A DNA stretch of 64,000 nucleotides, taken from Druceiella hillmani (Eukaryota; Arthropoda; Insecta; Lepidoptera; Hepialidae). Below are positions 1 to 64,000 of this stretch, piece after piece (the first letter of the stretch is position 1; each line of letters opens with the position of its first letter). The stretch is taken from NCBI GenBank assembly GCA_039881145.1, contig JAYKKI010000015.1:29488001-29552000 (forward strand), written 5' to 3'. The position numbers and the translations under genes were made by a program. A model generated the notes under the pieces. The model was not told the origin of the DNA and did not search any database. It was given only the letters and a program-made list of their open reading frames with translations.

Positions 1-1863
1 AGCGGTATTTTGTACATCGTTTTATGTTCAGAAGCTATGTTGTGCTGCAAAAGTTTCAACTAAGTACTCGAAAATTCATTATTTTTTACTTGGTTATTTG
101 AAAGTCGGTGTGTAAAAAAGTTTTATATCGAACGGGATAGAATGTCTGTGATATAGGACATAAAAAAAATTCTCCGTTTTAACACCCTTAAGGATCCTTA
201 ACTACCGTTACTACAAAATGGTTATGAAAGAATAAATTTATCTTGATATATCCTTTGTATCACTTGAAGTGATCAATTCTCAGGCGCGAATCACTAGTTT
301 TGACCACAGATGGATACATCACCAATTGAGTCACCTTGGATGTGTTATTAATTACTATTCACTCGAATCACATAAAAGTGTCTTACTCTTAGGTCGTCCC
401 ATAAGTTATCTTCATTTTAGAAATAGGGAGAAAGAAATTTAAAAACGATTTGTATTATACACAAATGTATTTTACTTTGTATGATTCATTCTGATCTATT
501 ACCCTTTCTTTACTATTTTTTTACAATTTCTGTAAGAAAATAGTAAAATATTAATAAAGGTGTATTTTTTTCTCATTGACATAATTAAATCTTTTACAAT
601 GGACAGCGTTTTTTCACTGAAAGAAATAAGTGAAAACAAAAAGGTTCATTACTATGTCGATGAAAAAGAAAATTATACGCTAAAACACTTCTAAAATGTT
701 TTCGCTCTGTCAAATGATGACGAAACCATACACTGCCATCTGTATTGCAATGCAATACCAAACAATTATTGATGGTTATTGCCGGAATTTATAAAACATC
801 AGCTACTTTGTGAATATTATATCGTGGGTTATCTTAAACCGAGGTTTCGATGAGTTCTGTACTTGTGGACAGCCATAAGGTTCTTAATTTCTAAAATTTA
901 GGGTCTACGACAAATTAAAATCGACAAATAAATTTAGGGTCTAAAACCAATCGTGAACTACCTAAAAACTAAAATGTTATGTTCATTACATATTTTTACG
1001 TTTTTTATAATTAAATGATAGAAAAAGTTTTAAAAATACTTTTCTCTCAACAAAACATATTCTTTAACGGTTAGAAAACAGTTGAAAATGATGATCTGAA
1101 TGGAACCTCCATTCCATTTAGGAAGATCTTGTTTATGTAATAATATCCTACGTGAATTTAATGTACCTCTCCATAATGTTACCAACATGTTACCAACATA
1201 CTCGTATATCGTAAACTGTAAAAACTGAGCCAGCCATGGATGTATGAACAGACGAGTGGCCATGGCGAAGTTATACAAGACTTTTCTTGAAATCCAAAAA
1301 CTATCTTTTTGAACTCTGGAAAAGCATAAAGTTCACGATATTATATTTTCTTATTATATATTCTTTGAATCTCAACTCAGTTGACCACTAAACCATACAA
1401 ATCTCACGAAGACCTCTTTCTTTTGTTGACTTGTCACATTCAGTGATATTTACTTACTGTACCAGTCTTGCTAAATTTATTGTTTTTACTGTACTTGATT
1501 TGGAGTATATATATTAAAGGATACGAAAGATCTATTTATGTTAGGTGTACTATAGTATTAGCGAATACAAATTTAGTTATGTTGTTGTTCGTTCACATAC
1601 GGCCCGCTGGTAAATTTTGTAACTTTATATATTTGACATACAATTGGTTTATTTGGTGGTTACCATAAATACTGATGCATCACCGTTATCAAGGGTTAAT
1701 ATTGAAATAAACAGGTTACTATGAAATGTTCAACGTACTATGATGAGCTAATATAATTAGTGGGTTTATCGACATACTGGCCATGTGTAAATATTGCACA
1801 ATTAGTGGACGCATCGGCTTTAATATGCAAATAGGGCCGAGCACCAGTCAAAGCGCAGAGCGG
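1..1863. other. AT-rich stretch, no gene recognised
   Basis: No conserved domain, RNA gene or repeat that I recognise. A minus-strand frame at 1030-1257 starts with a good Kozak context (gccATGG) and runs about 76 codons, but its product resembles nothing I know and its composition is that of the surrounding AT-rich DNA. A short direct repeat (AAATTTAGGGTCT) occurs near 894 and 931. Confidence 0.5.
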
Positions 1864-1935
1864 TTTATACAAAGTATATTTCGTGGTCGGATTATACAAA
1901 GTATATTTCGTGGTTTATACAAAGTATATTTCGTG
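1864..1935. repeat. Three-copy tandem repeat, about 23 bp unit
   Basis: The unit core TACAAAGTATATTTCGTG appears three times, at about 1869, 1895 and 1919. A five-base insert separates copies one and two. It makes the local plus-strand frame look repetitive; I see no reason to call it coding. Confidence 0.85.
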
Positions 1936-2079
1936 ATAAGTTTACGTGGCTTGGGGTCGAGCAACCTCGATGCTTTAGCGATTATTGAAGTAGTTAAAAA
2001 AATCTAAATAACTTGAACGATGATATGTCTCTATGAAAATTATGGACACTGGACATCACCTATATATGAAAATGAGGTA

Positions 2080-2171
2080 CTTATAAATCACACAAAACCT
2101 GTATTTCTAAGGGTCGGGTTAATTTACAACCCGACCCTTAGAAATACAGGTTTTTTGTGATTAAATATAAG
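2080..2171. repeat. Near-perfect foldback (MITE-like hairpin)
   Basis: The left arm (2080-2120) and right arm (2128-2171) are reverse complements over about 40 bases around a 7-base spacer. The inner 27 base pairs are perfect. Outward there is one mismatch, then a 3-base length difference, and the outer ends read CTTATA and TATAAG. The GC-containing core (GGGTCGGGTT) stands out from the AT-rich flanks. It could be a miniature foldback transposon or a recent inverted duplication; no transposase gene is linked. Confidence 0.85.
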
Positions 2172-4729
2172 AGCTCTCCTTCGAAAAGTCGCAACTAGAA
2201 GAAACAAAACAAAGTTAGTTAATTATTAAGAAAATTTAATTCCTCAACATATTCTGAAAACGTAATTAAAATTAACAACAGAGGTTTCAGTTTTCCATTT
2301 GTATTACCAACGCTGCTCTTTTAAGATTTGTAATTTGATCGTTACAAGAGTTCTTCCCCGTCCTTTTTTTTCTGTGTTAAGCTACCTTTTATTAAAAATA
2401 TAATTTTTGTACCAAATAACTTTGTGCATCCAGGGAGTTATTACCTTTTCCTAGAGCGAGGTCTAACAACAAATTATACCGAAATTCTCCAATTTTGAGT
2501 GCATCCACACCCCACTCAGCTAGTTAAAATCATATTTGTACTTTTCATTTACGATTCATCATTACAATTTTTTAACAAAATAACATTTAAACATATATTT
2601 TTCTTGTAATATTTATAGTAGTCGTTATCCTATTTTTTCACATTTTTTACAGGAGTGATTAAAACGCTTGGTATATTTTCTACTGTATTGATAAAATTTA
2701 ACTTTATTACAGAAAGGCCGTAGCCAAGCTGAAATCTTTATTGGTATGGGGACGAACTTACTTAATGTACTTTCACATATAATATAAGAATACGTTGTTT
2801 ATCATTTAGTACTATCAAAATTTAGAATTTTATATTAAAATTTAGACTAAAGGATATTTTTATTTTATTTTTATCAAAAAAAGAAAAGGAAAAATTATTC
2901 ATTTTGAGATCCAAATCCAGTACTGCCAAGTACCAACTGTAGTACTCTATTGCCCAATTTCAATTCGACGTTCTCGTAAACACTTCTAATGTTAAAATTT
3001 GAAAGGAGGGAGGAGCTGCACAACGCATTGCAGACTCGCATATCGTGAAGACTCCATATCAAAATTCCGTTTCTAGATATTTTCCATTATCCTTTTCGAT
3101 GCAATATGTGAGACAAAAAAACAATTTCGATGAATGGGTGGTTTTTAAAAAAAATAAAAGTATTTTTTTCTCTATTCACTTAATTCAACTAAATTCTCAT
3201 GTAAAACCTTATCATAATCAGTTTTAAAATGGAAGAGCTATGACGCTGTGACCTACGGATGAAGGACCTAATGAAATACTAAGGGTTTTTGCAATTTAGA
3301 TCTTCAATAATAATATTATTCAGTTAGTAACGTGCGTAATATCTTTTACGTGCGTATACTCTTGGTTTTATATGATGATCATATAAATGCTAACCCTCTA
3401 TATTATGCGGCCCGCAGGCTTTGATATAAAAGTAATAAATTTGAACTTTGTAGGCTAACAGCTGGTGGATTTGAATGAAGGTCTCATTGAAGCTCAAAGC
3501 TGAGCTGACGTCTTCTTGTTCGAGGATGCTAGCTCAGCTTTTGGTTCGCTCTAATCTTAATTTTTTATAAAGATTTAGAAAACTATTTTCTACGATAAAA
3601 TGTACTAGAAACTAAATAATCTGAAAGCTTTTGAAATGAAGCATTATATATAATGTAATAACTTCGGCTTTTCAATTCAATTTCTTCAAATAAAAATATA
3701 TTTTACATCAGCAATAGAACTCTTAGTAAGTTTTTTAAGCGTTCTTGTGAGATTTATTGTCTCTCTATTAATTATGTCTCTCTATTATAATTCGTTACAA
3801 CTAAACTATTATAGTTAGGAACTGGAAGTCAGATGTTATCAATAATAATTTAAATGGGTTTAATTTCAAAGTTAAAATAGAACCTTTTCTACTTTGAGAT
3901 TAGTGATAACGTGGGATTCAGAAAATTGTTCATAATTTGGGATTTGTAGTAAAGCAAGGAAATCTTATAATTTGGTCATATTTATCCGCCTGTCCGTCTG
4001 TAACAGTCTTGCAGTTTAATAGTATAAACATATGTGTATACAATTTTGCAAATAATTGTTTTTGACGGAAATCACAATAAACATGTACAAAATATTAAGG
4101 AATTTTTTATGTATATATAAAATGAGAACAATGTTTTTCGTGCACACCATCGAGTAGGTTGTCATTGTATGGGTCATTTATACTTAGGGTTTCATTACCA
4201 TGTTTCATCTTTAAGCTTCGTATGTGAAATATTAAGCTTCCGGTTGCAGTGCAATGTGTTCCGCCAGTAATTTTTCAATTGGGATTTGAAAGTCTTCAAA
4301 AATTAAATAATATAATTATATAAAATTATATAATAAAACTTTTTTCATTTAAATTATTACGTTTAAATTGCGTTTACAAGCAATGGATCGTTCTTTTAAA
4401 AACGTATTGTTCCTTTTTACTATGTACTGCATAAATGCATACATAGTTCGACATACGTACATCTTACTAAAGATATTAGACCTATGATAAATTTCACTGT
4501 AAAATCATATACGAAATACATTATGGGGAATCATTATCGGACTAGTATAGCGTTACCTTTATTACCAGCGGTACTATAAATTTTAATCTACTAATGGTTT
4601 TCGAATATTTGTAATTATCACAGCTAATTTTAAAAATTAGCTGCTATAATAGCTTATTCGTAAACAAATCGCTGTATAGTAAACTAGCGGTTCGGTAATG
4701 ACCATATTGGATGTTGCTTACGAGTTAGA
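2172..4729. other. AT-rich stretch, no gene recognised
   Basis: Nothing coding is supported. The only structure noted is an 11-bp inverted repeat, AAAGCTGAGCT at 3496-3506 and its complement at 3531-3541 with a 24-base loop, in a locally GC-richer patch at 3470-3550. Confidence 0.5.
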
Positions 4730-5500
4730 TAAATGTAATAACGTAGTAGTGAAATTTGTTGAAAGATTGTTGAGGTTTACAGCGAGGACACTATAGATGA
4801 AGACACGTATAATCTTTGGTTTCGAAAGTTTAGAGCAGATAAGAGTTGCGGAGATACACTGTGCTCTGGACGTTCTTTAATGTTTTCTGAAGAGGATCAC
4901 GATTAAGCCATATTAAATGACCAATAAATGACGTCAAATGTCTTTTGTTAATTATTGACAGAATTATCTGACTTGTTTTCAGTACATAGAGCTACAGTAT
5001 AATGACGAATGTATTAAAAAAATAAATAACGGATAGCACATTAGTTATTAGACCGAAATTGAATGGACAAAATGGATATTTACGTTTCTTATCTTGTAAG
5101 TTAGAGATGAATCTTTTTTGGGAAGTTTAGTGACAGAAAATAAATGTTTTAATAAGAATATAAAGAGTCGAAAAGTTACTGAAGAGGAAAGCTAGATTCA
5201 TTGCTTCCAAAGCGACACTTATATTCTAAGAAAAATATTGTGGTAAAAGTGTATGGCTGGATCTCAAAGAAGTTATACATTTAGAGTTTTTGTCCTATTC
5301 ACCTTAATTTTTAATGCTAATGTGTATCAACCGCTCGACGATCAAAAGATTGAACGAAAAGTTGGTAATTCAAAGCGTCTAGTTTAGTCAATTGCAAAGG
5401 TGTTACTTAACGTTGTAGTAGCATTAAGTCTTATAGAGCGTTCTCTACAATATTTTATATGTAAGGATGCTGTCACTGTTGACATTAGAACATTTGTTGT
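4730..5500 (+). pseudogene. Mariner-family transposase, dead copy
   Basis: Mariner transposases cut and paste DNA between short inverted terminal repeats, inserting at TA. In one plus frame from about 4780 the translation contains YNLWFRKFRADKSCGD, which matches the helix-turn-helix region of Mos1-like transposases (the W-F-KF-G block). Further on, near 5200-5290, LPKRHLYSKKNIVVKVYGW matches the catalytic-domain stretch where the family has HPKKVM followed by a tryptophan-rich segment. Around 5320-5480, further pieces resembling the C-terminal third appear in shifted frames. Stops interrupt the frame at about 4900 and repeatedly afterwards, and the catalytic aspartates cannot be placed. The terminal repeats were not identified. 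It is followed directly by a (TA)n tract. Confidence 0.75.
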
Positions 5501-5555
5501 TGTAGAAATCAAAAACACATTGACATTAAATCGAAGTCTCTACGCAACGATTGTG

Positions 5556-5556
5556 T

Positions 5557-5615
<59 letters not shown>

Positions 5616-5653
5616 AATATATATATATTTACATATATATATATATATATATA
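5556..5653. repeat. (TA)n microsatellite, interrupted
   Basis: Two long TA runs are separated by a short GTAAATATATATATATTTAC segment, itself palindromic. The apparent frame across it is only a TYIYIY repeat. Confidence 0.95.
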
Positions 5654-5699
5654 TGAGTATGAAATATTTTATTTTTGTTAATTTTTTTAAAATTAAATT

Positions 5700-7050
5700 C
5701 TATATTCTACAATGACCAAAATACCAAAATCATCCTATCTGTGGGCGGATTGTATGTTCCAAGTTATCAGCTATTTAAGTGTTCAAATCTGTTGGACCCC
5801 TTATAATTTGGATATAAATCAGGCCACAGTACTTCAACTGTACTTATAAACTTCAACTGTACTAACGATGGGAGCCTTGTCATGTATTATACTAGACTAC
5901 CTATTTTATTATTAATAAATTTTAGTACGCTCACCAACCACATTTCGCATAATTTCAAACTTTATAATTTTAAGCGCTTAGATATGAAATCCGGGACAAA
6001 CACGTATTGATTGGTTCAATTCCTACTTTTATGGTATTAAACAAGTAGTTACAACTTCAGATATTTGATTTATTGTTAGAGTGTTATAGGGTGATGTTCT
6101 TGCTTCAATATTTTATAAAGTGTATCTGCTCTAGATATGTTAGAAGAAAAATCAAAAAGTGTTTTTAACACCATAAAGTTATTAAAACATGGTAATAGTT
6201 AAGACGGAATGGTTAGAGGAAAGAGTGAGAGAGAGAAAGCAGATTGAAGGAGAGACAGAGAGAGAGAGAGAGGGAGAGAGAGAGAGAAAGTTTATTTCTG
6301 AAATTATTATTATCGTTAAATGCGATAAGAATATAACATAGCGGTAAGTAACTCAGGGAGACCATGGCGAAAGAGAGGGTAGCGCATTCGCGTGGAATAC
6401 AATGATCAACGTTACAAATGTCACGGTAGTAACGCTGACGCTTTTAATTTGTCAATGGAGCACGGAATCACTATATGTGTTTTATTGAGGCCTTTCAGTT
6501 ATAAATATTATTTAAAGTGTTATACAATGTACGGTTTAAGAAAATGGATATGGGGCGACATCGCGCACCATTTTTTCTACGTTTGTACTTGTAGCAATTT
6601 TTATCGTGCTCCCATTTTTCTAGTTCTAATCGATTTTCTTCTTATAAATATAAAATATTAATGGCTCAAAAACCATTTATATGTAATTCAATTATAATTA
6701 TTGGTGATTGAAACATTTTTGTTTGGTTTAATATTTGGTTGAATGACTAAAGGTTCTTAGGTATTTTACCTCTGGCTGTAAAATATATTAATAGTTCAAC
6801 TGATTGAACAATGTTTTGTATAATTACATTTTTAAGAATTTCCGTGTATTTATTTTTTTACCTCTATTTATTGTGACATTTAACTTGTTCGATGTGAGTG
6901 AATTGCAAAAATAGTAAAATATTGAATAAAGAGGAAAGAACAAAGAACCGTTAGTTTCTTTATTTAATTAATCTGTTCAAAAGAGAAGGAGTATAAATAA
7001 ATAAAAGAATTCAAAACGCCCACAGTAGTTCGGCGTGCATTTCCTCGGTC
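5700..7050. other. No gene recognised; contains (GA)n at 6221-6291
   Basis: The (GA)n tract at 6221-6291 is clear. A plus frame at about 6392-6661 (89 codons, AT-rich, low-complexity hydrophobic tail) has no recognisable motif and I do not call it a gene. Confidence 0.6.
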
Positions 7051-7262
7051 GCGGTATGAAATAGTTCCTTATGCCGGAAATGTTGCTATTTTGGAAATGC
7101 GATAAAGGTTTATGTTCTGGTTTGTCATGTTACGTCTTTCGCTGTAATGTATGTTTCTGGGTCAGGCTTTAAGTAAGGGAGGCGAGTTGGTTTTGAAATT
7201 CACCATAACGACAGTAGATAGTTGGTCAGCACCCCTTGGCCGATGGCAGCAGTTGGGTTGAC
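7051..7262 (+). repeat. Unnamed dispersed repeat, copy A
   Basis: This stretch aligns along about 210 bases, same orientation, to 17047-17262. Shared blocks include AAATGTTGCTATTTT, CATGTTACGTCTTTCG and TGTAATGTATGTTTCTGGGT. Many differences are CpG in copy B against TG or CA here, for example CTCGGCCGGTGACGG against CTTGGCCGATGGC, which looks like decay of methylated CpG. Neither copy has an intact reading frame. I do not recognise the family. Confidence 0.9.
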
Positions 7263-7509
7263 GTAGAGAACGCGTCGCGTCAAGTTCTTTGCATTTCATG
7301 AGATCTTTGAAGATTTAATATGCAGCATTGATTTTAGTATATAGTTAGGGAGTGAAACGTTTTGGGATCGAACTGTCTTTAGATTGATTGTATCGTATCG
7401 TGGAGGGCATTATGTTAGCAGGATTGTACGGAAATATATTATCCAGCTTCTGAACGGATTTCGTCAAATGACGTTAAAACTTTTTTTAATTTGAAGCTTC
7501 TGTCCATAG

Positions 7510-7653
7510 TTCGTGGAGAAAGGAAACGCGGAATTGATGAAACTCATGCGTGACGACATGAATGTGGTGTCGTTGACGCCTGTTTCAGATAGACCAGTGG
7601 ATTCGAATGTGCCGGCAATAGAAAGTTCGAGCGGGAGCAACGTGGAGACTTGA
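7510..7653 (+). CDS. Possible terminal coding exon, unidentified
   Basis: After a pyrimidine-rich stretch ending ...CTTCTGTCCATAG there is an open frame of 47 codons ending in TGA at 7651-7653. The predicted peptide includes ELMKLMRDDMNVVSLTPVSD and ends in a Ser/Gly-rich tail (ESSSGSNVET). Codon choice (GTG, GAC, GCG, AGC) is far less AT-biased than the surroundings, and the frame closes just where composition drops back. No domain is recognised. It could be the last exon of a host gene lying to the left, or a fragment of a mobile element near the dispersed repeat. The phase at the acceptor is assumed to be 0 because TTC directly follows the AG. Confidence 0.3.
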   Translation, partial: FVEKGNAELMKLMRDDMNVVSLTPVSDRPVDSNVPAIESSSGSNVET

Positions 7654-8485
7654 AACCATTACGTTACTGGAATCATCCAGTATCATATAGTAAGTAATAT
7701 TTTTTGATATGCAAATAGACTTAAATGAACAAGCAATGAAAAAAAATGAACAAGTTCCAAAAAGTAAAAAAACAGATAGTTGTTACTAGGCGTGTATTTG
7801 GTTTCTGTTCCAAAATCAAAGTTCCACGTCAAATAATTTCATTTACTACCTTTATTCCTCGTAGCTTTTAAATTTTTGCGATACGTTTGAGGGATTTGAA
7901 AAATGCTATAAATCTTTGTTCCAATTGGATTTGTGATCCAATTGGATTACTAGACGACAAAATATATGAAAGAAAGCAGCTTCAGAATTCGAGGATAATG
8001 ACCCATTTAACGAATACAAAACGGATTTCTGCGAAAGTCTTATAAAAGAGAAAACTCTAATTACAAAATGGATCAGACATTTTTTATCATTTCTTTGTTA
8101 TTAATTTAATGCTGAATAAACTTTTATTCTATATGTGTTGTTCCACTTCTGTAACATAATTTGAATCATAAAAAAGTATTTGAAATGATTTTGTTGAAAG
8201 GGTTTTGAGAAATGTTGGGCATATGTTAGTGGCAGGCAAGGACAGACAGATATATGGATGGGTATAATAAAATTATAATGGTTCCTTGTTTCACGACGAA
8301 ATTCTTATAATTACATTATTTAACAGAATTTAATAAAATAAATCGACTATGAGAGAATCGACATATTTTCGACATTTTAATTTTGTTCCTCAAAAACACG
8401 TTTACGAGTATGTTTCATAGTTTCATAATAATATGAAAAACGCATGTAAGTAAAAAAGCTTTTAATATCTTCGTGGAATATCGAC
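7654..8485. other. AT-rich, with one interspersed-repeat fragment
   Basis: Positions 8236-8297 read GACAGACAGATATATGG, then AAAATTATAATGGTTCC. This is the same GACAGACAGAC / ATAAGGGTTCC signature seen at 14429, 16213-16480, 42781, 43190, 44520 and 45113. The rest shows nothing recognisable. Confidence 0.55.
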
Positions 8486-9130
8486 CTACATCTTTCGTCT
8501 TCTTCTTCTTGATTGAATGTACCACAATCTTATCCTCTACTCTTCAATTCTGTAATGCTATTCGAATAAAAGCAACTTGTCAATTAACTGAAACGAATAC
8601 AAGGACTTCTACACTCGTCAAGGATTTCGCATTCATTCAGAGTAATGGACTTATGGGTTTGCGCCATGTTGTTTACGTCAACCGGAATATTAATTATAAC
8701 TTGTCCCACAATGTCGTATTGTCCTGCCTATAGCGCTGGTCGTATCTCCATGACGGCAGCCTTAGAGAAATGAGCCTCTTCTCGATCGGCCCTAGTCCGG
8801 CGCACGCGTAATCTGCTCTAACTGTGTCCTTGTACTGTTACTGTCGGATGTATCCTGGCTCCTTCTCGTGGATGTTGATAAGGTGGTCTCGTTCTCGGCC
8901 AAAATTGCAGCTACAGTTACATCAATTGTGGTGTTTGAGACTGCCTTATGCTGCTTGATCCCGCAGCACTCTAAGATGGCTGTGGTACCTGCGCTTGGCT
9001 CAATCTAAAACGTTCCCTAAAATCCCTCAATCTAAAACGACAAATACGTCCCTCTGAAGTCAAAGCGGTTCGTCGAGGACGGGAATCTCTCTCTTGCTAT
9101 CCGAGTTCTTGCACGTCAGTTTTGTACGTT
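8486..9130 (-). pseudogene. Helitron-like fragment (region upstream of Rep)
   Basis: Helitrons are rolling-circle transposons encoding a Rep/helicase protein. On the minus strand, GPIEKRLISLRLPSW (about 8750-8795) is followed, after a frameshift near 8725-8735, by GQYDIVGQVIINIPVDVNNM (about 8662-8724). This resembles the pattern found N-terminal to the Helitron-like domain: a leading L-P-E-RLISPRLPF block, then GQ-GQVINVPVDV-M. An arginine-rich upstream stretch (about 8990-9120) fits the basic N-terminus seen in such proteins. The match is lost after the second block. The 8490-8655 part also aligns, inverted, to 12687-12830. Identification rests on remembered family patterns only. Confidence 0.5.
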
Positions 9131-11655
9131 ACGTTTTTGCGCCATAATGGAGCAGTCGTCAAATTTTTTACATAAAAGAATACTTTTTTTTTAAATTCTA
9201 CAACTTCTATTGGTCACAAGTATGAGTTTTATGTACCACACCTATTATAACGTCGTGAGTTCTGTCAAACACTCCAGCTCCAATAGATCAATGTACTGCT
9301 GAATACTCACTAATTAAACAGAGCGCGCGATACTAAATTTAGTTCGGAATAAGTCGTGCTGCACGCGACTGCAGTGCCATTTAGGCCAGCGACATATGTC
9401 GGTCACTGCAGTCTATCGAGTGATGGCTTCTATCCTCTAAATTATACTATCGAGTAATGGCTTCTATGCTCTAAATTAATAATATCGGTAGCCCACACTT
9501 CCAAAGCAATAAGCGATCTTGCCATAATATATTTTGTTACTTATGGTTTTTGCAAGTGACCCCCTCCCCGTCTGACCGAAGTGCAAGACATTTCACGTCA
9601 AAATACCGGGGGAATGGATACAGTCTTCCATCTCACAAAATTTTTCGCCAGCAAGTTGTCCGTGCATATCGTGCATATGTGTGATATTCTTATCGATAAC
9701 GTATTATCGTCACGATTATCGATGTCAGGCTGTACGAACATATTACTAAACCTTATTCAATATAATAATATGTTTCTACATTATTAGCAGACAATGTAGG
9801 TAAAGATATTACAAAGATTTCAACATCTATTTAATATTTTGTTTCGCATCCCTAATTTAAGCTTTTGGGGTTTTAGCGCTTGTTGTTGTTTCCCCAACGA
9901 GACATATTGGTTTCGATTATTAATTTGATTATTAGTTTTGTTTATGTACATGCCTTTTTATTATTTGGGTCTGTCGTTGAGTAGAATATTTACTTTATGC
10001 CAAAAGAGTTGATCGTGACTTCAGGACGTACAGGGTTCTGGAATTAAATATTATTTTTTGGAGTAATATTATACACTGTGTATATCAAAATTGTACTGGT
10101 GTCATTCGAATTGAGATCACCACAGCTTTGTTTTTTAATAACAATATTATAATTTTTTTACAGGTATATATAACATTGTCAAATGCACTTTGAGCAAAAT
10201 ATATTAGATGGTAACAAAATATAATTGTAGTTAATCCTTAAGGTTGTACCTGACATTATTTTATAAAATATAAATAAATGTTTAAAAGATAAAACTATGA
10301 GTCAAAATAAAATATTAATTTCGACTATCTTCAATTGTGGAATTATTTTTCAAGTTTTTCATAAAATGATGATCGACAAACCCCTCAAACTTCTCAAGAT
10401 TTTTCGAATCTTCACACCAGATAAATCGTGTAGTAGATTTAAATCAAAATAAATTTATAATGACAAACAAACTGACCGATCATTTAAGGTATATAAAAAC
10501 AAGTTCATCTTTTTTCCGCAATGAAACTTAAATACGGTCTAAATGGTAACGAAATAACTTTAATAAACTTCATAACATACTATCCAATTTTAGATTAGAA
10601 ATAAAATTATCACTTAATAGAGAACTATTAATTTATTGGATAAATCTTTCATATCGTAGCTGTAATTTTTATGAGGCATTTCGAAACCACAACAATATTT
10701 TATGAATACTTCAGTTTCCTTAATATGCATGATGCGACCTCTATTAACAAGCTTTCATTAGGTCGACTTTTAACTATGTAATAGAATTTGCGAAACTAAA
10801 TTTCATGCACTTCTAATTGTTGTATCAGTTGTGTGAAGTTCACAATATAATAATTCCATAAAATTAAAATTTGTTTAGTGTTTAAACAAAAAAAAAACCA
10901 ATAGAAATAACGGAATTTTTCATTTAAATTTTCACTCACTTCCAGATGTCCCAATTATTTAAAATTTTGTACATGTATCAAGTATTGATGAAATAACAAA
11001 ATTAAGTAGCTTGATGGTCGAGAACAATAAAAACACCGTACGAGTGGGAAAGAGATTGGGAACCAATTTTGATAAGCGGTTGTTTTGATCGTAAGCACTT
11101 GTGCGAATGCGAAGTTATTTCAATAAAGCAGATATTTTTCGAATGTTTATGGAATTAATTGTAACAATGTTACCTTTTCAGAATCTGTGTGAATTGTAGG
11201 TGTTTTTGAAATAAAGTTGCCGTACATTTTTTTTAACCTAGTATTGTTCAAAAATCAATTTTCATGTTTTGTAATTGAAAAAGGCACGTGTTTCAGCGTT
11301 TAATTTTTATGTTGTCAATAAGAACGAATGAATAATATTTTAATTAGGAAGACTTGGATAAATAATAAGCACAAATAGTAATAATACCTAATAAAAAAAA
11401 TTGTTTCTCATGCGCAATAACAAAAATTTAAAAAAAATCAAAAAGTCATATCTCTAAAACTATTGGGCCTAGGATAGTAACATTTTTGTTTTGTATGTGT
11501 AATAACCCTCTCTGTCACCGACATTTTATTGGTCCACTCCTTGCGGGATTCACGAGAACTTATTCCCGTGCACGCCATTCATTTTTATCGAAATAATTAT
11601 TTAAAGAATAATTTTTTTATACTTGTGCATTTTGAGACAATAATCAATTTTCGAC
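9131..11655. other. No gene recognised; local palindromes and a tandem duplication
   Basis: At 9367-9413 GACTGCAGTG and its complement flank an inner 12-base palindrome CGACATATGTCG (9390-9401). Immediately after, about 34 bases with the core ATGGCTTCTAT are duplicated in tandem (9413-9446 and 9448-9480). The rest is AT-rich and featureless. Confidence 0.6.
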
Positions 11656-11779
11656 CGATTAGGTCTCCACGTCCGGCGTCAACTTCCGATTAGGTCTCCA
11701 CGTCCGGCGTCAACTTCCGATTAGGTCTCCACGTCCGGTGTCAACTTCCGATTAGGTCTCCACGTCCGGCGTCAACTTC
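11656..11779. repeat. 31-bp minisatellite, four copies
   Basis: Four head-to-tail copies of a 31-base unit containing GGTCTCCACGTCCGGCGTC start at 11656, 11687, 11718 and 11749. The third has a single C to T change (CCGGTGTC). The unit is far more GC-rich than its surroundings, and near-identity of the copies indicates recent expansion. It is not a CRISPR: units abut without spacers. Confidence 0.97.
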
Positions 11780-12680
11780 CATATAAGTAGCCTTGAAAAT
11801 TGCAGCAGCTAGAATAGTTTCAAAGGACTATGTTAATCTTTCAAATGGACCTTTTTATGGTAGCTGACAGGTAGGCTGATTCTTGTTTTTAAAACTCACA
11901 TTGCAGTGCAGCAAAATTGTGTAAATTTATGTATATGTAATTTATAAGGCCTTTACACAGACAGGTCCTTTTAATGTTCCACGATGTAATTATATTTTAA
12001 AGAAAACTAAAGACAAACTAACTACTAACGATGACTAAGTAACGACTGTTCTAAGGATTTTGAATAGTTGACCAATGTTATATGTCAATGTTAATATTAT
12101 ACGACTTGGTAATTGTTATATGTCAAATGCAGAGGCTTATTCTCTGCTTTATAATTCTGTTGGTCACACTCTTTTATATCACAAAAGTGTTTGCCACCAA
12201 GATATTTGAGCATGTATCGGATTAATTTGCCATACATTTTTTGTCGTATTGTATTATAAATAAATCTTAGGTGTTGTCAATCACGTAAGATTGCCATATG
12301 CGAACAACTCGCTGATGATAGCTTTTGCCAGATGAAAATTAGTACTGAGTTTAATAATAAGGAGAAAATTTGCATATTATCATAAAACAACAAGGAATCC
12401 TCGATCATTTTTAAATATCTTCAAAATTTCTTTATAAAATAAAAATAAATGACCCTAAAGAGAAAAGTCAGTTTCTTATCAAACTTTAGTTTATAATAAA
12501 AAATCAAATATACAAGTAAAGCACATATTTAAAAACAAATTTTTATTTGGAAATAAATTATCAGTCGTAACGTCAGAAGTTTTTAGTTTAAGATAAATCT
12601 TTAAAACAGATGTGAATTCTCATTTCTATATGCAATTAATTATTGAAATTGCTTTTGAAGTTATATATATTTATTCGTCC
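11780..12680. other. AT-rich stretch, no gene recognised
   Basis: No domain-bearing frame, RNA gene or repeat found. Confidence 0.5.
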
Positions 12681-12681
12681 G

Positions 12682-12865
12682 TTACTCTGAATGAATATGA
12701 TCATCCTTTATGAAAGTGGAGCCACTCGTAAACGTAATTGATTTCATTCGAATCTCATCACAAAATTGAAGACACGAGAGGAGTAAGCAATACACTGAAC
12801 CGAGGTATCTGTCACGCGAAGTATTAAGGGTTTTTTCGCATGTTGTGCTCATTAATTTATTGTAA
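12682..12865 (+). repeat. Second copy of the Helitron-linked segment, inverted
   Basis: The complement of this segment aligns to 8490-8655. Shared pieces are TCTTCAATTCTGTAATG against TCTTCAATTTTGTGATG, then ATTCGAATAAAAGCAA against ATTCGAATGAAATCAA, and CATTCATTCAGAGTAATGGAC against TATTCATTCAGAGTAACGGAC. The segments therefore belong to one repeat family in opposite orientations. The minus frame here (about 62 codons) has no recognisable domain. Confidence 0.75.
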
Positions 12866-14344
12866 AGCACATACTCTAGTGAACAGGGATTACAAAAATA
12901 ATGACGTAATAAGTATCACAGAAGATTTTCTGAGGAAGCTCAGAAGGGCAGAAAAAAAAATACAAGCTACTTTGGGAACAAAAGTTACGGTCTGAATGAT
13001 AAATAATAAGCCCAAAGAACTTATCTTCGTGGGAAAAGAACTAGAAAAGAAGGAATTGTATAGCATTGTCGGTCTTAATTTTATATATAAAGATTGTGGA
13101 TTGCTCTAGATTTTTGGATAATACGATAATAATACATTTGAAATTGGGATAATTTTCATTAAATACGATTTATTGAAATAATCATGCATTGATCTGGAAA
13201 TAACGGTAATTGTCGGAAGTATTCACACATGTCCGCATGTCAAAAAACATGGATCATCATTGATCATTTATTAAAGTTGTAAGTGTGCCAGACGGTTATT
13301 GATTTAACTAAGACAATCTCTGGTTTCGAAAAGTTTGCAGTTAGAACTGGAATTTCCTCTTTATTCCTTCTTTTGAGTTGGCCGTGGAATCACTGGAAAT
13401 ATTCTTAGATTGAAAAGCGTAATACAACGTTTTAGGAATGTAAAACAGAGCTAAAACAGTGTTTATAGCACTTGTCTACAGGCCGAGGGTTGAACGGTCA
13501 CGAAATACTCCCTTTCAAACAAGGGAAGGCAGCACTTGCCCTGATTGACCGCACATAAAATAATATTATTGAACTCGACCTCTTTCTTTTGTTGCCTTTC
13601 CAAACTTGAGGCACATTACTTGCTGTAAGTGCGCCTTCAATCTCGCTATGTTCGAGGGTTTACTCAAATTAATTCGTAGTACTCCGTGAAGGAACGTTAC
13701 GAAGTTTATTTTCATCAGTTTCAATCTCGTCTTAGTGGATTAAATAAATATACATACTTACCTTGCCTTCAGATGTGCATCATCTCGTGTACACGATGTT
13801 TAAGTATTCAGGATGGCCAGAAATATTTTATGCATAAAATATTTCTGTAGCGAAAAAGTTTAAGTTATTGAAATTTTTACATTTTCTGATGGCTTCTGAT
13901 TTTAGTAATAGCATTTCAGAACTTGTTAATTTTGAGTCCACAACTTATTTAGATAGCACACAGTCTAGTTGTGAATTAAAGGACAGAGAGATATTTAATT
14001 TTTTTTATAGCTTTGGTTTAAAAACCAATAAAGTGCGTGATGAAATAAATATAAGTTACGTAGTTATTCAAATGTCTTGAAATTGTTGATGCAAGTTGAA
14101 ACAATATGGAAATCATTTTAATTCAAATTTGTAATCAAATGCTAGGTGCTACGCGCAATATTTTAGATATTTTTTGAAAAATAGTAATTTAGGATATGTT
14201 GTATATGATTTTGGTATTTATTGTTTCAGAAACGAGCCTTACAATTTTTTTAAATTTTTTCAGTTTCAATTAAAATATTCACCCGATGGAAAGCACTAAA
14301 AAATTCATCTTCGTTTTATATGTATCTTTAAAAATCATTTTTTA
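12866..14344. other. AT-rich stretch, no gene recognised
   Basis: A 60-codon plus frame from the ATG at 13889 to 14080 is weakly coding-like but unrecognised. A shared string with 1408 (GACCTCTTTCTTTTGTTG at 13577) hints at another old dispersed repeat. Confidence 0.4.
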
Positions 14345-14500
14345 ATATTTTGCTTCATGTTAATTGTGATCTTCGTATGAAGCAAAATATAATTAAAATC
14401 TTTTATAAACAACAAAAGCTGTAGAAATTGTGAAACTGTAACAGACGACGGAAGGACGAACGGACGTGATGAATTATAAGGGTCCTTTCCTTTACTGTAT
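14345..14500. repeat. 14-bp hairpin plus interspersed-repeat fragment
   Basis: ATATTTTGCTTCAT (14345-14358) and its complement (14377-14390) form a hairpin with an 18-base loop. Then 14429-14500 carries AACGGACGTGATGAATTATAAGG, with CCTTTCC following: the GACGGAC / ATAAGGGTTCC signature of the interspersed family listed elsewhere. Confidence 0.6.
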
Positions 14501-14788
14501 AAAAGCGTACAGCTTAATTGCTGGCGCGAGATACATGTTTCCGGAGAACGAGGAGTGGTATATTTTAACAAGTTTTTATTTGTTTACTCATAATTTTATT
14601 AAAATAATAGTTGAAATAAGTAAAATTCCTGTATCTACTAATGTCAGAACCAAATCAAAATAATTGCGTGTGGCGTTATAATAAGTTGTCAGTAATAATT
14701 AAGAGATGGATTGCTAACGACAACCTAGGATATTGCATATTCTGATTTATATAATTGAAGTTTTCATTAGTTCACACACACAAAGAGA

Positions 14789-14827
14789 AAGATATTGTGC
14801 AATACCGACGGTGTTGCACAATATCTT
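14789..14827. repeat. Perfect hairpin, 19-bp stem with one-base loop
   Basis: AAGATATTGTGCAA (14789-14802) pairs with TTGCACAATATCTT (14814-14827). Inside, a T-G wobble and ACCG/CGGT continue the stem to a single central A. Confidence 0.9.
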
Positions 14828-15259
14828 CAAATCTGTTATCATATGACGCCGACAACTTTAAATTGTTTGAATTATAGTTGGAACGAATAATGAGTGGCAG
14901 CTAAAAATATTATTAAACTTAAAATATGAAGGATAACTTAGGAAGGAGTAAAAATGCAAAATTGTGGAGAAATTTGGCTCTGGTCTCGAAAGAAGTAGGT
15001 TTGGTTTGCTCATATTTAGGATTATCTGCTCTAGTCGTCATATTTGGGTTTAATCTTTACTAAATATTTTTTTTAAAGTTGGCGGGTTATCATCTGAAAC
15101 ATGTTTTTGATTCGTAATCTTGCATTTCTGCCCACAATTAAATTTTTTTCTAACCTTAAATTACCTTCCTTACTTTGATTAGGAGTAATTAATAATTTCC
15201 ATAAAAAATTGAAAAAGAATTTCATTTACATGAAAATTTAAACACAATTTAAATTATAA

Positions 15260-15295
15260 GCACCCGTTATGAGGTAATTACCTGATAACGGGTGC
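15260..15295. repeat. 36-bp near-perfect palindrome
   Basis: GCACCCGTTATGAGGTAA is followed directly by its complement with a single mismatch (G where C is expected). There is no loop. The GC-rich ends contrast with the AT-rich flanks. Confidence 0.9.
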
Positions 15296-16225
15296 CTTCT
15301 GTGGTTAAATGGGAAAATATAATTTTTTAAAGGCAGTGTATTTTTATTACTATGATTTTTGCATTACGTGCGGTAATTGTTTAAATAAGTTGCCAGTTAT
15401 GAGTAGTAAACTTTTTTTATAGCGCAAACGGTCAAAGTTAGGTGAGGAAAATTAAAAGATCCTGAAAAGTACTCTTTGCAAAGTTTTTATATAAAATTTT
15501 TATGAACATACAATCACAAATATGATGTTTGAACGTTTTTTACCATATCACAATAATTTTCTATCAATGATCAGCTTTATCGCTGACGCATTAACGTTCA
15601 CGCCTCTATCTTTACCGGATACCGACTTTTATTTAGCGTTTTGATGAACTAGTGTTTTTTTACATTTGACGTAACAACTTTTTTAGTATTTTGTCCACGA
15701 AATTACACAGAGCTCCTAAGATTAGACAGAGCTCCCAAGATAGAATAAACGTATATAAGAACGGGCCAAGTGCGAATCTCACTCACGCACAAATAGTTTC
15801 GTAGCACCAAACAATATTAAATATTAAATTTATAAGTTTGCTTTTCTCAAAGAACTGTGAAAAATAAAATTATTGCTGTGATTGGTACGGAAAATATCGC
15901 ACATCTCAAAAATTACACAGCATATCTTTTTCAAACCATTTTCGCTGAAAGATTATAGTCAGTTCTACTTCCTTAATTTTTTTCAGAATTTTACACACGT
16001 TAGATGAAAAGGCAAAGGGGATTTTTTTTAGGATTTTAAAATCGCATATCTCAACAACTACTGACTTAAATAAAAAAAAAGTTACACGCCTATTTTGTTT
16101 ACACGCCTATTTGCATTGGATTTTTTTCAATGGAGTTCTAATATTATTTTTTGTCATAATTCTACTATTTCATTGTACTGCGGTTCATAGAAAACACCTA
16201 CCATCCAAGTGAATAAAATTATAAG

Positions 16226-16452
16226 TGTTTCATTTTACACAATTAAATGAAATTACGTGATGTAGTATTATTTCCATTTTCTTTAAGTTCATTACCACGA
16301 CCTAGGTTTCGTTATATTACATCTTCAGGTGAACCTAGGTCGTGGTAATGAACTTAAAGAAAGTATAAATAATACTACATCACGTAGTTTCATTTAATTG
16401 TGAATAATGAATTTCTACAAAATTAAGCCAAATATATTCAATGTTTCATTTT
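16226..16452. mobile_element. Foldback Penelope-like insertion with 11-bp TSD
   Basis: The target duplication TGTTTCATTTT lies at 16226-16236 and 16442-16452. Between them, a left arm (16237-16305) is the inverted copy of the right arm (16332-16400), joined through a hammerhead-like core. A 40-base tail ending CAAATATATTCA follows on the right only. Arms and tail match the ends of the 29.9 kb Penelope-like copy. No coding sequence remains. Removing the element and one TSD copy restores a member of the interspersed family (ATTATAAGTGTTTCATTTTT followed by GCTATTGGCTACGGAATCC), so the boundaries are well supported. Confidence 0.88.
16295..16332 (-). ncRNA. Hammerhead-ribozyme-like core
   Basis: Read on the minus strand: CAC (stem I), CTGAAGA (hammerhead CUGANGA box), a short GT/AC stem II, GAAA, a three-pair stem III (ACC-TA-GGT), then C as the expected cleavage base, then GTGG closing stem I. 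One extra T sits between the CUGANGA box and stem II, and stem II is weak. Hammerhead motifs are known from Penelope-like elements, which supports the reading. Activity is unproven. Confidence 0.5.
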
Positions 16453-17045
16453 TGCTATTGGCTACGGAATCCTGAAAAAGCTTGTACAAACTAGTGTATT
16501 AGTGTATCGACAATGATGTATGGAAGTATGCAAAAAGGATAAGTGCATATCCAATGAAATGAATGCACTTGTCCTTATTTTTACATATTATACACGAAAT
16601 GAGTTCATTATGTAAAAAAATAAGCAATATTTATGATATGACTCTAAACATAAACATAATTGTAGACATAAAGGAGGAAATGTTGAAATGGCGTGATTGT
16701 TTAAACACATATAAAGGAAGACTGAAAAAAGAATTATATTTACCTTTTGGGTAGATATTTGTTTGGAAAAAATAAATGAGAAAGAAACGTGAAAGACTAA
16801 GCAAGGTATGTCTAGAAAGAATTGAGAAATATCTAAACATTCATATTGTATAATCATTTAAAATAGAAGGATGCATATGAAAGCGTGCATTGAATAGAAC
16901 GAGTTAGAAGAAAGAAGAACATCGAATTAGAACAGTATCTATTTCCGTTTTTCCTCTCTGTACGTGACAGAATAGATACAACCAATAAATCAATCAATGC
17001 AATCCTCATCTCACGATCGTTCGTCGAGCGGAGCGCGCGCTCGCA
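16453..17045. other. No gene recognised; CpG-rich end
   Basis: Positions 16453-16480 finish the interspersed repeat split by the foldback insertion. Overlapping frames on both strands at 16563-16857 are AT-rich and unrecognised. Positions 17015-17045 are strikingly CpG-rich (GAGCGGAGCGCGCGCTCGC) and lead into the dispersed repeat. Confidence 0.5.
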
Positions 17046-17290
17046 GCGGAAAATGAAATAGTTCCGTATTCAGGAAATGTTGCTATTTTCGAAATACGAT
17101 AAACGTTTACGTTCTCGTTTATCATGTTACGTCTTTCGTTGTAATGTATGTTTCTGGGTCAGGCGTTACGGTATATGGGAGGCGAGCTGGCTTTCAAATT
17201 CGCCGTAACGACAATAAATAGTTGGAACGTGCCCCTCGGCCGGTGACGGCAGCCGGCCCGGCTCGGACTGCCCGCACTCGCTGCGTTATA
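17046..17290 (+). repeat. Unnamed dispersed repeat, copy B (CpG-rich)
   Basis: This aligns to 7051-7262 in the same orientation with a few small indels. It retains CpGs that copy A has lost and ends in a GC-rich segment (CGGCCGGTGACGGCAGCC, 17238-17255). The CpG-rich lead-in at 17015-17045 may belong to the same unit. No terminal inverted repeats or target duplication were identified, and no intact frame. It could be a SINE or an untranslated end of a larger element. Confidence 0.88.
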
Positions 17291-17404
17291 TTTAAGCTCA
17301 TATAAGTGAACATGTGGAATTGATTTTCACAGTCACTGTTTGGATTTTCGTGGGATTTTATTCTTTATAATACAGAATTATTTCCGACTTTCATAAAAGA
17401 GGAA

Positions 17405-17408
<4 letters not shown>

Positions 17409-17483
<75 letters not shown>
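17409..17483. repeat. (TA)n microsatellite
   Basis: About 35 uninterrupted TA units. Confidence 0.97.
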
Positions 17484-17488
<5 letters not shown>

Positions 17489-17870
17489 GACAATTCAAAT
17501 ACCACTAAACAAATGTACAGTGTTTAAGTCGGTAATGCAGTACAGCTTTAAAATCACTGTAATGATTACCAAAATAAAAAAGTAGTACTTAATTGAAAAA
17601 TTTAAATTTTTTTATATATAAGGTATTAATTTTTTATGTACGTTTTTTCCTCAAAATTCGTAAATAAATAGTTTGCGATCATTTTGTTACAATTTGTGTT
17701 TTGTTAAAGCTTCAATTAACACTACTAAGTAGTTGAACCAATCCAAAAAGCACGAGTATGTTTAGTGTGACAGTTGAATTTGTAAGATGCCTTCTATTTA
17801 AAAGTAGCATTGTCTTTTTGAAAAAAGTTTTTGAGAAAGTCCTGCATTTTCTATGCTTGTAATATGCTAA

Positions 17871-18181
17871 ATGCAACTGGTAATATGGTGGTACAGTAGT
17901 TTAATACAACTGGTAATATGGTAGTACAGTAGTTTAATACAACTGGTAATATGGCTGTGCAGTAGTTTAATACAACTGGTAATATGGTGGTACAGTAGTT
18001 TAATACAACTGGTAATATGGTGGTACGGTAGTTTAATACAACTGGTAATATGGTGGTACGGTAGTTTAATACAACTGGTAATATGGTGGTACAGTAGTTT
18101 AATACGACTGGTAATATGGTGGTACAGTAGTTTAATACATCTGGTAATGTGATGGTACAGTAGTTTAATAGAACTGGTAAT
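17871..18181. repeat. 33-bp minisatellite, about nine copies
   Basis: Head-to-tail units contain AACTGGTAATATGGTGGTAC and then AGTAGTTTAATAC. The 33-base period is a multiple of three, so the minus strand is open for 116 codons as an 11-residue repeat (VVLNYCTTILP). Substitutions between units are scattered and not obviously synonymous. I treat the frame as a by-product of the period. Confidence 0.97.
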
Positions 18182-21100
18182 ACGGTAGCACTTTCGCTCA
18201 CTCAGCGGATATAACCACTCACCGCCCCAATGATTAGTACGGCGTGCGCTTAATTCAATGTAAGATGGGCGTAAATTATTTTCTAATTAATGGCAGTGAA
18301 ACGACTTATTATGTCAACTTATCAAAAGCTATAACAATAATTGACATCAATATAATTTATAGGCAACTAAATTTTGACACAAGGTCAGATGAAATTCTAC
18401 TCCAAAGCAATATGTGCGCCAGTATAAATGGAGAACCATTATATGTCTGCTTCATATAAGGTTCTTGTCGTGGATTTAACGACATTTCGTATAAAGTTAA
18501 TATTGCCCAATAAAATATTACAAAAGCAAATTGGCACATAGGTTTGTTTCTAATAAATAACCAATACCAGAGATAATAGAATATAATAATAGAATAGTGA
18601 ATATTTTCCTTTGAAAGAGGAAATTTAGTAAAGGTTCAACAGCTATCAATATCCGTAGTTAAATTTTAAACAATAAATGTGAAATCTCGGTGATATTTAA
18701 AGATATATAACCACCAAATTCATATAATCGTAGAAACTTTGTGATATATAAATCTTATATTTTAGTAAGAAAGAGAGGATGTATCTCGATCGATTGTATT
18801 AAGTTGTATTTTCATAACTGAGACATTATTTTTAATTATAAACGATAATAAGACAAAACTGGTCACAACCTCCTTTCAATATAACCACATTGTTATAAGT
18901 TAAACAAGCATTAGATTTTATCTTAAAAAGCTGCACAGCGGAGTGTCAAAACATTAAATGTCAAGGTGTCTGACTAAATTGAGAACTTACGTATATGAAT
19001 ATGTGCATATATATGTTTGTGCAGTGCAACATAGGTCCTTTGAACACGGAAGCGAATGGCAGCGGCGCCGGAAGAACGGCGGCCGCCCCGTCAGCTGACA
19101 ACCTCCATGACACAGTTGCCCTAAATGTATTAATATCACAGTTCGAATCTCTTTACTGACCAGTATCCTTCTCAATACTATTTATCGCCTTTACATTACC
19201 AAGGATATAATGTTCCCTCAGCCACTTCGATTGCGTATTTACGTACATAGTTTTGACCTATGTAGATTTTCAAGAGATGGAGCAAGCTTTTAAGATGATA
19301 AATGACGAGGTTTCATTCAGTCGGTTAAGAGATGTCTTCTTTGCATTGACACTAATTAGGTAATTAGGGTAGTGTGTACAACACTGAATAAATTACTTCC
19401 TGTTCCATTAATAAATGTCGGATGTTTCAGACAACACTGTATTTCAAAAATGTCTTGCTAATGAGAAAGTGATATTCATTCAAATTCGAATATGAAGATT
19501 AATGGCTAAAACATGTAATAATTTAGTTATTTGCATGCTCGTTTTACGTTCAAGTTGACCGAAAAGCATTTCTATTTAAAGAATGTAGTCAAAGACTCTC
19601 AAAATAATTAGCCATGTGGAAATGAAAAATATTAAAAAATGAAAATTACAAAAATATATTTCTTTAACAAACATAAAAAAACTATTTAGGCTAATTAATT
19701 AATGTAAAAACCAAATTAATGCAAATTCCAAAGACATATCTATTTTATATTTCCAGTGATGAGGGAGACAAGAAAGGTGAAAAAAAATTAAAGAATGTAC
19801 GAAATGTAATAATCTTAATAATGGAAGGTAATCGTAATAATTTACCAATAATATCATTAAATTTAATAATCATTAAAATGGAATTAAAAATGTCTAGTCA
19901 ATATACGTATATATTATTAAATTAATTATAGTTTTGAATATAATTTCTTCTCTCAATTTCATTTTCTTTTAATCCATGTATTGTGTACAATATTCACTTT
20001 CAAACAACAATTTATTTCTCTTTTAATGCTCTAGATACTAAATAATAACATTTTTGCACTAATTTTTATATCTTCACGGTTTTGTCAACAAAAGCGTGAT
20101 TCATATTTTTTATAATTTTTTATATCGAGATTTGCTTAAAATCAGTTCAATTTATTCTGCCATTCGCGTTAATTTGAAACCAACTACCTAAACATTATGT
20201 TCGAGAGATAGGCGGGCATATAAATACACTAGAAAATGAGTCACCTTTTGGAGCACAGAAGTTTAGGAAATTACTGACCACTAAGCGGCAAAAAGTAAGT
20301 GAACAAACCAGTTGTCTCACAATTAGAATTATGTTGAGACATGTAGAGGGCACGCCCATAATTGTAATTCAAGTTGCAGAGCATTTTTGAAGCGTTTTTT
20401 TCAAGATTCGTATTTGTGTTAGAAATATGGACATGTACTCTCAGTAACCCAGCAGCCTGGTTTAGTCAAAACTGCGGCGAGTTGAATAAACAATTTTGAG
20501 AAAAAGATATTGTTAACTATCAAATAAATGGAGCTAAAGACTGAAATAGCAATCAAAATATTATGACAGCTATGTGAAAAAAAATTTCCTACAATCAAAA
20601 AGGCACATAAGCATAATTACGAAACATTAAGTAATTTCAATTGAACAAGAGGTATTTCGAATTTAATAAAATGGAGTATAAGCCAATTACGTAGAACAAT
20701 AATTATTAATTTGGTATTATTTATAACTAGGCATAAAATATTATAACTAATTCTATAACCAGTATAATTCTATATATAGCATAATTCTATATACAGTATC
20801 AAGAATTGCTTTTAAACCTGGCGGGATTATTCTGGCTCTTCGCAACATTCTTAAATCCTTTGTTATTTTGTCCTCTGCAATTACCCTGCGATTATATTAA
20901 TTTGCCTTTCTATGTCTATAAACAATTTGTCAACATACTCTAAGAACTGCCTGTTCTGTAAATACCTTTCTAAAACTGGAATTATATTCCACCTTAAAAT
21001 GACACCCAATTTTGCACAATTACTATTTGTTTACACCGCGACAATTTGCAATACAGTCGATCCTGAGTCACATGCACTTGATGCATATAACGATATAAAA

Positions 21101-22040
21101 AGAAATATTTGAAAATGATACTAAATCTATGAAATATTATATAGATAAGGCTTCATTCCTAATACTCTTCTTAATTTTTACATAAGTTTTTAAATGAAAT
21201 AAACTATGTATATGAAATAAACCACGAAATGCCGTTTGACGAATTTAATGCCATTTCTGTTGCATTATTTCCTTCAAGTTTTTTTTGTAATAATGTCTAA
21301 ACGATTATAAAATCAAAAAAATAAATAAAACCATTACATAACCCCAAAATAGGGATTTAAATAATTTTTAAAGGGATAAGGGAAAAACATACAAAATTAC
21401 TAATAAACATTAAACGTTTACAATCCGTAAAATGTACAGGTGTGTTTATCGCTTTTAATAGTCATGAATGGCGCATTCCGATGATATAATGTTGTAAACT
21501 ATTTTTAAGACCGGACGAATTTTCAAATCACTCAGTCATTCAACATTTAAGAAGTTTTTTATATTGATAAACTATTATTTCGCCTACACGAATAAGAAAA
21601 AATGAAAAAAAGGAAAACTTAGCGGTGGCTCTCGAATGTAACTGGAATCTTATAGACCCTCGTCATTAACCCCTTCCCGCACGATTAGTTGTTGGCGATA
21701 AATTTAGATAATAATTATTTTATCGATAGATTCCATTTTCTCATCTTTGTTCATTTATATTTTCAGATCATCTCGTACTTAGGCGTAGTTAATATTGAAG
21801 CATTACGTCACGCATCAATTCTTCTATAGCGACCCTTTATACGAGGGTAGCATTTAAAGTTTGTAAATTCACCATTTGTAATAATGGCATTAAAAAAATA
21901 CAATTTGAAAATCGATACTACGGAAATCTTTACTAATCCATTGAGGTATTTTTACTGAATTTGTCATTTGTTTTTAAAAATTAAAGTATCATATTTTCGT
22001 TGTGGTTTCAATCAACAACAAAGTTACGATCAATTTTGGC
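18182..22040. other. AT-rich; one GC-rich island at 19045-19105
   Basis: The island (GCAGCGGCGCCGGAAG, then ACGGCGGCCGCCCCGTCAGC) is the most GC-rich spot in this stretch and contains a NotI-type octamer. Short frames cross it but none shows a recognised domain. TTAACCCCTTCCCGC at 21667 recalls a piggyBac-type end, without a partner. The rest is featureless. Confidence 0.5.
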
Positions 22041-22049
22041 TGGAATTTT

Positions 22050-22910
22050 ATAATGAATCTACTCAAAATTGATTTAATGAATAGCAATCTTAGTGATGAT
22101 CTGCGTTAGAGAAGTCTCTCAACAGGGACGATTAAAGATAACCTCAATGTTGTAGCGCTTATGGCAAAAACTGATTTGAGAGCATGAGTCAAGCACAGAA
22201 AATTTTACATGAACGTATAGGCTTCAGGAGACTTTGTGCTAGGTGACACCTATTATTTAACCGAAGCCCTAAAACACCGTCGCTTTGATTGCTGTGTAGA
22301 AATGTCACATATATTCGACGAGGTCACTCGAATATCTTATTCGAAATAATCACGGGTGATGAAAATTGGATATACTCTTAGGGGCCCGAAATTCTGCAGT
22401 CTGCGCAGTGGGTATTTCCGTCTCAAGGATTGCCTACAAGGATGAACAAAGACGAAGTGCTGGAAAAAAGATGGTCACCTTGTTTTTCCGACGAACTGGT
22501 TATTTTGGCGTGATGGTTCCAGAAAATAAAAGAACAGGTGCCGCACACTGATACATGAGCAATTGTTTGCTTGTTGTTTTGGAAAGTGTCCGAGAACAAC
22601 ACTCTCACAGTAGAATCTTGCATCATTACGACTACGCCTCTGCATGTTCAGCAAACAAATGACCAAATATTTGTCGGGTGTAGAATTTTTGGACAATACA
22701 GCTTCGATCACTTTTCATGCAATTTCCACTTGTTTACAAAGATAAAAGATAAACTACAAAGTATACGATTCCCCAAGGTCGACGAAGCGGTAACTGTCTC
22801 CAAAAATAACGTGGAAGGTATTCCAAAAGAGGGCTGATTACTTCTCTCAGAGATTCTATTGAATGAATCAATACATAGTGTCACAGAGACTATTTTGAAA
22901 AACAATAAAT
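22050..22910 (+). pseudogene. Second mariner-family transposase, dead copy
   Basis: Blocks of a mariner transposase distinct from the 4.7 kb copy appear in shifting plus frames. ITGDENWIYS (about 22348-22377) carries the first catalytic aspartate in its usual ITGDE setting. SAQWVFPSQGLPTR follows. RRSAGKKMVTLFFRRTGYFG (about 22452-22511) matches the block between the first and second aspartates. LHHYDY near 22620-22640 is a distorted form of the HHDNA second-aspartate motif. YSFDHFSCNFHLF with IKDKLQSIRF (about 22700-22770) corresponds to the YSPDLAPNDFFLFP block, with the third aspartate position read as N. Frameshifts and stops show it is inactive. The end of the family's C-terminus is lost near 22840. 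Confidence 0.85.
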
Positions 22911-25900
22911 AAATTACACACTTATTAGCTACTACCATTTTTGATATTTTACTATTCATTTATATTTGGCACATGCAAAATGAAACTTACCCTAAAAGAA
23001 TCTACATTTTATTGCAGTAATATAATTTATTGGTGGTTTGACATGTGATTTCATTGCAACTTATTTCTTTTTAGTTCCCTATATCACAGAAAGGAAAAAT
23101 GAAATCCTTACTATGATATTTGATTCACAGTTTTCTCCCTCTTACTGTTTTATAAGTATTGAACCTTTCGATATGAATTTATGAAGTTATATCTCATCTT
23201 TACACATACGAAACTCTTTCTGATTGAATGGTTAATGCCCTGTCTTTATCGCAAGTTCTAGAAAAGTGGAAGGTACGTTCGTTTTATGATGCAAGCAGAA
23301 TAATCTCCGAAAAGAGGATACATTGGGGGTACAAATTTAAGCAAAAATTAATTATTAGCAATTCCCCATTACGAAAATTGCGGACACAACATGCTTTACA
23401 ATTAATAGCTAGATTCCTTCAATAAACCCAATAGAACAGATTTTTCAACTCATCAAGGCAACCCCGCCCAGGTTTATTTGTACAGATTCCAGGCATATGC
23501 AATACATCTATACGGCAATAACAACTTGCAAGGTGTCATAAGTATGAGAAAATATGAGATAACTGTCACTATCATACTCGTCGTCATCTCTGATTACTGT
23601 CTCTCACAATATTTAATTTATGGAATGAACATTTGGTTAATATACCGACATGTTTCGAATGGTGGACAGCACTGTTGTAAGGACTAGGTACTTCCTTCCT
23701 TGTTACTTAAACGATACACATATACTTACTATAAACATAGCTTAAACGATACTATCGTGACCTGAAAATGAAATTATTAGAATGGAGTGGAGAGTTGTTT
23801 GTTTGCCATATCAACAGACAGTCTTAATCGTTGGGTCTAGAATTCTAAAATTTTGCACAGGACCTTCTTTTATGTCAAACATATCCACTGAGCAAAAAAA
23901 TTTTCGAAATTCCCACGGGAATGGGACAAATGGGATCCAAAGACTGATTAATAACATTGCGAGGCATTCAAATAATAATCTAGCTTTAATTTGAACTTTA
24001 AGAGATTTGATATTATATACCACGGGGAATTTTGTGTGAAGTACCTACGGGAAGGTGAAAAAGCTCTGAAAAGTTTATATCGTTTATAACGTGTGTCTAC
24101 TTTTAAAAACATTATTAAAACAAAATAAAAACTTTCTCATAAAAATAAGCACTTTATTATAAGACCTATAGATGGCATTACGTAAGGCTTCATCTGACTA
24201 ACAAGAAAGTATATAAAGGACAGGTGCCTCACCCGACATACGTTTTTTGGACCTGATTTTTTGCTTTTACGAATACATTGTTACTGCTTTCTTTTGGATC
24301 TATTTTTATTGTTTTTCATTGACAATTTTCAAAACGCAAAATCAGACGCTAAGTTGACCGGGGTTGACTTAAGAGAAATTAAATATTCCAAAACCAGTTT
24401 CGACACATTTGTGAACTTAATTAGTTATATTGAAAGGTCTTTAATGGTTAGATTGGTTTCATTTTATATTTCCGGATTTTAGATTTTGGTTAGAGGTTGT
24501 TTATCCCTTTTCTGTTTCAATATTTGAAGATGAGCATTCTTCCGGATGTTGACATTATCTTCGGCTCGTTCGACGACCTCAGGAATGCGATTGTGGGGTA
24601 TTCAGGTGCTCTGCTATTTACTGGTCTATCTTTATAATTTAGTGGCGCTTACCCTTGTTTATTGATTGACTCCTTATTTATACCTATTTGTATTTAAGAT
24701 TAGTAACTAACTTATTCAACGTTTTTGTCTGCATTATAAAGTTTTGAGTAAATGAATGAACAAATAAATATATCAAATTTGTTTGTATATATACATTATT
24801 CCATGTTTACCATATTTGATTGAGGAAGGAGTTAAAGAATTACTTACAACTGTAAATGTTTTTTTATAATTAAATTTAATGGGTCGGCCAATTTGAAATC
24901 AGGTATACTATGAGCATGTCTGCAGAACATAGAATAAAAAGAACAAAATTGGGGTCTTGCTTTATATTGTTGATATAAAATTTCGCGTAAATAACGACCA
25001 GAAATCTCAAAATATTTCCGAATGTGCGAACCCTCTTACTCATGGATAAATGATACAATAACTATATATCACGTTATTATAATACAGTCCTTTTTAAATT
25101 TAAACGAATGGTTTTACCCTTGGCTCACGAGACATGTTCAACTTGACCTGCTTTTATTTGTTGATGTCAAATAAGAGGTGTAATCGTTTCAAATTAAATT
25201 TTAACTTAGGTATCGCTTATATTTATAAAAGAAACAACGGTCGTAAAATTATCCCTATTATGTGTTTACCCTGTTGTACATATTTCTGTGAAATAATGTA
25301 GGACCCAAAATTAAATTGCAATATCGAATGTTTTTGAATTTCAATTTCATTTTGCGTCTTATCTTAATTATTGGCAGTGATCGTTTTTCGACGCTTATAT
25401 TAGCTTCGTAAATTCCATACCACGCTTTTTTACATTTAAGTTAGTTTTTTCGTTAATCACTTTATTTTTATTTTAAGCTTATCCAAAAAACTAAGTTATA
25501 CCGGGTCGTGAGACATCCTTTTGCTTGTGAGTAATATCTTTATATTTAAAGCGTTTTTTTCATATTGCTAAAAGAAATTGCTAAAAAAAGCGTAGTTTTT
25601 AAACTATGATTTAATTTATATTACTTATGGTTTTAATTAATTTTGGATCTGATATTCCGAAATTCTCTTCCTCAACTTTATAATCATCGTTTTACTCTTA
25701 TTAATCGTAGCGTGTTGATTCTTAGTTTATAAATTTTTCAAAATATATGCTTTCTAATATAAGTTCCAATGTTCCAGAGATTAGCGCAAACAAATAAGCA
25801 AAATAAACAAACTTTTCCTCTTTATATGTTAGTACAGGGTTATTTATTTTCTTATTTATAATTAGGAAAAGGTGGCACTTTTTCGAAAGTTTATAGGAAA

Positions 25901-25920
25901 AAATACACCGTAGGGATGAC
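22911..25920. other. AT-rich; interspersed repeat at about 23820-24060
   Basis: Positions 23820-24060 contain GAATTCTAAAATTTTGCACAGG and AAATTCCCACGGGAATGGGA-type sequence, resembling 40570-40900 (TTCTCCCCGGGAATG with a preceding GACTGTCTGACTGAC). I regard these as two old copies of one insect-style repeat. No gene is recognised in the remaining sequence. Confidence 0.45.
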
Positions 25921-25962
25921 TAACAAAATTATTAAGTATATCATTACTTAATAATTTTGTTA
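25921..25962. repeat. Perfect hairpin, 18-bp arms
   Basis: TAACAAAATTATTAAGTA and its exact complement flank the 6-base loop TATCAT. Confidence 0.93.
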
Positions 25963-28639
25963 CTTAACAACTTTAATAAATCGGTTTTTAACAAATTAAT
26001 TGGAAAGTTTTAGCTTGTCACTGCAGCAATGTTAGAGCTATACTCGAATAGTGAATGTTCAGTAGTTAGTAATGAGTAAGTGAATGTTTGTACGGTAATA
26101 GATGATATTTAATTATTTTGCGTTCTATAATCCCAAAACAAACTCTTAAGACTAACAACTGGATTATTAGAAGAAACTTGGTGTGTATAAAACAATTAGA
26201 AAGCAAAAAGAAAGAAAACTCCACGCTGGTAAATAAATACAAGAGTATATTTAATATAAGGCTGTTTTTTTCCATTTGCCCATGTTCGTTGGAGACATCA
26301 TTTTCTAAACAGCAGAATAAGACTTTTTTTAAAATATATATATGGCGATGGTGATTTATATGGTATAGATTGCAAACGGAAATATGAAATATATTCAGTA
26401 CATTCAACCAACCATTGACTTTAGCTTAAACTTGTTAAACAATCAAAAACTTCAGTATGTCGTTGACAGAACATAATAAAAGGGCAAAATTAAAAATCAG
26501 GTTTTTCGTTAACGTTCCTTGTTTCTTTGGGTTCGACTATAAAGACGAAAATATCTAAAGTAATTAATGGCTTCAATTTAGCGTATAAGAGCTTTAAAAT
26601 ATAAGCCATAATTTCTAAACCAGTTTCACACTTAAAGGGTTAAGTCTTAGGGTCGCACAGATTTGTAGTGGTTGTAAGTCGACATCAATCGTCTCTGAAT
26701 GGAAAAAGAAGGTCCGCGGCGGACCTTATTAGGCGATAGTGTCAATCGATATGGCTGAAGGAGTAGATGCTTACTTATTTTTTGATTTGTAAAATAAAAC
26801 ATTCTTTTTCAATAAAATTGAATTTATCCACTAGTTAACCATTTTTCATTTAACCTTCTCCGTTATGGACTGAAGCAAAACTTTGTAGATAATATTTGAT
26901 CTTCGTGTAAATGAAGAGAAAAATATTTTGTTGCGAGTTACGATTTTATAGAAGTTAATAAATTCACAGCATCTTTTGGGAACCTTTTTCATTTTTTTTA
27001 AAATAGCTTATTTTTGTATAAACGGAAAAATTATATCCCCGTAATAACATAAATGTTTCCTTGTATTATATTGACAATATTAATATGTAAATGTTTTGTA
27101 AATATTTGAACATGGATATTAATTAGTTTCAGTTGGGCTATCTTTCGCCATTCGCACCTTTGCAATATATTGGACAAAGGTGGTCGAAACTTTTTCGGTA
27201 ATATTTTTATTGTATAAAATGCTTAAGTTTCTTAAAATCAGCCATTACAATTGATACAAAATTTCATTGTAACACGCGTAGTTGAATTAGAAGTCAAACA
27301 TTTTCTTGGGTAGGTAAAAATATTTGTTATATTTTTTATCATTTTAGAATCATATCATTTTTTTATCATTAACAATAAATTTTCTTTAACTAACTTTACA
27401 TATAATATACAACTTTTAAAGCTATAGAGTAATTGTTTTATAAAAAAATCTGTTGATCTCTATCATAACGCTATTTCCCACCATAGTGGAGTGCATTCAA
27501 AATATGTTCTGACAAGGTTATTTCGCTACTTTTTCAAATACATAATTCTTTATCTTTGTTTATTATTAAACACTTGTTTTAGACTTCTACCATTGTTCTC
27601 TTTTTACAATTATTTCCTTTTTAGTCATATATAATTTAAATGTTCTCTTACCTGATGGTTTTGCGAAAATTGTTTCGTAAATCACTCTGTATTAATTTAT
27701 TCTAAGTGATCTTTTCAATTTTATTAGGAATTTTTAGTTTTTTTATATAAGCTCCTTCAAGATTTTATTACTACCACATTTATTTTCATTCAGCCTTTAC
27801 TTTAAGATGAATATCTGTAGATAGTTAGTCCCATCCGAAGGGCGGTATAAATATTATATTTGTGTCTTCCTTAATACTTTGTAAATTTTTTTGATTTTAG
27901 CACCATAAAATATTTATAATTGTACCATCAAAGATTCCAGGAATTATTCCGTATGCACCTTTGCTCACTTTAACTCGTTTATTAAATGAACGGGGTCATT
28001 ATAATTATTAGTTTCATTTTAATTGCATGATGTTACGCTTTGTTTACTTTCACTTTGAAATTTCGTCATCCCTTTATTCATTATAGTGATTCGTGGCATA
28101 AACACTAATCTTCTATTAGCTCATTCAAACCTTGTCACATATTCATTTATTTTTCTGCATACTAAGAGAGCTATGTAGAAATACATAAGCAGGATATTCA
28201 TTCTTTGGTCATTCATTATATCATTCAATTAAATAATATTTTATTTTATATCGTTTTGTAGATTCGCATGGTACTTTATCGCTTCACGGGAGCTTCTTTT
28301 TTACGGCCGATTACATGAAGAAGAAGAAGAACCCTCTCCGATGTCACTGGAACATGTAGTGTGTGATAAGATCCTCAAATATGATTAATCAGTTAAATAA
28401 GTTAACAAAAGTAGTGATATATATAAATATATATATAGAGATACGTAAACTACGCGGACACAATTTTTTTTAAACACTTAATCAAGTAGGCCTATTAAAG
28501 TCTTTACATTAAGTATTTATGTATATTATATATATATATTTTACATTAAGTAACGAAAATTTAAAGAATTTTGTTTTCTTAGCGTTTAAAGACAAGTGAT
28601 TGACAGAGAATTATTTATATACATTATGTAGATTTTCAT
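25963..28639. other. AT-rich stretch, no gene recognised
   Basis: A small GC-rich hairpin, AAGGTCCG-CGG-CGGACCTT, lies at about 26709-26727. Both strands are open at 26066-26407 through low-complexity AT-rich codons without recognisable motifs. A (GAA)n run lies at 28318-28331. Confidence 0.5.
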
Positions 28640-29620
28640 TAATTTATGTTAGGTCTCCCTCTTTCCAATCCATTTTGAAAATCAAGGACGTGTCATCGGC
28701 AAGAAGAAAAATATCACACATATCTCTTATCATGAAGGGTAAGTCATTAATATAGATAAGGAACAAGTATGAATCCAAATCCATAAGGTATTCTTGATAG
28801 CATAATAGATTGTTTGGAATTAGTACCATTAATTTCAACATGTATTTCAACATCCATTTTATAGCATCGTGCGAATTCTCCCAATCTCTATAGATAGTCT
28901 TAATGAGATGAAATCCAGCACCTTACGTGGATATTCCTCTGGTGAAATCAAACTGTATCGTGTAAAATTCCATGTTTATAAAAATGAAAAAGAAGATATT
29001 TAATATAAGTTATTCAAAAATTTACTCCGAGCAGGCAACACTGAGATTCGTCGGTAATTTCTGAGGCGCTCATCTTTCTTAAAAATAGGAACAATTTTAC
29101 TGTGTTTCATCAAATCGAGAAATTTACCTTTGTCGATGAATATATCGACGGATCAATGTTTAGGATAACAGACCCAGTGGTTACAATTGACAGCCCCCAC
29201 AAGTCTTGAGATTTTTTTACATTTAGTGATTTAATCGTTTTTATATTTTCTCTATATGTGTCATATGATTGAAATTAAAGGTAGATACTTTTTGTTTAAT
29301 ATTTTGTCTCAAGAGTCTATCAGTAATAAGGAGATTAGAAGCAAGACCTCTTCTAGTTGGAATAGGAATGTTCGAGAAAAAGTTTTCGAATTTAGTGACT
29401 ACCAATTTTTGATCTGAAGCTTTCACGTCATTTATTTTTATTGTCAAAGTTTTGTCAATATTTTTTAACGGGCTAATTTCAGAATGGATCATTTCCCATG
29501 TAATTTTAGTTTTATTATTAAACAATTTAATTTTATTACTTACGTATAAAGATTTTGTTTGTAAACTACGTATTTAAATGTCTTTGAATATTTTTAACAT
29601 AATTATGGAAGGTTTTGTCA
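28640..29620 (-). pseudogene. LINE reverse transcriptase fragment (CR1/Jockey-like)
   Basis: Non-LTR retrotransposons copy themselves with an endonuclease/reverse transcriptase. In order on the minus strand: a linker with NKTKITWEMIHSE and FENFFSNI (about 29370-29520), as found between endonuclease and RT; MKHSKIVPIFKKDERLRNYR (about 29050-29120), matching the MKHSKVVPIFKKGD...NYRPIS block; FLIYINDLP; and LADDTSLIF, with the catalytic box at 28692-28703. The usual first residue of that box is F or Y, here L. The PQGS-type loop before it has decayed (YLMDLDS). Stops and frameshifts separate the blocks, so it is dead. Thumb and 3' end are missing. Confidence 0.85.
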
Positions 29621-29704
29621 CTAGTAAATTAGAGTTTATCATAGAGATTATACAAAACGTTCTACTTATTTGTATTCTTTTCATTGCCCAGATATTATTA
29701 CATT

Positions 29705-29877
29705 TACACATGTGATTATTAAAGACGCAAAGCGCTCCGTATTATATTTATACAATGCAACTAATTTACTTGTAGCCTTAATGTGCTCTTCCATGTCTTT
29801 TTGAGTGATGTCATATTTTTTAGATAGATCATCTATATAATTTTCTTAACTTAATATCTCCGACTATAATCTCGGAG
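29705..29877 (-). pseudogene. Coiled-coil pseudogene, 3' piece
   Basis: An open minus frame contains DDLSKKYDITQKDMEEHIK and ATSKLVALYKYNTERFASLI, with charged heptad-like spacing. It ends on the right at the target duplication of the Penelope-like insertion; the same orientation and style resume at 30840-31499. It is followed on the minus strand within 100 bases by the LINE linker. It is likely part of one older element, possibly LINE ORF1; no endonuclease lies between, so internal deletion or separate fragments must be assumed. Confidence 0.45.
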
Positions 29878-29976
29878 AATTATCCTTATTGACAATTAAA
29901 TGAAACTACGTGATGTAGTATTATTTCTACTTTCTTTAATTTCTTTTCCATGACGTAGGTTTCGTTGTATTGTTAA

Positions 29977-30197
29977 AATAATAAACCAGACACATCTCAC
30001 TTTGCTAAACATCTCATTGAAAATAACCATCACCCCATACTGATAATGCCCCCTATATATTACAAATAAATACAAAAGGTATTAAACTTAATATCCTATA
30101 AACATTAGAAATAAACAGACGTAAAAAAGACACTAAGGTTAATTTATTAAATGAACAACTAAATATAATATCGTCACCCATACTTAATATCTTCTAG
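29977..30197 (+). pseudogene. Penelope-like C-terminal (GIY-YIG end) remnant
   Basis: Penelope-like elements encode a reverse transcriptase followed by a GIY-YIG endonuclease. Here SHFAKHLIENNHHP matches the conserved FA-HL-E--H segment late in that endonuclease region. After a frameshift near 30080, LEINRRKKDTKVNLLNEQLN matches the C-terminal LE...LNEQ segment. A stop codon ends the frame at 30195-30197. The reverse transcriptase and the GIY/YIG motifs themselves are absent. Two in-frame stops precede the shift, so the protein is not functional. Confidence 0.75.
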
Positions 30198-30682
30198 ATA
30201 TAATATAATTAGACAACATTGATACTACAGTACTCTTGAAATTGTTTCAGCCTAAGTACACATATAAATATAAATATAAGTATATATAAAAAAAAACAAA
30301 ATTAAAAGAAATAAATAAAAAAATATATGCATAAACAAAACCGGAGATATGTAGAATTAGTGGTATTACCTTGTCCTTACTTTTAAATACCTTGCTTTCG
30401 TATAAATATATTACCGATAATAACTTCCATTTAATTTTATTACATACACAGGAATATTTGCATTGTACCACCTCACATAATAACAACAATTGAATTTATT
30501 ACCCTCACTAAAATACTGGTATATCGTATAACTCTCGGAAATATAATAAAACCTACACCGCGCCCCTGCAATAAACTCACTAACATAAGCAGTGGAAAAA
30601 CCCCCACAAACCCGGCTTCCGCTATTGTGTTTGAAACATAAATGCCGTTGAATGTTCCGAAGAGTTAATCTTTGCTAATATC

Positions 30683-30723
30683 CCACCTGAAGATGTTGTA
30701 ATACAACAAAACCTAGGTCGTGG
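30683..30723 (+). ncRNA. Hammerhead-ribozyme-like core in the Penelope-like 3' end
   Basis: CCAC (30683-30686) pairs with GTGG (30720-30723) as stem I. CTGAAGA (30687-30693) is the CUGANGA box. TGTTGT/ACAACA forms a perfect stem II with an AAT loop. ACC-TA-GGT forms stem III before C30719, the expected cleavage base. Two defects: the GAAA box reads AAAA, losing the conserved G, and an extra T precedes stem II if that G position is kept out of the stem. This copy is probably inactive; the 16.3 kb copy keeps GAAA. Confidence 0.55.
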
Positions 30724-30839
30724 TAAAGAAATTAAAGAAAGTAGAAATAATACTCCATCACGTAGTTTCATTTAATTGTCAATAATGAATTTCTACAAAA
30801 TTAACGCCAAATATATTCAAATTATCCTTATATAATTTC

Positions 30840-31499
30840 CTATTTTTATTTATTTTTGATTCCCATGTTATTAATTTCCTCTAATGTTACCATTAGTTCT
30901 TTTCTTAAGTGAACATTCATATGAAAACACTTGTTTCTTAATTGACTTTTGAGTCTTTATAATATATTTATTTATTATTAATATATATTATTAATCTATT
31001 TATTTATTTTTGTCAACTAACTTTTTTGTGAATGCTAAAGTTGTCTGTCTGATCCGTGTCCTGATATTACACAGGAATTTTCACTTGTTAGGTCTGTAGT
31101 ATGAATGGACTTAGCAGAAAAACTCTGGATTACAAGCTCACAATTCTTCTTATAGACTATCTGAATGGGCTAAACTTTGAGATAGTATTTGAAGCTTCAT
31201 GTAAATTTGCTTCAAACTCAGATATTTTTTTGAGGGCCTGTTCTCATTTTAATGACTAAATGATTCATCAATTTTATGCAGCTGATTAAGCTGCTCCTAT
31301 ACATCCCACAATCGTGAATGAATCAGTGCTAGTTCGTTCTTAAGTCAAGTGCTTTTGTCCACATCACTTTTAACTTTTCCCTCACTATCTTATTTTTCCT
31401 GCACAAGTTGTTTACACAAATCTTTTGATTCCTTAAGCTCTTTTAATGTGATTTTGAACCTGTATTCCACCTCAAAACTGCTGTTTTACGTGTTGTCAT
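30840..31499 (-). pseudogene. Coiled-coil pseudogene, 5' piece (candidate LINE ORF1)
   Basis: On the minus strand a possible start ATG lies at 31497-31499. Downstream, in frames that shift several times, come KELKESKDLCKQLVQEK, KSDVDKS, LKNELALIHSRLWDV, EQLNQLHKIDESF and KISEFEANLHEASNTISK, a strongly heptad-like, charged sequence down to about 31150. A Ser/Thr-rich stretch (TTDLTSENS) follows. Such proteins occur as ORF1 of some insect LINEs, and an RT fragment lies downstream on the same strand, so ORF1 is my best guess. At least four stops or shifts make it a pseudogene. A host coiled-coil gene cannot be excluded. Confidence 0.5.
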
Positions 31500-31639
31500 A
31501 ATGACTGGAGAGAGTGATAAGCATCAAAGCAATGAACTAATCAGAAGTTGTGAAAGGAAATTTTCAAGTTTCAAACAAGTAGGTTTAAAGAAACCGGTGA
31601 TCTACCGTATTATATACAAACAATAGAAGCTAAAGGAAA

Positions 31640-31880
31640 AAAGATCCAGGTCAGGTTCACTTGTTTAGGAGGCGGAACGCGAACCCATATCGTCGCGTTT
31701 TCATGCAGCGCGTCGTTACGGCATTATGCACTATGACAGCTGCACTATGACAGATGCTGCGTGAGCGGTAAAAGATGCGGTCGGTATAGGCGCGATGTCT
31801 GTTGTTTGCTGTAGAGTCGCTTGTTTACAAATAGTCCTTTGTTCGTTCATTGGGGTCACTTGATTACCGGTTGAGTTTCG
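31640..31880. other. GC-richer segment upstream of the coiled-coil pseudogene
   Basis: CpG-containing sequence (GGCGGAACGCGAACCC, GCAGCGCGTCGTTACGG) with a short direct repeat GCACTATGACAG(C/A)TGC. Relative to the minus-strand pseudogene it lies where a LINE 5' untranslated/promoter region would be. No frame is convincing. Confidence 0.3.
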
Positions 31881-32429
31881 TGTCACCTACTTTTTCATTC
31901 ATTAACACAAATTAATCTTAGACTTTGAGTGACATTTTATTAATATCATTTGGGTTTCAGTGTCTTAATAAGAAGTGTCTTTTGGTATTCTTGTACTAAT
32001 TGACTTTATATGATAAACAAAGACAATTTAGAATATTTAATATGTTAATTTAGGTATTTCCAGTACCGTTTTTATTTATTTAGCCACAAATCACTTCCAA
32101 TATGTGCATGCTTGTCGAATGCGTTATGTTAAACTTCATTCAAAAAGTAAAGCGGTTGTCTGAGTATACGGTAGCGTGAAATTAAGTTCAGAGATGCATA
32201 TGGCACTCTTTATCCAAAGTGTTTCACAGCTGTTTTATAGCCATATAAGAAGAAAGCACATTTTTTCTTGTTTTTGACAAACATTTTTTATCCTTCATCA
32301 GTCAATTTATATAAAATACTTGAAATAAGGTAAAATTTAAATTATATATTCATAGGTCGCATTGTTATGGTTATTATAATAATACATAATATCAATTCCA
32401 AACCATTCTTTAATTTTATATTACATACA

Positions 32430-32610
32430 ACATAATGACAGTGATGGATCTATTTGTGGATTTTACCGTCAAATTAAGTCCAATATTTAGACAGCGTACT
32501 GACGACGCTGGGTTGTGCGCCGTAGGGCAACAGACCATCATTAAGGGTCGCTGGCCCGACTCAGACAAAGTCATTGAACTGATGTGTTGGAAAATATTTA
32601 TTTTGGCAAT
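32430..32610. other. GC-richer segment open on both strands, unidentified
   Basis: Both strands are open for about 60 codons across CAGACCATCATTAAGGG and CGCTGGCCCGACTCAG. The plus frame reads GQQTIIKGRWPDSDKVIEL; the minus frame reads SGQRPLMMVCCPTAHNP. I recognise neither. Composition unlike the neighbourhood suggests a mobile-element or exon fragment. Confidence 0.25.
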
Positions 32611-34131
32611 AAACTTCATATAGCATTAAATTGTCGTAATATATGAGAATATAAGTTTATTAGAAAAGTTAACAGATAAACTGTCCAACAAATCTTCGTT
32701 AAGTTGTTTTTATAACAATATAGTCGTTAGTGTTGTTCATATTATCAGTGTATATCGGATAGTTTCACTTATTCTAAATTATCAGGAGTGTATTAAGTAA
32801 ATTATTATTTGAAAGTTGGCGGAATGGAAATTGGGGTTTTAAAGTTTAAACTTTTATTTTATTAAATCCTTGTAACAATGACCACAGCCAATAAATATAA
32901 TGTTTTCTGTTGGAATTTAGTGGAGAAAAAGGAGGTTCAGCTCAAAAAACATAGATATAGAGAAGAAATAATATTTGAGTCTGATTTTTAACAAAAACTT
33001 TCTAGAAAATGAAAAATTAAGTATTTATGTAGTTATTCAACCACTCAAAGTAACTTTCTTACGAGAGTAACTTTCTATATCTAAAATAGTGAACTTTGTG
33101 CCAATATAAAAAAAAATAGTGAACTTTGTGTTATAATAGATTGATAAAACAATGAGAGGGAAGGGAGCACCAGTCACATGTTTAATCGCGATCATGCTCT
33201 TATGTCATTGAATATATGTAATCCGAAGGAATATCCAAGAAACTTTCATATGATACCAACAACATGAACCCAACATCGTATCTTTATGATGCCAATTCCC
33301 TTAAGTTAAAAATTTACCTATTTAATAAAAATCTTCCGTTAGCTATTGTATTAAACTCGTTATAGGCATTATGAAAAAAATTGTTTCTGGTATTTCTAAT
33401 GTCAAACCCGTAACTGCTAATTTTCCATTAGAATAAACAAAATGACATATTATTAATATACCCGAAATAACATGCTAACACAGGTTACTTTTAGATTAAT
33501 TTCAATGTTAATATTTTTGTCAAATATTTTTAGTATATTATTTGTTCATAATAATTTTAAAATTCAATTACTTTTTAAAAATTATGATTTTTTTTTACTT
33601 TATTTAACCTGGTTTTTATTTTAGTTACTATACCTAAACTGTCTTACTTAAAATCGTAAGCGATTATAATACACACACAGTAGTTGTATTTTTTGACTTC
33701 ATAATAATCAAACGTGTTAACAATACTGTTCCAAGTATATCGACTGATGTACTTATATTAATCAATCCTAATAGGTCTCAAACTATTAATCAGAATTGGC
33801 AACCATATGCAAATGGCGTCGATTGTTCTTTTTAAAGCAAATATCCAAATCAAACCAAAACAAAACCAAAGTAGTTAAATGACACTTTAAAATTTGTGTA
33901 TTCGCCATATGGTAGTTGTCATTATAAAAAAGTTGATAGTATTTGTTACTGTCCCGCTTGCGACTCTACCGGATGGAGATAAGTGACCCGTCCAGTCTTT
34001 ATAATCTCTATCTCACGTATAATACATAAGGTGTTATTAGAAGTTTATTATATCTTATTCTTCCTAATTAGCAATTAGGTTATCAATAACCGTTGAGCTA
34101 TATCGAACTACACCTGAAAAATATCATATGT
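32611..34131. other. AT-rich stretch, no gene recognised
   Basis: Only short direct repeats are visible, such as AATAGTGAACTTTGTG at about 33085 and 33116, and AGTAACTTTCT at about 33048 and 33067. Confidence 0.5.
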
Positions 34132-34221
34132 AATATTCGCATAATTACATTCTTATAATATTTAATTTTATAATATTACCATATTATATATAATATGGTA
34201 ATATTCGCATACTTACATTCT
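34132..34221. repeat. Tandem duplication flanking a perfect 34-bp palindrome
   Basis: GTAATATTCGCATAATTACA at about 34132 recurs as GTAATATTCGCATACTTACA at about 34198. At 34172-34205 AATATTACCATATTATA is followed directly by its exact complement. The right repeat begins inside the palindrome's right arm. Confidence 0.9.
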
Positions 34222-37200
34222 TTGAACATCGGTTTACCGCGCGCACTTTTAGGTCGAGGAAAAAACGCGATTCTGAAAAACTCGATGTTTATCTACATTT
34301 TAAAAAAGCCGCCTCAAAAGACCTTTTCCATAATTTCAAACTAAGCTGTTTTTTCTGTTATATTCCCTTGACTTTCGCGTTCGTACAGGAATTTCTCTCA
34401 TTTTCTATCTCATTTCTTACAGATGATTTCGAACAATCAGCTTTTGGTATAATCGTATGAGTTACCTTCGGAACTTTCTGACATTGTTCATTTTGTCATT
34501 TGTGTATTGATTTGTTAAGCTTGTGCTGCGAGTTTCGCTTTTAGCCTAGCAACGATATTCATTGAGATTTGCAAAACACTTTCAGTATCAAAATTAACGA
34601 CATAATATTGTACAAAATGTTGTAGTTAATTATCCTTTATACCCGGCTCGAAACGACCACTTCCACAGAGAATCAGAGAGAACTGCTCAGGGATATTCCT
34701 GATAAGGATAACACGTCAGATGAAACTATAGTTCCAATAGTTTATAATACTTAACTGTACCCCTAAACCTTAAATAGATTTTTGTAAAACTTTCTACAGA
34801 CGAAGATGTCTGTTTGAATGATGTTCTCTCATTTCGGTTTGAATGATGACAAGATACGAATAACTCGACACCACCTGTCCACAGAATTTCTTCGCGGTGT
34901 GTATCTTCTTGGTGGCTGATCTTTGAAGTGAACTCCTTTACATTGTTGACATCACTCGATTATTTCTCCATCTCGGAGGTGTGCCGAGTACTTTAAGCCA
35001 GAATATTAATTTTCGTTTATATTTTAATTTGCTTTAAGTGGAAAAGGATTTTAACTTGTAGACTAAACGGACTGACTTGATTGCCTAGTTATATATAATT
35101 AAGACTTTCAAAATGAGGTATCATGTATATTATTTTAAACGATTACCATTATTAAATTTGCTGTGAATAAAAGTGTTTCGTGCCTTTGAAATTATTGTCG
35201 CAATATGTAGGTTTGTAAGTTTGCGGTGTATTATTTTTTTGGCATTTTAAGGAACTTTGATTGGAAGGAAGTCTATGCAACTATTAGACATTGAAAATGA
35301 ATTGGGCAACGAAACAATTAAGTGTTTAGAACTATAGCAGCATCTTTTATCAGGAAAGTAAGAGTATGTTTAGTTATTTCGTAAGAATTTGCTTGATTTT
35401 CCAAGATAATAGTGATTTTTCAAGATTTATCAACAAAATTTTTACACAAATTAGCAAAATGTTCTATTAGTTATATGACGTTTCACTTATCAGGCAATAA
35501 ATAAATTGAATCATGTCATTATGTGATTTAGTTTCTTTAATTATTCATTTTGTTTTTTTTTGTATTAAATCGCTTTTGTACTAATAAGTATGTACATAAG
35601 CACATCTATCAAATTTTATAAATATATAATTTGGTTATTAAACAGGAAAGACTGCTGAAGACTTTTTAAATAAGGTATAATAGCTGGAAGTTATTTACAA
35701 AAACATTTTATTAAAGGCTTTCATCTGAGATTTTGGAGCATAAATATGTTCAAGTTTTTTAGCTGAACATTAGGGCGATAAGTTTGGAGAAATTTCAAAT
35801 GTATTTAGTTTTGAGATTGCAGTTTTAAAGCTGTCACGCAGCTCCCTGTTAGATGGGGTGGAATGTTTAACGTATAAGTTATAGGGCTGCTTAACATATT
35901 CGGACATGTCGGATCCTGTTACATGTCAGATGTAACCGGCGTCTTGATGTCATGACTGCTTTTGAATAACGGTATAAATTTTACACAATGTTAACACATT
36001 TCTTTTGCACAACATTTCTGTTAAAGCACCGCCAAGGAATATTAAATAACAACAGAGGCCGTAGTTTCACATCTTGTATACTTTTTGTGTCAGTTAATTT
36101 ACTGTTTTAGTGCAGTTTGTGACGGAAGTGGTTAGTGAGTAAGAATTTAGGTTATTATAGAGTAATTTATATTATTTTCCTATTTTAGTTGTATAAAGCA
36201 CAAATAAAGTTACTGATTAATTTTTCCAAACTTTAGTCTTCCTTGTTGCTGCGTTGTGGCCTTTGAATGCAAAGGCTACCATGTTTTTCTTTTCAAGGAA
36301 GGTTTTCTTTAACTTTTTCTATCGATGCCACTATAGTTATTTCTTGATATAATTCCAAAATGATCAATAAAACAGAAGACATCTCGCAAAAATCATTACA
36401 ATTTTGAATAGCATGTGATAAAAAAATAAGGATTTTTCTGGCGGTGATTAGTTCATGTTATTTTCGTATCATTATTTCTATGTCTTATGCATAAAATGTA
36501 ATTAACTAACCCCAAAAAGGAGGAGGTTCTCAATTCGTGTTTGTTACGTCACACCGTTGATAAAATAATTTGGATGATTTTTTTGACACGGCATTGATCA
36601 ATATCGCGTAAAGTAAGATGTAGTTGGGAGAATGCAAACGTTTAATCGATTAAATACTATCCCACTAACAAAGAAAGTACAAGGTATTTTTTTAATATGC
36701 TGCACCCACAACAAGACAGAACGCTCCTAAAGTAAAGTTCGCACATAAAATAGATGATAGATAGATGATAGATACTTTTAACTACACAATATATAATGAT
36801 TTACGCGGTAGTCCCACCCCAATATTAGAAAAATTACATATATTATAGTAATAGCGGTAATTATAAAACACGATACAAAAATGATTGAATCAAAACGTAG
36901 TAAAAGTGAACTATAAATTTGTAAACAAGTAAAATTTTGAGTCCGTAAAGCTGCAGCTAGATAAAAAATTGTCATCATCATTGTCTCTCATTCATGACCG
37001 GGTAAGTTTTGGCAAGAATGCCTATGTAAACCTTTTGGATCCCATCAGCGAGTCATCGCTATTTCCTTAGTTAGAGTTTAGGGAGACAGATTTTCTTTCA
37101 ACATAGTTTTATGGCTAAATCTATACAGCTGTTTAGACTCGACGGCAGGAAGAAATGTTACACAAGCTACGCTCATGTAGTCGGATAAAACGAGTGGCAG

Positions 37201-38165
37201 CTAAGTAAACAAAGCAATAGCAATAAAAATTTACAAACATTAATATTTACAGGCCTAAAATTATTGTGAATTTCTCGAAAACTATAAGGTCTGGAATTGG
37301 AGCTATGGTTTTGTCGTGAACTATAAGTTATTTCTACCAACTCTATTTTTACATAATTTTAATTTGAATAGTTTCGGAGATGGACATTGGATTTTTACAA
37401 GAATACTTAAAACATTTTCAACAATATTTTCGAAATGTTTCATATATAATTTGAAAAAATAGATATATCATATATATTTATAAATCGCCCTTTTCATTGT
37501 TAAAAAAAACAATATTCCACAGGAAAACAATATTCTTATTATACTAAACTCACATGCTCCAAAATTCTCATATACATATTTTGAGCTTTTTATAATCACA
37601 GAATATAGGAGTAAGGAGTGTGTGACGTTTCTACATCTCTCTTTTTTTCTTTTGAGCTACGAAAAAGCAGTAGATAAACTTTATTTAAAAGGCAGGGAAG
37701 AAATACAAGAAGAAACTGGTAAAAAACACAAACTACACGGTTTGTTAAAAAGGCTATAAAGATATATAAAAAAGTAAATATATTAAGATTAAGTCAGTCG
37801 AATTAAATATATTAAGATTAAGTAATTTAGTAAGTCGTTTTAAATAAACTAAAAAGTATTTTGAAGAAATTTCGAGAAATAAATTAATTTTAAGCAACCG
37901 CAGGACATGAATCTAGTACAAAACTTTATCTAAATATTTAGTGGAATTCTACAACACAACCCTCATTTATTATGAATATCTCCACAAGCAAAAGTCAAAA
38001 TAGCCCAACTGCTGCCACATGTACAATTAAGAAAACACTTTATTGGGTATCCACTGGATCAGAAATTTTGGTTTAAGTACTTTATGGCTACATACGAACA
38101 TTTAACAAAGTAATTTAATAGATTTATCAATGAACTTGAAAACACCTCTTTGATTTTTAATAAAA

Positions 38166-38168
<3 letters not shown>
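34222..38168. other. AT-rich stretch, no gene recognised
   Basis: A minus-strand frame without ATG (about 34730-34968) is open for 78 codons in a GC-richer patch and is unrecognised. GGGTAAGT at 37000 resembles a splice donor but no exon is supported. AAATATATTAAGATTAAGT is repeated at about 37777 and 37805. Confidence 0.45.

Positions 38169-38207
<39 letters not shown>
38169..38207. repeat. (TA)n microsatellite
   Basis: Uninterrupted TA run. Confidence 0.95.
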
Positions 38208-38211
<4 letters not shown>

Positions 38212-38849
38212 AACTAAAAGAAATAATCAAATATCACTTTTACTCACATGCAAATAATTATAATCCATCATTGCATATAAGCTAAGCGCAAGCATTAAAA
38301 ACACCAACATCATTGTAGAATAATGGAAGAGTTGATGTCAAGGTTTCAGAAACTGTAAGGAACAACTGGTAATAGATAAAGAAAACCCAAACTAAAGTAA
38401 ATAAATATTTGTATGTGAAAACGCCTATATACATTATAAAAAAGTTTATGAAAGTGTACTGCATTTCTGATTATTACGGCTAATTGAGCTATACAAAATA
38501 AATGACACATTAATGAAACTTTATACTTAATTATGACCAAGTAGAATTCAATATTAAATTCTCATGTTTAAAAATTCGTTGTTGACTTAATTTCCAATAC
38601 ACGAAATATATTCCGCGTGGATTTCTTAAGCGTATTATTGGTTTGCCTGGCAATTTATCCCTGATCACGAATATCGTACATGACATATATGGATATCTAT
38701 TAAATAAAGAATATAATATCAAACAATCTACCTGTTCTTATATTTTTTGACCTGTTAAATGACACATTAAAGAAAAATATTTAAACTAAACCAAGCGTTA
38801 AACTAAAGTTAAACCGATAAATACATATACAGTTCATATTCCCACTTAT

Positions 38850-39660
38850 TTGTTTATCATAAGATTATCTGATACAGATTTAGATGGTCTAAATATAGTA
38901 ACTAGAATAATCGTTACATTCAGTTTGTCATATGCATTACATACAGTTTGTCATAAAATGCTTTACCCTTCAATGTCGTTAGGCGGGTACGGTTTCATGG
39001 AAATCAAAAGTTTACGTTACTTACTAATAGACACTTTATCTAATTATTTAATAAAACAATCAAGGACTACATCTGCATGTTAAACCATCACCAATTAAAC
39101 ACCAAGAACACTAGTAACGAACCAACGAAGATAAATTATCTGCGTTGTTTAAGTTTACTACCCACAGCATACGTAGCCACATAGCAACAAGAGCTTTAAA
39201 GATGAATACTAAAAGTACTATACATCAAATATCTACACTAAATTCAGATAATACATATAAGGTATCTATTTCTCTGTTAACAGAGTAACGTTTTTGCAGA
39301 GACAGAAGCTTTCATTCTTGTTATCCAATATCAAATAATAAACGCAGTCCAAAATATAGCAAAACAAATCCATTAAGGATCCTCAATTAAACACAAATTA
39401 ATTATGTTTAGAAGTAACTTTAACAAATGCACATCTAAAATATTAAATAATGAAGCTAAACTTTATTGGAAATGCGATATTATAACAAACAAAACTATAA
39501 ATAACAATAACCTTGTCCATATCCTAACTCTAAACACTTCTAAAACCGCATGCCTAATAGATAGCCACTGAAAATTTAAATAAGGCTGTGAAAATCCTGA
39601 AACACCTCTTTGCGACGAAATTAAAGATTTTTGGCGCAAAATGTCCCTTAATAATTACAG
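38850..39660 (+). pseudogene. Very degenerate LINE C-terminal trace
   Basis: A plus frame includes GGYGFMEIKSLRYLLIDTLS, comparable to the GGLGF-N block after the thumb of some non-LTR reverse transcriptases. About 500 bases later PETPLCDEIKDFWRKM resembles the LC...IW segment that closes such proteins. Intervening sequence is full of stops. The match is weak and could be chance. Confidence 0.3.
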
Positions 39661-40369
39661 TTTGATAAAGAAATCCATGTGCAACTCCGAAAGTAAATAG
39701 TATTGAACATACTCTATGGTACGTAGTTTTTTCAGTTCCTCCTCTGAACATATCCAGTAGCAGGAAAGAGAAGACTTAACAATGTCCTTTATAATGCCAT
39801 TGGTTTGGGATTGTATTAAATATTTTTTTCTTTAAAAAATTATCAACGTAATCCCAATCAGTTTAACGTATCTCCATAGGTATTACTATGTAATTCAATT
39901 TTAAATCGAGGCTTACATTTCACAGATTGATACGAGTTTGTAAATGGAGGATTGGGATAAAGCAACGCCGGAAATTTAATTTTCGCTTTTCAACGTTAAT
40001 ACAGTTTTGTCGACTTTTACATGAATATTTTGATTAAGCGTTGTTACAGAAATGTTAATAACATTTAGTTATTTTAGCAATGTATAATTAATATTTTTCC
40101 ATTCACAGATAATGCACATTACTAGAAATATGGTAGCTTATATGCATGTAGGGTATTTTACAAACAATTAAAGAGCCTCAAAAAATTATATCATGACAAT
40201 AATTAATGTAGTAATTAATATTTTTTAATTATGATTTTATATAGCCATTGTCAGTAGTGATGTTCCTTGATTTTTCTAGATCCAGTAATGGATGTTACAT
40301 ATAATATTATAAAGTTTATAAATGTGTATATGCGTACATGCGTACAAATGTACACTCCAAAATTCGATT

Positions 40370-40372
<3 letters not shown>

Positions 40373-40403
<31 letters not shown>
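40373..40403. repeat. (TA)n microsatellite
   Basis: Short TA run; the plus frame through it is YIYIY only. Confidence 0.93.
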
Positions 40404-40406
<3 letters not shown>

Positions 40407-40569
40407 CCGTGCATTAAAATATTTCTTTAATTATCTGTTTTTATGTCATGGTGTCTTTCTATTGTAAAATAAAAGGATGAATAAAATATTTTTTAAGAAG
40501 TAAATTATAACGGATTTTTTATCGTTGTGTAATTTTTTTTTAACTCTAACTCCACCTGATAAAAATCTT

Positions 40570-40905
40570 GTTGACTGTCTGACTGACATATTAACTTGAA
40601 CTTAACGCTGCTTCTAGAAACGTAAACTTTGGAAGGTCTCTTTTGCGATATAGACATATACTATGAAAAATTAGGGAATATAAACGGAGATCGAATCTTA
40701 AACACTTCAAAGTTAGCATTTAAATTCCTTTGATAAATAAATAACTACCTGTTTCAGTGTTTTAATGAAATTTTCAGAAGAGAAATTGGAGCGTTTTTTG
40801 ACATAGCAATTCATAGCCTGAACTATTGTCTCTTTAAGTCAAAGACACCCAATAAAAAATATTTTATGAAATTCTCCCCGGGAATGCAAAAAATGGGGTC
40901 TTTGT
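40570..40905 (+). repeat. Old interspersed repeat, CCCGGGAATG type
   Basis: Begins GACTGTCTGACTGAC, continues with TCTAGAAACGTAAACTTTGG and, 250 bases on, GAAATTCTCCCCGGGAATGC. Same order of signatures as 23820-24060. No coding content. Confidence 0.4.
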
Positions 40906-41532
40906 TAATAATACAGCGAGATACTCATGAGAGTCTCAGAAAAGTGAACTATGAGATATTTGACGCTAAATAGTTTAATACTCAAGGTGGATATATGAAT
41001 TAAATTATAAAAAAAAACCAACATTTGCAAAGTCGCCAGCAAAATCTGTTTTTTGTATATGTTGAAAATATTTGTCTCTCATAACACATAGCATTTTAAA
41101 TGCTTTGGTTGACGATTCGATCCGTGTTTTGAAACGTGCTTTTCAGAAGTGAACGTTTTATAAGGTCCTTTAGGAGATTATGGAAATTTTATGATACAAA
41201 CGTTTTGAGAGACTATATACAAACAATGGAGTTTTTGCAATAAGGGCTTTGTTTCGTTTCATCCTTATTTCAGAAAACTTTACCAGTAGCCAGTGTCATA
41301 GATTAAAAAAAATTAACTATTTCTCATAATATAGTGAAATTTTGTCCAAATATCGTTATTACCTAAGCTACCTTGTTATGCTTTTAGTCATTACTGATCA
41401 AATTACAAAAAACGAATAGGGTAAATGAAGAAATTATCCTTATTTGACCTCCGGTTGAGGAAGACCTTGAAGCCACGCTGCTAAATTATGAGCTCTTTCT
41501 ACTATTCCTATTCGTTTAATACGCTCAAAAAT

Positions 41533-41535
<3 letters not shown>

Positions 41536-41611
<76 letters not shown>
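41536..41611. repeat. (TA)n microsatellite
   Basis: Long nearly pure TA run. Confidence 0.96.
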
Positions 41612-41614
<3 letters not shown>

Positions 41615-41867
41615 TTAAGAGTTTGTTTTCATGTGTCTATCTCTATTTGTTTCAACCATGTTGTCTTTGGTGAACTTTCTGCTGATAAGGTGGAATTTTC
41701 CAAATATTCTGAAAAGAAAATCGGAATTCACTCATACTGCACAAGTTTTCGCAATATATTAGACGATGCTGCTGGATTTGACATCTTCTGTTGATTCTTG
41801 TAGCGAAACCGAATGACGTCATTGGGGATTAGGATCTGGCGGGAATCTTGGATTTGAATGACTAAAT

Positions 41868-42047
41868 TTATTGAGAACCGCTTTGTGAAGGGTTCACGTT
41901 TGTGAGCCGTAAAGAAAGACTGGTAAAATGAGCGCCCGAAAGAGACAAATTTTGGTCGAAGCGGTAATGTTATTTTTCCTCCATATGCACCATTTAAGCG
42001 AGACGAATGCCTGTCTGATACGGGTTTGGAAGTGATACGGAATTCGA
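41868..42047 (-). pseudogene. LINE reverse transcriptase C-terminal fragment
   Basis: One minus frame is open for about 50 codons and includes RQAFVSLKWCIWRKNNIT and STKICLFRALILPVFLYGSQ. This matches the segment after the RT palm in many non-LTR elements (AF-SL--CLWR--NIS--TK-R-YRA-I-PVLLYGSE-W). The tryptophan after GSQT is replaced by a TGA stop at about 41893. Nothing recognisable lies on either side. It is a separate insertion from those at 28.6 and 52.2 kb. Confidence 0.75.
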
Positions 42048-42780
42048 GAAGATTTGGAAGGCAGAGGGGCGATTTGCTTCCCCTGAACTAAAATATTGGA
42101 ATATCCTAATAGTTTACAAAATCTAAAGAGCAGATTATTTTATTAATTGATTGGATATTTATAAAATTCTTTAAGTGAAATAATAGAGACAATACTGAAA
42201 GTTATTAGATAAAAAGTAGAACCAACTAGCAAGTATAACATTTTATTTATTGTTTTTTTAAATAGCCTTTGTAGCATTCTTGATAATAAATGGAACTTAT
42301 ATTCTTGATAATAAATTAAAATCGCGTGATAGGAGATTGCGGCTGTATGGCGGACTACCCATAATTTTTACATCAAATGTAATCAAATATTAGGTCGCTC
42401 GTCTAGCTGAGTTTGTAGAGGAGTTGCCCTGATAAAAGGGATGCTAGTGAGAAGTGTTGCTCTGGAACTTATTCCAAAATATCATGTAAACAATTTATTG
42501 TAAACCAGCATGCGGTAATTATTATTAGCATAATAATTCATCTGTCCGTAAAGGAGGTGAACATCTTTTTTCCAGCTTTTTGCCCTTTTATTCCAATATT
42601 CCAAATTTGAATTTATTTATTTTTATTTTAATTTTTACTAACGGTATGGAATACTAATACCAGAGTAGCACTGAAAGTTGCGCCAATCTTGCTCTCGTAA
42701 TTATTGTTAGCCACAGAATATAAAAGAATATAAAACCGCAACAACAATTTGGCGTACCAAATTTTAAGTTTCTACATCGA

Positions 42781-42868
42781 GCGGTTTCTAAGAAAAACAT
42801 TTGTGATAAACAGATAGAGAGGTAAGTGATCTTATAAAGATTCCATTGTTCCTTTAGAATTACGATAT
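42781..42868 (+). repeat. Interspersed-repeat fragment
   Basis: AACAGATAGAGAGGTAAGTG, then ATCTTATAAAGATTCCATTG and CCTTTAGAATTACGA: the GACAGACAGAC / TATAAGGGTTCC signature with decay. Confidence 0.5.
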
Positions 42869-43183
42869 TCTAAAATATAATTTTAAAGGTGAGATTTTGT
42901 ACTCTTAATATAATTTTATGAGAACTGTTCTTTTATTCGGGTTTACCCGTAACCCGTGTATAAATGACCTTAAGCAAATATAGTGGCGGTTGCATAATTT
43001 GAATACTTCGATAAGGAGATATTGTAATAAAAAATTGTACATAACATTTTCTTATTATACTTCCAAAAGACGTTTTTTATGATATTAAACTTTTGGATTG
43101 CTGTGCATTGAGTTAATTAATCTGCGTGTACTTATAAGATTCACTACGATCGTAATTAACTTGAGTGAAATACTGCTATAACA

Positions 43184-43262
43184 TACGGATGGACAGCCGG
43201 ACAGACAGACCTGGCGAAATGATAGAGTTCTATTTTTTGCCATTGGACCTAAACATTAGAAA
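43184..43262 (+). repeat. Interspersed-repeat fragment
   Basis: GGATGGACAGCCGGACAGAC leads through ATGATAGAGTTC to TATTTTTTGCCATTGG, the same family. A 69-codon plus frame across it (43165-43374) is unrecognised and not called. Confidence 0.5.
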
Positions 43263-44514
43263 TTCGCCTGGAATACGGTGTCAAAGAATTGAGAAGATGA
43301 AGAAGAGAAATTCGAGATTATTTTGCCGTGTTGAAGATAGAATCATAAATAAGGTACCGTATAACTGGAAGTAAGATACTAGAAAAAAGTCGTGGTATAA
43401 AATTTCTTAAACTACAATGATAAAGAGACTATGTCAGAGGCATGTCAGAGTAGTGAAGTATGGCAATTCCTCATCGCTGCTACCTTCCTAAGGTTGTAAA
43501 TAGATGAATAGAAAGAAATATCTGTAAGTATTGTCAACTTTTTATTTAAATTCTAACGATTACGTGTAACTTAGTCTCGAGAGTGTAATTACTAAAGCCG
43601 TTATATACTATGAAATCGAAAGCTAATGAGAGAATGAATGATATTTTCTTATTAAATGACATTTAGAATTAGCCTTTAAAACGTAATTGATGTTTTAAAC
43701 GTAATAAATTTTCACGCCAAGGACCTGGAAAGTACGTTAAAATAATTTTATCTCCGTCGCCCGAATACTCTGGATCGTGTACCGCAAATATTAATAGTGT
43801 AAATACACCGAGCATATGAAAAATGCACTAGGTACTTCACGTAATCTACTCGTTGTGTCTGTAGTTAATATCTTCACATAACGAAAACACGTAAAGGAAC
43901 ATACTTCTAATAAACGTGTTAAAATATGTGTTCAAATTGTAATCAATAAACAGCCAAGAGTATGTTGAACATGTTAGATTTACAGGAACCACCTTTCTAC
44001 CTTATGTTAAGTTACGTACCTAACTTCACATTTCCAGTACAATATTATAACCTATTTTGCCGTACACGAGATAAGTATCTTGTTCACATTAGTATATTAT
44101 CTATGTATTGCATTTTTAAGATTTAATTATAATTTATAATCCATTATCATATTGAGACTTAAACTGGATTTAAACTTTAATAGTTTTTTTAAAGTTGGTT
44201 TGCAACTAGATATGCCAGAGTATCCGTTAAAATTTTTGTTGAAATTACATATCAAGAGCCATGTTTTGTATTTCTTTAGATTTTTTACGAAAGTATTTTC
44301 AAAGTTTAGGGGAGTGGCGGTATTTGTTTACCGTTTTGAATGTAAATGTCTCGAGACGGAAGCATTAAACGACTTAGTTCCAATATGTATTTTATTCTAT
44401 TTTAAAAGACCTATCCAAGGACGCTATCTTCAATGGGATAGATTATATTTTTTTGCCTACATTTTCATTGTACTACCATTTTTTTCTCATCCGTGTTATT
44501 TTTGTTTTTAGATT

Positions 44515-44675
44515 ATTGATATGTGTCTGCATACCAAATTTCGTCTCAATGGATGAAAAATTAGAGAGCTAGGACTTACATGATGAAACTATAAGGGTTA
44601 TTATAAGGGAAACTATAAGGGGGATAGACATAATGAAACTATAAGGGTTCTTTGCTTGGTTACAGAACCATAAAA
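44515..44675 (+). repeat. Interspersed-repeat fragment with internal ACTATAAGGG repeats
   Basis: TGCATACCAAATTTCGTCTC is followed by three copies of GAAACTATAAGGG (44584-44650) and TTGGTTACAGAACCATAAAA. Same family, with local tandem amplification of the GAAACTATAAGGG piece. Confidence 0.6.
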
Positions 44676-45112
44676 AGAAATCATTCCGTTTCAGTGATTG
44701 ACAATGTTCAATATTGTCCCTACTATTCGATTGGCTGATATTATGGTGATTTACTTATGAGTAAGTTACTATTGCATTTGCACTTATTTTCTATAGATTA
44801 GGAATAATGTATAATATTATGTCATCTATCTTTATAGCAGAACATCATTTTTATAAATTTGGAATTTGGTATTTGAAAAAGGGCAGAATTTTTGCAGAGA
44901 ACTAATATATCGAAAGTGCTTTCGCACGAGGACATAACATATATAGAACGCTTTCAGTATAAGTTGAATATATATTAATAGAAATACAGACATGACACAT
45001 CCTGCCATGTTGTGTTCCGCTAATGTGGAGGCTTCGAAAGATAATGATATACTAGACCGGTCATACTATAAGTCAGGTAAGGCGTTTCATCTTGCTCCTT
45101 ACTGTTATTTAG

Positions 45113-45190
45113 GTGTGACAGGTAGACGGACGTACACATGAGTGGTCTTATAAAGGTTCTGTTTCCTTCATTTGAGATACGGATAAATAA
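45113..45190 (+). repeat. Interspersed-repeat fragment
   Basis: GTGACAGGTAGACGGACG, then GTCTTATAAAGGTTCTG, TTTCCTTC and GAGATACGGA: the same signature order. Confidence 0.5.
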
Positions 45191-45766
45191 TATTCCTATA
45201 AATATATTTTAAGTCATTTAAGTCACATAAAGTGAAGAAATATCCTTCTTTAATTTTTACATAGGCAATAATATTTTTACTCACTTAATAGAACTAATTT
45301 ATTGTTGCTTAATGAAACTCTGATAACTAATTTATTGTTTACGCGAGCCGGATATCTAATAATTTCAAATCGCTACGCCAAGAAAAAGTATACGTAATTT
45401 TAGTAATCTTGGCCAGTATGTTTGACATTACAAAAAAAAATCAGTATCTAAAAGATATTTTTGAAAAAAAAATATTTCGGTGACTGTAGATAAATTATAC
45501 AGAAAAAATCCCTGTTCTTTAAATTGTTTGTATATTTGTGTGTAGGCGTATTGGAAAAAATACCTAAACGAATTTTAATAGTTTTCGATATAGTACAACT
45601 TAAAATTTCAGGAGAAGGTTTCGATTTAATGTCAAGAATTTGTGAAACAAATTTGTTAGTCCACAGACAAAATTTAACTCCTTCAAATTACTGACTTCAA
45701 ACTATGGAATTGGAGATACGTCATAAAATTCCTCAAAACTGAGCAGCATAGGTGCCGTGATTGAGT

Positions 45767-45773
<7 letters not shown>

Positions 45774-45820
<47 letters not shown>
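45774..45820. repeat. (TA)n microsatellite
   Basis: Pure TA run abutting the small inverted-repeat element. Confidence 0.95.
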
Positions 45821-45821
<1 letters not shown>

Positions 45822-46341
45822 CAAAAAAAGTGAGATATACGGTTACATATATTGTAATTTCAACTTTTGATGCTGTACATCCTAATGATGCACTGCCTGC
45901 TTAAATTGTGAGATTTGACGACCTGCTGTTTTAAAATCAATATTGTGAGTCTCAAGCAGAGACACTCTCATTGATTTCCGGCTCACAATTCCTCAGCTTG
46001 AAGCTGCAGTTGCATGGCCTGTTTTGTCCACGAGTTAACTCATGTCTCTGGTATTAATCTCAAGTAATTATGGTGATTCTTTTTTTATTTGAAAGACTGC
46101 AGTCAAATTTGACCATGGAAATTGAAGGTACACAATATAAATCCTTAACAAAGAACCACACAGGTGTCGTGATAGTATTTGGGAGATGTAGGCCTAATGA
46201 TAATCTATTAATAACGTCTTAGAAGTCCCTTTTACAATATCAGGGTACAATGATGGAACCGGGAGATTGCGATTGTTCCTCTCGCAATTTTCGCTGATGA
46301 GGAGTAAACTCATCGAGTTTGGACTCGTTTCACTTTTTTTG
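45822..46341. mobile_element. Small non-coding element with 12-bp terminal inverted repeats
   Basis: CAAAAAAAGTGA (45822-45833) and its complement (46330-46341) bound 520 bases of complex, moderately GC-rich sequence between AT-rich flanks. No frame looks like a transposase. Inside the right end are two adjacent hairpins, GATGAG/CTCATC around GAGTAAA, then CGAGT-TTGG-ACTCG, running straight into the terminal repeat. The left side inserts at the end of a TA run. The A7 run weakens the statistical weight of the terminal match. It may be a non-autonomous DNA transposon or a terminal fragment of something larger. Confidence 0.5.
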
Positions 46342-46460
46342 ATATAAGCAAGGAAATAACAAAGTAAATAGAAAGGGAAATATATACATTAACATGTAAA
46401 GTCATGAATCAATTAAGGTATTAGTTGGTATTCATATATTATTGTATTATGTATTGTATA

Positions 46461-46507
46461 TACATATTCTTACCCACTTGTCTACCACAAGTGGGTAAGA
46501 ATATGTA
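46461..46507. repeat. Perfect hairpin, 21-bp arms
   Basis: The arms TACATATTCTTACCCACTTG plus T (46461-46481) and their exact complement (46487-46507) enclose the loop CTACC. Confidence 0.95.
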
Positions 46508-46685
46508 CAAGCAAATGCACGAAGTGACAAAACATTAGCACGTAAGAAGATCAGTAAGTATATATATGCAGGTGCACTCGAAAATATACCGCAAGTAGAA
46601 TATTAGGTGACAGCTAAGTACGTGTGTACAATGAAGCAATTAAGGTATTAGTTGACATGAAGCAATTAAGGCATTAGTTGGTAGG

Positions 46686-46756
<71 letters not shown>

Positions 46757-46803
46757 ATATATATATATATATCTATTTATATATATACATATATACATAC
46801 ATA
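46686..46803. repeat. Compound (TA)n/(TG)n microsatellite
   Basis: Alternating TA and TG blocks then a CATA run. Two short copies of GAAGCAATTAAGG with TTAGTTG precede it (46631-46680). Confidence 0.95.
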
Positions 46804-49142
46804 CATATATACTTTTTTGCAAAATATTTACTTAATAACCAATGAAATAGACTATGAACAAAAAGCACACTGAAAAGTATAAAATAGTGTACTCAATTGG
46901 GACTTTTGCGATATAATATCTTTCCAAATATAAACAAATTGCGATATATCGCTACTGTTAGAGATTTTTCGGGTCGATGCTAAGTAAAATTTAGCACTCA
47001 CCTGTGTGCTATTAGGAGTATTTGAGAGAGAAAGAACCGTCAACTTGGCAGCGATTCCAAAAATCTCTAAAGTAGAATTACCTTATAAATTTATTTATGT
47101 TGGATTTAGTTTGTATTTAAATATTTATCAACAACAGATGAACGAACAATATTCTTGACTTATTTTCCGTGAAATTTGTTTGTTGTTACGTAAACCCACT
47201 AAATTTCTTTATTTTTTCTTTCAAAAGCAGACTTGTCGATTTCCTTCTTGGTTAGAATTGTATTTTTACTGGGGGTTATTAATAACTTTATTTTAAAGTT
47301 CATTTATTGTGTTTCTTTTAAAAGATATAAACAATATGTCGAGCGTGTCAGGCAAATAGCGGAAAATCGGAGGTTGAAGATTAATTGAAATTGTTAATTT
47401 ACCAATTTACAATTGAATCATGTCTTTTTTCATTTCTCGTCAAATCCGTGCCAAAAACTTTCCTGAATTGTAAATTTTTGGTTAAAACATATTCTCTTGA
47501 TTTCTTTTTTTATGTAAACAATTTCTGTTTTCGATAAAGATGGCTAAGAAAAAAAATTTATCAGTGTAATTTTATTTCCAATAAAATTATTACACAAATA
47601 TATAATAAAACAAATTTCATTTTCGATAAATCTGATTAAATTTTCTTACTGGTTTTCTTACGCATAGACTGCGTTATGAGTCACTTGTACTTATTACTAA
47701 TGATGTATCTCCAATGATGTAAATAAGTTGGTGTGTACATTAATAGTTCAAGTAAATGAGACGGCAGCAAAATCTCGCAAACTTTCATAAGCGCTTTTAC
47801 ATTTTTATATTTTTTACAATACCATCTTTTCGGCATTTATAAATCTGACCAGTTTACATTTTTTGGATTGCTCAGTAACTTTTTCCGTATATATTTTGAT
47901 CCATTTCTATCCAGATACATAGCGATTATTCCTTTTATTATTTTGCCTGCATTTTCAATTCGATCACGTAAATATTTCGCACATGTTTAGCAATGATCTA
48001 ATTTTGATTCCTCATTCAATTTTAAGTTATTCTCCTCATATTTTACCTAAAATCACTTTAGAGATTATGCTCTATTATTGTAAATACAACATTACTTATC
48101 ACATTAACAATTATATTTTTTTATTGATATATTTTTATACCTTATCTTTTTCATTACAGCAACATTAATTCAGTGAGTCAGGTTTACTCCTAATTCCACC
48201 CCAAATTCTGTCCTTCCGTTCTTTAACAGTAAACTTGCAATAAATAAAATAATTTACTTGCTTTATTACAACATCGCGTATTTTTAGTTTATAGTTCGTT
48301 TTGTATTAATTATTTTTAATAATTCACAGGCCTGCAAATTTGACCTTTTTTTCCTCCTCCTTTTGTATAAAGTAAATAATGTGGATTGTGGTTCAAACGA
48401 ATGCAACTTTTATGTAATGTACTTGAAAATTTATGACTTGACAAAATAAGGCAATAAAAATGTGATTTAAGAAAAGGTGTGGAGATTTAAAAATCTGGGA
48501 GTCATGCTTTTATGTTTCATACTGTTTATGACTTGTTTTTCATGATTTATGTCATAATGAACGATTTCATTACAACACTAAGGAGCCGGATATGATTTCC
48601 AATCACCAAAAAAAATTCTATTAAACGTGGTCTACAATTTTACTTTATTCTGATCAAAGCCTCGGATTGGTGACTCGTCGTAATTTTTGAGCTTTTAGTG
48701 CATTAGCATTGCACAAAGAACTGTGTAATTTAAAGAAATAGTTTCACCCGTGTTACTTTTATATTTTTGCTTTATTTGCTTAGCTTAATACCACATATTT
48801 CTCGATATGCTGCAAACCTGGACTTCGATGGTATATAGCTAGCGACTTTTCACTTTTAGCTACCTTAAGATCACACACTTTTCGGCACAATTCAAAAGAA
48901 ACCTTGATTCAAGGAAATTCAAATTGAGCTGAAATTCGAAATTCAATAACTGGAGTCATTTATTGTTGCCTATTTAAACAATTAAAAACCAGCACATAAT
49001 CCAGCCTGATTTAGGCAGTCCGAACCACTGCAGCATCAAGACTGGAAAGTTGACACTCGGAGTTCAATGACAAGGTCCCAGCTTAAGACCGACAAAAGTA
49101 AATTTAAAACGAGCATATCTTCAGTTTCACGGTTTGGACACA
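46804..49142. other. AT-rich stretch, no gene recognised
   Basis: No frame, RNA gene or repeat with recognisable features. Confidence 0.5.
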
Positions 49143-49332
49143 TAGTACCTGGATTTGAGGATCGAAGTTGAAGTTCTCATCAAAGGTTGAATGGATCATT
49201 ATATTGCATTGTCATGGAATACGTATATTATTGACTATTGTCATGGAGTACCTGGATTTGAAGATCTGGATTTGAGGATTAAAGTTCTTATCAAAAGTTG
49301 AATGGATCATAATATTGCATTGTCATGGAAAA
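49143..49332. repeat. Tandem duplication of about 100 bp
   Basis: The run from TACCTGGATTTGAGGAT through TTGAATGGATCATTATATTG to CATTGTCATGGA occurs at 49147-49219 and again at 49248-49330. The second copy carries a 16-base internal duplication (ATTTGAAGATCTGG, then GATTTGAGGATT). Confidence 0.9.
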
Positions 49333-51590
49333 CGCGCGCAAATAATCGCTTAAATAGAAGTAGTTCTAAAATCGGTCACAAAGTTTGAAACAGACAATTA
49401 TACGGAATATGACGTTAAAAAAATTGTTTAATAAAAGGAACTTTAGGTGTTTTGGTTACGTTATATATATGAACTTTCACTGTTTCACTTCGATTCATAA
49501 AATATATGTTTTAGAACACTTACGAGTTAACAACAACCCCAAGTATGGACAAGTGTGAAAGCGTAAATACATTCATATTTTAATTTTGTAACAATCATTA
49601 AATATTTATTCTAAGTCTTTATGTAGATATGAGAACAGAACATTCACCAAGAGAATCATTGAAGACTTTATTCTCAACAGTACTTATTAACGTGATATAT
49701 TCCTGTATTGCGGTTAATTACGGACAAATGGCTCGTAATAATTTGTTCCGTAACACTACACGTGTTCCTTGATAAAGACGATAACGCCACTCAACTGTGT
49801 GGGGCGCGTTTCAATTAGGGATGGAAAGTGAAAATGAATATTCAGTTGGTTATTAATTTTAACGACATGCGTCAATTTAACATGAACATTCTGCAATCTA
49901 GTTAACATACAACATTATACGTGTGATATTCGTAGCTACTGTTATTACAAAGTTTTGAAATAATTGAGTAAATCGACTTACTTATTCAGATTGAAGTTAA
50001 GTCGGTAATAAATAACTGCAATAATGGCGTTTAATCAAGTTTTTCTAGTATTGTACTAACTTGGATAGGAAGCAACTTTTTTAAATTATGAGAATGCACT
50101 TTTAAAATTAAGCCGTTGAACTAAAAACTTTAAGAAAGTATGTAAACCTAATCGTTTGCTAAATTGTTAGATAAAATTGGAAACGCAAAAAACAAACTTT
50201 AAAATCTATGAGTTGTTGTTTGAATATTTGACTTCATGATTTTCTTTAAAAGATTCTTTTAAAGAAAATCGTGAACTAAAAATATGCTGCCTTTTTTGTA
50301 CAACGCGTACAAACCTAAAGTCACTTCTGGCGTGCGCGCTCTAAAATGCGTCTTTTTAAACATTTTTTAATGTGAACTTCAATATTGGTGAAATGGGCAT
50401 TTTTCTTAATTTAATTACGTTTTTCTTATATTGATCGAACTATGTGTACAATATATATATAGCCTTTATTGCCTTTTCTATGTTTTTTGATCTCGATAAA
50501 CTAAATGTTTTTTTTCTATATTTCTATATTTAAATACATTTTTGATTCATTGTGCTAGATTCCATAGGTTACATGAGGTGAATTTATTTGAAAATTATAT
50601 TTTTTCTATTAAAGTTAATTGAAATAACGATGTGCGGGTCGTAAGCTTATTACAAGTGAAACATTCATATTGGAGCCTTTATAGTGGAGCTATTTCAATA
50701 CCTTACACATGTAGCGTGGAATCTTCCATTTGTGTGTGCTTAGATGTATGCGGAAGAGTACATTCCATTTGCTAACAGAGTTACCATTTTTTGCCGTAAT
50801 ATTAAGACATTGCTGACACTTTTTTCTTTCTGATATGCACATAAATATATTTAATTTTAATACCAGTGTCCATATTAGAGAATTATAAAGTTAAATTGAA
50901 ATGCAAATACCGGGAAACATGAAAGTGTTAGGTATGAATATTATGTTTTATATATCTACGGGATTTGTGTCTCTTAGATCAGTTTACGGTCCATTTTAAT
51001 TATCGTTCGCAATCAAATAAACCTTATATTTAAAGTTTTTCTGGCATTTTGAAATTTTAGTAATTTAATTAACGTGTATGAGCGTTTCAATAATGTTTAT
51101 GGGTCATTTATGAGTGATTTTTCGAAATGTATCGAAAAATCATAATGATGATTATTGAACAATATATTCTACGGTATACATTTGCAGAAATACTAGATCC
51201 CAAATGTTATTGCATATTATTTAAATAAAGTATGGAATTAGGCTTTTCAGAGAACAGTTTTAAGAAACTAATACAAACATCATATTGAAAGTTAATTAAA
51301 CATGAATATAATTATGATGTCGATAAAATCCAATATAGACTCTAGAGCAATAGTGATTATGAATATTCTTTTAAGAAGTGACTTGGTTTAAAAAGGGTAT
51401 TTTCAGAAAGTAAAACCTACCGCATAAAAATTAAAAAAGAACAAACATTTTACATATTATAATTACAAATGTGGAGCATATTGAATAATATTGAATACAA
51501 ATTAGTTAATTGTAATCAGCTTAGGTAAATAGAAAAATAGCTGAAATTTTATCCTCATCTGCTTGTACACTAACTTAAGACAATTATATG
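49333..51590. other. AT-rich; hairpin at 50233-50275
   Basis: GATTTTCTTTAAAAGA (50238-50253) and its exact complement (50255-50270) surround one T. Four more pairs (TTCA/TGAA) extend it after a mismatch. Otherwise nothing is recognised. Confidence 0.7.
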
Positions 51591-51593
<3 letters not shown>

Positions 51594-51638
<45 letters not shown>

Positions 51639-51641
51639 GTG

Positions 51642-51689
<48 letters not shown>

Positions 51690-51710
51690 ATATATATATA
51701 TATATATATA
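51594..51710. repeat. (TA)n microsatellite, interrupted
   Basis: Three TA blocks separated by GTATATATGTGTAAA and TTGTA. The YIYIY frames on both strands are artefacts. Confidence 0.96.
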
Positions 51711-52157
51711 AGTATTGGAATAATTTGATCCCATTTGGGACGTTCTACCTATTGTCATCACAAAACTCTCGATGATACCCTGAGGAATGTTTCAATTTTT
51801 AGACCACAGTTGTTACAATATCACCTTTTGTCTATATTTTCCTTAATAATACTATCATAATACTAATAGTTATACACTTTTACCTTGAATAAGCGTTATT
51901 ATATTACAAATTACTGAAAATATGTTTCCTGCAAGAACGCTCATATAATTCGAGGCCAAAATTAACTAAATTGATTAGAATTAGTTGACTAGAATTACTT
52001 TTTCGAAGAAGGCTTGAGTTGGTTATTTATTTTTGAACATTATTTATGAAGATCCAATCATGGTAAATATTTAATACTTGTTCCTGTACATACCAAAGAA
52101 CGCTGAAGTTGTGTCCGTATTTAAGTTCTTCTTAGTCGTGCACTCTTGACAGAGTGG

Positions 52158-53040
52158 TCGTGATCATGACTCGGCCGGTTCCTTCGCCACTGCCGCCCTC
52201 GCGATGTGACGCCATGTAGTTCGGTGTTTTGCGGAGTGAGAGCAGTCATTTACACTGGAGTGCGTCGCAGATTTTATTAGGTCTGTCCACCGTTTCGGAG
52301 AGCGTCCGCGGGATCGTTTGCCTTCGACTTTGCCTTGCACCACCAGTCGTTCCATGGAGTCCTCGTTACGGGTGACATGTCCAAAAAAATTGAGGATTCG
52401 CAATTGCACAGTCGACGTTAATCTCTCTTTGATGTTAAGTTCCTTGAGGATCGAAACGTTGGTTCGGTGCGCGTCCATGGGAAAAAACGCCTCCAGCACC
52501 CCATTTCCAGCGCGTCAATTTTGTGGCGGTCTTGCATCCTCAGCGTCCACGTCTCAGCTCCATATAGAAAAATCAGAAAGACCAGGCATTTCATAAGTCG
52601 AACCTTTGTGTTTCTGGTTATTCTGCGGTCTTTCCAGATCTTTGTGAGTTTTTCCACTGATGATCTCGTCACGGCGCAACGTCTTCGAAACTCATCCTCG
52701 CAACCTCCATCATTAGCGATAGTGGAGCCCAGATATACGTAGCTCTTCACTACCTGGCATCCTGCTATATTTTGGATGTTCGGTTGGTTATTGTTAGCAC
52801 GATCTACAATCATAATTTTAGTCTTATCGCGATTGATTGTAAGCCCAAACTCCAATGCTGTGGTCTGCAGTCGTTGTAGGAGAGACTCGATTTCATCTTT
52901 TGTTGACGCTAGGAGGGTGGTGTCATCTGCGTACCTCAAGTTTGATATCTTCCGACTCCCCACCGATATTCCCTTATTCCAATCTTCAAGAACTATACGC
53001 ATTAGGTATTCTGTGTATATGTTAAAGAGGAGTAATATAT
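52158..53040 (-). pseudogene. RTE-like LINE reverse transcriptase, 5'-truncated
   Basis: A minus frame from about 53035 to 52418 encodes the end of a non-LTR reverse transcriptase: ISNLRYADDTTLLAS with the intact catalytic YADD at 52922-52933, LTINRDKTKIMI, KSYVYLGSTI and KCLVFLIFLYGAETWTL. A one-base shift near 52470 moves to a second frame holding HRTNVSILKELNIKERL, RILNFFGHVTRNEDS and EGKRSRGRSPKRWTDLIKS, the standard end of this class, with a stop at about 52164. Only this shift separates the two pieces, so the copy is young. Upstream, homology stops abruptly at about 53035 (5' truncation, usual for LINEs) beside a small duplicated CTTCTCTTATATAAT-like stretch. It is often annotated as craniofacial-development-protein-2-like in insects. 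Confidence 0.92.
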
Positions 53041-53835
53041 TATATAAGAGAAGTAATATTTAAGTAAATACCCACAATTCCTCTTCCTATTAACTTTTTT
53101 CCCTTCTTTACGACTTGTTAAAGAACAATTTCGAAGGTGAACATTACAACAGTATTTTAGCGCAGGAGGCTGATAAATCCGGCAAGATTAATGATAAAAT
53201 TAAACTGTATTTTGTCAGTAAGTCGTGATAAAAAAGGAAATTACGTCAAGACGGGCGCGTCGTTTTAGTATTTGCTTCCTTCCTGTCAGTTATTTAGGGA
53301 GCAACTTGTCATTTTTCACGTTTCCAGTGGATTTTACGGTCGGTCGGTCGCCTTAGTGATTTACATGCTCCATTAAGCTTGTCGGAAGCTGAAAAATAAT
53401 TAATTGATATACTTGCGAATAATTATTAGTAAATTATTGTCGAAAGTAGCCAAGTATTTTTGAAGCTTATTTTTCAATAAAGAAGTACTTAATTTATTAT
53501 CTTTTAGCTTAATTGTAAATCTGTTTAAGCAACAATATATAATCCACTTAATTTTTTTCAGAAAAACATATAACATGCCATACCTTTCATAGCCTTTAAG
53601 TAATTTTAAGGTGGACCCCAATTATGGTGGTTAAGTGGAAAACAGATAAATTTTTTTGAACTAGATCTTATTTACGCGATTTGATAATCGGTTCAGGTAT
53701 GTGCAGACTTATGAAGTCGCATCTCTAGTAGCGTATAACAATTCAAATGTAGAAAGCTCCATGATACTGCCTGTATTCTTGCCCAAGAAGTTATTTTAAT
53801 TTCCTTTATGTGATTAAAATTTCACAATGTAGATT

Positions 53836-53884
<49 letters not shown>

Positions 53885-54728
53885 CAAATACAGCAGATGG
53901 TATTTAATGGCTGCGCACGTTTTCCCGACCTAACATTTCGTTAGTGGGATTTAATTAATCATCTATATCTATTGCACTATCTATGGTGTATTGGTTTAGC
54001 TAATAAGTTTTTAACTTCTTAGAAAAAATGTTTTGGGACATCACCTCTGTCACAAAAAAATAAAATTATGTATGCATAATCTTTATCCATGTCTTGTCAC
54101 TAGCTGATCCCCAGTGAAAAAATACTCTCAGCGTAAAAATGTGTTGAATTAAATTTAACGAATTTGTCAAGATCCTCTCAAAGGTTTTTTCTATTACCGT
54201 GAATATTTTGTTCTCTAAATTATAATCAATCATGCACTGAACAAGTGATGTTCAGACAGCGCACGTGTCTGGTGAATAAGATGGGCGTAATAGCACAATC
54301 TAGTCCTGAAATTTGTGATGAATATATTACGCGGTATGTAGTCTAGTTTTACCATGGGGAAAATAAATTGATAGATCCTGTTGACTATTTAGTTTGGTAA
54401 TTAGTTGATCTAATTACCGAGAGTTAACTTTGTATTCAACTCAAATCTATTTAGAAACAACTGACAATAAATTATGTCTTTGATATTCCAGTATATTACC
54501 AATTCGGTATTCGTTTCGGATTTCGGTTGACAAATTCCTATTTGTCCTGCAATAAGCTATTGGAATTGTATTAATCATTTGAAACCTTGGCTCTAACTGG
54601 CATCAACCGAGTGCATTTCAATCTATTTGTACCTTATAGACAAATATACTAGAATTCTTCCCCTCTCTAAAAAAGTCTCGTACTCGTGATTTTAAATTTA
54701 TCAGCCAATCCAACATACTAATATAGTC

Positions 54729-54794
<66 letters not shown>

Positions 54795-56690
54795 AAAATC
54801 TAATGTGATTTCCATAGATGACAGATGGTGCTATATGTTATTCTTTATAATTTTCTGCTCATGTCGTTGTCATTATATATGACGAAAAGAGAAATATAAG
54901 AAAGTGAATTATAAAAAAAGTTCACGCGAGTACAAAAGTAATAAACAAGATAACAAAAATAAAACTGAGATAATTTTATAACAGTTCTCATTTGCCTTTA
55001 TCTTTTTATGTATTTTTAATAATAATTATTAAGTAATATATCGAGCGAATGATCTTTATATTTAGACAAAGAGTAAGATTAAAAGAGTTGCTATACGAAT
55101 AATGGTTTATTGGAGTAATTTCATTTGAAAATAATTCTCACTGTCAAGTGAAACAACAGTGTACGAAAAGCAAGAGCGAGATTTTGGTTCCTGTAATGTA
55201 ATTTTATAAACTTTGGTTGATTTTATAAAAATATATTTATACAGACTCAGTGAAAAAAACATTAAAATAAATGATAATACATTAAAAATGTATGTGACCG
55301 TTATATTCTTGGCCTTAAACTGGTTTGGTTGCATCTTACGTGGTTAGAAAGGTGTGGTTGTCCACAGTTTCATTACAGTTCTAAAAATTTGGCTATTCAT
55401 GGATCTAGGTTATGTTCTCAAAGCATGCTCACTTTTCCTATTAATAGACACATGTAGTAGATACTGTTTTCCACAAAGTCATTTAGTTCTTAAGTTAAAA
55501 CATTTTCTCATTCAACTGGACCTGAACTCGTACTAGGGAAATGCTTTTAATAGTCGGGAGAAAATGTTCAACGTTTTATTTTGTCGAGTTAAAGTAATGC
55601 CTATATATGTAATTTTATATTCCGTATAATTTTTTTTTACTTTTGTTTTATTTTTAATAATTCTTTAAAAAGGTTTTTTACTTTATTTTTTTACCGATTT
55701 TATTTTGTAACTATATCCAGAAAATATTTTACAGTCATCACACAACTAATCTTTCTTAATCAATTTTTGTGACTGACGGGAAGATAATTATCCTGTGGTG
55801 CTAAGTTTACCACGTGTACACGCCAATTTTTAGTGTATTTTAAAGGAAAATAATAATAGTTTTATAAAATCTGGCAGAGATAACTTAATTTCTTGTAAAA
55901 TAAAACTGATAAATAGGATATTTGCACCTGGTTATTTTTAGAAAACCGAGAAAGTACTTTTATCGAACTAATGATTAAAAATTTAAAACAGAGCTATTAA
56001 TTCAAATAACTATTAGTCGCTGGATATTTGGTTCGATTTTATGTAGCAATCGTAATGTTAAAATTCAAATCGTTAAATTTTGTTTTTCACAAGTTTCAAA
56101 CTTTTTCCCTCTCGTGGGTTTCAAATGATGAGGTCACGTAGCGGAGCGTGCATGATTGGTTTGAAAAGTTTACCAGATGGAATTTCACCACTGCCTCCAT
56201 TTACCATTGTATAGTTAAATTTTTCTTACTTGTAAAATTTGTAATTAGTTCAAGTTGAAACTTTGAAAACATTGACCTGATTGTCTTTACAGATTATCTC
56301 ATTATTGTTATTATTGGTGATTTTTATAGAGTGTATATAGATTTAGTGTTCTTAATATTTTGATATTTTTTTCCTTTCTTGTGGAGAAAATAATGAATAT
56401 AATATTACGTCAAGTTTGTTTATAACTAAGGAAATAGTTGTGTATTGTATGATAGTGATATGTATATAGTGATATTTATTTAATATATGTAAATTATTGC
56501 TTATGGTTTCGCTCATTGAATTCAGAATATTGATGGTATATTCTATAATATATAAACTTTTCAATTGAAAACGTTGAAGAAATGTTTATAATATGATTAG
56601 AAAATATAGATTTTTCATTTCTCGTGTTTGCGAATATGGTTGGTTAGGTTATAGTTGCAAAGTTACTATAAATTAAAAAGAAATTATTAA
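53041..56690. other. AT-rich; (TA)n at 53838-53881 and 54735-54796
   Basis: Two TA microsatellites are clear. GGTCGGTCGGTCG at 53339 is a short tetranucleotide run. Short frames at 55354 and 56352 show no recognisable content. Confidence 0.6.
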
Positions 56691-56699
56691 ATCGGTCTT

Positions 56700-56965
56700 A
56701 ACCAACGGTGGCCGAGACGGGCGAGGTCGGCTTTCGCCATTCCATCTGTTGCGAGCTGATCGAATGTACTTTCACACCTCTGACTGCCCGAACAAGGCTC
56801 GTTTCCACTTATTATATTCATTGCACCATCATAGAAGTAAAGCAGGCCTTGCGCCTAAGCTCCGTGGATGCACCAGCGCACTTTCGGTTGATGGATTATT
56901 TTTGCTTCCCTTCGCATCTCTGTACGGGCAAAAAAGAGGCTACGGACGCGTTTTGTTAATCCCGT
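56700..56965. other. GC-richer complex segment, possibly a SINE or element fragment
   Basis: It starts CGGTGGCCGAGACGGGCG, which resembles the internal promoter A box of tRNA-Leu/Ser-derived SINEs (TGGCCGAG). A weak B-box-like GATCGAATG lies 45 bases on. Several frames on both strands are open because of the composition; none matches a family I know. Borders are sharp against AT-rich DNA. Confidence 0.3.
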
Positions 56966-58228
56966 GTTTTGACATAGAAATTATTAATAATTAATTTATT
57001 AATATTTTACCAATTATTTTATTTTTCAATAGTTATTTTAAATATGTTTATAACCGTACGTACTACAAAAGCTTTAAATAAGGCTAGGTGTCTTCAGAAT
57101 AAATGCTGAGGAAGAATCGTGAAGTTGCCGTAGCTTATAAATAATTTTGTTATTTGGGATAATACTGAGCTGGGTGCGTTTTTTTAGTATTCAAACTATG
57201 GGAAAAAAACTAAACAGTAAATAAAACACAGGTGGCGGATTTTTTTGCTGTAAAAGCAAACCGTTATATCAAAATACTATGCCAGGACTGTTAAAAAATA
57301 GTCTATATTATATGTATATGTATATATAGTGTATATTAGTGTTATTACCGGAAAAAAGTAGTAGTACGAGTGTATACAAACACCTCAGAGCAAATTAACA
57401 GCCGAAATAGAGGTAAGGAGATAAAGGAATTATGCATAGAAAGGATATTGATCGCCAGGTTATGAAAGGAAATGTAACATTTAGTGTCCGATCGGATGTC
57501 TGGTTTTTATTTCGGTTTAAGCCAGTTTCGAAAACGTTTGCTCAAAACGATCGCAATTGTCCATGGGGCTTTGCGCTTCAAAACTCGTCTCTAATTTTCA
57601 GTTGATTGTTACAAACTATAGTACAACGTAGGATACATTGTACTAAAGTTTGTCATGCTATAGCGTAGCCTAAAGTTGTTGAAAAAATTAATTAATAACT
57701 ATAATAATGTATGATGCCAATAAAGTTTATTAGGTAAAAGGTTATATTTTTATGAAAAAAAATATTTTCTTTGCGTATAAATATGACGCCTGTAAAAAGA
57801 AATGGATTTTTTGTTGGAAAGTTTATCATGTAGTTTTCATAATATTTCATAAGGTATTAATAACAAAATATTTAAAAAACGGCAGGATATTAAAAAAAAA
57901 CTATTTCCATACCAAATTTTGTTTTTTTTATATTTTAAACACGTTAAATGCATAAGTACTATGCAAACTGACCTTTGGGATGGAGTTTTCGTAACAAAAT
58001 CGTTTTCCTACATTTTTAGTATGAAGTAATTAAACTATTAAAAGAAATATTTAAATCTGAAATTTCATTAAATATAATGTTTGAAATTGCTTATTGTAAT
58101 ATATTTTTTTCATAAAAGAATTTTGAAAAATTGTATGAAGAGTGTTATTTCAGTCAATCGATATATAAACTCACATAGTATTTTCATATAGTTTGGTTTT
58201 ACAATAACGGCAAACGTGTTTGTTCAAG
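56966..58228. other. AT-rich stretch, no gene recognised
   Basis: Nothing supported. Confidence 0.5.
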
Positions 58229-58453
58229 AATTGCAAATTATACTGGAAAAATTTGGAATTGAACGTAGATATTGCAGGGTCAGACGGCTCGATAGACAGT
58301 CTTATAGTTGCAGAATACCAAGAAACACAGGCACCTTCAAATATTACATTGACACTGAAGGAGATGTATACCTGTGGCAGGACGAAAGTTTATCTGAATT
58401 CATACCTTTCAACTACCAAGAAGCAATGGCTGGCTCCAAAACGCCATAGATAC
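58229..58453 (+). CDS. Possible internal coding exon, unidentified
   Basis: The segment is preceded by GTTTGTTCAAG (possible acceptor) and followed by GTAATT (weak donor). It is 75 codons open in phase 0 with balanced codon use. The peptide includes a serine/acid-rich part and EMYTCGRTKVYLNSYLSTTK, alternating hydrophobic and polar residues like a beta-rich extracellular domain. I do not recognise the family. The other plus frame and one minus frame are also largely open, so the strand is not certain; on the minus strand a QTRLPL string just upstream recalls the copia pre-integrase region. It is either a host exon or a mobile-element scrap. Confidence 0.3.
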
Positions 58454-59239
58454 GTAATTCGAAAGAGAATTATTATATTACATATTTGTGTTTACTCATT
58501 TTAGATAACTTTTTGTGTCCTGTGCGAAACATAGGAGTACCCTTCTATGTTAGACAGATGATTGTTAAATTATATTTTTGTGAACGGCACGTGGGTGATT
58601 TTTTATATATTTCGCCACTAGAATTACGGCCATATTCACTGCAACTTTCGATGTCACCGAACAGAAAGAAAGAAATACAGTGATCGAGTTTTATATCCTG
58701 TACCCCAGATATTATAAGAATAGTACAGGAAGCAGTGACATTACCAAATGCCTAATTTCATTCTATATTTTGACACTCTCATCTAATCAGAACCTTCTTC
58801 AAGAGTAGGTTCTTTATATAAGAAGCCATAAGTACAAAGATTTGACTGATCTAAAATTACACAGATATACGAAGTATATAGATATAAGAAGAAACACAAG
58901 TTGAATTATCGACAATTAAAGAAGTAGCTAAATTTGCAATGCTAAATTAAATTTTCAGGCAAGACTTACTACAAACAAAACATACATTGATAGATCAAGA
59001 ACTAGGGGTTAGTAATACATTAGGCAATATTACCTTAAGATTACATACAATTAAACAATTATCATAGTATTGATAGGTTGTAAAGTTAACAATTAATGTG
59101 TCAGACAGCGTTACTCCAAATTATACAATTGTATAGTTATAGTTAACTAATTACAGTTAGAATACAACTTATTATGACATTACAAGGTAGGGAATTGTAG
59201 AAATACAATTGTTATTTTAATATTTAACGTCACTGCTGC
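58454..59239 (-). other. Possible continuation of the copia remnant; otherwise unrecognised
   Basis: On the minus strand NVLLTPSS and VCSKSCLK (about 58950-59020) loosely resemble the NVLYVPxL...LLSVSK segment after the copia protease. The resemblance is too weak to call. No LTR was found. Confidence 0.2.
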
Positions 59240-60146
59240 TAAATTGCGGTGGCTATACGTTTCTTCATGTACTTAAACTTGGTCATGTGCATGAAAATAC
59301 CCGAGTCTATGTACCAGGCTTCAGTGTTGTTTGCCGAGGCTGCTATGCAGCGGCGTAACTTAACTTTTCTTAATTTCAGTCTTTCTCTACAATTAAATGA
59401 AACTACGTGATGTAGTATTATTTCTACTTTCTTTAAAAAAGTAAGTAGATATAATACTACATTACGTAGTTTCATTTAATGGTGAATAATGAATTTCTAC
59501 AAAATTAACGTCAAATATATTCAGTATTCAGTCTTTCTTTTGTTTTCATTTTGACCTGCATTCTGCACTTATGAGACCAAAATCTATTGCACTTATAACA
59601 ACGGAGTCCTTACTGAGAATAATGTTTATGTCCCTTTCCTTTGAAATATTGATTGGTTGCGAACACTTTTGCATCAGAATTTTCATTATTTATAATCATC
59701 AGTTTGCATGAATCGGGTGAACCGGAGAGAAATATTATTGCAAGCTACTCGTTCACTTTAAATCTGATGTTTTGGGGCTTATGGGCTGCAGTGATTATTC
59801 AGCTAATATATTGCTCTATATTTTGATATTCGGTAAGTGTGGTGGTACATAAATTCCGACATAAACCCACTAGATGTGCCAGTTTTGAGTTGTCAAAACA
59901 TGTTTGTGTGTACCATGCCGTGCTACACTTCAATGTTTGAGGTTCTTGTACATTTACTCAGTTTGTTGGATCCAGTAGTAAAATTATTTTCGATGTGGCT
60001 TTTAAATTTTCTTTTGGATTTGCGGTTTCTGTACGTCAACACAGTTCCACGATTCTTCGTGTTTGAGATAAGTTTTGACGGCGAATTTCCAAGTGGAATA
60101 ATTTTCACGGCCAGTTGAGTTTTCAAACAATGTCAAAGAATTATTT
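59240..60146 (-). pseudogene. Ty1/copia gag and protease, dead, split by an insertion
   Basis: Copia elements encode one Gag-Pol polyprotein. On the minus strand from 60145: GRENYSTWKFAVKTYLKHEE (Gag N-terminus), SKIILLLDPTN, LAHLVGLCRNLCTTTLTEYQ, IITAAHKPQNIRFKVNE and SGSPDSCKL, in the order found in copia Gag. Then a CCHC zinc knuckle begins CYKC (59589-59600) with H and C following (59565-59573, one frame slip). Finally WYIDSGIFMHMT (59281-59316) is the aspartic protease motif (family WxxDSGAxxHMT), with the alanine after DSG read as I. Several stops break it. The Penelope-like insertion at 59387-59526 lies between knuckle and protease. Integrase and RT are not recognisable. Confidence 0.85.
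59375..59538. mobile_element. Mini foldback Penelope-like insertion with 12-bp TSD
   Basis: The target duplication TTCAGTCTTTCT lies at 59375-59386 and 59527-59538. Between them the left arm (about 59389-59437) is the inverted copy of the right arm (about 59444-59480), followed by the 40-base tail AATAATGAATTTCTACAAAA...CAAATATATTCA. Total is 140 bases. Arms and tail match the ends of the 29.9 kb element; hammerhead and coding parts are absent. It sits in the copia pseudogene, whose reading direction resumes on both sides. Confidence 0.9.
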
Positions 60147-60204
60147 TAAAAAATGTGGGTTGGTTATATACCTAGCAGTTTTGTACTCGAAATACGTAAC
60201 TCGA

Positions 60205-60227
60205 ATACGTACACACACACACACACA

Positions 60228-60262
<35 letters not shown>
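60205..60262. repeat. (AC)n(AT)n microsatellite
   Basis: Fifteen-odd bases of AC repeat passing into a TA run, just upstream (minus-strand sense) of the copia gag start. Confidence 0.95.
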
Positions 60263-60268
<6 letters not shown>

Positions 60269-60392
60269 CTATTTACATAAGTAGGCTATAGGATTTATTA
60301 GTCTGTAGGATATAAGATATGCACAGGAAAAGGTGACTGACCATAAGCTTAACTCGATATCTATATTATAACATTGATTAAATTATATTAAT

Positions 60393-60440
60393 AACTAGCT
60401 GATGTTCGCTACTTCGTTCGCGTGGACTTTAGTTTTGGTT
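60393..60440 (+). repeat. Short end-fragment of a common insect repeat
   Basis: ACTAGCTGATGTTCGCTACT followed by TCGTTCGCGTGG resembles the terminal AGCTGATGCCCGCGACTTCG...CGCGTGG sequence widespread in insect interspersed repeats. Only this fragment is recognisable. Confidence 0.4.
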
Positions 60441-60522
60441 TTATCAGATTTTCTTGTAGTGAAAAGTGGTCTCGTATCCGTCCATCTACATGTACTCAAA
60501 TTATAAGATAATGGAAAGATAT

Positions 60523-60612
60523 AATATATTTAGAAACACCATACACAATAATATGTACGTATAATAAAATATATACGTACAGATTATTGTGTATCATATT
60601 TCTAAATATATT
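60523..60612. repeat. Foldback element, about 41-bp arms
   Basis: Left arm 60523-60563 and right arm 60571-60612 are inverted copies with a few mismatches (outer AATATATTTAGAAA, middle ATACACAATAAT, inner TGTACGTATA), around an AT-only loop. The size and AT-rich ends suit a tiny MITE or an inverted duplication. Confidence 0.88.
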
Positions 60613-60884
60613 TTAAAATAAAAACTCCTACCAATTTAATATTGCCCTAATTATTATAGCTACCCTCATATAAAAATTACATAATTATTATAAACACAGG
60701 ATTTTAGTCAAACACAATAAAACAAAGAAAATTATATGTAAAGTTTTTTTTCTAACTGTAATAATCTAAGTTTCTAAATAAGTATATTTACAGATATACG
60801 TACAGAATAGTCTTCTCAAATTATATGAAATTATTTTATTTATTTAATTATTTTCAAACAACTAAATACCATAGACAATTCAAG

Positions 60885-61050
60885 AGATTGGCCAGCCAGA
60901 CTCTACGTTACCGAGCCTAGCTGTTACCAATGTGCTCCATGCGTCTTCGAATACGTGCGTTCGCTGTGAATCATCCAATGCGGCGCGGATCGCGGTGCGT
61001 TTTATATAGGCCAGCTGCATCCGACTAAGGCGCAAAGAACCAGTTAGCTG
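60885..61050. other. GC-richer segment with TATA-like motif
   Basis: CATCCAATGCGGCGCGGATC is followed by CGGTGCGTTTTATATAGG (about 60985) and a GC-rich downstream stretch. The arrangement resembles a core promoter reading rightward into the eroded coding region that follows. No direct evidence of transcription. Confidence 0.25.
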
Positions 61051-61164
61051 ATACATATTTAATATGGTCGACTATTTTGATGAGAGTTCAACTTAAAATA
61101 GAAATGTCTGTATCTCTGAAACCATGCATTATTTTTTTAACTTTGTGTTCATATAAACTTACAA

Positions 61165-61960
61165 TCATGGTTTTACAAACTACAGTTAACAAACGTTTAA
61201 CGGCGGTTAACGCGAACACAGAAAGTGAAGAGCTTGATCAAAATTCTAATAATGATTTTGAAACTGAATTTAATCTTTTGAATAAAGCTAATGATGTGTA
61301 AGGTTCAAATTCAAACCAGGACTTAGAAACCGAATCCGATTATTTGAATACAGCGCTTGATGGGTTCAATCAAAATGCTCTCATTTACTTACGAGTACAT
61401 CTATTAACTCGAAAATTGTATGCGATGAATCTGATAAAAATATTGCGTCTATACATTTAATAATATATAACTTAGAGGAGATTGAATAAATATTCGATCG
61501 AATTTAACGCGTATAGTAAGTCGCAATGCTACTACTGGTTTAGATATGTAAAATACTTCCAATAATGCGGTTTGTGTTACATACTATCTGAAAAAAGGAT
61601 GAAGGCAATGGTTCGAAAATACTTTGTTTCATATCCAAAACTGGACAAGATATAAAATTTCAAAAAAACGTAGCGCTTAAATAAAAAAATGTGCGACAAA
61701 TGATTTCAATACGATAAAAAAATGTCACTTTTGGCTGTTGGTAACGGCGTCTTAATTGGTTCGCAGAACCCTGAACACGAAAAATATAAAAGGAAAAACA
61801 GTTGGCTTTCGAAATGGTATTTATAGAGTGGAAACTAAAACAAAAACCATAAAAAACTGTTACACTCGGCATGAATTGCAAGTCTAAATTAAAGAAAATG
61901 GTGATGAAATTTCGGGTACTTCTATTTTTTTAGAGAAGCTATGAATAATTAACCTATATT
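61165..61960 (+). pseudogene. Eroded coding region, unidentified
   Basis: A plus frame from 61167 reads an acidic N-terminal-like stretch (TESEELDQNSNNDFETEF, then after a stop SNQDLETESDYLNTALD), a two-fold imperfect internal repeat. Farther on, with shifts, SQNPEHEKYKRKNSWLSK and a Cys/Lys-containing KSKLKENGDEI-like stretch appear (about 61765-61930). The order acidic tail, basic NPE-K-KR block and cysteine block recalls a transposon-associated protein class seen in insects, but I cannot name it. Confidence 0.25.
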
Positions 61961-63540
61961 TGAAGGTGAAGGATTGCAAAAACACTTCAGATAGTCTGAT
62001 TTTTCATATAGTTAGCATATAACATGAATAGAATTACTGCATGAATTGTACACATGAGCAACAAAAATGCACATGTAAAACAATGCAAAAACAAAAAAAA
62101 ATAGTAGTCGGTGTATAGTTTAAAGAAAAAAGTACTTTGTGGATCAAAATGCCATAGTAGTTTGTGTTGTGTTAACGAAAATATCTAGTGTATTGCACAA
62201 TTGTATTATTAGGTCTCTGTATAGCCGGTTCGGAAAGTTTATTTAAAACACTTTGTAATACTTTTGTTAGTACACGTATAAATGAAAAACCAAAGTTTGT
62301 TAGTTTTGAAACAAATAATATTTTACTACCTTAATTTGAAACCTTATTATTTGGATTAATCAACATTAGAATTATAAAATTAGTTTTATGAGTTCATTTT
62401 TCTAAATATTTTTTTTTGTACTGATTTATTTAAATGACGAGGAAACAATGTCTTATAATAAGTTATTTAAACTTATCGTAAAGTACCTATGTTGAATATT
62501 ATGTGATTTACCATGGATTTTTTAGGTAATTTTAGGTTGAGTAAATTTCTGTGCCATATAAGTACAAACAAAGACAAATATCTTATTTTTTGTAGACTCG
62601 ATTTTAAAACTTAATTTTGTTATTTCTATGACGGTGTTTTTTTACCTACAGTTTAATTTTTATATATTTTATTCTATCATGGAGCTAAGCTTAGGCCGTT
62701 TAAATAATGATCACTCTTGCAAGCTGTACTAATTTTGTTTAATCAAGAAATTAAACTTTGGCTGGTCGTTTTGTTAAACATTACGTTACGAAATTTGACT
62801 AAACTTTCTTTATATGGTAGTTAAATGAATGCCGACATTTAACTAACCGGCTAACTGTCCAAATAACTAGTTGATAAAACGTGAGTATTTACAAACACAA
62901 ATTTCTCCACGCATGTTAGAAATGATGAGTCCAATTGGCGCTTCAATAAAACAAAACAGAAGTTTTTTAAAAAAGCACAAATAACCGTACGTAATGTTGT
63001 ATAAGCGACAATTATGTCTTGGCTACTGAAAAATAATGATGAAAGTAGTTTGAATACACTAGAAATGAGATCATTTCCGAATTTGTATGGAAAGGTTTAG
63101 ATAACAATGTGTTTGCAATGATGCAGAAAGTAATGCTGAAATAACTTGACCACATTGAGTGTATGTATAACACTAACAAGAAAGGGGGATATATGAGAGA
63201 AAATATGAATGACTCAGAAATTTAATTATGAATTAAATGGAGATATTTCTAGAACAATCAATGTAAGGTGCCATACAAACATATATGAGAGCTGCGTTCT
63301 TTGTTGACCTTCACACTGTTCCAGCGGAAGATAGCATGAAAATACAGATCGTTAAATATATTTTTGAATGTTTTTCCGGTCAATATATCGTTAACAAATC
63401 GGATTGTACTTAAACTATAACTTACCTTTTACAAATCAAATTGACGAAATCTTCAATTCTAAATTGAAAGATTGATATTGGTTCTATCTACGAAATGTAG
63501 CGGTTTTGTGTTAATCGTTTATAAATAAATAACAAAGGGA
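61961..63540. other. AT-rich stretch, no gene recognised
   Basis: Nothing supported. Confidence 0.5.
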
Positions 63541-63770
63541 AAAACCGGAGACCCGTTTCCACATGACGCCGAGGGCTAATCCCAGTGAGAGATTGATGCC
63601 AGTGGTGCGCGTAGCCTGCTGCCAATTATTCTTACCGCGGTTCGTTTGTTTGCTCAATAAATTCATTCATTATCTGTTTAAAATTTGGCAAGAGCCCGCC
63701 GATCGATATATTCACGACACGCCGGTTATTAACGGCCATTTGTTTACGCCGAGCTAGTTACAACCGATTT
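63541..63770. other. GC-richer conserved-looking segment
   Basis: A sharply bounded segment of balanced composition (GAGGGCTAATCCCAGTGAG ... GCCGGTTATTAACGGCC) interspersed with homeodomain-type cores (AATAAATTCATTCATTA, ATTAACGG). A plus frame is open for 64 codons but reads unlike a known protein. The texture is that of a conserved non-coding element or a short unrecognised exon. Confidence 0.25.
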
Positions 63771-64000
63771 TGTGTGGGTTAAAAATACAAATGAAACTGT
63801 AAATTTTCTGTAATCCTCAAAATTTTGCAAGAAATGTTCGTATTAGAACATTTTTACCGAATGCAGAAATTAATATATAGAAATTAATATATAAATATTA
63901 ATACAAATGAGATAAATCAAAGTTTTAGATTTAAAAATAAAATTGCTAGGCTGAAATGGTTTTAATTTTGCCAGAACACTAATAATTTTTAATAAGATCT
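63771..64000. other. AT-rich end of window, nothing recognised
   Basis: Only a short AAATTAATATATA direct repeat at about 63868 and 63882. Confidence 0.5.

Follow-up and report, generated by a model that had tools for sequence, protein, structure and literature searches.

Palindromic Penelope-like insertions with fixed outer ends and variable centres in Druceiella hillmani, probable products of two-ended priming

The stretch of DNA analysed here (64,000 nt, hereafter the window) comes from Druceiella hillmani (Lepidoptera; Hepialidae) and represents positions 29,488,001-29,552,000 of the forward strand of contig JAYKKI010000015.1 in assembly GCA_039881145.1. Three Penelope-like foldback copies are situated in it (Table 1). 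Copy 1 is an insert of 205 bp (16237-16441) between exact 11-bp repeats (16226-16236 and 16442-16452), just as the initial annotation had delimited it. An inverted arm without tail is followed in it by a direct arm that carries the 39-nt tail, and alignment of the insert to its reverse complement gives 84.8% matches over 184 columns. The boundaries had originally been taken as proven by an interspersed repeat said to be rebuilt by excision. The joined flanks of copy 1 gave no convincing match in the window or in the fetched loci, the best being 55 bp at 78% with locus L112, in the left flank only; the boundaries are supported without such a repeat, because target duplications are present at many other copies. 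Two more small copies had been placed at 29.9 and 59.4 kb. Both exist and possess 12-bp duplications, but the one at 29.9 kb (copy 2, 29890-30819) is not a mini copy, as its arms are separated by about 700 bp of Penelope 3' body.

Table 1. Coordinates of the three window copies and of larger foldbacks found in the genome.
Feature	Position	Strand	Remark
Copy 1, left target-site duplication TGTTTCATTTT	16226..16236	.	exact 11 bp
Copy 1, inverted arm	16237..16331	-	begins at site P (ACACAATTAAATG..), tail absent
Copy 1, minimal hammerhead-like core CTGAAGA..GAAAC..GTC	16299..16328	-	pattern match within inverted arm, expected 0.02
Copy 1, direct arm	16332..16402	+	reaches site P
Copy 1, tail	16403..16441	+	from site P to site E
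Copy 1, right target-site duplication TGTTTCATTTT	16442..16452	.	exact 11 bp
Copy 2, left target duplication AATTATCCTTAT	29878..29889	.	12 bp
Copy 2, inverted arm	29890..29972	-	inner end approximate
Copy 2, Penelope 3' body	29973..30667	+	end of GIY-YIG-like endonuclease frame (..SHFAKHLIENNHH..), then promoter region
Copy 2, direct arm and tail	30668..30819	+	30668 = putative transcription start (unit position 1)
Copy 2, right target duplication AATTATCCTTAT	30820..30831	.	12 bp
Copy 3, left target duplication TTCAGTCTTTCT	59375..59386	.	12 bp
Copy 3, inverted arm, direct arm and tail	59387..59526	.	140 bp, shortest foldback of the three
Copy 3, right target duplication TTCAGTCTTTCT	59527..59538	.	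12 bp
Larger foldbacks	G000 C43:181977-183503, C19:27714474-27715980, C1:6276896-6278245, C10:7799357-7800685, C51:10959932-10960910

A hammerhead-like core had been described as a component between the two arms of copy 1. A match to the minimal core pattern (CTGANGA..GAAAC..GTC) is indeed found, as the single occurrence in the window, at 16299-16328 on the minus strand with a chance expectation of 0.02, but it forms part of the inverted arm and not a separate module between the arms. We take this putative core to resemble the hammerheads of Penelope elements. The same pattern was found in 37 of 80 sampled loci (reversed control 0), on both strands in four of them. No match to the Rfam hammerhead models was found in the window or in ten loci, and nearly all Rfam matches to the foldbacks were microRNA-type hairpins under the gathering score. 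Minimal type I hammerheads are reported within Penelope elements in passages of PMC7761336 and PMC6155905.

The exact tail 31-mer is present 31,377 times in the genome (reversed control 0). The statistics given here are based on a positional sample of 80 loci, the first 80 among 100 listed occurrences; as an exact tail was required, the sample is biased to young copies and tail-less copies cannot appear in it. Its mean divergence from the consensus is 3.1%, three subfamily sites left out. An earlier sample (40 scored of 3172 candidates from a genome search with the window insert as query) was picked by likeness to copy 1 and was used for anatomy but excluded from the statistics; both arms were observed in all 40 of its loci. 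Scanning of 700 bp upstream of the tail in the 80 loci revealed an inverted-arm match in 65, nine of these matches being shorter than 40 nt. Among the other 15, eight run on upstream into Penelope 3' body, as judged by eye and alignment, and seven show neither. The proposal of a recurrent, genome-wide class is thus borne out by the 31,377 tails and the 65 inverted arms. Exact arm 28-mers number 52,629 in the genome, which gives about 1.7 arms per tail as a rough, uncorrected ratio, close to the 2 expected at one tail per copy. When up to 3 mismatches were allowed, 77,250 occurrences of the arm through the tail were counted.

Exact target duplications of at least 9 bp, with a mode of 12-13, were found in 46 of the 65 copies with an inverted arm and were absent in 19; swapped right flanks gave 0.8. 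Duplications therefore accompany the majority of copies, including all three in the window. The inverted arm aligned to one site, P (unit positions 111-125), in 44 of the 46 duplicated copies, and in the two exceptions (L081 and L107) it begins further in. In 42 of the 46 no more than 6 nt separate the end of the duplication from the canonical P start; in four the distance is greater. On the right the copies end at site E, behind the tail. Since 46 of 65 copies possess duplications and 44 of 46 share one left start site, the outer ends of the class are defined; continuously varying left ends were not found, and the defined left end stands as originally described. The target flanks carry a weak mirror-symmetric nTTAA bias: TTAA was found just outside the duplication on the left (bottom-strand reading) in 13 of 46 copies and on the right in 6 of 46, and at displaced positions in 0-3. 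At one place (L067/L068, G000 C1 about 742,600-743,300) two tail copies are positioned 369 bp apart with an identical right flank, which is a local duplication of a foldback end together with its flank.

The centre of the copies follows no such rule. Inner structure was compared in 49 two-armed copies, all possessing a target duplication of 8 bp or more. Their insert length ranges from 75 to 318 bp with a median of 228, 38 distinct pairs of inner ends were found, and agreement of both inner ends and gap to within 1 nt was seen for only two pairs of copies. Unit positions 1-5 are reached by both arms in 17 of these copies, by the inverted arm alone in nine, by the direct arm alone in nine and by neither in 14; the inner ends of the two arms may be weakly and positively associated (Fisher p 0.09; Spearman 0.21, p 0.14). 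In 16 of the 49 the inverted arm extends inwards past the direct arm by 10 nt or more. In 15 of these 16 the tail is on the direct arm alone, and neither arm is therefore contained in the other; the sixteenth, L110, has a tail on both. Extra element pieces were found at the junction of four of the 15 non-contained copies (L088, L111, L116 and L128), the other 11 being clean. The inverted arm is at least 10 nt shorter in 10 of the 49, and the inner ends are equal in 13. The longer inner reach thus goes both ways, 21 against 15 with 13 equal. A rule by which the cDNA begun at P always runs further inside than the cDNA begun at E fitted most of the first 40 query-picked loci and was given up on these counts from the positional sample.

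The junction fillers differ among copies, and several of them include parts of the 5' end of the element itself, which we read as the expected result of template switching. In L111, L116, L128, L058 and L089 the fillers are assembled from extra copies of element parts, which suggests repeated template switching. Larger foldbacks with Penelope body on both strands were observed at 5 of 40 scored body places (Table 1); both of their cDNAs may come from read-through RNA.

Upstream continuation of the unit was available in nine sequences, namely the eight of the 80 sampled loci and window copy 2, and this continuation into Penelope 3' body supports the Penelope-like origin first suspected from copy 1. 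A TATA-like box is situated about 31 nt before unit position 1 wherever no indel intervenes, with TATAAA kept in five of the nine. On account of this spacing, unit position 1 (ATCTTTGCTAATA) is probably the transcription start and the mRNA 5' end, and the arms ending there are therefore read as run-off cDNAs. The body of L135 and L136 contains a GIY-YIG-like frame, SG(I/V)YKLK..CNSVYIGQTGRDFNTRY..EHI, with Pfam scores of 17.4 and 16.5 bits, under the cut-off of 22.6; genome-wide, PF01541 was found above the cut-off at 2 places among 150 scored of 1572 candidates. Further upstream than the endonuclease frame, L138 possesses the motif ..HPWSYKLAAFHSMIHRALIIPL, which we take to be the end of a Penelope-type reverse transcriptase. 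No full-length element or intact ORF was found among L132-L138, which are 3' body fragments, and the single long stretch among them, L138, is 5'-truncated. The tail frame MNFYKINAKYIQ may represent the start of an ORF. Two features of a Penelope/Poseidon-type parent are present in the sample: a pseudo-LTR arrangement, with the inverted arm in 65 of 80 loci and the 39-nt tail usually on one side, and short target duplications, of at least 9 bp in 46 of 65 with a mode of 12-13.

The use of the two outer sites within single copies was analysed in ten arm pairs, taken without regard to the tail from among the first 100 listed of the 52,629 exact arms. A tail is present on at least one side in all ten and none is tail-less on both, as judged from the exact tail list for five pairs, from the tolerant arm-through-tail count for two and from reading on both sides for three. 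The three pairs read on both sides (L129-L131) each have P at one end and E at the opposite one; in the seven others a damaged second tail is possible. A clear tail on both ends was found in two of the 65 copies of the positional sample, L110 and L114. In the 40 query-picked loci a tail on the left was observed in four (L017, L026, L033 and L038), with tails on both sides in L017 and L026. The E-E copies L017, L026, L110 and L114 are rare exceptions to a pattern of one P and one E per copy, for which the ten pairs are suggestive. L065 was considered as a further tail-tail copy and not counted, its alignment being poor (79%) and its flank reading as a left start further in. Under even odds 25% of pairs are expected to be tail-less, and none in ten has a probability of 0.056. 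An independent choice of start site is disfavoured, because neither the many tail-tail copies expected under even odds nor the many tail-less copies expected if E were rare are found.

The two arms of a copy also share their sequence variants. Among copies with a main allele on both sides, the subfamily alleles are the same in both arms in 18 of 18 at site 14, 26 of 29 at site 64 and 31 of 31 at site 72; the arms disagree at site 15 in 4 of 17 copies and at site 37 in 3 of 23. Rare variants common to both arms number five within copies against a mean of 0.72 between copies, and none of 500 shuffles reached five. From these variants the arms would come from one RNA or from RNAs of one source locus, two origins that look alike here. 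A seemingly arm-discordant variant at site 60 was traced to query bias, with 1 T in 76 arms of the positional sample.

With a probability of roughly 0.8, we consider the mini-foldback to be the end product of an autonomous Penelope/Poseidon-type element, formed when both 3' ends of the cut target are extended and the P and E cDNAs are joined head to head. Site P would be situated about 113 nt and site E 154 nt downstream of the mRNA start. The endonuclease of the element would nick the two target strands at positions 12-13 bp from each other, with a weak mirror-symmetric preference for nTTAA. Reverse transcription would then be primed within the RNA from both target 3' ends, at P from one and at E from the other, with each start site used once per event. 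Each cDNA would be extended to the RNA 5' end or stop early, and the two would then be joined head to head, often with a filler partly copied from the element 5' end. Such an event would leave a target duplication around an insert whose left end is fixed at P and whose right end, behind the tail, is fixed at E, with a centre that varies from copy to copy. As the start sites are near the RNA 5' end, an ordinary mRNA would yield only a short product, and longer copies would call for a transcript that reads through or is tandem. We interpret the fixed left end as most likely a second start site of reverse transcription, and the arms as cDNAs which, each on its own, were cut short or ran to the RNA 5' end. 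A stronger version, to which we give slightly less than an even chance, holds that Penelope integration is obligatorily two-ended and asymmetric: P and E of one RNA are each used once, one per cut strand, the cDNAs meet, and the mini-foldbacks are the run-off of ordinary mRNA. In that case the most abundant leftover of the element is an integration by-product which records the geometry of each event.

Palindromic arms would also be given by self-priming, where a hairpin formed by the first cDNA, or by an antisense transcript, would serve as its own template and produce head-to-head arms. Passages of PMC3846280 on Penelope elements of the rotifer Adineta vaga favour this route, possibly on antisense RNA, from palindromes at inverted junctions, and leave it open there. 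The 13 copies with equal inner ends and the 10 whose inverted arm is the shorter by 10 nt or more, together 23 of the 49, fit self-priming or a two-ended route alike. A self-copied arm, however, must be contained in its template arm, and self-priming as the sole route is rejected on that ground: the 15 non-contained copies of the 49, four of them with extra pieces, are not obtainable by it in one step. Nor does it account for an inverted arm that, in 44 of 46 copies, ends at P, 39 nt before the end would be reached; we regard self-priming as improbable. Twin priming, described for the 5' inversions of human L1, has a second cDNA primed from the other target strand and gives an inverted 5' segment and a target duplication. 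An L1-like process with a random second priming site would account for the left inverted segment, the duplication and the junction filler. The second site of L1 is unfixed. Here 44 of 46 copies have theirs at P, and most of the 49 show two segments which largely overlap and do not follow one another; such an origin is extremely unlikely.

The initial annotation had preferred a mobile, non-autonomous class over truncation, in which the foldback itself would be transcribed and recopied in trans. Fixed outer ends, a high copy number and target duplications agree with this, but the junction of a master would be inherited by its copies, and the fillers differ and 38 distinct pairs of inner ends with only two alike pairs were found among 49. 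As the inner junction differs in almost every copy, the copies do not appear to descend from a mini-master, and we consider that explanation very unlikely. Hairpin shape and numerous copies might equally recall a MITE or foldback DNA transposon with terminal inverted repeats. The ends are not mutual complements, however, the left being P without tail in 44 of 46 and the right E after a tail which as a rule is on one end; the inner ends of the arms vary, and 8 of 80 copies run into the Penelope body and promoter, which leaves this explanation with almost no weight. Nor were the direct tandem repeats delimited by hammerheads of a retrozyme found, the arms being inverted and the core pattern on both strands in 4 of 80. 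We regard the foldbacks as a real and recurrent product of a known element class, by a mechanism more specific than the one first noted, and not as a new mobile class.

Biochemical data on a related element bear on two-ended priming. For Poseidon of Anolis carolinensis (PAc), passages of PMC11167929 report an enzyme which cleaves and extends both strands in vitro, reverse transcription beginning at two internal sites which bracket the tail, and a start site that did not differ between strands. The last result is not in conflict with one P and one E per copy, as either strand may take P. The element of D. hillmani would resemble PAc as an endonuclease-type Penelope with two internal start sites around a tail of 30-40 nt, both strands cut and extended and an AT-rich target. 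Unlike the in vitro PAc products, it is represented by a very large set of genomic products which, as far as read, pair one P end with one E end. The word duplication is absent from the main text of PMC11167929, and inverted copies are undiscussed in its passages found. The families of Adineta vaga, from the passages of PMC3846280, share an inverted pLTR placed head to head and an optional one-sided tail, theirs of 31 bp. Their target duplications are 8-10 bp in the cases given, against the mode of 12-13 here, and they are of low copy number, whereas here the arm-only form dominates the sample and the arm extents oppose self-priming. Metazoan non-LTR retrozymes, as presented in passages of PMC7761336, are likewise small and non-coding with a hammerhead-type core and a possible mobilisation by Penelope, but are tandem repeats spreading via RNA circles, unlike the inverted pairs with variable junctions described here. 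The genomic pattern of one P and one E appears, on limited evidence, to be new; it was found in no title or abstract opening of the Penelope, twin-priming and both-strand-priming literature searched, nor in the passages of the papers cited and of PMC12910113.

Penelope elements form the third class of eukaryotic retroelements; for the way they build inverted copies, self-priming is the published proposal, and in vitro data favour internal initiation on both strands. Tail copies of the present family number in the tens of thousands, and the majority of those sampled are small products with readable ends; they constitute a natural record of both start sites, the nick spacing, the RNA 5' end and the joining step, so that self-priming and two-ended priming become testable from sequence alone. 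Such copies resemble hairpin DNA transposons or microRNA precursors and are probably neither, which calls for caution in annotation.

Other repeats are also present in the window. A near-perfect, MITE-like hairpin at 2080-2171 (..AAACCTGTATTTCTAAGGGTCGGGTT..AACCCGACCCTTAGAAATACAGGTTT..) is unrelated to the Penelope insert, and an AT-rich hairpin of about 96 bp at 60520-60615 shows no match to it. Tandem arrays were found at 17870-18186 (9.6 copies of a 33-bp unit) and at 11655-11780 (4.1 copies of a GC-rich 31-bp unit, 97% matches). Stop-to-stop frames of 150 aa or longer are limited to one in the window, at 52421-53059 on the minus strand, which represents a reverse transcriptase fragment (Pfam RVT_1, E 1.1e-11).
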